From Amphirosellinia nigrospora (taxonomy: Eukaryota; Ascomycota; Sordariomycetes; Xylariales; Xylariaceae): a DNA stretch of 64,000 bases. Under the pieces are notes generated by a model. The model was not told the DNA's origin. It saw only the letters and a list, made by a program, of their open reading frames with translations, and ran no database searches. The position numbers were made by a program, and so were the translations under genes. Numbering within the stretch: position 1 is the first letter of the stretch; each line of letters starts with the position of its first letter. Where the stretch lies: assembly GCA_004123355.1 (NCBI GenBank), contig SCHM01000002.1, positions 6,421,569-6,485,568 on the forward strand, written 5' to 3'. Positions 1 to 64,000 of this stretch are shown in pieces.

Positions 1-1440
1 GCTTTTTTTATTTAATATAAATAAATAAAATATTATAATAATAGCTTTTTAATAAGCCGGCGTATTTAATTTAATATAGTACGTTTTTTTTATTATATTT
101 AAAAATATTCGATTTAAATATTTATTATAATAGTTTTATAAGCTTTTTTAAATATTATTTAGCTAACTATTATAGCATTAATATTTTATGTTTAAAAATA
201 AACTTTTATAAATTTTGTTTTTTTTAATTTTATTATTTAATTAAAGTTTATAACTAAAAATACTATTAGCTTTAATAAATATTATTTGCTATTTAGCTAT
301 TATTTGCTAGCTATATTATTATATTAAAAGTTTTAATAATTTTATAAATATATAAGCTTATATTTAAAAAAAGCATTTAAATTATAGTAATAAAAAAAAA
401 TAAAAAAAATATAATATATTACTAGGTTATAAAATTATATTTAAAAATTATATATAATAATTTAATAAACTTAATTTAAATAAAACTAGCTAATATTTTA
501 AAAAAAGACTTTTATAAAAAAACGTTAAAAAATAATATATATAATATTTATAAAATATAATAAAAACAATAAAACTTAAAAAATAATATTATAAACTAAT
601 AAAAAAAAAATATATAAATTAAAACTATTTATTAAATAACGTTATAATAAAACTTTAAAATATAAAACTTAAATAAATCTTATATTTTTTATAATAATTA
701 AAATAAATAATAATAAAAATTTTTAATAATATTAAACAAAAATATAAATAAACTAATCATTATTTAAAATTTATTTATTATTATTTATTTCTAAATAATA
801 AACTTTTATTAATAATAAATATATAATATAATATAATAAAAACTTTATTTTATAGCTTACAAAAATTAAATTATTATTTTATTATAAAACGGTTTATTAA
901 TTATATTTATATTTATAATTATATTTAATTTAAATATTTTTATATTATAATTATATTTAACCTAGCTATTTTTTACGTTTAAGTTATATTTTATTAAATA
1001 ATTTTTATTATTATATATATTTAATATTATAAAATATACTAAAAAAGTTTTTAACTTTTGCCCGGACTACTAGCTAAAATAATTATTTTTTCTTTAAAAC
1101 TAAAAGTTTTATAAAATATTAAACTAAAAGCTTTTATTTTTTTTTATATTAATTTAAATATAGCTATTTTTATAGCATTTATTACTTTTAAATAATACTC
1201 CGATATTTAGCTAAAAATTAAAATAAAATTAATTAACGTTTTTAATAGTTATAATTAAAATCTAAATAAAAAGATTTAAAATTATATTATATAGTTTAAT
1301 ATATTAAACAAAGTTAAAATAGTTATAAACCTTATATAGTAATATTTTAAAATAAATTATATATTAATTATTTTTTAGTTTTAATTAATAAAATAAAAAC
1401 GTTTCTTTAAATAAAGCTATATAATATTACCTTTAGGCTA

Positions 1441-1508
1441 AAATAATAATAATAATAAAGCTAACAATAATAATAATAACGATAATAATAATAATAATAA
1501 TAATAATT
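1441..1508. repeat. (AAT)n microsatellite
   Basis: AAT units run almost continuously here with two short interruptions (around AAAGCTAAC and ACGAT). The trinucleotide pattern is regular, unlike the irregular AT sequence around it. No gene overlaps it. Confidence 0.85.
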
Positions 1509-4500
1509 AACTATATAATAATAAAAATAAAAATATTAAAACTAATAATATCGATATTATTAATAAAAAAAATAATATTTAATTTTATTATTTAAGCAAA
1601 AATATAACGTTTAAACGTTTAATATAAAATTTAACGCTATTAAAAAATATAAAACTTATAAACTTAATAAAAATATATACTTATTATTTTTTAATATAAT
1701 ATTATAATTATTACTATATTATTTATATAAAAAACGTATATATTATATTAATTATTATAATTATAATATTTATATATAGTTTTAACCGGTTTTTAATTAT
1801 AAATTAATAGTTTTTTTTTTATATATTAAAAAGTATTTATTTTAGCTGCTTTTTATATTTAAAATAAAACTTAGCTTTTTTAGCGTATTTATATAAGCTT
1901 TATAAAAACTTTATTTTCGAAATAAATATAATAAATTTTTAAAATAATATTATTTTTTAATTTTTAATATATTTTATTATATATTGCTAAAAGCAAATAA
2001 AATAAAAAAAACTTTTAAATAAATAATAAAGCAGCTATTATAATATTTTATATATAAAACTAAAATCTTAGTAATTATTATAGCTTTTTTTTTTTTATTT
2101 TTTTTATTTTTAACTTTTATAAAAATATTTATAAAAAACTAATAAAACTTTTATAACTATTATTACTATCGACTATTTAATATATTTATTTATTTAGTAT
2201 TTTTTTTTACTACTATGTTTTTTAGCTTTAATATATTAAATAATTATTTAATTATTTTTATTCGCTATATAATTATAATTTATTTTTTCGACGAAATATA
2301 TTTAATATAGCTTATTAATAATATATTATCCGTAAAATTTAGCTAATTAACCGATAAAAATATTTTTAGCTTTTATTTATATTTATTTTTAAGCGTAAAA
2401 AAACTTATATATATAAAAAATACTAATTTTTAATAATACGCTTATTAAATAAAATTATTATTTTTAATACTATTATTTTTATATTATTGCTATAAATATT
2501 ATTATTTTTACTAAAATTATTAATATATTAAAAAATAATAAATATATTTTTTATTTATTAAAAAATTATTAATATATTTAATAAAATAAATAATTTAACT
2601 AAAACTATTATAAATATATTTTAAAAAATAATACGTTATTAAAATAATATTAAGGATTTTTAAATATAAATATTATATTTATAAAATTTAATATTAAATA
2701 AAAAACTTTAAAAAAAAAATATATTATTTTTAAACAATAAATAAAAAAATTATATAATAAAATCTATAGTAATATTATAAAAAAAAATATAAAATTAAAA
2801 ACTAAAAAATAAAACAATTAAATTTTTAGCTTTATTAAAAGCTTTTAGTCCGCGGTTTAAATATTTAATAAAATTAAAATTATATAATTTTTTTAACGCG
2901 TTATAAAGCTAAATAGCCCGCTATAACTTTTTTGCCGCAGCTTTATTTAACGTATAAATATACTATTAAATTATACTAAGCGCTACTAATAAACGAAATA
3001 TTTAAAAAACTTTTAATATATAGCCAATCGATATAAAAAGCTTTAAAAATATTATTATTATAAGCTAAATAATAAAAAAATAAAAATAGCTTAAATATTA
3101 GTTAGCCCGTATAAGTTTTTAATTAGCTAAATATTTATATTTATATTTATATTTATAATAAATAAAGAATTTAATAAAGCTATTAAATTTTTTAAAACAA
3201 GCAAATAAGCGGCCAAACAATTATTTTTTTATAAAAAGTTAACCTATTAAAAATTAAAAATAATAATAATATAAATTTATAAAGCAAAAAAAGCTTATAT
3301 TAATAAAACTTAAAACGTTTAGCTTTATTATTAAATATTTTTACGAAAATATTATTTTATTAAAACTAAAAATAGTTTTTAATAATATATATTAATTAAT
3401 AAAATATAACGTTTTAAAACTACTATAAAATAAAATAATAAAATATAAAAAGCTATATATATATATTATTATTAAATTTAGCTTATAAATAGCTTTAGTA
3501 TAAAATAACTAAAATAAAATTAAACTAAAATTATTTAATCGAAAAAATAACTAATTATATATATAAACTAAATATATAAATTAATAAAAAACTTAGTATT
3601 AAAAAAAATTTTTCTAATATAAAAAAAAGCTTAGTTTTTTTTTAAAATAATCTTAGTTTAATTAAACTTTTAAAGCATAAAATATCGGACTAAACAATAA
3701 AAAAAAACGCGAAATAATAACTAAATATATATATTTAAAAAAAAAAATAAATAATAGCTACTAAAATTAGCTTTAGTTTAAAATAAAAAAAATAACCGTT
3801 TATTATAGCGCTTATTATTTAAATATTATACTAAATATTATATAAAAATTAAAAACCGGATTAAATAAAAAAACTTTTATATATAGCTATATAATTATAT
3901 AAAGCTTATAAAATAACTTTACTAATTATTTATATAATAATAAATTTATATTTTATTTTTATAAAAATTATAATATATAAGCTAATAATTATTATTTTAT
4001 TAGCTTTATATATTTAAGTAGGTTTTTTTAAAATAAATATAAATTAAAAATCGCTAATAAAGCTAAGCCGCGTAAAAAAAAAAACTTATTATTTTTTTAT
4101 TTTTTTTACTACTTTATAAACAATAACTAAAAAGCTATATTAAATATATTTTATAATATTATAAAAAACGTTATTTAATATATTTTTTAAAATAAACCGA
4201 AATAATATAAAACGTTTAAAAATTATCGAGCTTTTAATGCTAATAATAGCAATAACGGGCGTAAAAAAACGCCAGCTTATTTATTACTACTATTATAGTT
4301 TTTTTTTATAAAATATTATAGCTTTTTATATAAAACGGCTAAATATAAAAATATTTAAATATAATATATAAACTAAAATATATTATATAATTTTTTAGCA
4401 AGTTATATAAATAATAACTAATAAAAAAATAACTAATAACGTTAGCGTATATTATTATATATTACTATTTAAACTTATAAAAAATTAAAAAAAAAACTAA

Positions 4501-6377
4501 AATATTTATTATTTTTTTTTTTTTTTTTATTTAAAATTTAGTTTAAAAAAACGCTTTTTTTTAGTTTAATTTTAAAGCTTTTTTTTTTTATATTATTTAT
4601 TATTATAAAATTTATTAGCTTTATTATTTTAATTTTATATTAAATTAGCTTATAAAACTAGCTAGAATTTTTTTAAATAATATTTATAGCTATTTTTTTT
4701 AAAGCTTTTAAAATAATTTATTTTATTAAAAAAGTTAAAATTATTTATAAATATTATTTTGCTATTTATTTAAACTTAAATATTAATATAAAATATTTAT
4801 AATTTATAATAATAATTTTAATAACTTTTTTCGTTTAAAAAAAAGCAAAATTTATAATAATAAATAAAAGCTTAATTTTTAAACTATTTAATAATATAGC
4901 TTTAATATTTGCTACTATTAATATAAACTAATTAATAATTTAGCTATAAAAACTTTTATAAATTTATTAAAATTAAAAACTTAAAATATATAAAACAAAT
5001 ATTATAATTTTACTTACTAAATAAAATTGCGCTTAAGTTTAAAATAATATATATTAACTATTAATTTTAATATGTTTAAAATAATATAAAAACAAAAAAC
5101 GTTTATATAAAAATATATTATTAAATAAATATTAAAAAAGCTATATAGCTTAGTTTTTTTTATTATTATTACTGCTTAAAAAATATATATATTATTAATT
5201 ATATATAATATAATTTATTAATAATTATAATAAATATTTTTTTTTTTATATTTTATTTACGTTTTATTTATATTTTAGTTTATATTCCGTTTATTTTTTA
5301 TTTATATTAATATAATAAAGCGTTAAAGTTTTTTAAATCGATTATAATAGCTAAAACATAGTTTAATAAATTAAATAATTAGCTAGTTAATATATTTTAC
5401 GAATTATTATTTATAATTTTATTTATATCGTTTAATACGCTTAATAAATTAACTATTTAATTTATTATTTAATTAATTATAGCTTAATAATTAAACAATC
5501 TTTTATTTTTATATATATTAGTTATACTTATATTTATTATAATAAAAGCTTAAATAAAAAGCTTAAAATAAAATTAATTAATAAATAATAATAATGCTAA
5601 AAATATTATAAAAATCTAATTTTTTATTCTTTAAAAAATAAAATTCTATGCTTTTTAATGTTTAAAATTTTTTTTTGTTATTATTATACGGACTAGCTAT
5701 AAAACCTAGCTATAAAAGCTATATAAACTTTTAAAAATTTTTAAAAAGCTAATATTACCCCGATTATTTTTATAAATTAAAATAAAATATATTATTATTA
5801 TAATATTATTTAAAATAGCTTTAAGCTTTTTTAAAAATTTATATTTTAAAAAGTTTATAAAAAAATAAAAGTTTTAAAATTCGGCTATAAATTAAAATAT
5901 AAAAAAAATTATATTAAAATTAAAATAAAAAACTAAAACTTTTAAAAACCTCGAAAAATTATTAGCTAAATTAAACTCTAAATTTTAAATATTTAAATAT
6001 AAGCTTTAATTATATTTTATTTTTTATTAAACTATTTTTAAAATATAAAATTTTATTATATTTTTTTTATAGCTTTATAACTTAAATAAAAACTTTTATA
6101 ATTAAAAATTAAATATTTAATATTAAGTTTAGTTTTAATATTTATTTAAAACTTATTATAGCTTTATATAATTATTTTAACTTTATAATATAATATTTAG
6201 TAGATTTTAAATAAGATTTATAATATTATATATATATTAAACTTAAACTTATATAATATTTATAAATAGTTTTTATAGCTATTTTAGTTAAAAAGTTAAA
6301 CTAGTTTAATTTATAAATAAATATATTATTTAAACGTTAGGTTTTTAGTTTTAATATATATTTTTTATATAAACTTT

Positions 6378-7060
6378 AAAGCTTTTATTTCTAAATATAT
6401 ATTAAAAAATATAATTTAAATAGTTATATTTTTTTAAAGTTTATATTTATTTTTTATATAAGTTTTAAAGCTTATTTTGTTAAATATTTATTAAATAGTA
6501 TAATTTAAATAATTATACTTTTTTTAAAGTTTATTATATTTTTTTATATATTATTTAAAATATTTTTCGCTAAACGTTTATTAAAAATATAACTTAAATA
6601 TAAATACTTTTTCCGAAGTTTATATACGTTTTTTATATATTATTTAAAACGTTTTTTAATAAACGTTTATTAAAAAGTATAACTTAAATATTTATACTTT
6701 TTCGGAAATTTATATATATTTTTATATATTATTTAAAGCTTATTTTATTAAACGTTTATTAAAAATATAACTTAAATAATTATATTTTCCCGAAATTTAT
6801 ATATATTTTTTATATACTTTTTAAAGCTTTTTTATTATTAAACGTTTATTAAAAATATATATTTAAATATTTATATTTTTTAAAGTATATATATTTTTTT
6901 ATATATTATTTAAAGCTTATTTTATTAAACGTTTATTAAAAAGTATATTTTAAGTATTTATACTTTTTTTAAAGTTTATATATTTTTTATATGCTATTTA
7001 AAGCTTATTTCGCTAAACGTTTATTAAAAATATATTTTAAATATTTATATTTTTTTTATT
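6378..7060. repeat. Minisatellite, about 89-bp unit, 7-8 copies
   Basis: A unit starting AAAGCTTATTTTATTAAACG and ending with a T-rich TTTATATATTATTT stretch recurs at about 6378, 6467, 6557, 6647, 6735, 6823, 6912 and 7000, so spacing is 88-90 bp. Each unit carries the near-palindrome AAACGTTTATTAAA. Copies differ by point changes, some of RIP type, and by small indels. The regular spacing shows true tandem duplication rather than chance AT similarity. Confidence 0.85.
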
Positions 7061-7749
7061 TTTATTTTAGCTTATAGTATATTTATATAAATAGCATTAA
7101 AATAAAACCTAAAAAAAAATCCTTTTTATATGTTTTATATAAAAAAGCTTTTTATTTTTATATAATTATAATTATAATAAGCTTAAAGTAAATATTAAAA
7201 ATAAAACTTTTAGCTATAATTTATAACTAAGTATAAAAATAACCTAGGTTTTTTATAAAAAATAAATAAATAAAACTATAGTTTATTTTTTAAGCTTGTT
7301 CGAACGTTATAAAATTCGTAATAGTACAGTTAATTTTAGCGAAAATTATATATATATTTATTTAAGCTTTTAGTTTTATTAATAGTTTTTAGTTATTTAA
7401 ATATTATTTTTATTTTATTTAAACTTATAGCTATAATTAAAATTTATTAAATTAAAAAAGTTTATATATTTTAATTAGTTATTTTTAATTAATTTTTTAA
7501 AGTTTTTTTTTTTTATAGTTTAAAATAAAATAGCTTTAAAAAAAAATATATTTAATTTTATAAAAACTCCGGAAAAATTTAAATGCTAATATAGCTTTTT
7601 CGCTTTTTTTTTTAAAAAGCTAGACTTTTTTTTATTTCTAAATAAAAACGCTAAAAAAAATAATAAAAAAATACTAATAATACTTGCTTACGGATTTTTG
7701 CTTACTTTTTTATATTAGTTTTAGCAAATATTATTATAAATACTAAATT

Positions 7750-8018
7750 TATAATATTATATTATTTATAATAAAGTAATATATAATATTAATTATATAT
7801 AATAGCTAATTATTAATTATAATATTAGCTATTTATATAATAAAATTAAGCTAATATATCTGTTTAATTTAGTTATATAGTATATTATAGTAGAATTTTT
7901 ATATAAAAAATTTTTATATAAAAGTTAACTTTTATATAAATAATTAAAAAAAATAAATTAATATATATTAATTTATATTTATTATTATATTAATATTATA
8001 TTTTTTAGCTATTTAATA
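7750..8018. repeat. Left LTR of the 7.75-15.0 kb element
   Basis: Direct repeat partner of about 14716-14997. It is the more heavily RIPed of the two copies, especially in its inner part. It ends TTTTAGCTATTTAATA, matching TTTTAGCCACTTAATA at the end of the right copy. Confidence 0.8.
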
Positions 8019-11000
8019 TTAATTAATATTTTAGCTAAAAAATATAATAATAAAAATATAAATAAAATTTAAATTTAATTATATAAGCTACGTTTTTTAT
8101 ATTATATTTTAGTTTTTAATATTATTAAAAAAAAAAATTAATTATTTTAATATATTTTAATATTATATTTTTATATAAAGTTTAATTAATAATATAATAA
8201 TATTATTTTTTAATTATTATTATATAAACTATATAAAAGTTTATAATACGATTTAATAATTTTTTATTTATAATATTTTTAAATATAATAAATAATAATA
8301 ATAATTATATAATAATTAATATAGCTAAATATATAAAAACGTTATATTTTTAAAAAAATAGCTAAAATAATTTTTTATTTTTTTAGTTAAATTATATTTA
8401 AATAATAGCTAAAAAAATCGCTTAAAAAACTAATATATTTTAAGTTTTATATAAAAACTATTAATTTTTATACGTATAAAAATATTTTATAAAATTTTAA
8501 ATAATTATTATAAAATAAATTAATATATAAATAATATATTTATATATAAAATATAATTATATTTTATATAATTTAAAAATTTTTAAAAAATATTAACAAA
8601 AATTTTAAATAATAAAACTTAAAATTTTAATAAATTAATATTTAATTATTAAAAAAATTTATAATATTTTTTATATAAAAAGCGTTTTAAATTAAAAATT
8701 ATAAAACGGTTAAAAAAAACTATATTATATAATTTATAAAAAATAAATATATTTTAATATATAAATTTTAAATTTTTATATAATTATTTTAAATAATATT
8801 TATATTTTTTATATTAAATTAATAACTTTAAAATTAATAAAGTTTTTTATATAATAAAATAACTTTATAATTTTTTTTTTTAAATAAAAAATAAATTAAA
8901 AAAAAATAAAAAAATAAATAAAAAATAACTATAAAATAATTTATATATATATATAAAAGCTAGTTTTTAACTTTAAATAATAAATATTATATAAAAATAA
9001 AATATTAAAAATAAAATTTTAAAAACTTTTATAATTATTAAACGTTATTTATTATTTATTTTAGTTAATAATTTATTTTATATAAATAAAAAATATTATA
9101 TTTTTAATATATAATAAAATATTTAATTTTTTAAAATTTTTTTAAACTTTAAAATAATTTATTTATTATATAATATTAAATATAAAAATACTTTTATTTA
9201 AAATTTAAATCTTTTTATATAATATTTAAAATAAAGCTATTTTATTTATAAAATATTAAATTTTTTTAAAAACTTAATAAAAAAAAAAAACTATTTTAAA
9301 AAGCTATATAATTTATTTTATAATAAAATATAATAATTTATTAATTATTATTATAAGCTTAAAATTATAAAAAATTAATTTTATATTATATTTTTTATAA
9401 TATTAATTAATTATATAAAAAATTATTATATATATTATATTAGCTTTAATTATATATAAAAAAATATAATATTATAAATATATTTTAATATAATTATAAA
9501 CTATAATTAATATTAAACTAATTAAATTAATATTATTTTTATATAAATATATAAATAAAAAAAAATTTATTTTTATATAAAATATTAAAAATTATAATTA
9601 ATAAATTATTTAAAGCTTAAAAAATATTTAAAGCAAAATATTTAAAAAAATTTATTTAAATATAATTATTATATACATATATAAAAATATTTTAAAATTT
9701 AAAATAATATTTATTTTTTAAAAGCTTATATAAAAAATTTTTTTAAATTTTTGTTTATATTTTAAGTTAAAAAAACTTAATAATTTAATATTTTATATAA
9801 AAAATAAAAAATTTATATTATATAAATTAATAATATAATTAAATTAATTATTATTTTATATAATATAAAAATATTATATAATATTTTAAAAATTTTTAAA
9901 AAAATATATTATTAAAATTATATAAATAGTTATTTTTTAAAAAATTTACGTATAAATAAAAAATATTTTATTTATTAAAAAAAAAATATTAATTAATTAA
10001 TTATATTTTTTAAAAAAAGTTTTAGGCGAAAAATTAATATTTTAATATATAAAATAATATTCGAAAATAAATTAACTTTTAAAAATTTTTAACTTATTTA
10101 ATTAAATAAAAATTATTTAAATATATAATAAAAAAAAAAAAAAATTTAAATATATAAAATAAAAACATTATATAATATATTATAAATAATATATTTATAT
10201 ATTATATAATAAAAAAATATTTAATTAATAATTATAAATTAATTATTTAATTTATTTATATTTAATAATTAATATTATATAAAATATTAAAATATTATTT
10301 AAAATATAAAAGCTTTAAAATTTTTTATTATAAAAAAACTATAAATAAAAACTTATATATAAAAAACTTAAAAGCTAAAATTATTTAAACTTTTAAAATA
10401 ATTAAAATAAACTTTAATAAAACTATATAATAATTTTAATTAATATAATAAAAATTAATAATTAAATTAGCTATATAATATTTTATATTTTAAATATTTT
10501 TATTTTATTTTTATTTTTTTTAAAAATATAAACTATTTAAAAATATATTTTAATAATATAAAAAATATTATTATATAAAAAAATAAAATAATATTTTTAT
10601 TATATATAAATAAAATTATTTATTTTTAATATTAGTTTATATAAAATAGCTAGTTATTTTATAAAAACTAAATTATATTATTTATATAAATAATTTAAAT
10701 ATTTTTATATAAAAAATTATATAAAATATTATTTTACGTAAAATATAAAATCGTAATTTATTTTAAAAAAAATCTAAAAATTTTATTATTATTATTAAAC
10801 GTATAATAAAATTTATAATAATTTAAATTTATAATTAAAAATAATTATAAATTTAATTATAAAATAATTATAAATATTATATAAATAAATAATTAAAATA
10901 TATTATATATTATTAATATTATTATATTATTTTAAATAATAATTTTTTTAAAATTAATATTTATATAAATATATAAAAAATATTATATAAATATTAAATT

Positions 11001-14000
11001 AATATTTACTAAAAACTTTTAATAATATTATATATAATTTTAAAATAAATTTTTTATCGGATAAATTTAAAAAATATATAAAAATAACTAATATATAATA
11101 TTATAAAATATTTATTAAAATATATTAAATAATAAATAAATAAAATAAATATTAAACTATTTAAATATATATAATATTTTTAAAAAAAATATATATATAA
11201 ATAATAAATTAATTTTATAAATAATAATAAAAATATTAAATAATATTATTAAATTTAATAATTTATATTAATTTTTTTTATTTTTAAAGTTATTTTTATA
11301 TTAATAAAAAACTTTTTTATTTTTTTTTATTATAAAAAATAATAACTATTTAAAAAATAATAAAATATTATATAAAACTATATAAAATTAAAATTAATTA
11401 TAATTAATAAATAAAATAAACTATTTTTATATAATATATTTATATTTTTTTTTGAAATAAAGTTTTAATATAAAAAAAAAAAATAAAATAAAAAACCGTA
11501 TAAAATCGAAATAATCGAAAAATTAAATATAATTATAGCTTCGATTAATAAACTAATATATTTTTAATATATATAAATTAAGCTATATTATTATATAAAA
11601 ATATTTAAATAAATAATTTAAACTAAAATAATATATAATTTATATAGCTAATAATTATTAAAAAAAATATAATTAATAAAAAAAAAAACTTAGCTTTATT
11701 ATTATATAACGTTTAAATATATTTATTATATAATATTTAAATATTATAAACTTTTTTAATAAAAAAAAAAAACAAGCTTTTAAATTAATAATTAAACTAT
11801 ATATAAATAAAATTATTATAATTTTTAATAAATTATTTAAAAAATTAAATATAATAAAAATTAATAAATTTATTATATAAATATTTTTAAATTTATTATA
11901 TATAACTTAAATATTTATAAAAAAAAATATATTTTTAAATTTTATTTTATATAAAAAATTAAAAAAAAAACTATAAAACTATATAAAAAGTTTAAACTTA
12001 TTATATAAAAATATAATAATATTAAAAAAAATATTATTTTAATTTAATTATTAACGATTTAATAAATAATAATAATTAATTTTAATATTTAGTTTTATTT
12101 TTATATAAAATTTTAAAGCTTTATATAAACTTAAAAATATTATTTAAATTTATATTTAATTAAAATAAACTATTATATAATATTTATATTTATTTATTTT
12201 TAAAACTAAAAAAAAATATTTTTTAAAAATTATTTTATATATTATATATTTTTATATAGTTTAGTTAAATTTAAACTATATTAGTTTAAAATATATTATT
12301 AATATTATTAAAAAAACTTAAATATAAATATTTATATATAATTTATATTTATTAATTATATATAATAATTTAAATATTTTTAAAATAATTAAAATATAAA
12401 AATAATATATTAAGCTTTATTATATTAAACTTTTTTATATAAAAAAAAAACTTAAATAAATAAAATTTCGTATAAAATTAAAAAACTTTATTTTTTAAAT
12501 ATTTTTTAAGTTTAATAATAAAAAAATTTTTTTATATAAATAAAATATTATAATAATTTAAAAAAACTAAACTAAAAATTTAGCTAAAATTAATTTTTAT
12601 ATAAAAAAATTCGTTTAAATTATATTTTTTAATAAACTAAAAAATATATATTAATAATATATATTAATTTAAAACTATATAATTTTATTATTATAGTTTA
12701 AATTATTAAGCTATAATTATATAATATTAAAATATTAAATAAATAAATTAAATAGCAAAAAAATAATTTTTAAAAAACTTACGTTTATTTTTTTTAATTT
12801 TTATTATATAAAGCTTTTTATTTTTATAAATAAATTATTTATAAATAATATAAATATAATTTTATAGTTTAAATTTATTATTATATTTATAATTAAAGTT
12901 TATATAAAAAATATAATAAATTAAACTTTAAAATTAAAAATAATATTATATATTAAAATTTAAATAAATATAAAAAATTATATAAAATATTTAGCTAATA
13001 AATTATATAATATAATTAGCAGTTTTAATAATATTATTATTTTTTATATAATATTTTAAAAAATTATAAAATATTTAATTTATTTTTAATATTTATTATT
13101 TTATATTTAAATTTTAAATTATTATATAATTATTTAATTAAACTAAAAATAACTTAAAAAAAAAATTAATAATAAATATTATATTTTTTTAAAAATTATA
13201 TATAAAAAAAAAATCTTTAAAATATAATAAATTAATAATAAAATAATTAGCTAATATATTTATTAAACGTACGTTAAACTAAATATTAAAAACTTTAGTT
13301 TTTATAAATAAACTATTTATATAAATTAAAATATTTATTAAAAAACTATAAAAAGTACGTTTATATAATAAATAGCAGCTAAATATATATAAAAGTAATA
13401 TTATATATATAATATTAAAAAAGTTAAAAAAATTATTAAAAATAATAACTAAAATTTATACCCGAAAAATAACGCGTATAATTAATTTTTTATTTTTTTC
13501 CTTTTTTTTTTAAACTTAAACTATATATAGTAAAAATAATAAATATTATACGATTATTATATATAAACGCTATAAGCGCTATTTTAAAAACTTAATATTA
13601 TATAATATTAGTTAAATAAAATATTTTAATAATTAAATATTATATAAATTATTTTAATATAAAATAATAATTTAGCTATAATTTTAAAAAAAATTATATA
13701 AAGTATTTTTTTAACGTATAAACTTTATTTATATATTAATAAAATAGTAGTTAATAATACTTAAAAAATAATATTATATAAAAAAGCAAAAATTTATTTT
13801 TTTTTTTTTTATTATATAATAAAAAATTAGCTAAAATATATATTAAAAATTATTCGTATAAAATAAACAAATAAAAATATATATATTTATATATAACGTT
13901 AATATAAAGCTTTATAAGTTAATTTTTAGTAAAAAGCTATAAACCTTTAATAGCGCCGCTATTTTTTAAACATACGAAATTTTAAACTATATAATATTAT

Positions 14001-14129
14001 TAAAAGTAAAAGTATAAATATAAATAAAAAACCTTAATAAATTAATAGGTTTTATAGTAGTTATTATTAATATTAATAATAATTTATTTTAATTATTTAT
14101 TAATATAATATTTAAAAAAACTTAAAAAG

Positions 14130-14383
14130 CTTTATATATAATAATAATAATAATAATAATAAATAATATTTATTAATATTATTAATATTATTAGTACTAC
14201 TAATGTTATTATTAATATTATTATTAATATTATGCTTATTATATAATAATTATTAGATTTAATACTATATAAGTTTGCAAGATTAAATAAAATATACGTA
14301 CGAATATGTATATACATGTATATATATATATATATATATAAGTATAAGTATATACGCGTAAAAAAAAAAAAAAAAAAAAAAAA
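14130..14383. repeat. Simple-sequence cluster: (TAA)n, (TA)n and an A-run
   Basis: Inside the fossil element lie TAATAA-type repeats (about 14138-14235), a (TA)n run (about 14318-14340) and about 24 consecutive A residues (about 14360-14383). A minus-strand frame across this cluster is only a translation of simple sequence (runs of Y, F and I) and is not a gene. Confidence 0.75.
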
Positions 14384-14715
14384 TAAAAAATAATATAAAA
14401 GCGATTTAACTATACAATAATAGCAAATATAAAAATAATATTTATTTAATTTTTTAATATTTAAATAAATTAACAAAAAAATTATATATAATAATTATAT
14501 ATAAGTTAGCTTTTTATTTATATTTGCTAACTTTTTTTTTTATATAGTTATATAAAATACTAGTATTTTAAAAAAATAGCAATTTAATATACTATTAAGC
14601 GCTTTTTTATTTATATATTTGCTATACGATATATTTAATATTTTTATGTTTAAATTTTTTATATTAAAAATAATCGTATAAAAACACGTTATAGCTAAAA
14701 AAAAAAAGCTAATAT

Positions 14716-14997
14716 TATAATTATAATATTATTTATATATAAAGTTAATATATTAATATTAATTATATATAATAGCTAATTATTAATTATAATATTAATT
14801 ATTTATATAATAAAATTAAGCTAATATGTTCGCCCGATTTGGTTATATAATATGTTATAGTAAAATTCTTTTGTATAAAAAAATTTTTTGCACGAAAGCC
14901 AGTTTTATATAAATAATTAAAAAAAATAAATCGATATATATTAGTATTTATTTTATTTATTGTTATATATAATATCGTACTTTTTAGCCACTTAATA
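14716..14997. repeat. Right LTR of the 7.75-15.0 kb element
   Basis: Partner of 7750-8018. The start is uncertain by about 6 bp because TATAAT is repeated there. Its outer half keeps G/C-bearing sequence such as GTTCGCCCGATTTGGTT and TTGCACGAAAGCCAG, which is reduced to A/T in the left copy. The outer end was therefore less affected by RIP. Confidence 0.8.
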
Positions 14998-15991
14998 AAA
15001 TTAAAAGTTATAATATAATAAAATTTATCGAAATTTTTAACCGGGTTAAAACTTATTTAATTAGAATATTTATTAAAGCTAAATAGTATTATAATATTAT
15101 AGTTATACTTTTTATATAAAGCTATAAATAATAAGTATTTTTTAAACAAAATATAAAAAAGCCCGAAATTATTATTAATAATATATTTCGCGTTTTAACT
15201 AACGCTTTTTATATTTTTTTTTTTTAAATTATATATTATAAAGATTATTAATCCTATAAAATTAAAATTAAGCTTATTTAGCTTAAATTTTTTAGCTTAT
15301 TTATTATAGCCCTTTTTATAAATTTTCAAAAAAGCATTAGCTAAAATTAAAAAATCTTTTTACTTATATTTTATTTTTTAAAGTAAAAAAAATATTTAAA
15401 AAAAACGGGCAAAAAATATTTTTTTAAAATAAACCTTTAATAATATATTAAACAAAAAAGTTTTTTTTTATTATATTATAAAATATTATAACTGCTAAAA
15501 AATATTATATAAAAACTTTTTATAGTTTTAATATAATAATAAAAATATAATAACGGTTTTATAATTATATAATTTATTATTAATAGTTATTTTAATAAAA
15601 GCTAAAGTTTAACTAAAAGCCTTTTAATCTAGGGGCAAAAATGCTTAAGTTTTTAGGATCTACATATTTATTTTAGTAAATATATAATAAATAAGTTATA
15701 GTTGCTAGTTATGCTAGCTTAGTCTTTCCGAATAATTTATATATAGTTAAACTTATTATTTTGTTTTAATTTATTATTAATCGTAGTAGTTTTTTTATTA
15801 TATAATTAAATTAAAAATACGAAATATATTTACGTATTATAATTTAATTATTAATTAACTTTATATTTATATTATTTGCTCGTTATATTAATAGTAACTA
15901 TATAAAATAAAGTTATAATATTATTTTATAATTAGATTATAACTTCGAGCTAAAAATTAAAATTATAGTTTTTTATTAGCTATAATAAAAC

Positions 15992-16140
15992 AAAGCGCAA
16001 AAATATACTTTTTTTAAATATTAATTAGTAATAAAAGTATGCTTTTTTTAAATATTAGTTAATAATAAAAATACGCTTTTTTAAGTATTAATTAGTAGCG
16101 AAAGTACGCTTTTTTTAAATATTAATTAGTAGCGCTATTA
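15992..16140. repeat. Tandem repeat, about 34-bp unit, 4 copies
   Basis: Four consecutive units of the form AAAGTACGCTTTTTTTAAAT followed by ATTAATTAGTAGCG lie head to tail. They differ mainly by transitions of RIP type (GCG to ATA or AAT). Confidence 0.8.
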
Positions 16141-18394
16141 TATTTTTATTAATTATTTATTTTTATTTAAAAAAAAAATAAAAAACTTTTTATAAAAAAA
16201 ATTTATAAGCTTTTTATAAAATATATTAATTTTTATAATATTTTAAGCTTTTTTAATAAAAGTTTAATTTTATTAATATATTTAAACAAAACTTTAAAAT
16301 AGCTTAAACGTTTAAAAAAAAAACCTTATAAATTTAAAAACTACGTTATTATAATTAATTTAAAAACTATTATATATTTACTTTTAATTATTTAATAGAT
16401 TTAGCTATATAATATTAATAATATTAATATTAATTTAGTTTATTAAAAAAAATTATTTTAAAAAATAGTCCAATAAATATTAAAAAACTTAAACAAACTA
16501 TTATTATTATATAAAAAAAAAACTTTAATATTTAAACTTTTAAAATATAACAAAAACTAAATATTATTAAGCTAAACCCCGGTAAAATAAATAATTTTTA
16601 AACTATTAAATAATAAGCTTAAAAATAATTTTTAAAATAAAATTATTCATAAAAGCTTTTTTAAAACTAGCTAATATTTTATTTTAACTATAAATTTAAA
16701 TAATATAAACTTAAAATAAAATATTATAACGTTATAATAGCTTTAAAACAAATATATAATTATTAATTTATATTATAAATATTTTTTATAATATTTAATA
16801 AAATAATTTCTAGTTTAAACTTATTTATAATATAAATTATATAGCTAATAAATCTTTTTATAAAAACTTTTTAAAAATAAATTTAAAAAAAATAAATATT
16901 TTTTGCCCGATTAAAAAATTTCGGGCTTTAATCGGCTATTTTAATAATATATATTAATTTTTATTTAATAAAATATATTTATTTAGATATATATGCGTTA
17001 AAAAATAATAAAACTAATATTATTATTATATTTATAATTAAAAAATTTTTTAAAACTATATATTTATAAATTTAAACTAATAAATAAATATTTAAATTAT
17101 TATTTTATAATATATAAAAAGTTTTTAAATATATTAATTAATTAATATTTTATAGTTAAATTTTTTTTTTTTTAAAATATTTTATATTTAAAAAAATATA
17201 AATTATTTATTATTTAATAATTTTTAGTAAAAAATTATAAATATAAAATTAAATTTATATAAAAACTAATTAAAAATATAATAAATATAAATTATATTTT
17301 ATTTAAAAAAAAACTATTTTTATTTTTATTATTTATATATATTAAAACTATAGCTATATTTTATAATATATTTAATAAAATTTAAAACAATTATCGCTAT
17401 AAAAACCCGTTTTATAATATTAAACTAAATAAATAATTATTATTATATAATTAAACATTAATAATTAATTATTTTAATATTTTATAAAATAAAAAATAAT
17501 ATTAAATTTTTATAAACTATATATAATATTAAATATTAAATAAAATTATAACTATAATAAAATCTAAATGCGTATATTTGTTTAAGCAAAAAAGTTTCGT
17601 ACTAAAAAAACTAATATTTATTTAAAAGTTTTTAAAAAGCTATAAATTTATTAAAACTATAACTAAAATAAACTAATAAATTAAAAATATATTTTTTTAA
17701 TAATAATAAAAACTTTATATAATTATTTTTAAAAATAGCTTTAATATTAAAATAAAATCGTAAACTAAATTCTTTTTTTTATTAATATATAAAACATTAA
17801 TTATTAAATAAATAAAACTTTTAGCTTATAAATAAAAATAAAATATAAATAACTAAAAATAAATATAAATTAACTAAAAATATAATATAAATATAATATA
17901 AATTATTATAAAATTATATATTAATAAATTAAATCGATAATTAAAAATAAAAAATTTTAATTAAAATACTTAAATTTTTTTTTAAAAAATAAAGCTAAAA
18001 AAAATTTTTTTTTTAACAAAAAAACCTTCTTTTCATTTAATCGTACTTCTTTTATAAAACTCAAGCATAGTTCGTATTTATTAGCTTTTATTATTTTATT
18101 TTTAAAATATTAATATATATAGTTTTTGTTTACTTTTTAATATATTTTAAATTTTTAAACTATTTAACGTTAATTATTAAATAAACTATTTTATATAATT
18201 TAGCGAAAAACTGCTAATATATTAAAATAACGCTATATTTATTAATATATTAAATAACTATTAACGTTTTATATTATTTTTAACTAAATTATTTTATAAA
18301 ATATTACTATAAATAAAAAACTATTAAAACTTAATTTTTTTTATTTAGTTTAAATAATTTTTAATAAATATTAATTAACTTCCAAATAATAGCT

Positions 18395-18505
18395 TAATTA
18401 ACGTTTTAGCTTAAAAAGCCTAGCTTTAATTTAAAATAGCTTAGTTTTAGCTTAAAATAGCCTAGCTTTAGTTTAAAATCGCTTAGCTTTTATAAGCTTA
18501 GCTTT
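18395..18505. repeat. Short degenerate tandem repeat (AAAATAGCCTAGCTTTAG)
   Basis: The motif TTTAGTTTAAAATAGCCTAG and close variants recur four to five times with a spacing of roughly 25 bp. It is a local duplication inside RIPed DNA, with no gene nearby. Confidence 0.6.
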
Positions 18506-20083
18506 TTTAAGCTTATTATAATATATAATATTTCGAAAAAAACTATAAATAGCTTTAAAGTTTATAAAAGCAGCAAGCTTATATATACGCTAAATATTAT
18601 TTTTTTATTATTTAAAACATTAATATTATATAGTTCGTTTTTATAATATTTATAAAAACTTAAGCGAAATTAGTTCTAAATTTTAGTTCTAATTTAGTAC
18701 TAGTTTATATTTTTATTACGTATAGCTTAATATAATATAATAAATCGTAGTTTAAACAAATAACTATTTTATAACGTTTTAAAAGTATATTTAGCTTTAA
18801 ATTTTAAATAAAATATTATTACTATATTTAATAGCCGAAATTATATATTAACGTAAAAAATATAAACTTTTTTATTTTTTAATTTAATAGTTTTTTCGAA
18901 TAGCTTTTTAATAAAAATTATTATAATAAGCTTTATTTCGAACTAAAATAATACGCTAGCGTAAAACCTTAGCTCGAAAATCGCTAAATAAATAATATTT
19001 TTTACTTTTATCGAATTATCGAACTTTAAAAACTTTAGCCGTTTAAAGCCTTTATTAAAGCTATAATTTATAATTTAATAATAGCTAAAAAAAACAAAGC
19101 TTAATAATAAAAATAAATTAATAAATAAAAATATTATAAATAAATTAATAAAAAAAAAACGATTTTTATTAAAAAAAAAATATTTATATATAAAAATAAA
19201 AAACTAAATTAAAAATATAATTTTTTAATATTATAATTAATTAAAATAGTTAAGCTTAAAACTAAATTAAAAAATATAATTAATTTAATATATAATTAAC
19301 TAAAACGATTAAATTAAAAAATATAATTGTTTTAATATTATAGTTTTTATGTTCGAAATAGTTTTATATTTATTTTCTAGCTTTATAAACTTTTATAAAC
19401 TTATATAACTATTTATTTGTTATTTTATCTAAATAAAACAACTTTTTAATTTTTATTTAACTATTTTTAAACTATTTAAAGTTTTTAAGTTTATATTCGC
19501 TATATTTATAATTTTATATTTTATTATATAAAAGCTAAAATTAGTTTCGTTTTTATAGTTTAAAGCTATTAAAACTAAATTATAAGTATATAATATAAAC
19601 TAGCTATAATATATTTGCTACTATTTAATAGCTAATAAAGACTATTTTTTAGATTTTTTTAATATTAGTTAATAAGTTATTATAGCTATTTTAGCGAACA
19701 AAAACGTTATATATTTTTCCGAAATGCCGCGTATTTTATACTTTTAGCGTAGCTATTTTTATTATTATAACTATAAAAGCTTTTATTATATCCGGGCATA
19801 AAATATCGGATTTTATTAAAATATATTTTATAATAATATTATATATAATAAATATAGCTAAAGCTTTATTATATAATATAGTTTAAACTAGTTTTAAAAT
19901 AATAGTTTTAAACTTTTAAATTATACTATAAATCGTTAAAAGCGGCATTAAGCATGGTTATATTACTACTAATAATTTTATATTAAGTTTTAAGTTTTTT
20001 TAATAAACATATTTAGCGGTATTATTAAATATTAGCTAGGTTTTTTTATAAAATTAAATAATTATATAAATTATAGTTCGTAT

Positions 20084-20356
20084 AAGTTACGCTTTATACA
20101 CTTAAAAAAACAAAGCTCTAGCATATATAAATATTATATATAAAATCTATAAATAAAATAAGAAAGAAAAAAGGTCTAAATTTATAATATAAGCAGCTGC
20201 TTAAATACTCGCGTAAAGCAGCTACATTTACTGCTAATGCTTGCCTTTATTCATTATAACTATATTTACTATAAGTAGCAGTTATTACAAGTAGAAATTA
20301 TAGGTGCTATAGCTAATAATAAGGCATAGCCATTAAAGCCTGCAAATTTATAACTA
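20084..20356 (-). repeat. LTR of the 20.1-26.7 kb Gypsy fossil (3' LTR on the minus strand)
   Basis: Repeat partner of 26455-26713. Its outer (low-coordinate) half keeps CA-containing sequence such as TATACACTT and CTCTAGCATA. Its inner half is more strongly converted to A/T than the matching part of the right copy. Confidence 0.85.
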
Positions 20357-23300
20357 CCTCCCTTTTAAAAAAAAAAAAATAATTTAACCGGGGTTAAAAT
20401 TATAACTGCTTTTTAACGAAAAAAAAAATCGCTTTAAGTTTTTATTAATATAATTTTTTATAAAGTTTTATACTATTAAATTATTATATTAGCTTTTTTA
20501 TATATTATTTAAAGTTTTTTTACTTAATATAATATTTAAATATATATAATATTTATATATTTTTTTTATTTATATACGTTTTTTTTTACGTTATTTTTTT
20601 TTTTTATATTATAGTTTTATTATTATTTAAATATAGCTTATTAAATTTGTTTTTTATATTACTTTTAGCTATATTTATAATTTTATTAAAAGTTTAATTA
20701 AATTAAAGTTTATATTATAAAAATTTTTTAATATTTTTATATTATTTTTAAAATTTTTTTAAATATTATATATTATTAAAGTTTTAATTTTTTAATTTAT
20801 TTAATATTATAATTTTTAATAATAAAGTTAAAACGTTTATATTTTTTTAATAATAAATTTTTTTTATTTTTAAATTTTATTATTTTTTTTTAAATTTTTT
20901 GCTTTTTAATTTAATAATAAATTATTTAAATATTTTTATAATTAATTTATATAATAATAGTTTAATATTTTTTAAATTATAAAAATATTTAATATAAAAT
21001 ATTTTTATTTTTTTTATATATTTTAAACTTTTATTATATTATAAAAAAATTAGCTTATTTAATAAATAGTTTATTTTTTAAAATTATTTTTTTTTTAAAA
21101 TTAATATATAATTTTTTATATTAAAATTAAATTTATATTAACTTTTATTAGTTTAATTAATTATATATTTTTAATATATTATAAGTTTTTTTTAGCTAAT
21201 TTAATAAATTATTTTATTTTTTTTATTTTTTTTATATATTTATTTAAATCGTTTTTTTTTTTTAAAAAGCTTTTATAATTTTATATTTATAGTTTAATTT
21301 TTTTAATTAAAATTAAATAATATTAAAAAACCTATTTTTATTTTATAAAATAATAGTTTTATTAAATATAAAAAATTAAAGCTTATATATAATTTATAAT
21401 AAATATATATTTAAACTAATTATTTTAATAATAGCTTATATATAATTATAATTTTTAATTAATATATTTATTTATAATTTTTATTTATTTTATAGTTTTA
21501 TAATATTTTATAATAATTAATATATATTTTATATTTATTAGTTTATATAGTTTGTTTATAAAAATAAAAATAAACTAAAGTTTTAGTTTAAAATTATAAT
21601 TATAAATATTTAAAAACTTAAAAAAATCTTTCGTAATATATTTTAATAATATTTTTATAATTATTTTTATAGTATAAAATATAATTTAAGCTTATTTATT
21701 TAAATAGTTTATTATAATTAATATATTATTATATTTATATTTATTTTTAAATATTTATTTAAAATTAATAATAAAATAACGTTATATATATTTAAATATT
21801 AAAAAAATATAAATTTATTAAAAATTTTATTTTTAAATATTTTAATAAGTTTATATTTTATATAGTTTATTATATAATAATTATAATTTTTGTTTAGCTT
21901 TAGCTATTAATAATATTTAATAAGTTTATATATTTTATTTTTATTAAAATATATAATAAATATTTTATAATATATTTTTTTAATAAAATATATTTATAAA
22001 TATAAAAAATTAAAAATAACTAAATATTTATAAAAAATAATTAATTTTTTAATTTTTATAGGTTTTTTAGTTTATTATTTTTTATTTATTAATAATAAAT
22101 TTTTATATTATATTTTTATAGTTTTTTTTAAAAATTTGCTTAATTAATTATAGTTTTATAAAAATATTTAATTTATTATATATTTTAATAAAGTTTATTT
22201 AATATAATTTTATTTACGCAAAAATTAATTATATTATTTATTTATTAATTAAAATAATAAAATAATATTATATTTTTTTTTAACTTTTTATATCGTTAGG
22301 TTTTTTTATTTTTATAATAAAACGTTAGCTAATATATTATTTTTACTAAAGTAATATAAAAAATTATATTTTAAAAAAAATTAATTTATTTAGCTTATTT
22401 TAAATTAAAATATTATTTTTTGCTAAAAAACTTTAATATTTAATTATTAATAAATATTAAAAAAAGCTTATTATAATTATTAATTAATTCGGGTTTTTAT
22501 TTTTTAAAATATAATATAACTATTAATAATTTTTATTATAAATATTATAATTTAATTTAACGTTATAAAATATTTTCGAAAAATATATTATAAAATATTA
22601 GGTTTTATTATATAGTTATAATAATATATTAAAACTAACGTTATTAAATAAATTAATTTTAATTTTTATTAATAAATTATAATTAAAATATTTTAATAAA
22701 AAAAATTTTATTAAAGCTTTTTTAAACTAATAAAATAATTTTTATATTTTTTAGTTTATTTAAAAAATATATTTTTTATATTAATTAATTTAAAAACGTT
22801 ATAATATAATTTTAAATATTAATAAAGTTTTAATAAAAATTATAAAATCTTAAAAAAATTATACGTTTTTAATTAATATAAAAGTTTTTTATTTTAATAT
22901 AACGTTAATTTTAATAAAATTTATTTAAATTTTTTTAATATTAATAATATAGCTTAAAAATTTAGTTTTAATAATATAAAACTTAAACTTTTTTAAATTA
23001 ATTTATAATTTAGCTTAAATTAATTATTTTAATATATAATATATATAAATAATATATTTTTTATTATTTCCGAATAAATAATAATATTATTTATATAAAC
23101 GTTATAAAAATTATTTAAAAAATTAAATAATATATTATTAATATATTATTAAAATATTAAAAATTTATTAATAAACTAAATAATAATATTAATAATTAAT
23201 ATATATTATATTTTATATAAAATATATATAATTTTCGTTTTTAAATAATATATAAATATAATTAAATATTTATTATATATTAAATCGGGTAAAAATTTTT

Positions 23301-26300
23301 GCTTTAATAATATAAACTAAGGTTTTTTAATAAAAAAAAATAAATACTAGTTTTTTTTTATAATTTTATTTAGCTTATAATAATTTATATAAAAATAAAG
23401 CTTATTATTTATTTTTTTTATAAATAAAATAAATATATTATATAAAATATTATTAAATTTAATAAAGTTTTTATATAAATTTTTAATTAAAAATTTTTAT
23501 ATAGTTTTTAGCTTGTTTAATAATATTTTATATAAAAACTATAATTTAAATTAGTTTAAATTTATTTTTAATAAATTTTATTTTATAGTTTATTTATAAA
23601 TAATATAATAATATATTAAAGTTTATTTAATTAAAAACGCGTGCTAAGTTTTAATATTTTTAAGTATTTTTTTTATGTTTTTGTTTTTAATTTTTTTTTT
23701 TTTCTAAAAAGTTATTTTTGTTTTTTTTTAATTTTTTGATTATTTTATCGATTTTATTAATATTAATAATAAATATTTTTTACCCGGTTTTTTTTATTAT
23801 TATATTAAAAATAATTATATTTAAGCTAAATATTTTAATTATTAGTTTTTTTTTATATTAATTAATATTATTTGTTTTATATAATAAAGATTTTTTTATT
23901 AAATTTTAAATAAAAATTAAAATTATATTTTTTATAAAAAATATAATTTATTTTTTTAAAATAAGTTTAATAAAACTAATTAAATATTATTTATTTTTTT
24001 ATTAAAGTTTTTTTATATAAATTATTATGTTTAAAATAAATATTTTTAGTTTTATATTTTTTAAATATTATTTTATTTTTTTTATTATTATTAATATATA
24101 TTTTTTAATTTTAAAATTATAGTTTTATTAATTAACGTTAAATTAATAAACTAAATATTATAGCTATATATTTATTTTATTTATTATTAAATAATATTTA
24201 TATTATAATTAAAAAATAATTAAAATAAAAATATTAAATAGTTTTATTAATAGTTTAATAAAATATTATAATATTTAAATATAATTTATTTAAAATAATA
24301 TTATAAATTAATTAATAATTTATAAGTTTATTTTTAAAAGTTTTTTTATATATTTTTAATATAATAAAAAAATTAATTAATATTTTTTTTATTTTTATTA
24401 TTATATTTTATAACTTTTTTAGCAAAAAAATTTATAATAATAATAAATTAAATAGTTTAATAATTTTTTTATAAATTATTAGTTTATATTTATATATATA
24501 TTTTTTTATATTTTTAAAAAATTATTTATAATTAAAAAAATTTATTATTATATAAAATATAAATATATAATAAAGTTTTTTTTTAAATACTTTTTTATTA
24601 GATTTATTTTATAATAATAATATTTTTTAAAAATTTTTTTTAAAAAAAAAGCTATTTTTTTAAAGTTATTTTTTTTTTTTATATTTATTATAAGTTTATT
24701 TTTTTATATTAGCTAGCTTAATATTTAATATATTATATATAGCTAAAATAATAATAACCCGAGCTTTTTTATTTATTAAAGTTTAATTTTTTAAAAATAT
24801 TTTTTCGAAATATATTTTTATTAATAATAGTTAAAATATTTATTATTAAAAATTAATTATTATATTTTATTAGCGTTAAGCTTAAATAATTAAATAAAAT
24901 TATTATTATTATTATTTAGTTTTAAAATAAAATAAAAATTATTTAAATAAAAATAAAAAAAAAAATAAAAAATATATAAATTTTATATTTTTTTTTTATA
25001 AATTTTATTTTATTTATAATTAATTATTAAATAATAAACTATTTAAAAATAATATTTCGTATAAATATTAAAATTAATATTTTTTTTAAATATTTTAATA
25101 TAGCTTTAATTATTAATTAAAAAATAGTTTATTTTTAAATTTTTTTTTATTTAGTTTTATTAAGTTTAGTTTTATTAGCTAAACGGATAAAAATAATTTA
25201 AAACTTAAAAAATTTAATTATATTAATTAAAACTAAATAATTAAAATTAATTTTAGCTTTTTTATTATAGTTAATATTAATATAAATTTTTTAAAATATT
25301 TTAAAATAGTTTTAAATTAATAAATATTAAAATAATTAAAAAAAAAAAAAAATTATTAGCTATATAGCTTTAATATAAGTTTTAATATTAACTATTTTAG
25401 CTATATTATTATAAAACTAATTAATATTAAATTTAAAGCGATTTTATATATATTAATTTATATTTTAAACTTAAGTTTATTTTTAATTATATTATTATAA
25501 AAATAAATATTAATATTTTAGTATATATTAGTTATTTATTTTTTTATTTTTAATAAAATAAAAGTTATTTATAATAATTTAATAAATTAACTATTTATTA
25601 GTTCGAAATATTTAAGTTATTTTAAGCGTAATTATATTATTGTTTATTTTTATAGTTTATTTAATAATTAATTAATAGTTTATTAATTTTTATTATTAAC
25701 TAAAATTATTTTTAATTATAAATTAAAAATATTAATAATATATATTAATATAATATATTTTATTATAAAAATAATAATTTTATTTATTTTTTATTTAATT
25801 AAGCAAAACTTTATTTTATTTATTTAATTTTTTAGCAAATATATATAAATTAATAATAAATAATAATAAACCGTTATTAAAAAACGCGTATTTTTATTTT
25901 TTAAAAAATAATAATAAAGTTTTTATATATATTATTTATAGTTTAATTTATATTTTTATCGAAGCTAAGCTAAATTATTTTATATAATATATTATTAGTT
26001 TAAAATAAAATAAGCTTAACGTTTTTTATTTATAGTTATATAATTATTAGTTAAATATTAAACTATTAATTAAAGCTAATAATATTTATATTAAATTTTT
26101 ATTTTTTAAATATATAGTTATTAATAATAAACTATTATAAATTAATTAAAAATAATTAGTTTTTATAGTTATTATTATAGTTTTTATATAATTAAAAAGC
26201 TAAAATAAATATATTTTTTTATTATTTATTAAAGTTTTATTATAAAAAACTTATTGTTTTAAATATTTAAATAAATAAGTCCGAAATATTAATAAAAGCT

Positions 26301-26454
26301 TTAGTACGTATAGCCGTACGTTTATTATTTTAGTTTTTTTTTTTAAAAATATTTTAATATTTTTAAATTAAATTAATTATTTAATTTAGTTAAAAAATAT
26401 TATAAAATAGTTTTAATATTTTATAATTTTAAATAATTTATAAATAGTTACGCT

Positions 26455-26713
26455 TTATATATTCGAAAAAATAAAGCTTTAATATATATAATATTATATA
26501 TAAAATCTATAAATAAAATAGGAAAAAAGGAAGGTCTAAATCTATAGTATAAGCAGCTGCTTAAATACTCGCGTGGGGCAGCTACATTCACTACCAGTGC
26601 GCCTTCATTCACTACAACTGCATTTACTACAAGTGGTAGTTACTACAAGTGGAAATTACGGGTGCTATGGCTAGTAGTAAGGCACAGCTACCAGAGCTTG
26701 CAGATCGTAACTG
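26455..26713 (-). repeat. LTR of the 20.1-26.7 kb Gypsy fossil (5' LTR on the minus strand)
   Basis: Repeat partner of 20084-20356. The outer (high-coordinate) half is almost unmutated: GTGGGGCAGCTACATTCACT and the following CA/TG-rich sequence are intact, whereas the left copy has the RIPed form. Confidence 0.85.
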
Positions 26714-26775
26714 TTATATATTTTAAACGGAACTATTTTTAAGTTCGCTATAATTATCGATATTTTTAACTAGTA

Positions 26776-26993
26776 TGACATAGTTACGTACGGGGGCACT
26801 AGCTACTACGTGGCTAGTGGGGCCCCCGAGGCTGTGGCTCGTGGGCAGGGGCCCACGTGACCCCACGTGACCCACGTGGGACCCACCTGTGTATATAGAT
26901 CCGTGGCAGTGGCCTCCGGCCACCACCACCACCACTTATACATCACCACACAATATGACATAGATTACAGCATACCTCTGTAATCTTGTGTTA
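26776..26993. repeat. LTR-like unit 1 of the compact element
   Basis: This copy runs from TGACATAGTTACGTACGG to TCTTGTGTTA. It contains three CACGTG boxes and a GTGGCCTCCGGCCAC hairpin. It is the most divergent of the three, notably between about 26811 and 26830. Confidence 0.8.
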
Positions 26994-26997
26994 AGCT

Positions 26998-27222
26998 TGA
27001 CACAGTCACGTACGGGGGCACTAGCCACGCAGTGGGGACCCGGGGCTGTGGCTCGTGGGCAGGGGCCCACGTGACCCCACGTGACCCACGTGACCCCACG
27101 TGGGACCCACCTGTGTAGATAGATCTGTGGCAGTGGCCTCCGGCCACCACCACCACACTTTACTTATACATCACCACCACACAATATAACATAGATTCTA
27201 GCCCCTCTAAAATATCGTGTTA
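26998..27222. repeat. LTR-like unit 2 of the compact element
   Basis: Begins TGACACAGTCACGTACGG and ends ATATCGTGTTA. It carries four CACGTG boxes within about 40 bp. It follows unit 1 after four bases and borders the 759-bp core on its right. Confidence 0.85.
27061..27110. promoter_or_regulatory. CACGTG (E-box/G-box) array in unit 2
   Basis: Four CACGTG palindromes occur in close succession, separated by ACC or ACCC. CACGTG is the core site of many fungal bHLH factors (Cbf1/Pho4 type). The same array occurs in unit 1 (about 26850-26880, three boxes) and unit 3 (about 28049-28086, four boxes). Regulatory use is inference only. Confidence 0.45.
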
Positions 27223-27981
27223 AGTAATGCCTCCATAGTAAATAGCTAGGACCAGGCCCTTCTGAGTCACCTACCCCTCGAGCCCTGCAGCTTATTTTTT
27301 AAGTCGTTCCTACGATTAATTTTTGCGGTTAAAAATAATTTTATTAGTTGCCGCAATACGTATAAACAGCTGTTTGCAAATCCTACGCGCGGCGAATTCA
27401 AGTACTTAAGCCTAAGCAATTTATATTCGTACGTAATCGGTAAATTTAAATACCCAACTACATATTATTATAACTACGCTGCTGCTATTAACACCTTATT
27501 AACGCTACTTGCTATCGATATTCTAACTAATTAAATACTTTCAAATCTTTTACTTAACTAACTTTCGCGCTATTTATATAGCCGAAACGCTTAAAGTACG
27601 CTATACGGCAGCTATATAAGAAAACTGTTTAAGTGAGCCGATCGGGATCTCGAACAGTATAATACTTCGACAATGCTTTCGCTAGCTATTCGTTACCCTT
27701 TATACTTTAACCTTAGCAAACCTACGTGCTTTATATAAACCTATAGACCCTATAGGTCTACGCAGACCTGCTCGGACCTACAGACTTTTACCTACGTAGA
27801 CCTACACAAACCTATAGATCTATAGACCCTTGTAGACCTTTACGGACCTAGTGGAGGGTCTAGAGGCATTGGCGAATATAGTAGATCTAAGGACCTGCGT
27901 GGCTAGGGCTGTAGCTAGGGCTGTGGCTTGTAGGCTAGGTAGGCTATTGAGGTTAATAGATTTTGCTATATATGCGGCACT

Positions 27982-28207
27982 TGACACAGTTACGTACGGG
28001 GGCACTAGCCACGCAGTGGGGACCCCGGGCTGTGGCTCGTGGGCAGGGGCCCACGTGACCCACGTGACCCACGTGACCCCACGTGGGACCCACCTGTGTA
28101 GATAGATCTGTAGCAGTGGCCTCCGGCCACCACTACCACCACTTTTACTTACACATCACCACCACATAATATAACATAGATTCTAGCCCTTCTAGAATAT
28201 CGTGTTA
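27982..28207. repeat. LTR-like unit 3 of the compact element
   Basis: Begins TGACACAGTTACGTACGG and ends ATATCGTGTTA, directly followed by the TAGTA target duplication. It is very close to unit 2, with four CACGTG boxes spaced slightly differently. Confidence 0.85.
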
Positions 28208-28304
28208 TAGTAGTTATTAGCTTATTTAAACTTTAACTAACGGTTAAACGAAATAAGTATTATTTATAAATAATATTAAGCTAGTTATATATTTAACGCG
28301 CTTT

Positions 28305-28503
28305 TGTTAGATTTAATAATATATGTGTATTAATTATCTATGATTGTTGCTAAGCTTAATTAAGGTATTTTTAGTATAAAGTATTTAATAAGAGTACTAG
28401 CTATTAGTTAAGCTTTAGCGTATTATTATATATATTAAGTAAATAACCGGGTGATTTATTTAGTGATATATAAGTAGATTATTAGTTAGTGCGTAATTTA
28501 ATA
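28305..28503 (+). repeat. Left LTR of the outer nested element
   Basis: Shares with 49338-49538 long blocks such as AGTACTAGCTATTAGTTAAG (variant AGCACTAG on the right) and TAGTGATATATAAGTAGATT. Its first bases retain TG and nearby ATGTGT, which are RIPed in the right copy. Confidence 0.9.
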
Positions 28504-29824
28504 TATTTTTTTTATGGAGGGTAAATTTAGTTGCTTTTTTTAGATTTTAGTTAACAAGCGTATAATTTATATAAAATATAATAAATAAATTGTTTATTAA
28601 TATGTTATAATAATAAATGCTTTATAATTTATATTTAATATAAGTATTATAAAGCTAGTTACTATTATATAACTAAATAAATGTAAATAATTGCGTAAGT
28701 AGTAATAGTTAATTTATTTATATAAATATTAGCCGTTTTTTTTTTTTTTTTGTTTTTTAGCTATTATAGTTTTAAGACTTATAAGTAAATAGTTATGCGT
28801 ATTTTATACGCGTATTTTTAAACAATAGCTAAGATTAATATTAATTTATATATAGTTTAATTAAATAATTATAAGCTTTTAATATATATTTAAGTTATTT
28901 TAATAATGCGCGTAATATTAATAATTATTAAGCTTAATATTAATATATATTTAGTTAAATATATATAGTAAAATTTATATTATATATTATTTTTTTATAA
29001 ATATTATTTATATATTTATATAATTTATTGTTAAATAATTTAGTAGTTTATTTTTGTTTTGTTTTTATTTTTATTTTTAAGCAAAAAAAATATTTTTATT
29101 TACTACTTTTTATTGCTTTTAGTTCGCTTTAGCTAGCCGATTTAAGTTATATTAAATATATAACGCTTATAAGGTTTTATTATTATTATTTTTTATACGC
29201 TAGTTCGTTAAACTTTAGCTATTATTGTTATAATTACTATTTTTAAAATTATTAGTTTAATATTAAGCTTTTTTAGTACTTTTATTAATTTAGCTAAGCA
29301 AATAATCTAAGTAACGCTAGTTTTGTTTTAGTTTTATTAGGGCGTTCGTTTGTTATTATTATTATTATTATTGCTACGGTTGTTTTTTTTATTGCTGTTA
29401 GCCCGGTTTATTATTTATATAGTTATAAAAAAATATAAGTTATTATTATACTATTTTTATTTTCGGCCGAAGCGTTTATCGGTTTATTATAAAACTTTAT
29501 ATTTTTAGTATATTAAAAACGCTTTTATAAGTTATTTTAATAATAACTATATAAAAATAATTAGTAATAAAATATATTATTAGCGTTATATTTTAAATAT
29601 ATTTATAAAAAGTTATAAATAATTTTTATTTTAATAATTAATAGTTTATTTAATAGTAGTTAGTTTTAAGGATATTAAGCGGGCTTTTTACGCTTTGCGC
29701 GATATTTTAATTAAGCGCGCTATATTATTGTTATTATTTTTATTATATATTTTTTTGCTAAGCTTATATATTAGTTTGCTATTTTGCGTATTATAGTGCG
29801 TATTTTATTAAAGCTTTTTAAAGC

Positions 29825-29827
<3 letters not shown>

Positions 29828-29869
<42 letters not shown>

Positions 29870-29960
29870 AGAGGAGTAGGCCGGTTAAGATTAAACTTTG
29901 GCTATTTAGGTAGTAAGATTGCGGGCTTTTTAAGCAGTTGTTTTTTTTTTTTTTTTTTTT
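29828..29960. repeat. A40 run and T20 run bracketing about 70 bp
   Basis: About 40 consecutive A residues (29828-29867) are followed by GAAGAGGAGTAGGCCGG and, about 70 bp later, by about 20 T residues (about 29940-29960). Both runs are preceded by similar words (CTTTTTAAAGCAGT and CTTTTTAAGCAGTTG). It lies in the left interior segment of the outer LTR element. Confidence 0.7.
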
Positions 29961-30783
29961 AAATTATATATAATAGTTTTTAAAGCTTTAAATAAAAATT
30001 AATTGATTTTTTTACTTATATTATAAGCGTTTATATTTAAATTTTAATATTTAATAAATAAAAATAAAATATAGTTAATTAATAGTTTATTCGGCTAATT
30101 TTTTATTTATTAGTTAGTTTTTAATTTTTTTAACGTAAATAATTAGTTTATTAATATTATTAGCTTAATAAATAGTTTAGCTAGTTTTAGTTATTAAAAA
30201 ATATTATTTATTATTAAATAAATAAAGTTTTAATAAAGCTATTAGCGATTATTTTATTAATAGGCATATATTATTATTAAAGTTTTATTTTTAATTTTTT
30301 AGTATAATTAATAGTTATAAATATTAATATATTATAGTTTAATATATAAAAAACCTAATTTTTTAATAATTAATTTTATAGTTTATTAGTTATTATATTA
30401 AATTTAAATATATTATAAATATAAGGTTATATTAAGCTTAATAATAAGTTATTAATATATATAGTTTTTTAATAGTTTAAGCTAACGTTAATAATTTAGT
30501 TTTTATAATAAACGTTATAATTATTTTATTTATTAGTTTTTTAGTTTATAGTTTTATTAAAAAGCTTTATAATATAAGCTTAAAAGTTTTTTTTATTAAT
30601 AGTATTATTAGTAAATAATATATTATTAATTATTATAAAGTTATTTTTATTATTAAATTATAATATATATTATATAAATAATAAGTATAAAAATATTTTA
30701 TTTATAGCTTTATAATGTTTAAAAGAAAAATTATAGTTAAATTATAATAATTTAAAAATAATAAACGTTATATTTAAGCGTAT

Positions 30784-31044
30784 TGTAATGGATATAATAT
30801 AGGTAAAAGGTTTAAACACTTAATTTACTTTATATTAAAAGCTAATATTTTACTTAAAAAAAAAAAAAAGAAGTACTAGTATATTAACCTATAAATAATA
30901 ATAAGTATTTATAAGTATATGCTTTATACCGTTTAATATTACTACTATATACCGCTTAGCTTAATATTACTATATATTTTTATAAAGCAACTATAATATA
31001 GCTATAGCTATAAATAAATAAGTTAAAAAAATAGGGCTATAATA
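30784..31044 (-). repeat. LTR of the nested minus-strand Gypsy (3' LTR)
   Basis: Repeat partner of 37654-37907. The outer first 50 bp is nearly free of RIP (GTAATGGATATAATATAGG, AAACACTTAA), while the rest is strongly AT-converted. A T13 run follows at 31047, a possible polypurine tract on the minus strand. Confidence 0.88.
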
Positions 31045-34000
31045 ACTTTTTTTTTTTAAAAAAAACTTAACCTAAGTTCGTTAGTACATATAAAGCTTTA
31101 AAACTATAAGTTTGTTCGTTTTATATACAGGGAATTAAACAATAAGTTTTTAAAATCGATATTTTTAAACTAAAAAGTTTTTTTTAGTTTTTAATAGCTA
31201 TAAGATTTATAAAGCTTTTTATATCCCCGTTATATTACTAGCTATTTAAACAATCGATTATATAATAATTATACTATTTAATATATTTTTATTTATTACG
31301 TAAGCTTTTTATTTTTTTTTATATTTTTTATTTATTTATTTTTGCAAACTTATTATTATTTTCGTATTTTTTATAAACTTGTTTTTTTTATAGCTTTTAG
31401 CTAGTTGTTTAATCGTAATAATAGTTTTATTATATTTAAATTCGCTTTATAGTATTTTTTTAATTTTTTTATAAAATTATATAAATTTATAACTAAATAT
31501 TATTTATTATTATACTTTTAACTTTTTACGCTTTTAAATATAATTTATAATAACAAATATATAAAAATAATATTTTTTAATTTTTTATTTTTTTTTTTTA
31601 AAACTAAAGTTTATTATTTTATTTTCTAGTTGTTTATATTTTTAGTTTAATAAAAAGTTATTTAAATATTTATATAAACAATTAATATAAAACTATTTAT
31701 TTTTACGCTAGCTATTAAACAGCTATAATTAAAAAATATTAAAATTATTTAGTTATATTTTTTTAATTTTATAATAATTTTCGTTATAAAATAATCTAGC
31801 TTATTATTAAAGCGGTTAATTTATTTATTTTTTTGCATAATATATAAATATATTTTTAATAATAAAATTAAGATTTTTTATATTTATTAGCTTAAGTAAT
31901 TATTTTTTACTATATTTTTTTACGTTTTATTTAACAATTTTAATATATTTTATATACGCTATATAAATATTTAAGTTTTTTTTTTATTTAACTTTTTTTA
32001 GTTAAACGATTAATTAGTTTTTTAGCTTTAAACTTTTAATTAAATATTATTTTTATTAATTAACTTATAAAAACTTTTTTTAGCGTTAAATTATTAAATA
32101 ATTTATAAAATAAAAATATTTATATTATATTTAAAGCAAATAATATTTTTAACTAATTTTTTTAAAAATAACTTATAAAAAGTTATAGCTTTTAGTTTAT
32201 TTATTAATATATAATTTTAATTTATTTAATAGTTTGTTTATATTTAATAAAAAAAAGTTTAGTTTTATTTTATATATTTTAAAAAGTTCGTTTATAAAGT
32301 TAGCTATAAATTATAATTTTTAATTATTTATAAATAATTCTAGCTATCCGAAAACTTAATAAAAGCTTTAATAATATATTTTAATTATTTTTTAGCAATA
32401 ATTTCGTTTTTATATATAGTTGTTTAAAAAATTTTAATTAATTAATCGATAATATAAAAATTATATTATTTTATATTTATTTTTAAAAAAACTTTTAAAA
32501 TTAATAATAAAATATTATTAAAAATACTTTAAAACTTTTAGCAAAATTAGCTTTTTAAAGGTTTTATTATATAAAACTTTAAATAGTTAATAATAATAAT
32601 TTATAATATAATGTTTAATATCGCTATATAGCTTTAGCTACTAATATTTTTAAAAAACTATATAGCGCGTTTTATTTTTATTTAAATATATTATTATTAA
32701 TTATATATAAGCTTTTTTAATTATATATATTTTTAAATTATTTATTTTTAATATTATAAGTTTTTTTTATATAAAAATAAGTTTTTAATATAAACTAATT
32801 AAATATATATTAATATAAACTTAAGTTTAATATTTATTAAAGCTAGTATTTTTATAATTAATCGCTAAATAATATTAATTAATACTATTTTTAATAGCAA
32901 TAATAGTTCGAAGTTTTTAAAAGCATAAATTATTATATTTTTTAATAGTTATACGTTTATAGCGGGTTTAAATAAAGCTATTATTCGTTATTTATTTTAA
33001 ATTTATTTTTATATTTTTATATTTTTATAAAATCGGGATAAAATATTAACTATAATTTTTTAACTTTAATTAATATATATTATAAAATTATATTAAACAA
33101 TTAATTTAGCTTATTTTATTTATTATAAGTTTAAAATTTTTTCGTACTAAAATATTTTAATATAGTATAGTTAATAATTATAATAAAAAGCTTTTATTTT
33201 TAAAGCTTTATAAGTTTAGCTTTTTAATATAAAAAGCTTTTTATAATAGTAAGTATTTTTTATTAAAAATATTATAATTAAGCTTTTTTTTTATAAATTT
33301 CCGAATAAAAACAACTAGCTTTTAAAATTATTAAGATTATTATATTATAATAATATATTTATAGCTATATTGTCCGATATATCGGTTTTTATACGGGTTT
33401 TTAATTTATATAAAAAGTATTAAAAAATAAAAGCTAATATTAAAGCTTTTTTTAAAATATTAAAAGTTTATTAATATTATTTAGTTTATATTAAGTTTAT
33501 GCCCGTTATAATTAATTTATTTAAAAGTTTAATAATATATTTATATTTTTCGATAAAACGTTTATAAAAGTTATAAAATTTTAAAAAAAAACGTATTTTT
33601 TATAATATAGCTTTTTATTTTTAATTAATAGTTGCTAATATTAAATAATTTTTATTTTATTTTAGTTAACTTTTATATTTTTTATTTTTTTAATAAAGCT
33701 TAAAAATTTAGTTTAAATAATAAAAAATTTATATTTTTTTAAATTAGCTTATAGTCCGGCTTTTTAAAAGCGGGCTAATATTTTATTTATATATATTTTA
33801 TATTTTAGTTTATTATTAAAATAGATTAAAATATTATTAATATACGCTATATAAAAAATATTTAAATATTTATTTAAAATATTATTAATAAAGTATTAAA
33901 ATATTAATAATTTATTAATAAAACTAAATAATAGTACTTTAAATTAATAAATATTATATTACGTATAAAAAACGGTTAAACGTTTATTATTTTTTATAAT

Positions 34001-37000
34001 ATAAATATAATAAAAAGCTTAGCGGATATTAATTTTAATATAAACTTTAGTTTTAATTAATCGAAATAACGTTTTTTTTATTAATAATAAAAAATATTAA
34101 TTTTTTAAGTAATATTATTTAATTTATAATAATTTATATAAAACTATAATAATTTATTATTTTTATAGCAAATAATATTAAAGCAGTTTATAATATATTT
34201 ATAAGTTCGATAAAATTTTTAAGCAAGTTTTTTTATATATATTTTAGTATTTTAGTTTTATTTAATAATATTTATATAAAACGTTATATTTTAATAATTT
34301 TAGTTTTTTTTAATTATAATTTTATAGTTTATTTTAGTTATTAAAAAAATAATTTATTTGAAATTATTTTACTAAATATATTTAAATATTTATAATATTA
34401 TTTAAATATTTCGCAATAAGCTTTTTACGTAATTTTGTTTTGTTTTTTAATAGTAGTTTGTTTTTTTTTATCGATAATTTTTTCGATTTTTATAATAAAA
34501 TAATATTATATACTATTATATTTTTTAGCGTAAAGTTATTATAAAATAAATACGTTAATAGTAATAATTTATACTAGTTTTTATTTATATTAGCTAATAG
34601 TGTTTTTTTTATAATATATAGTTTATATTTATTTTAATAACTTTTTTAATTAGTTTATTTACGATTTTTATATAAAACAAGTTTTATATAAATAGTTTAT
34701 AATTATTTTTATTTAAAGCTTTTATTATATAATTAATTTTTTATTATATATAGTTGTTTTTATATTAAAGTTAGCTTATAAAAGTTATAAATTATAATAA
34801 ATATTTTAAAATAATAAACTTTTAGTAAAAGTTTTTTTAAAATTTTTTAGTTTTTTATTTTAATTTTATAATTTTATTATAATTATTATTATTTTAAATA
34901 TAAATTTTATATATTTTTTAGTTTTTTAGCTTTTAAAAATATATTTATAATAAGTTTTTATTTTATTTTTTTTTATATTAAGTATTTTTTTAAGTTTATT
35001 TTTAATAGTTAATAATAATAGTTATAGTTTTAAAATAATATTAATAGCTTTTTATACGTAGCGTTTTTAATTTAAATAACTATTATAATAACGTTTATTT
35101 TTAAGCTTTATTATTTATTTTAATAATTTATATTTTATTAATAGCTAAAGTTTTAAATTAAATTTTTGTTTTATTTATTAATATATTTTTTAAAAATATT
35201 TAAGCTTTTAATTAAAAAAAATAATAATTTTTTTCGGCGGCTATTTATTAATATATTATAATAATTAAAAAACTTTTTTTAATAATTATATTATATTTTA
35301 TATTTATTATTAAAAACAGCGCTTTAAATATAATACGTTTTTAAACTTAAAAATATAATCGAAAAGCTAAGTTATAATTTAAGTTATTTTTTTATTATAT
35401 TTAATAATTATATTAAGCTAAATTTTATTATTTTTTTAGCTTTAAATATTTTATAATTTATATTATAAAGTTTATATTTATTAATAAATATATATTTATT
35501 TTTATATTAAATAAAGCTAATATAAATAATATAAGTTTATTATTTATTATTATATATTTTATAATAAAAAGTTTTTTTTTAAAAATTTTTTTAAAAAATT
35601 ATATAGAATTTTTTATATTTTTTATTTTTAACGCCGATATTTTAATTATTTAAAAAAAAAAACTAATTATTTTAAACGTTATTTTTTAGCTATTCGTTCG
35701 GATAAATATTTTTTATAACTTTTATAACAATTTTACTAATATAAATAATATTTAATTGTTTTTAATTAGTTTTTATAAAATAAACGCTATTATAATAATT
35801 TTATTTATAATAAATAAAATATTAACTTTTTATTATTAATAATTTTATTTGTTTAAAGTTAAATTTAACGTATATTTTTTATTTATTATTAGTAGTTCTT
35901 ATTTAAATAATATTATAATATTTAAAATATAATCTTTAATAATTATTATTTTAAAAATAAGTTTTAAATATTATATTAGTTATAATATTTTTTCCCGTTT
36001 TATTAATAATTTTGTTTTTTTTTTTTATTTTATTATTGCTTTAAAAGTTTTTTTGCTATTAATAGTTATATATAATATAATTATAATATTTTAAAAAAAA
36101 TATATTTAAATTATTAAATTTAACGATATAAAGCTTATTTAAACGTTAAAATAATATATTATATATATTACGTTTATATTTAACTTTATTAATTTATACT
36201 AAACTAATTTATCGAATAAATTAAATTTTAAATTTAAAAAATTTATCGGAAGTTTTATTATAAAATATTTATATTATAATACTTTTTTTATATTTATTAA
36301 AGTTATAATATTAATTATATAAATATTTTAAACTTTATTATAAATTATTAATATAAACGGGCTATTAAAATTATAGCTTTAAATAAATAATATTAAATTT
36401 TTAAATATAATTTTTTTTATATAATTAGCGATATAATTAATTTTTTTTTTTTGCTTAATTAATAGTTAATATTTTTTTTAAGCTTTTTTTTTAAAAATAT
36501 AAACTAATGCTTAAATTTAACTTTAAGTTTATTATTTATAAGCTTATTAAAATAAAAATAAAAAAGTATTTAATTTTAGCAAATTAATTTTTATTAATTA
36601 TAAACGTTTTATTTTATAAATTATTTTATAAATAATTGCTAAAATATTTTTATGCTCGAAATATAATATAATAAAAATAACTATAAATCGCTTAATAATA
36701 AGTTTAATTTTTATAAGTTTTATAAAACAGCTAATTAAACTATTTTATTTTTAAAATATTAATAGTTTTTTTGTTTTTTTATATTTTTATATAAAATAGT
36801 TTAGTTATTTTTTTAAAATAATATTATATATTATAGCTTTATTTACTAAAATTTAGCTTTATTTAAATCGTAATTTTTTTAAACTTAAATAAAATAACAA
36901 ACTATTATTAAAATAATATTTTATATTTATATAATAACGTTTATAGTTTTTATAATATTATATAAGTTTTTAATAATATTATTATTTATATAATAAAAAA

Positions 37001-37653
37001 ATCTAATTTTATATTTATTAAAAAAAATATTAAAGTTTTTTTAATATTTTAGCAAATTAAATAATTATTATAACTAAATTAAAAATAAGCTACGCTTTTT
37101 ATCTTAATATAATAATAGCAATAAAAAAAACTATAGTTTTTTATTCGTTATAAAATATTTAATAAATATTTTAACTTTTGTTTTTATATTTTTTATTTAA
37201 ATAGTTTATACGTATAAATTTGCTTTTTATAATTAAAATAATAAATCGTTTATAATATTTTATAGTTTATTGTTTAATAAAATATTATATTTATTATATT
37301 AATATATAAGTTTTAAGTTTAATTAATTATCTTTTTTTTTTTTCGTAGCTTTCGGTTATAATATATTTTTAATTAATTATTTTATTTACTTTTAATAACA
37401 AATTAATAAAACTTGTTTAATAAATTATACTTAAGCGTGCTATTATTAATAAAGCTTATTTTACGCGGATATTTTTAGCTATATAATTTATATTAAACTA
37501 TATTAATTGCTAAAATATAGCAATCGTTTTTTATTAAAAGCTTTTTTAAACATTTTGTTATATATAGTTAGCTAAACTTAACTAATTTAGTTTTTTTTCG
37601 TTTTATAAAAATTTATCGTTTTTTTAAACAATAATATAATCGAAATAAAATAT

Positions 37654-37907
37654 TATAATAAATATAATATAAAAGTTTAAACATTTAATTTACTTTATAT
37701 TAAAAGCTAATATTTTATTTAAAAAAAAAAAAAAAAAGTACTAATATATTAACCTATAAATAACAATAAGTATTTATAAGTATATGCCCCACACCGCTTA
37801 GTACCACCACACACCGCCCAGCCTAGTACTACCACACATTCCCTATAGGGCAGCCACAATGCAACCACAGCCACAGATAAATAGGTCAAAAGAGTGGGGC
37901 TATAACA
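37654..37907 (-). repeat. LTR of the nested minus-strand Gypsy (5' LTR), outer half un-RIPed
   Basis: The inner 130 bp is AT-converted. From about 37785 to the end it is ordinary GC-bearing sequence, for example CCCCACACCGCTTAG and GCAGCCACAATGCAACC. The matching part of the left LTR shows the RIPed version of the same text. It ends TATAACA and is directly followed by CGTAT. Confidence 0.9.
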
Positions 37908-38917
37908 CGTATAATAATAGTTATATATAAAATCGAATTTATTTTTTATTAATATTATTATATATTTAAAGTAAAGCTATTTTTTATATAAAATAGTTTA
38001 TTTGTTTTTATTAAAGTAATAATATATATTATAATGTTTATATTTTAAAGCTTAACGATTTTTTTAATATAAAAAGCTTAAAATAACTATAATAGTTATT
38101 TTTATTTATTTTAGATTATTTTTATTTTTAAAAACTACTATAAATTTTTATTTTTAGTTAATTTATATTAAGATTTTAATATAATAATTATTTATATTAA
38201 TTAAAGTTTTTAAAAGTATATATAATTATTATATTATTAACGTAAATAAAAATAAATATTTATTTTTTAAAAAATAGTAAAGTTTATAAAGTATTAGTTT
38301 AAAACTAATTTTATTTAATAATTTTAAAAGCTTTTTTATTATAATAAAAAGATTTTTATAAGTTATAAAAAGCTTATAATAATTTAATTATAATATTTAT
38401 TTTTTATAATTAAAAAGTATATATATATAAACTTTTTTAATAAGTTTTATATTAATAAAAATATTTATAATATTATTTATTTAAGTTTAAAATCGAATTT
38501 AATAATAATTATTATTAAAGTTTTAAAACGATTTTTTTACTAAAGTATTTATATAAATATTTTTTTTATTATAGCTTAGTTTTTAATTTTTATATATTAT
38601 TAGCTAGGCTTATATTTATTATAATATTTATATTTATTAAATTTATATATATATATTATATATAATTAAAAATTAGTTTATTTAAAGTTAAGCTTTTAAG
38701 TATTTTTTTTTAAGTTTTTATTTTTAATAGCTTTATAAATAAGTATATTTTACTTGCTTAAAATAATTTTTTAATAAATATAAATCGAGGTTTTTATATT
38801 ATTTTAAAATAAAGGTAAATTTTAACAATATATATATTTTTTTTAAAATAATAGTTTTTATAAATAAATTTTAAAGTAATTTATTATTAGTTTAAAGGAT
38901 TTTTTTTATTTAGTTTA

Positions 38918-39195
38918 TAAGCTTTTATAAAGGTATTTTTTTTTTTTTTTTTATTTAAAGCTTATTAGTATTTAATATTTACGATTAAATAAATAATAAA
39001 TAATAAGCTTTTATAAAAGTATTTTTTTTTTGTTTTATTTAAAGCTTTTATTAATATTTAATATTTACGATTAAATAAGTAATAAATAAGTTTTTATAAA
39101 AGTATTTTTTTTTTTTTTTATTTAAAGCTTTTATTAATATTTAGTATTTATAATTAAATAAATAATAAATCGTAAGCTTTTATAAAGGTATTTTT
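38918..39195. repeat. Tandem repeat, about 85-bp unit, just over 3 copies
   Basis: AAGCTTTTATAAAGGTATTT recurs at about 38919, 39005, 39086 and 39171. Between copies lie a T-run, TTTAAAGCTTTTATTAAT and TACGATTAAATAAATAATAA. It lies in the middle interior segment of the outer LTR element. Confidence 0.8.
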
Positions 39196-40284
39196 TATAG
39201 GTTAATATTGTTTTTTTTTATTTAATATTTAAATTTAAATATTATAATATTAAAAAACTTTTTAATAGTTTAGTTTTTTATACTTTAATAATTATTTTTT
39301 TATTTATAATAAATAATTTATATAATTAAGCTATATTAAAATATATAGTTTATAGTTTAATAAATTAATTTAAAAATATAAGTTTATTTTAATTTTAATA
39401 TAAATAGCTAGGTTAATTATAGTTTATATTTAAATTAATAAGTTTTAATTATATTATAGTTAAGCTAAATAATATAGTTTTTAATAATTTTAATAATATA
39501 AATATATTAAAAAAAAATTTTAAGTTAATATATAAATAATTTTTTAATGTATAATTTTTTAAGTTATTTTTTATAAGTTTATTATTTTTAAATTAGTTTT
39601 TTATTTAGTTTAATTTAATAATTTAATAAAATTTTTTAATAATAGATTTTTTAGTTTATTATTTTTTTATTTTTAAAAATATTAATTGTTATTTTAGTTA
39701 TATTTTAATAATTAATTTAATTAATAAGTTTTTTATAATTTTTTTAGCTTATTTTAGAAAATTATTTTTAAATTTATTTTTATTGCTATTAAAAAACTTA
39801 TTTTTATTAAAGTAATATTTTTTATAATAATTATTTTATTTTTACGTAATAATTAAATTTAATAAATATTAAAAGATTAATATTTTATTAAATATTTTAT
39901 TTAAGCTTTAAAGTTAAACTTTTTATATTTTTTTTTTATATTTTATAATAATAGTTATAGCGAAAGTTATATATTTATATTATTAAATATAAAATATTTA
40001 AGGTTTATTTAAAGCTTACGTAGTTTTATAAGTTATTAAAATATAAATAAAACTTTTTATAAAAAGCTTTTTAGCTATTAATATAGCGAAAAGTTTAGTT
40101 ATATAAATATATTATAATACGAACTATTTTAAGCTAAAAAAATAAAAAGCTTATATTTATTTTTATTAAGCTATTTATTGTTTAATAGTAGTTTTAATTT
40201 ATTTTGTTTTTTTGTTAAAATTTTAAATATATAATAAAAGATTATAAATTTAATACTATAAATATTTTATATAAGTTTTACTAG

Positions 40285-40502
40285 TAGTTACGGGTAGCTA
40301 ACCAGATACGGATATAGTGGATATAGTGGGTTTTATAAGGACTTACTTAGAGTTATATAATTAGCCCTACTATGTATATATATAAAATCTTTATATATAG
40401 AATTAGCCGCTAAATTTTAGATCTAGTTAATATTTTTTGATTAATATATAAATAGAACCTTAACTAAAAGCTTTGTTTTTATAAAAAATATTAATTATAA
40501 TA
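40285..40502 (+). repeat. 5' LTR of the nested plus-strand Gypsy
   Basis: Partner of 46903-47116. The outer first 60 bp keeps GATACGGATATAGTGGATAT, which reads as AT-converted sequence in the 3' copy. The inner end is more RIPed than in the 3' copy. Confidence 0.9.
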
Positions 40503-43500
40503 ATTAAAAGATTAAATTATTTGATTTTAATATTTTTTTAAATTTTAATTTATTTAATATTTTTTCGAATAAATATATTAATTTGCGTAACTTATATTTT
40601 TATTATAGCTAGCTATATTAATTAAAGTTTATTATTTTTTAATTTTAGATTTAGATTAACGTTAAAGTAAAAATCTTTAATATTATATTAATATAATTAA
40701 CGTTAAAGCGAAGATTTTTAATAGTGCTAAATTATAGTATAAAATAATAATATAATTATTATAGCTAATATAGTTTATATATTATTAAAAGGAAATTATT
40801 TTTAATTTTAATAATTTAATTAATTTATATTTTTATATTTATAAAAATATTTTAAAAAATAAGTTTTATTAACGTTTTTTTATTTAATTTGTTTTTATAT
40901 TTATTGCTAATATTTATATAGTTAGTTATATTATAGCTAAAATAAAATAAAAAAAATAAGTTTTAAAATGTTTTTAAAAATTTTATTTTTAATATTTAAA
41001 ATAGTTTTATAAAAATATTTTAATTTATTTTAATATATTAAAATATAAACTATTTTATAATTAAGTTTAAATAACTATTAATAAACTAGCTGTTTTAACG
41101 GTTTAAAATAATAAATTAGGTTTTTATTTTATTATAATTATAAAAATTAGCAAAGCTATATTTTTAGATTTTAATAGTTATATAAATTAGGCGGTTTTTA
41201 ATAACGTTTATGCTAAAAATTATAAAGTTTTTTTTAAAAAAATAAAAGTTTAATATTTAATATTTATATTTATAACTATTTAATTTAAAATTTTTACTAA
41301 AAAAATAATATTGTTAATATTAATTTTAATAATATTTTAAATATTATAAAAACTATTTATATAAAAAAAAAAAAAAATTAATATAATTAGCGAAAAAGTT
41401 ATTATATTTTAAGCTAAACTTAATATAAAAAAAAAAAAATTAAATAAAATTAACTAAACTATTATTAATTTAGTTAAAAATAATTATAATATTATTTTAT
41501 TTAATATAAATATTATTAAAAGTAATAAATATACTAAAAAATTAAATAAAATTAAAATATAAATTTTTTTAATAATTTTATTTAAAATAAAATTAATTTC
41601 GAAATATAGTTTTAAATTATAATTAATTATTTAACAATTAATTATAATTAGTTTATTTATAATATATAAAAATAAATAATATTAAATCGCGCTTAAAAAA
41701 TAAAATTATTAAAAATTTATAGTTTTATTTAAAAAAAAAAACTTAAATTAATATTAATATTTAAAAATTAATAAAATATTTAAATAATAATATATAAATA
41801 TTAACCGAAAAAAAAAGCTTGCGTAAAATAAACTATTTTTAAATTAAAATTTTTAAAAAAGTTTTAAAGCTTTAAAAATAGTTTTATTTGCTTTATTAAA
41901 AAATAAAATATTTTATTTTTATTATAAAAAAAAAAGTTTTATATTTAACTTTTTATTCGTTTTAAAAATTAAATACTAAATAAATATTTAAATAAAGCTT
42001 ATATTTATAAGATTTTTATTTTATATATTAAATAGTTCGTTTATAATTTAAAAAAAACTAATGCTAAAAATAAAAGCTATAAAATAGTTTTAAATAATAT
42101 TAATAGCTTAAATATTAATATTAATATTAATTTAAACTATTTAATTTTTATATTTAATTTAAAAATAATAGATTTTTACTTTTAATAATAATAATAATAA
42201 TAAATTGTTTATATTTTTTAGTAAACTAGGAATTTAATTTATTATAAACGAAATAAAATAATTATTAAAAAAAAAAAGTATTTTTATTATTAAAAGTATA
42301 GCTACGTTTCGAAAGAAATTTAAATAAAACGAAAATAATAACTAAATAAAAGTATAATTAATTGTTTTTATATTTAATATAAATAAAAAATAATAAAAAA
42401 AAAGTTTTAAAAAAAATATAAGAAAAATTTAACTTTAAAAAAAAATAATTTTTTTTAAAAAAACGTTAGCAAATAAAAAATATTAATAATAAAAAAGGAT
42501 TTTTTAAATATATTTTAGGGGAAAATTGTTTTAATATATATATTTTAGTATAAATAAAAAAATATTTATTATTTATAACTATTTGCTAATATAAAAGCTA
42601 ACGGATATTTTTTTATAAATAAAAATATATAAAATATATAATAAATAAATTAACGTTTTTGTTAAAATAAGTTTAAATAAAAATAGTTTTTAAATAAATG
42701 TTAGTTTTATAAAATATTAAAAAGTTTTATTATAAATTTTTATTATAAAAAAAACTTTAAAAAAATACTTTTAATTATAATTAAAATAAATATACGATTT
42801 TATTATAAAATAGAATATTTTATAAAATTATAATATATTATTTAATTTTTAATAATAAAATTATATTTTTACTAAAATATTTTTTAATTATTAAAAAATA
42901 TATTTTTTCTAGATTAATAAACTTAAAACGTTTAAGTAATTATATATATATATATTTAATATTTAATAGCAAAAGTTTTAAAAACTATAAAGAATATATA
43001 ATATTATATATTATATAGATTTTTATTTTATAAGTTATAATATTAAACGGATTTTTATTTTTAAACGAAATATTTAATAAACGTTATAAAAAAATTAACT
43101 AACGTTAATTTTTAGTATAATTATTATATTTAAAAAAAAAAATCTTTAGCTAATAAAATGCTTATAAAATAATACGTTATTTTTAAAAAAGTCCGATTTA
43201 ATAATTATATAATAAAAAACTAGTTAAAATAAACTATTAATTAATTATTATAAAAGTAGATTTTAACTTTTAAAACGCGCACGAAAAACCTTATTTATAA
43301 AATTAGTATAAAAATATAATAATATAAGCTATACTAGTTATAAAAAAATATAATAAAATATATAAATATTAACCGATAATAAATATTATAACGGATTAAA
43401 GTTATTTTATTTTATAATATATATTTTACGAAGAAATAATAAATTTATATTAAGTAGTATAAAATCGATTTAATTAATAATAATAAAAAGCTAAGCTTTT

Positions 43501-46500
43501 CCCCGAAAAAAAAAAAAAAAAAGCTAATTAATAATAAATAAAAATAAATACTTAAAAATATTATTATTTATTTAAAACTTTTAATAAAATAGATTTAAAT
43601 ATTTTATTATTTAATCGACCGATAAATTATTATATTAAATTTATTTTTAAAAAAGCTAAAACGATTTTTTTAATAACTTATTTTATTATATATTTTTAGA
43701 AAAACTAGAAATAATAAAAAATATAATAAAAACTTAAAAAAAAATTTATTAAACTTAATAGTACGTTTTTTGCTATATTTATTTATTTATATTTAAAGCT
43801 AATAAAGATTTAAATTTTATATAAATTATTATAAAATTAACGCGCTAATAAAAAAAGATCGATATTTAATATTTTTAATTAAAAAAATATTAGCCTATAT
43901 TATAAAAATTAAATTTTTATAAAAATTAATATTTAATAAACATTTAATAAAATTTATATATATTTAAATAATAAAAATTTTATTACGTTTAAAATTAAAT
44001 ATAAATCGTATAAATATAAAATTTTATTTTTTAGTTTGTTTAATAAATTAGCGATATTTTAAAAATATATAAATAACGTTTTAAAAAAATATTTAAATAA
44101 TTTTTATAGCGCTTATATAAATAATATTTTAGTATTTTTAAATAACCTAAAAACTATTAAGTTTATATTATAAAAGTACTAAATAATTTAAAGCTACTAG
44201 TTTTTAAACTAATATTAAAAATATAAATTTTATATTATTAATAAAAATATTTTAGTTTTATTATTAAATATATAATATTAAAATTAATCTTAAAAAAATT
44301 ATTATAGTAAAAAAGTAAAAAAATTTTATTATAGTAAAAAATATATAATTATTTATAAAATTTTATAATTTTTACCGATAGTTTATTATAAATATAGTTA
44401 TATAGCTAAGTTTTTATTTAACTTAATAAAAAAAATATATTTTAAATAGATATAAAAATACTAAAATATTTTTAACTAGTTAAAATATTTATTTATTTAT
44501 ATTTTTATTTTAATATATTATAACTATAAAAAAAAAACCAAAATTAAAATAAACGCTTTTAATAAAGTAGCTATTAAATATTTGTTTTAAAAAAAAAAAA
44601 ATAAAAATAATATTTTATTATATTTTTTTTTAAAATATTATATAACGCCGAACTAAACTATAAAATTTATAATAAAAAAATACTAGCAGTAATAAAAACG
44701 TTAATATATTAAAGGTTAAAATTAACTAATAATTAAATTAATTAGCTTTTTACGGTTATTATTAATTATAAAGCTTTTAAATATTTTAATATTAAATAAC
44801 GATTAAATTTATAAATAAATTAAATAAATAAAACTAATAGCTAATTATAATTTTATTATTATATATTGTTTTAAATTTAAAAACATTATAACTAACGCTT
44901 TTATAAAAAAGCAAAAAAATTTATAAACATAAAAAATATAAATAAAAAGCTAAAAATATTAATTATATTTTAATTAGTTAATAAATTTAGTACTTTTTAA
45001 ATAAAAAAAATATTATTATTTATATTTTTAACCTAAAAAATAACTAAATAATAGTTATTATATATAAACTTAAAATAAAAGCTATAATTAATATTTTAGC
45101 CGCTAAAGTTTTTTTAATAAATAAAATATTATAATAAAACTAATAGTTTTTAAACTTAAAAGTTTATCGAAAAAAAAACTTATACTAGTTTAAGCAAAAA
45201 TTAAACTTTAAACAAAAGTTTAATTATTTATAAAAAATAATTTATAATACTTAAAATAAACAATTTGCCCGTTTATATTTTAAAAAAATATATAATTATA
45301 TTATAACTATTTACTTTAAATAAAGTAAACTTATAAATTTATAGCGTTATAATATTAATAGTTAAAACTAATAAAAGATTATAACTAATATATAAAAACT
45401 GCTTAAAATATAAGCTTACTAAAATGCTTTATAATAAAACACTTAAATTATTATAGCTTATGCTAATTTTTTTAAAATTTTTCTAATATTTAATAATAAA
45501 TTTTAAAAAAATAATAACTAATAAAAGCAAAAAAAAGTTTATATTTATAATAATTAACCGATTAAATAAACTATTATAATTAATATTTTATAATAAAATA
45601 TAATAATAATTTAAGCTGTTTATTTATATTATAAAAGATTTTTCTAAATTTTTAAATTATTAAAAAAATTAACTTTAATAAAAAGCTTTAGTTTATATAG
45701 CTTTTATTAACAAATTAATAAAAATCTTTAATATTATATAAAAGCTATTATTTTTAAATATTATAAATTAATAAGCTAAATTAAAATTATTATAAATATT
45801 TAAACTAAAATTATGCTTTTTTATAACTACTATTAAAATAATTAAAAAATAGTTTTATTTGTTATAATTTTATAGCGGTTTTTTTACCGTATAAATTTAT
45901 AAAATTATAATTTTACAAAATATTATTTAGATTTTTTATGCTTAATTATTATAACTAACTTAGCTATATAATAAATATAGCCGATATATTAATTAAAAAA
46001 TATATTATTTAAAAAAAAATATAAAAATTAATAAAAATAGTAAAAAAATATATTAAAATATAAATAGATTTTAAAATAAATATAAAAAAAAACGATTTAA
46101 AAAAAAAACCGTTATTAAAAAAACTAAACTTTAAAATTAAAAACTAAATATTTATTATAAAAAAACGTTAGTTATAAATAATTAACCGATTTTCGGATAA
46201 ATTAAATTATTTATTAATATATTAATATTATAAAATCGTTAAAAAAATAAAATTAGCAATATTCCGATTAAAAATACTTTCGAACTAGCGCGTTTTTAAT
46301 TTATATTATACTAATTAATTATAAAAATATTCGAATAATTTATTATTAAGTTAAGCCGCTAAACAGTTTAAAAATAAAATAGTAATTTTTAACGAAAAAA
46401 ACCCGATAAAAAATAAAGCGGATATAAATATTATAATTTTATTATAAAAAATTTTTTAATATTAAATAAATTAAAAAAAATAGGATTTTAATAAAGAATA

Positions 46501-46783
46501 ATATTCCGCGAATAATTTTAAAAATTTGTTTAATTTTACTTAAATTTTATAAAAATAACCCCGAATTAGCAAAATTACCGAAAAAACTAGAAAATAGCTA
46601 AAAGCTATAAAAAAAATAAATTCGAAAAGGATTATTTAAATAATAATACTTTAAAAGTTCGTAAAAAACTAATATTATTATTTATAAAAAAAAATATAAA
46701 AAATTAAACATAAATAAAAATAATATTAAAAAAGTATTATTTACTAAATTTAAAAAAGTTTTAAAGCGCAGCTATAAATAAAA

Positions 46784-46890
46784 GCTTATAGTATAGTAGT
46801 TTAAAGGTAGAAACCCGAAGTGATTTTTTTTTATTAGATAGTAATTTTTTAGTAAACGCGGGGTTCGATTCGAATTTTTACAACGAGTTT
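46784..46890 (+). other. tRNA-like segment near the 3' end of the plus-strand Gypsy
   Basis: The segment holds a box-A-like TATAGTATAGTAGTTTA and, about 70 bp on, a box-B-like GGGGTTCGATTCG resembling a T-psi-C arm. It keeps TG and G/C-rich words, unlike its surroundings. I could not fold a proper cloverleaf: acceptor and anticodon stems do not pair convincingly. It may be a tRNA-derived insertion (SINE or pseudogene) or ordinary element sequence before the purine tract. Confidence 0.3.
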
Positions 46891-46893
46891 TTT

Positions 46894-46902
46894 AAAGGGG
46901 GG
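46894..46902 (+). other. Polypurine tract of the plus-strand Gypsy
   Basis: AAAGGGGGG sits immediately before the first base of the 3' LTR, the position of the plus-strand primer of LTR retrotransposons. It fixes the element's strand. Confidence 0.75.
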
Positions 46903-47116
46903 TAATTACGGGTAGCTAACTAAATATAAATATAGTAAATATAATAGGTTTTACAAGGACCTACCTAAAATTATATAATTAGCCCTACTATATATATATA
47001 AAATCCTATATATAGAATTAGCCGTTAGATCTTAGATCTAGCTTAATATTTTTCGATTAATATATAAAAAAACCTTAACTAAAAGCTTTACCTCTAAAAA
47101 AACATTAATCGTAATA
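46903..47116 (+). repeat. 3' LTR of the nested plus-strand Gypsy
   Basis: Partner of 40285-40502. The outer end (TTTACCTCTAAAAAAACATT, then AATCGTAATA) is less RIPed than the matching inner end of the 5' copy. CTAG follows directly. Confidence 0.9.
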
Positions 47117-49337
47117 CTAGTTAAATAGTTTTATTTATAATATTTATTAGTTTGTTATTATATTTATTATAATTATATTATTTTTATAATAAAGCTAATA
47201 TAATATATATAGTTTTTAAAAACTGCTTATATAATACTAGCGCGTTTATTATTAACGTAATAGTTTTATATATATTTAAATATTTATTAATAATTATATA
47301 TTTTTTTATAAGCGATTATTTTTATATTAAGGTTATTAAATTTATAGAAATTAATTATTAGCCGGGTATTAATTTTAAAAACTTTAAATCGAGCTTTTTA
47401 ATTATTTTAATAAGCTTTTATAAAACTATAGTTAATATATTTATAGTTTTAATTTTATTTTTTTTAAAAATAATTATTATTTTTTAATATATATTAATAG
47501 TTATTTAATAGTTTAAAATTATATATTTTAAGCGTTAGTATTATTTATATATATTAGCTTATAACCGGGAACGTTTTATATAAAAGTTTAAAAAGTTTTT
47601 TAGGTATAAAAAATATATTTTATTAAGTATATTAAAAAATATTTTATAATAAATTATTTATATATTTAGGTTAATAAATATAAAGGTTTTTTTATCGGTA
47701 TTTTAAAAGATTTAAATTAAGTTTATTTTTTTAGTAAATATTTTTATAATTAAAAACTTATAATAAAACAAAATTAATAGCTATATTAAAGTAAAAAGCT
47801 ATTATAAAGCTTATAAACTATAGGTTTTTTAGTTTTTATATTTTAATATAATTTTTTATAGTTTATATTTTAATTATATATTATTAGCTAATACTATTTT
47901 TTAAGTTAATATTTTTAAAGTTTAAAAAACGATTTATTTAGTTAAAAATATATATATTAAATTTAGAGTTTATTATAGCGTAATTATATATATATAATTA
48001 ATAAGTTTTTATTAATTGTAAAAAAGTTTATAATATATATTATTAATAGCTATATAAATTAATTTTGTGTTAATTTATAAGTTAATTATTAAATTTAACG
48101 TGTTTTTTTTTTGCTAGTTTTAGTACGTTTTATTATTTTTAACGCTATTTTTAGTAATTATTTATATATAAACAATATATTAAAGTAGGTATTAATTTAA
48201 AGTTTTTAAAGCAAAGCTTTAAAAAATAAACTAATAGTTTATAATTAAATATTTTTATAATAAATTATATAGTTTATTATATTAAGGTTTTTTTTTTAGT
48301 TTTAGTTTATATATTTGTTTTAAAGCGTTTTATAAAAGTATTTAGGGAGTTTTTTTTAAAATCGTTATATTAGTTATTTAGTTAGTTTTAAGCTATTCGG
48401 GAATATGCTTTTTATTTTTGATAAATCTATTTAGGTTAATTTTATTAAAATAAGCTAAATAATTTTTATGTTTTTTTGCTTATTAGTTTTGTAAGTAATA
48501 AAAGCTTTTTTTTAACGATTTTTATAAATATTTATATTATATTTAATATAAAAGCTTTATATTAAAGCTTAATAGCTTATTTAATAATTTAAAATATTAT
48601 TTAAAATTTTATTATTATAAGTTTTTTTAATAATATAGCTTAAAATAGATTAATATTATATAGAGTTTTTTTTAAGTTAATTATAAGTTTAAATAATTTA
48701 GCAATATTTAATTTTTTAATGTTTATTTTAGTAATTTTATTTAGTTATTTATTAGTTTATTTAATAAAGTTTTTAATAGGTTTTTTTACTATAAATTAAT
48801 AAACGTTTTATATTTGTTATAATATTTATATTTAAAAACTTAGTTTATTATTTTATTAAGCTTTTTAAATTATTATATTATTAATTAAAAGTTTAGTAAG
48901 CTTTATATAAGTTAATTTATAGTTCGAATTTATTATTTTTTATATTTATTTAAAAAGTTTAATAATTTTGTTTTAATAAGTATTAATTATTTTAAAATAA
49001 TATTATAGCGTTATTAAGTATTAATATATAGGTTTATTTATTTATTATTAGATTTATCGGTATAATAATCGCTAGATCGATATTTATAAATATAAAAAGT
49101 TAAATATATTTAGTACGTTTAGTTTTATAAGCTAAAAGGATCGTATTTTTTTAGTTATAAGTATTCTTAAAGATTTTTTAAGATTATAAACGTTATAAAG
49201 TTTTGTTTTTATAGTAAGAAGTTTTTTAACGAGTTAAAAGTTATAGTAGTTAATATAAATATAATAGTAATTTTTTAGTATATGTTTTTATAGCTTTATT
49301 TTTAATAAAGTATAAAAATTATAATAAAATTTTTAAT

Positions 49338-49538
49338 TATTAGATTTAATAATATATATGTATTAATTTATTTATATATTGCTACTAAGCTTAATTAAAG
49401 TATTTTTAATATAAGGTATTTAACGGGAGCACTAGCTATTAGTTAAGCCTTAACGTATTGTTATATATATTAAGTAAATAACTAGGTGATCTATTTAGTG
49501 ATATATAAGTAGATTATTAGTTAGTGCGTAATCTAATA
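49338..49538 (+). repeat. Right LTR of the outer nested element
   Basis: Partner of 28305-28503. Its end, GTGCGTAATCTAATA, is directly followed by the GCTTT target duplication at 49539-49543. Its outer half keeps GTGATCTATTTAG and GCACTAG. Confidence 0.9.
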
Positions 49539-49543
49539 GCTTT

Positions 49544-50023
49544 TGCTATTTTTTTTAGTAAAAGTCTTAGCTTAAAAAGATTTTATAAAGCTTAAAAACA
49601 ATAGTGCTTATATAATAATATTTTAATTTAATATTTAAACTTTATAGCTTAATAATATTATAGTTTGTTTAAGTAAAAACTAAATATTTAATAGTTATTA
49701 TAATTAAAATTTTTTTTTTTCCGAACTTATATTATATAATTATTTTAGCTCGCACTATTAGCTAGTATCGCTTTAATATTTTTTTAATAAGTTAGTACAA
49801 TAAAAAAGCATGTAATAAATATTATAAATTAAAACCTAAATTTTATTTTAAACTAGATATATAAAAAAAGCTTAGCTTTATAGTAAAAAATATAAACAAA
49901 TATAATAAAAAACATATAACAAATATAATAAATTAAAACCTAGGTTCTAATTTTATACTAAAACAAAAAAAGTAAAGGTATAGCTAGCACATTATATAGC
50001 TAAATACGCAACTCACGAAATAG
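49544..50023. other. AT-rich stretch between the LTR nest and the NLR gene, no gene seen
   Basis: This stretch is moderately to strongly AT-rich and becomes less so toward the NLR island. The word ACAAATATAATAAA and a phrase AAACCTAGGTTC/AAACCTAAATTT recur at about 49826-49960, suggesting a short local duplication. It may contain the degraded first exon or promoter of the NLR gene, but no start codon joins cleanly to the coding sequence that follows. Confidence 0.55.
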
Positions 50024-50829
50024 ACTTACGAAACAGTGTCTCTAGAGCTAAGATCCTTCCGAAATAAGAAATCGTTAACTCCGGGGGTTGGGCTGATGAC
50101 TACGTGTTTATTGCCGGGGATATGCTCGGGCATAATATCGTTGTCGCGACACTCCCAGCTGGTCAGGAATACGGGACTGGCTCGGCGGCAGCTCTGGCAA
50201 GCCAGGCCAAAGCGTTCTTCCCTAACCTTTGGTTTGGGCTACTTGTGGGCGTAGCCGCAGGCCTCCCGAACCTGTCACGAAAACCAGTTCGCGACATTCG
50301 ACTTGGCGATATTCTGGTGGCTCTTCCCGACGGCGAGAGTGCGGGCCTAGTAGCCTACGATCTAGGAAAGGAGACGAACGATGGGTTTCAACCACTGCGC
50401 TTCGGGCACGTTTTAGCCAATACCGAGCCTGTTATTAGGTCTGCCATCGGTAGTATCAAGCTTCGCGCTCGGAACGATACACAAATCTTCCTCCACTACT
50501 ACCAAGCAATGAAAGACGAAGAACACGATGAAGGTACATTTTTGGATCCTGGGCAGGACAATGATATGTTGTACGAGACGATAGAGGACGGAACAGAGAA
50601 GCTGAAATCGGATGCCGCGTGAGGTCTCTAAACGCACCCGCGTTTGGTATGGACCGATAGGCTCGGGAGAGAAACTTCTAAAGAATGCTGGTAAGAGGAA
50701 TGACCTCAGGGATAGATACAACATTATCGGCCTTGAAATGGAGGCTGCTGGGACTATGAACCGCATCCCCATCGGTGTAGTCCGAGGGTGTGCGACTACG
50801 GAGATGTGCATAAGAACAAGGAATGGCAG

Positions 50830-50933
50830 GTAAGTACACTAATACTTGACACCTCGCACTCTCGCGAGCAAATCCAAAACCCGTGAGTGTTCACTGTAAT
50901 TGGCATTTACTGACCTCATGTTCGTTAATACAG
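50830..50933 (+). other. Intron 1 of the NLR gene (in the PNP domain)
   Basis: Donor GTAAGT follows the codons for KEWQ. A branch site CTGAC lies at 50910-50914 and acceptor TACAG ends at 50933. It is 104 bp, phase 0. Removing it joins HKNKEWQ to PYAAAMAAAYAK, the expected PNP-domain order. Confidence 0.85.
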
Positions 50934-51140
50934 CCATATGCTGCTGCTATGGCTGCCGCATATGCCAAGGCTATACTGAATGAAATACGGCCTCGACAAC
51001 ATCTACGGTTGGCAACCCAAGGCGAGCAACCGAAATGGGAGATCTACGGTCCGTTGATCATCCGGGGCAGGCAGCCGAGACGGGAGGCTCGCGATCGGTC
51101 TTTAATGGCCCGATTAGCGGTCGGAATGTTGTTGCCGGAA

Positions 51141-51880
51141 CAACGTCAACCGGCCAGTGAACATGAAATTTTCGTAAAGTATTGGGAAGATCTAGCCTGA
51201 AAAAGCTATTGGCTACCTGGTATTATTAGGTTTTGATACCTGCGTTTTGGCAACATTCGCTTACTCAAGGCACTGCTTATGGCCTCAGTACACCACCTAA
51301 ATGCCTAACAATAACCTAGATAGGCACATGGGTAGAAGTCATGACGATTAACGCCTTATATTAAGTTAGAGAAAACGAGCATGAGATTGAGTACTTATAT
51401 ATGCTTTCTAGTTCACATAGATAGTATTGGGTTTAGGTGACTCATTTGAAATAACGTCGAGCTTAAAGCGGCTGGTGCAAAACGGCACTGTAACCCTACG
51501 CCCGTACGGCCGGCTGTAAGGCGTACATGCTCAGTACCCGATCTTCCAAAATCAGGCAGCTGACCGGACTATCTTTTACAAACTCAGTTTGGTGATACTC
51601 TCCATCGGTCTGCGACAATCTTTTAAACTGTCTTTGATACTCTGCTTGACGGACGTACCGCGGACACAGGAAAGTGGCGCATATGGCTAACAATACAAGT
51701 TCGTTTCGGACTATCGATTCCCACAACGCCCTTGTTGGGAACCACTTTCTCGGCGCGGCTAACATCACAATCCGTGGCCCACAAGGTACTATAACATATT
51801 GCTGCATTCCACAAACAAAGGCCGTAAAAGATACGAGACTGACATGACAAAGACCATTCTCGGCCCCACCCCCCGGCAGT
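51141..51880 (+). other. NLR inter-domain linker, poorly resolved
   Basis: Between the PNP domain and the NB-ARC domain the reading is unclear. Just before this segment, at about 51101-51155, one frame reads FNGPISGRNVVAGTTSTG, a glycine-rich, beta-prone stretch, with VNMKFS in a neighbouring frame. At about 51720-51800 the plus strand can be read as HFLGAANITIRGPQG. A minus-strand frame of 145 codons (51496-51933) overlaps it but has no recognisable motif and ends inside the NB-ARC coding region, so it is treated as chance. There may be another intron here. Confidence 0.45.
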
Positions 51881-52013
51881 CTACCGCTCGATCCCGTTCC
51901 CGCCAACGAAGACCTGGTGCACCGGAGCAACATATCGCGCGCCCTCGACCAACTCCTCCCTCCTCGGCTTCCAACTACCAGTCCGCTGCTCTATGGGGAC
52001 TGGGTGGGTCAGG

Positions 52014-52065
52014 GTTAGTTCAGAGTTACTTAACATCTGTGTGGCCCTGTTACTGACAAGAGTAG
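52014..52065 (+). other. Intron 2 of the NLR gene, inside the Walker A loop
   Basis: Donor GTTAGT, branch site CTGAC at 52053-52057, acceptor AGTAG ending at 52065; 52 bp. Splicing joins ALWGLGGSG to KTQIALAYAYG, restoring an uninterrupted P-loop (GxGGxGKT). The intron splits the last glycine codon of the loop. Confidence 0.88.
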
Positions 52066-52567
52066 AAAAACACAGATCGCTCTTGCATACGCTTACGGCC
52101 GATGTCGCGACCTTACCTGTTCCGTGTTTTGGGTCCACGCTGATACTGAGGCGTCATTTACGAAAGATTACCAATTGGTTGCGCGGAAGCTTGGCCTTGC
52201 AACTAATCTCGATGGCGAAGACCTACTCCGCGCCGTGCGTGAGCGGATCGAGGAGATTCCAAACTGGGTTTCTCGTGATCGACAATGCAGATGATTTGAC
52301 ACTGTTTAAAGTCACACAATCACAACGCCCTTCTCCTTCTGATTCTAGATCAACCTTAAATTCATTCATACCCATAAGTCATACCGGAACTGTGTTATGG
52401 ACGAGTTGCGATCAGCGTATCGCGGGTAGTCTCGTAGCTGCACGACGGGCGATTCACATTGTACAAATGACATCTGCGGAAGCGGAGGCATTGCTAGATA
52501 CAGTCAAGAATACGAAAACAAGGGAATGCAAGTACGGCTTCATAAGAGAGTTGCTTACCGAGCTAAA

Positions 52568-52580
52568 CTATCTCCCACTA
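52568..52580 (+). repeat. Target-site duplication, left copy (CTATCTCCCACTA)
   Basis: This is NLR coding sequence for YLPL. It recurs as CTATCTCCACTA at 61360-61371, with one C fewer, on the other side of the 8.8-kb element. Confidence 0.8.
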
Positions 52581-52581
52581 A

Positions 52582-52735
52582 GGTTTGGAAATAAGTACCA
52601 TAAATACCCACGGAAAACCCATAGGTTTTTCTAAATACCTAAAAAACCCATAGGTTTTTTTTAATAAGTTAACCTATATTTTAACCTATGGGTTTTTTTA
52701 AATACTAAAAAACCTATAGGTTTTTTTAAATAAGT
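52582..52735. repeat. Left terminal/subterminal repeat block of the 8.8-kb element
   Basis: GGTTTGG is followed by ATACCCACGGAAAACCCATA and then by three or four AACCYATAGGTTTTT palindromes in both orientations. The inverted counterpart is at 61.20-61.36 kb. Confidence 0.75.
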
Positions 52736-55700
52736 TTTACTATAACTAAAAATAAAAATATAAACAATATTAAATTAAAAGCTAAGCTTATTTATAATTA
52801 ACGTTAAAATTTATCGATTAATTGCTTATTATAGCTATAATTATTAAAATATATATTAATCTTTATATTAATCCTAAAATAAATCCTAGCAATAAATTAA
52901 ATAAATATATATTTAAACTTATTTATTTTTTGCCCATATTACTTATTATTGCTAAACTTTTTAGTTTTCTTGCTTTTAAATAAATTTTAACCAAACGATA
53001 TTTTTTTATTTTTTTATAGCAGCTTTTACAATAATTTTTTCGTTTATTTTTATATAACCTTAATAAATATAATATTATAAATAAAAAAATAATTAAAAGT
53101 TATAAAAATATTAATATTAAAATATCGAATTATTTATATAATAATAAATACTAAATAAATATCCTTAAATATAAATATAATATATTTAATATATATTATT
53201 ATAAAATATACCGCTAAATAAACGAATTAATATATAAATTAATATAATATTAATATAAAAATATACTAAATATAAAAATATAATAATACTTTTAAAAGCT
53301 TTTATTAAACTATAATAATAAATTCTTAAATATAAGCGTTAAATATATAGCTATATAAAATATTTTTATAAAATACAAATTTTTAATTAATAAAACTAAA
53401 TATAAATTATTTTAAAACTATTAAATTTTTATAAAACTTTATTTAAAACTAAATTAATATAATAAATATAAAATATACTATTTTTTAAATATTAACTTTT
53501 TATAGCGCTAAAAAACTATTTTAGCTAGTTTTTATTTATTATTTTAAACGTAAGCATATTTATAAAAACTTTAGTTTTTTTAATTAGTTTTTAAACTTTT
53601 TTATATATTAAAGTTTAAAAGCTAAAAATTTACGAAAATTTTTTATTAGTTATAAAAGTTATTTTTGCTCGAAAAAATATTTATACTTAGTTTTATAGTA
53701 TTTTTTAGCTTTTTAAAAATTATTTATATAGCAAAATTAATATATAATTAATATATAAAAAATAAATTTAAATATAATTACCTAAGATTTTAATAATATA
53801 TCGGATTTAATAGAAAACCTTTTATTATAGCTTTTTTTTTTAATATTAAAACCTTTTTTTATAGCCTTTTTTTTTTAAGTATTAAAACTTTCTTTTATAA
53901 CTTTTTTTTTTTAATATAAAAACTATTTTAATAAATAGCTATATAATAAAATTAATATATAAATTAATATATAAATTATAAATTAAATATATTTATTAGT
54001 TTGCTTATTTATAGTTTTTTTTATTACTAAATTTTTTATTAGTTTAAAAAAAAGTTTATTTATAATATTAAACCTATTTATATATTAATAATAATATTAT
54101 TTATTATTTCTAGTTTAATATTTATTATTTTATTAAATATATTATTTAAAACTATTATTATATTAACTTTTAATATAATAGTAAAAATTATATTTTTAAA
54201 TAAATTAAAAACTATTAATTTAATAATAAACTTTTTTAAAAATAAATTAATATAACTATTAGTATAAAAAATAATTAATAAATAAATAATATATATTATT
54301 AGTTTTAAAAAGTTAAATTTTTAAGCTTTTTTTTAATTGTTTTACTATTTTTTTTAGCAAAGTTTAAAGTAATAAAAATTCTTAGCGTTTTTATTTATAA
54401 GCTTTAGTTTATTTTTTAAATTCCGCTAAATTTTAAAATTATTGCTTTATTATTATTGCTATTTTTTTATTATTTTTACATAACGCTTATAGTTTTTTTA
54501 TATTTAATTCCTCGGGCTTAATATATAGCTTAGTCGATTTAATTATATAATTAGTATATATATTATATATTTAAGCTATATTTATAAATTCTAAGTATTT
54601 TATTACTTATTTATTTAGATTTATATTATTTGCCTTGCTATTTTAATAGCTATAAAATAATTATATCGATTAATATAATAATTAATATAAATATATTTAG
54701 TTTTTTATTATTATTATTTTAGTTTATATAATAAAACAATTAATCTATAATTAGCTAAAAATTAATAATAGTTAAATTTAACCGAAAAAAAATAAAAAAA
54801 TTAATTAAAATTAAATATATAAAAATCTAACGAAAATTTTAAATATAATAAAAATTAATATATACTATATAAAAATAAAAAATAATTATAAAAATTAAAA
54901 GCAATATAATATAAAAAATATATAAAAGTTTTTTATATAGTAAAATAAAAACTATTTTTATTAAAAAAATAAATCTGTTCTTTTTAAAAAAAAAACCCTT
55001 TTTTAAAAAAATTTTTTTTATTTTATATTTTAAAATTAATATATAATTAATATATATATTTTTATATAAATATTATTTAATTATAAGTTTTATTTATAAA
55101 AACTTTAAGTATATTATATATTAATAACTAAAAATAATAGTTAAAAAAACTATATTATTATAGTTTAATATTATTATATTATACTTTTTCGGGCTAATTT
55201 TAATAAATTTAAATCGATTTAATTTTAACTTTTTATTTTTTTATTTTTATAAAAAGTAAAATTCTATATAGCAAAGTTCTATATAAAATTAATCTTTAAT
55301 ATATCGAAAATAAGTTCTAAAATATATATTTTAATCTTATTTTTAAAATAATTAATAAGCTAAAAATTAATATTTATTAACGCTAAAAAATATTCTATAA
55401 ATTAAAATTAATAATCGTTAAAATATTTATATTAAAAAAAATAACTATATAAGTTTTTAAGCTATTTTAGCTATATATATTTATTATATTTTTTTTTTTT
55501 TTTTTTTATTAAATATTTTTTATTTAAAAATATATATAAAAATTAAATATATAATTTATATATATATAAAATATAAAATAAGCTTAAAAATACTAAAAAA
55601 TAACTTATTTTATTTAAAGTAATAAAATATTATAAATAAATAACTATATATATTTTAATATAATAAAACTGTTTATATAAAAATATATTTTATATAAGCG

Positions 55701-56654
55701 TTATAAACTTAAATAAAATATACTTAATAGTTTATTAGTAGTTAATTAATTTTAGCTAATATAAATATTATATATTAATTTTAATATTAATTATTTTTAA
55801 AAAATAAATAATTTATAACGTAATAAAATTTTATTAATAATATATTATATAATATATATTATTTAATAATTATAAGCTTTATATTTAAATTAATTAAAAT
55901 ATAAATATTAAAATATATTATATTTTATTAAAACTAAACTATAAAAAATTATTATTCGTTTAAATTAACTAAAGCTTATTATTATATTTTTGCTTATTAA
56001 TTATATTTTTATTAAAATATAATATATATTTTAATAAATTAATAGCGTATTTTATATTTTACCCGTTATTATATTTTATATATAAATATTTTTTACTTAT
56101 TAAACAATTTATTAAACTATATAAAAGCTTTAAAATTAATAATACTATTATATAAAAATATCTTAGTTATTATTTTAGCTTTTTTAATATATTTATTAAG
56201 TTTTTTTAACCGAAATTAATATTAATAATAAATTTTTTATATATTTTTATTAATTATTAAATATTGTTTACTATACTTTTAGCTACTATTTATATATTAT
56301 AAAATATTTCCTTATAAATATAAAACTAGTTAATATATAGCTTATATAATTTTATTTAAAAAAGCTAAAAATATTAATAAGCTAAATAAAATATAAAATA
56401 ATACATAATAATATATTAATATAAAGCTATATTATATTATTAATAATAAACATAACTAAAAACTTTTTAATAACTTTTTTAATAGCTAGTTATAGTTTTT
56501 ATACTTTTTATAACATAAAAATAATTAAATTTTAATAAGTTTTAATATTATAAACTATTAATAATTAAAATATTAAACTTAATAATTTTTATATATTTTT
56601 AAACTATTTTTAGCAAATAATATTATTTTAAATATATATTATTAATAATTAAAA

Positions 56655-56705
56655 CTATATTAATTAATATATTAATTAATATATTAATTAATATATTAAT
56701 TAAAT
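56655..56705. repeat. 12-bp palindromic tandem repeat (ATTAATTAATAT)
   Basis: ATTAATTAATAT is repeated four times head to tail inside the 8.8-kb element. The array can fold on itself. Confidence 0.8.
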
Positions 56706-59700
56706 TTAAAAAATATACTTTTTTATTATATTACTTATAATATTTAAATAATATATTATTTTTTGTTTTTTATTTATTATTTATATATAAATATAGCTTG
56801 TTTAATAATTTTAATAGCTTTATTAACGCCGATTTTTTTAAAATATTGCTTAATATTAATTAAATAGTATAAAAAAAAAAATAAATAATATAAATTTTCT
56901 AACTAACTATAATATTTAATTAATACTAGATAAAATTAACATTAAAGCTAGGTTTATTATTATAATATATTTAAATATTTATATAAAAGTTATATTTTTT
57001 TAAAAACTAATAATTTATTTTATACTATATTTATTTATTTAAATATTAAATAAATATTAATAAAAACGTTATATTATTATTAATATTTATTAATAAAATA
57101 TATTACTACTTTTTAATAATATTTTAATTAGCTAAAATTAATTTATATATTGCTAATAACCTTAATATTAAACCTAAAAATAATTCTATTAAACTAATAT
57201 TAAATATAAAAATTATTATAAATATAATACTATATAAATAACTTTTTCCTATAATAATAACTATTTATTATTAAACGATATAATTAATATTTTATATTTT
57301 TATTTTTAATAAAATTAAACGGGCAATTTTTTAAAACTTAAAAATAAATAAAATACCGGTTTTTATTTATTAATATTATTATTATTAAATTAATATATAA
57401 TTAATATAAATAAAATATAACGTACTTTTATTATATTTAGCTTTTAGTTAAAAATATTTTTTATAACTATTATTTATATTTTTCGCTAATAAATAAATAT
57501 ATAATTATACTATTTAATTTTAAATATATAATATATATTAAAATAATATTATACTTTTTATAAATTAGTTTTAACTTTTTAATATTTATTTTTACGCTTT
57601 ATTTTTAGTTATTTTAACTAATATTTAATTATTTTATTTTATATTTTATCGATTTTATAAATATTATTTTTTATTATAATATATTTTATATTATCTTTAA
57701 TTATAACTATTTTTAAATATTTTATTTATTATTATTTATAATAATATAAAAAAGCTTTTATAGTTAAAAATAATTTTATTGTTTGTTTTTTAGTATTTAA
57801 ATAGTATTTTTTTAAATTTAACGTTATTAATAAATTTATTAAAGCTTATATAAATATTAAAACTAAAATAGCTAAAATATTTATTAAAAATAAGTAATAA
57901 ATATTAATAAAAAATTTTCGATATTTAGTATAAATAGTATATCTATATTAAAAAAAAAAAATAATTAAAAAGCGGCTAAAAATTAAATTATTATTATTAT
58001 TTTTTAAAATAGTTTAGTTTAATAAAATAAACTTTTAATAATAAAACAATATTATTAATTATAATATTTAAATCGTTTTAAATAAACTTTAAAATAATAA
58101 AATCTATTATAAATAATAATAAAGTAATAATACGTTTTAATAAAAATATTATTATTAAACTATAAAATATAATTTTTTAAATAAATATATTAATTTATAT
58201 ATTTATCCCTTTTAGCGCTATTATATAAATTATTTTTTTTATTAAAAATAAACTATATAAACGCTATAGTTTTTTATATTCGTTTTTTTTTTTATTAGTT
58301 TTATTTATTTATTTTATTATTTTTTTTATTTAATATTATTAATTTATTTTTTTATAGCTTATAATAATATAAAAAATCTAAAAACGTTTAACTATAATAT
58401 TAAAAAATATTTAATAAGTTTTTTTTATTAATAATAGCTAATTTATAACTTTTGTTTATTTTTACTTAGCTTTTTTATATACTTATTTAACCCGCTTTTT
58501 TTAAGCTTTTATTAATATAAAAAACGCTAAACGGATAAAATATAGTTTAGCTAATTTAGCAGCTATTAAAAACTAAAAAAAAAAAATATATATATAAAAA
58601 ACAATTAACTAAAATATTAATAAAAGCTAAAAATATTAATTTATTTAATTAATATAATAATTAATATATTATTTATTTTATTTTAATTAATATTTTATAA
58701 AAAATTATAAATATTAATAAATAGCAATTTATTAATCTTTTGTTTATTATTGCCCGATTTATAAAAAAATAACTACTAAAATAATAGTTAAAAAATATTA
58801 ATTTTAAAAAAATACTATTAAAACTTTATAAAAAGTAATAAAAACTTATTTAATAAAATATTTATTTATATATTTTTTTTTAGTTTTATAACTTAAATAT
58901 TAATTATATATAAATATTAACTATTATACTATTTATATAAAATATATTATAATTATACGCTTTAATATTTAATTATTAAAAAATTTAGCTAAAAAATAAA
59001 TATTTTTTTTATATAATAATAATAATTAAAAATTAAAAACTTTAAAAATTTTTAAAACATATTTTAATTAAAAAAGCAATAAATTATATAAATAATAAAA
59101 AAAATAGCAAACCTATTTATATATATTTTATACTATATATATATATTTATATTATTTTTTTTTTTAATAATATATTTTAGCTAATTATTATATTTTTTTT
59201 TTATTTATAACTTTTATAACTTTTATCGGCTAGCCTTTTTTTAAAGCTAATTTTAATTAATAAATTTAGTTTTATAGTTTCTAACTATAAAATCTTATTA
59301 TATATATATTTATTTTTTTTTATTATATTATTTACCTTTATATTATTTAATTATTATATTTATATTTTATAATTTTATTTTATTATATTAATTATATTAA
59401 TTTTTATATAAATAGCTTTTAAACGTTTAAAAAAAAATTAGCTAATATAGCTGCGCTAAAATAGCGTAAAAAAAAATCAATTATTAAATAACCTATATAT
59501 ATAAAAAGTTTATATATATTTCCTGCTTATTTAAAAGCTAAAAAACTTATAAAAAAAGTTTTATTACTATTAAACGTTAAATTAAATATAAATAAAAAAA
59601 TTAACGAAATAAAAACTTAAATATTATTTTAAAAAAAGTTAAAAGTATATTAGCTTATTATTAAACAAAAATTAAAAAACTAATATATTTTATACTAATT

Positions 59701-61195
59701 TTATATTAATTTTTTTATTAACTATTATAACTATTATAATAAAAATAAATATTTTAATTAAATTATTATTGCTTATAATTATACTATTTTTTTAGCGTTT
59801 TTAATATAATTAAACTAGCTATAAATGTTAATTTAATAATAAAAATTATGATTTTTTTGTTCGTTTAAATAATAAGTTTAAAATTATTAATTTAAACGAA
59901 AATAATCCTAATTATACTTATTATTTTATAAAAAATATTAAAAAAAAAATACGAAATTTTTCGGGCCGTTAAATTATATTTTTAAATTTGCTCGAAAATA
60001 AGTTTCGATTTTTATTTCGTAATTTTAATATTTTAATTTTTAATTAAAAATATATTATTTAAAACTATTATTTCGAAATAAATATTTTTTAATTAATATA
60101 TAATTAATATATATTAATAGTTTTTAAGTTATTTAACCTTATTATTTTAAACTTTTTATTAATTACTTTTTATATTTTTAATAAAAAATAAATATTATAA
60201 AATTTATATTTTATTAAGCGTATATATTAAAAATTTTATTAATAATTTTAAAATATGCTATTTATATTTTATAATAAGCATTAATAAGTTTATATTAAAA
60301 TATATTATTATTTTATTTTTAGTAACTTTTTATTAATTTTTAAAAATTAAATTATAATTTATATAACGCTTAAAAAAACGCTTAAATTTTTTTTTTAAAA
60401 CTTTATTTTAAAATTAAAGCTTTTTAATACTAACTAGTTTAATTCTAAAATTTTATTTATTTTATTTTTTAAACTATTTAGTTTTAAAATTTAAATAAAA
60501 TAAAACTATTAGCTAAATTTATTTTAAATAAAATTACGCTTATTATAATTTTTACGTCGGATAAACTATAATTATTATTTTTTTTTATTTATATTTTTAA
60601 TAATATTAAAAAATAGCTAGTTTATTTTTTTGTTTAATATTAAGCTATTTAGCTTGTTTTTATTATTAAATAATATATTATTTTTATTTAATATATAATT
60701 GGTATATTAATTTATATAGTTAAAATAAATTATAATTTATTTAATATAAAATAAAACGTTATAATATTATTTTTTTTAAGTTTTAAAGCTTTTGCTTTTA
60801 GTTATTTATAACGTTTTTACTATTTTTAGTATACTATAAAAAATTTTAAACTTTAAATATTTAGTTTTAGAATTTTTTTAAGCTAACTCTTATTATTATA
60901 ATTTATTTAAATTAACTAAACTTTAGCAATTTAATAATAATAAAATATTATATAGTTCTAAAGTTAAAAATATTTCCTGCTTTAATACTAGCTTTAATAT
61001 AATATTTATTTATATTAAATAAACTATATATTATTTTTAGTATATTTTTACGTACTTTTATAAATAATTAAAATAAGCTATTTATATACTTATAATTTAA
61101 TTAGTATATAAATTAGTACATTAACTTGCTTTTATATTTTTATTCCGTAATATTTTAATCTTAATATATATTTTATTAATATTAGTTTAAAAAAT

Positions 61196-61359
61196 CTATA
61201 TAAATAATATAGGTATAAAAAACCTATATAAGTAATATAAATATAAAAAACTTATATAAATAGTATAGGGATAGAAACCTATAAGTAAAAAAAAACCTAC
61301 TAGCCTATATGGGTTTTTATGGGTTCTGGGTAAATGGGTTTTGGGTAAAAAACCAAACC
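61196..61359. repeat. Right terminal/subterminal repeat block of the 8.8-kb element
   Basis: Three units of about 29 bp (CTATATAAATAATATAGGTA followed by TAAAAAA) are followed by TATGGGTTTTTATGGGTTC, TGGGTAAATGGGTTTTGGG and CCAAACC. Read in reverse complement this block resembles the left end. Confidence 0.75.
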
Positions 61360-61371
61360 CTATCTCCACTA
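61360..61371 (+). repeat. Target-site duplication, right copy (CTATCTCCACTA)
   Basis: Matches 52568-52580 except for one missing C in the CCC run. It is followed by GCCGTCTCACAA, the natural continuation (A V S Q) of the NLR reading. Confidence 0.8.
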
Positions 61372-62128
61372 GCCGTCTCACAACTGCGGCATATATGCGA
61401 AGGATATCAACATCTGTTAAAGAATATCTTTCCGAAATCCAACGTAGCAAGGAAGAATACTTGGAAAGTCAAAACACGACCAGCACCGGCGAGAGCAGCT
61501 ATCGAACAGTGTCCTGGAAACTGGGACATCTCGTACAGCATCTACGAAAGGAGAACGAGCTAGCATACGATATATTACATTCATTGGCTTTTGTAGACAA
61601 CAAACATTCCGTTTGAGCTAATTCGCGAAGCCGCCCGACTCTCCAAAAAAGGAGGACTCTGTCCAGCCAGCTTAGCAAACCAGTGATGAAAGTGGCCGCA
61701 ATGCCCATACTGAAATGAAGACGATGACCATCGTGACATAAGAGAAGTCATCAATACGTCTTTGCGAGTTCATTTCTCGCATTCGAAATTCGGAACAGAG
61801 GAGCCCAAATAGAGCTTACGACATGCACAAGCTAGTCAAGAAGCTGCCCGATACCGCTTGCAAAAAATTGAAGACGATACGAAAGGGCAGGCTTACTTTA
61901 CGAAGTAGCGTTTCAGATCACAAACCATCTTTCCCGAAAGTAAAGAGCCGGATTACATTGCTTAGACACTCATTGGATGTTTGGAAATGTGTGAACAGTA
62001 CCTAGCCCACGCACAACAGGCTGGACGTGGGCAGCGCTGTATGAAGGGGAAATCGAAGTATCGGGTTGCTCCTTAATTTATGGCACTATTTAAACCATCG
62101 AGGCCGATCGATCGAGAGTGAGTTAATT

Positions 62129-63135
62129 ATCAAACGGTGCTCGACTTCCAGCTCGAGACACTGGGGAAACAAATCTAAGAACGATTGAAAGTATGCAGAA
62201 ACTTGGATACATATACGTGCAACAAAAGAGATATGAAGAGGCTGAGATCGTAAACCGACAAACGCTAAAGTTGAGGGAAAAAACTAGGCAACAAGCATCC
62301 CGACACAATTATAGCATGGCAAATCTTGCTAATGCTCTTCAGTGGCAGGGGAAGCACAAAGAGGCTGAAAAACTACTTCGTCAAGCACTGAAACTAGGTG
62401 AGAAGACGTTAGGCAAAAGGCATCCGGGCACGGTTCACGCTATAATCCATCTCGCTGATACTTTAAGAATGCAAATGCGGCACGAAGAGGCTGAAAAACT
62501 ATTTCGTGAAGGACTGGAACTACGCAGAGATGCTAGGCGAAAGACATCCTCCACATTAGACAGCATGTCCCGCCTGGCAATATCCTTGCAAAGCAAGGGA
62601 AACGTAAAGAAGCTGAAAACTTATATCGGCAAACACTAAAACTAGATGAAGAGGTGCTAGCAAAGACATCCTCCACATTAGACAGCATGTCCCGCCTGGC
62701 CAATATCCTTGCAAAGCAAGGGAAACATAAAGAAGCTGAAAACTTATTACTGGCAAACACTAAAGCTAGATGAAGATGTGCTAGGCGAAAAGCATCCCCA
62801 GACATTAGACGACATGTCCCACCTGGCTTATGTCCTTACAGACCAGGGGAAATATGAAGAAGCTGAAGACTTATCCCGGCAAGTATTGGACCTACGTAAA
62901 AGAGACGCAAGGCGAAAAGCATACCTGGACATTACGCGAAATGTTCCACCTTGCTTATACTCTTCAAGAGCAAGGGAAGCATGAAGAAGCTGAAAACTTA
63001 TACCAGCAAACACTAGAGCGATGTAACGAAACGTTGGGCGAAAATCATCCCTCCACATTACTGAGTATGAAAAAGCTTTCTCAAGTCCTTCGACGCCAAG
63101 GGAAACACGAAGAGGCGGGTGAGATTGCAGAGATC
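62129..63135 (+). repeat. TPR-coding array, about eight 42-codon units
   Basis: Units carry the pattern GK..EAE.L.RQ.L.L.E..LG..HP.T...M..LA..L. They are spaced about 124-126 bp. The C-terminal TPR domain of such NLRs is thought to sense the ligand. Frame changes inside the array move the reading between all three frames. Confidence 0.85.
62531..62778 (+). repeat. Two nearly identical neighbouring TPR units (124 bp each)
   Basis: 62531-62654 and 62655-62778 differ at only a handful of positions over 124 bp, sharing for instance CATCCTCCACATTAGACAGC. The next unit (from 62779) differs far more. This points to a recent duplication or conversion between adjacent units. Confidence 0.85.
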
Positions 63136-63314
63136 AAAGTTCAAGCAATATATGTACGTCTTTGGCAGATGAGCAGGATACGGATACCAACTCGCCCGGA
63201 AAAGCAGATCCGGCTCGGCGTGGAAGGAAGAGGAAACGGGCCAAACCGTCACAATCGAGGGAAAGATCAGATTCTGGTTCTAGTATGTCGTCTTCCTCCT
63301 CGCTCTATGTACAT

Positions 63315-63403
63315 GTAAGTCGGTAGATACCTATATTAGCTTGATGTATTTATACCTCGGTGAGGTTAGTTAATATGTATATAATATGTTTTCTGACTTT
63401 CAG
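63315..63403 (+). other. Intron 3 of the NLR gene, near the C-terminus
   Basis: Donor GTAAGT after SLYVH, branch site CTGAC at 63393-63397, acceptor TTTCAG ending at 63403; 89 bp, phase 0. The last exon (63404-63490) reads FRSGTSNRSQSFHYNF and ends TAG. If unspliced, the frame would stop at a TAG soon after the donor. Confidence 0.7.
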
Positions 63404-63490
63404 TTTCGGAGTGGAACTAGTAACCGAAGCCAGAGCTTTCACTACAATTTCTATAGACGCTTTCAATCTTCATTCCTAAATACCCTGTAG

Positions 63491-64000
63491 CCCGAAGAAA
63501 ATTTCCACTAGGCTATCACTCTTCCCTGGTACAAAGAGTGACTGCAATGCTTTTCTTATTTTCTCGATCATGAAGACAGGTATGTATGCAGCAGCTCGGT
63601 ACGGTACACGGAGAAATATCCCGCATGTTGCTTGTTTAGGATTCCTCGTTAGAATCTACTGATCTGGGTTGATATCAGACAGAAGCGAGTCCGCATATAA
63701 AATATTCATCCCAAATAAGGATTAAGAGGTTAATTTTGCCACGAGCAAGTAAGGTGGCATATCCTATAGTCCTCCCCTCACCTTGCCTCGGTAGTGAGCC
63801 CCTATATTGCACGAGGCCTTTGAAAGGAGGTCGTCATAATAAGCAGATGACGCGAGCAATTCGGTCTTATTAGCCCTCACGCAGAGTAATCTAATAGTAC
63901 GTCGGGGCTTAACTCGACTTTACTTGGGTCTTCGGATATATAAGCTAAACACACATCTAATGTCATACGGATCTCGCGCGGAGCTCGCTAAATACTACCC
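63491..64000. other. Downstream flank of the NLR gene, ordinary composition, no gene seen
   Basis: GC content is normal and CA/TG are common, so RIP has not acted here. No reading frame with recognisable content was found. A stretch at about 63770-63832 has nested inverted words (CCTCC/GGAGG, CTCAC/GTGAG, GCCTCG/CGAGGC) that could form a hairpin. It may be 3' UTR or intergenic DNA. Confidence 0.5.

Follow-up and report, generated by a model that had tools for sequence, protein, structure and literature searches.

Limits and ends of the AT-rich insert

Along the window, by which is meant the whole stretch of 64,000 nucleotides analysed here (contig C4:6421569-6485568 of a genome of 11 contigs and 48.1 Mb), the GC content is about 50% at 50-52 kb, 7-10% at 53-61 kb and again about 45% at 62-64 kb. 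The question raised by this locus is what lies between these two GC islands, about 9 kb apart, and whether they hold one gene or two. A preliminary description proposed that an element of about 8.8 kb with terminal inverted repeats (TIRs) had split a single NLR gene, and that, given an apparent target duplication of 12-13 bp, the element could belong to an undescribed or atypical group. The first of these proposals holds, as a GC-poor insert of 8,784 bp separates the islands, which lie apart because the element inserted within one gene; the second does not. There is very little doubt that the insert is an element of the hAT superfamily with an 8-bp target-site duplication (TSD), silenced by repeat-induced point mutation (RIP), a genome defence of fungi, and that it represents one insertion into an NLR-type gene, which resembles immune-receptor genes. 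The element and its ends are placed as follows:

52579..61362, + strand (TAGGGTTCGG-type end on the left): RIP-mutated hAT-superfamily element, 8,784 bp (limits of homology among 12 copies)
52579..52589, + strand: left TIR (in an un-RIPed copy, 10 of the 11 bases are complementary to the right end)
61352..61362, - strand: right TIR (pairing in an un-RIPed copy)

The GC content over the 8,784 bp is 9.9%, against about 45-50% in the flanking islands. Homology among the members of the family begins with TAGGG (TAAGG in the window copy and one other) and stops at CCCTA. Inverted ends are thus present, as previously described, but by the homology limits of the 12 copies the window element starts with TAAGGTTTGG rather than GGTTTGG and ends with CCAAACCCTA rather than CCAAACC. 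A TIR as short as this is characteristic of hAT elements, and TAGGG or CAGGG is the consensus start of hAT-like elements. Elsewhere in the window, GC rises to as much as 44% in a short island at 26500-28500, surrounded by AT-rich DNA, which holds three frames of at least 80 amino acids, none of them identified.

Copies of the family in the genome

Searches of the same genome with the left end of the element returned 12 places, and those with the right end 12 full-length and 31 shorter matches. These ends pair into at least 12 full-length copies, the window's included; genome searches score the best candidates, so that copy numbers are lower bounds. With copy ends placed by anchoring on match coordinates, eight of the other copies span 8.8-9.0 kb, while three span about 15, 26 and 57 kb, still with matching duplications, and were presumably lengthened by nested inserts. 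These long copies (C1:6.38, C4:4.57 and C4:4.93 Mb) entered the comparison of ends and duplications only; alignment and mutation counts come from the other nine of the 12. Three of the nine are un-RIPed (C4:911-920 kb, C9:143-152 kb and C9:764-773 kb), with 41.9% GC and 99.9-100% identity apart from small gaps, and six are RIPed, with 9.9-16.9% GC.

When the whole un-RIPed element was compared with the genome, the best candidates scored comprised copies, fragments and small relatives, together with a single partial match at C1:2.644 Mb; none was recognisable as the origin of a captured gene. The small relatives, retrieved by an end search that tolerated two mismatches, measure 257-341 bp and share the ends of the family. 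Seven of the eight loci fetched could be resolved and carry 8-bp duplications, five of them exact, one matching at 7/8 and one at 6/8 positions, all mismatches being transitions. Motifs of the ACCCATGGGT type are clustered near the element ends. One RIPed copy of the family (C7:195.6-204.5 kb) lies inside a polyketide-synthase gene, with the ketoacyl-synthase C-terminal domain on its left flank and the acyltransferase domain on its right.

Mutation of the inserted copy

Compared with one un-RIPed copy, the window copy carries 2,773 substitutions in 8,739 aligned bases, of which 2,720 (98%) are C>T/G>A, other changes amounting to 0.61%. The dinucleotide CpA is the most affected (999/1,059 sites, 0.94), yet all four C contexts are mutated, with rates of 0.75 for CpT (792/1,056), 0.69 for CpG (467/672) and 0.57 for CpC (462/810). 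Each of the six RIPed copies carries 2,230-2,720 changes of the RIP type, with other changes at 0.31-0.81%, and has lost 60-76% of its C:G pairs to RIP. The window copy therefore displays the C-to-T change on both strands, with preference for CpA and in repeated DNA, by which RIP is recognised.

A cause other than RIP, such as mutation with an overall bias towards AT in heterochromatin, could be considered on the grounds that the window is very AT-rich throughout (3-17% GC outside the islands), that CpA is not alone in being mutated and that RID is not identified in the genome. C5-methylase matches (PF00145), as RIP would require, lie at three places (C7, C1 and C4), and each may be of the RID or the DIM-2 type. 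Such a cause is nevertheless quite unlikely in view of the near-exclusive C>T/G>A spectrum with its CpA maximum, the GC-normal host DNA that directly adjoins the element, and the occurrence of RIPed copies at many places in the genome. The outermost 60 bases at either end are less affected, with 11 of the 30 C/G positions changed at 52579-52638 and 3 of the 26 at 61303-61362, against about 0.73-0.82 in the inner 500-base bins.

The interrupted NLR-type gene

The two parts of the gene, on either side of the element, are:

50092..52578, + strand: 5' part of an NLR-type gene, with a phosphorylase-like region and the NB-ARC up to ELNYLP (tblastn with paralogs to 50092-50829 and 52121-52580)
61370..63318 (end approximate), + strand: 3' part of the same gene, with the end of the NB region and tetratricopeptide repeats (TPRs) (TPR match, alignment to the paralog and frame across the junction)

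The insertion separates the ELNYLP codons from those of LAVSQ. Once the element and the right duplication are removed, the frame reads ELNYLPLAVSQ. This confirms the split protein of the preliminary description in part, with ELNYLPL on the left and LAVSQ to AAYMRRIS on the right, although AAYMRRIS follows LAVSQ in another frame and a frame break stands directly behind the insertion site. A paralogous protein encoded at C7:246 kb carries both NB-ARC (3.6e-7) and TPR (8.7e-10) domains. The left flank aligns to its residues 52-154 (E 4.7e-10) as two segments that do not share a frame, and the right flank, weakly, to residues 160-236 (E 0.042), running on into TPRs that Pfam matches directly. A match of the two halves to two different genes had been named in advance as evidence against a single split gene; instead, both lie in order on one NB-ARC-TPR protein.

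The N-terminal region is homologous to another protein, at C7:570 kb (46% over residues 5-98), which matches PNP_UDP_1 (6.4e-11). In Pfam scans, neither the phosphorylase-like and NB pieces of the window itself nor a phosphorylase-like paralog on C6 gave a match. Of the architecture typical of fungal NLRs, the TPRs are thus seen directly, and NB-ARC and PNP_UDP_1 only by way of paralogs that match Pfam. The combination of PNP_UDP_1 with NB-ARC is described for NLRs of Sordariales (PMC12258605). A gene of this phosphorylase/NB-ARC/TPR make-up, together with RIP-type mutations, suggests that the host is a filamentous ascomycete.

The alternative that the islands hold two genes divided by an AT-rich spacer, with no insertion inside either, would accommodate the weakness of the right-hand match and the failure of the searches to find a close paralog of the whole gene. 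At the DNA level, flanks of 699 and 700 bases matched the window alone in the genome, with no empty-site paralog; at the protein level, the left half found two weak other matches (E 0.03 and 0.07), and the right half itself and one match of E 2, with no convincing paralog. Such an arrangement is nonetheless highly improbable, and was rejected: the GC borders coincide with the element ends, both halves are collinear on one protein and leave their gap where the junction lies, and the reading frame crosses the empty site. The gene that received the element is decayed, with frame breaks on both sides of the insertion. Near its start (50020-50092), the window yields no counterpart at E 1 for the first 40 residues of a paralog, and the DNA is AT-rich to the left of about 50.02 kb; the gene may also have been cut at its 5' end.

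Length of the target-site duplication

The duplicated target flanks the element as follows:

52571..52578, no strand: left copy of the 8-bp target duplication, TCTCCCAC (flank comparison)
61363..61369, no strand: right copy, TCTCCAC, with one base lost (flank comparison)

Of the 11 other full-length copies, all carry an 8-bp host duplication, identical in eight and with one transition in three, as is typical of hAT elements. As a control, the left 8-mer of each copy was compared with the right 8-mer of another, and these 132 cross-pairs match at 2.0 positions on average and at 5/8 at most, whereas the own pairs of the 11 copies reach 7-8/8. In the window, TCTCCCAC on the left stands against TCTCC-AC on the right, with 5/8 matches ungapped, which is no better than the best cross-pair, and with all the remaining seven once one base is taken as deleted. 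The length of 8 bp is accordingly proved by the family, the window copy alone being insufficient, and for the window's own duplication the argument combines the deletion of one base with the pattern seen across the family and with the reading frame.

The longer junction reported previously, CTATCTCC(C)ACTA, does stand literally on both sides, but it is composed of the true 8-bp duplication plus terminal letters of the element. It appears to measure 12-13 bp because the initial TA of the element meets a host TA, and its terminal CTA meets a host CTA that precedes the duplication. CTA to the left of the duplication occurs in none of the 11 other copies, TA to its right in one, and both together in none. 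A short duplication in other copies had been named beforehand as a refuting outcome, and its occurrence in 11 of 11 disposes of the 12-13 bp. A reading from a single copy can thus let chance letters beside the element ends lengthen the apparent duplication. The CACTA superfamily, whose elements begin with CACTA and make 3-bp duplications, was also considered and rejected, as the CAC in the window's CACTAAGG is part of the duplicated 8 bp of host DNA and the copies start with TAGGG or TAAGG and have 8-bp duplications.

Transposase and superfamily

Within the window copy, the transposase gene survives as a relic:

55133..58140, - strand: transposase gene relic in four frame blocks, 57390-58140, 56706-57295, 55918-56558 and 55133-55745 (mapped from an un-RIPed copy)

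Over these four blocks the relic contains 84 in-frame stops, of which at most four may be the blocks' own ends. In the three un-RIPed copies, the transposase frames run on the other strand relative to the end orientation adopted here, and they are split differently in each copy. An HMM search for a transposase, suggested in the preliminary description, recovered the hAT C-terminal dimerisation domain (Dimer_Tnp_hAT, PF05699) in these copies, at 3.6e-10 in the last block and at 5.7e-10 with the blocks read together. Scanned over the genome, PF05699 exceeded the cut-off in the three un-RIPed copies, and the scan also pointed to one further place, C1:12.49 Mb. The transposase of Hermes, a hAT element of an insect, the house fly (structures 6dww, 4d1q, 2bw3 and 8edg), aligns with the C-terminal block, the LER/SER stretch included (E 3.1e-6 to 4.7e-6), while the earlier blocks gave alignments below threshold only.

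No Pfam match to an RNase H-like DDE catalytic core was over the cut-off in the transposase blocks, DUF659 appeared at 0.023 in one block and disappeared with a longer query, and a PDB search with one block returned a single weak match (E 0.16). Outside the transposase, about 2.6 and 3.3 kb of the element remain, with one antisense frame of at least 120 amino acids there in the un-RIPed copies, whose frames of that length included none recognisable as a captured gene. That the element belongs to an atypical or undescribed TIR group producing 12-13 bp duplications is, despite the junction string on both sides, practically out of the question, since all the other full-length copies have 8 bp, the extra letters are chance plus element ends, and the un-RIPed copies encode a hAT transposase. 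What had been a candidate for a new TIR group is in this way settled as hAT.

Proposed history and comparison with known elements

Four observations, namely the boundaries, the 8-bp duplication common to the copies, the hAT dimerisation domain encoded by un-RIPed copies and the C-to-T changes of the window copy, point to the following history. A putative cut-and-paste hAT DNA transposon of about 9 kb, with the ends TAGGGTTCGG...CCAAACCCTA, integrated into the NB-ARC region of a phosphorylase-like / NB-ARC / TPR gene, between the ELNYLP and LAVSQ codons, with duplication of TCTCCCAC. The insertion was probably made by the family's own transposase, and RIP in sexual cycles would then have mutated the inserted copy. 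The insertion may have been the first break of the gene, which has other frame breaks as well. The locus is thereby a clear-cut example of an NLR-type gene interrupted by a large hAT element that was then RIPed to 10% GC.

Large hAT-related elements are known from other fungi. ToxhAT, found in three wheat-pathogen fungi, is about 14 kb long, with 74-bp TIRs and cargo genes (PMC6737239). It resembles the present family as a large fungal TIR element with a hAT-like transposase gene adjoining it and RIP-affected copies, but differs from it in size (9 kb here), in TIRs (about 11 bp here) and in its cargo, none being recognised here. The histone-H3-carrying hAT elements of Pseudocercospora fijiensis are reported to have full lengths of 9.5-9.9 kb, an 8-bp duplication, a 20-bp TIR and CpA-biased RIP (PMC6710886). 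Size, duplication, short TIR and RIP bias are alike in both; the P. fijiensis elements, however, have captured H3 fragments and only DUF659 was found in their transposase, whereas the window family has Dimer_Tnp_hAT and no recognised captured gene (frames of at least 120 amino acids).

The size, duplication and RIP of such hAT elements being already known, the notable remainder is the presence of three near-identical un-RIPed copies beside RIPed ones, which may reflect recent activity or a weakened RIP. Given three un-RIPed 9-kb copies with 99.9-100% identity alongside six heavily RIPed ones, it is conceivable, at somewhat less than even chances, that since the last effective sexual cycle transposition has kept ahead of RIP or that RIP has been lost or weakened in this lineage, that the family is active now, and that its burst strikes genes such as the NLR and the polyketide synthase. 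Such a contrast between copies would provide a handle on when RIP last acted and on whether the element still moves.
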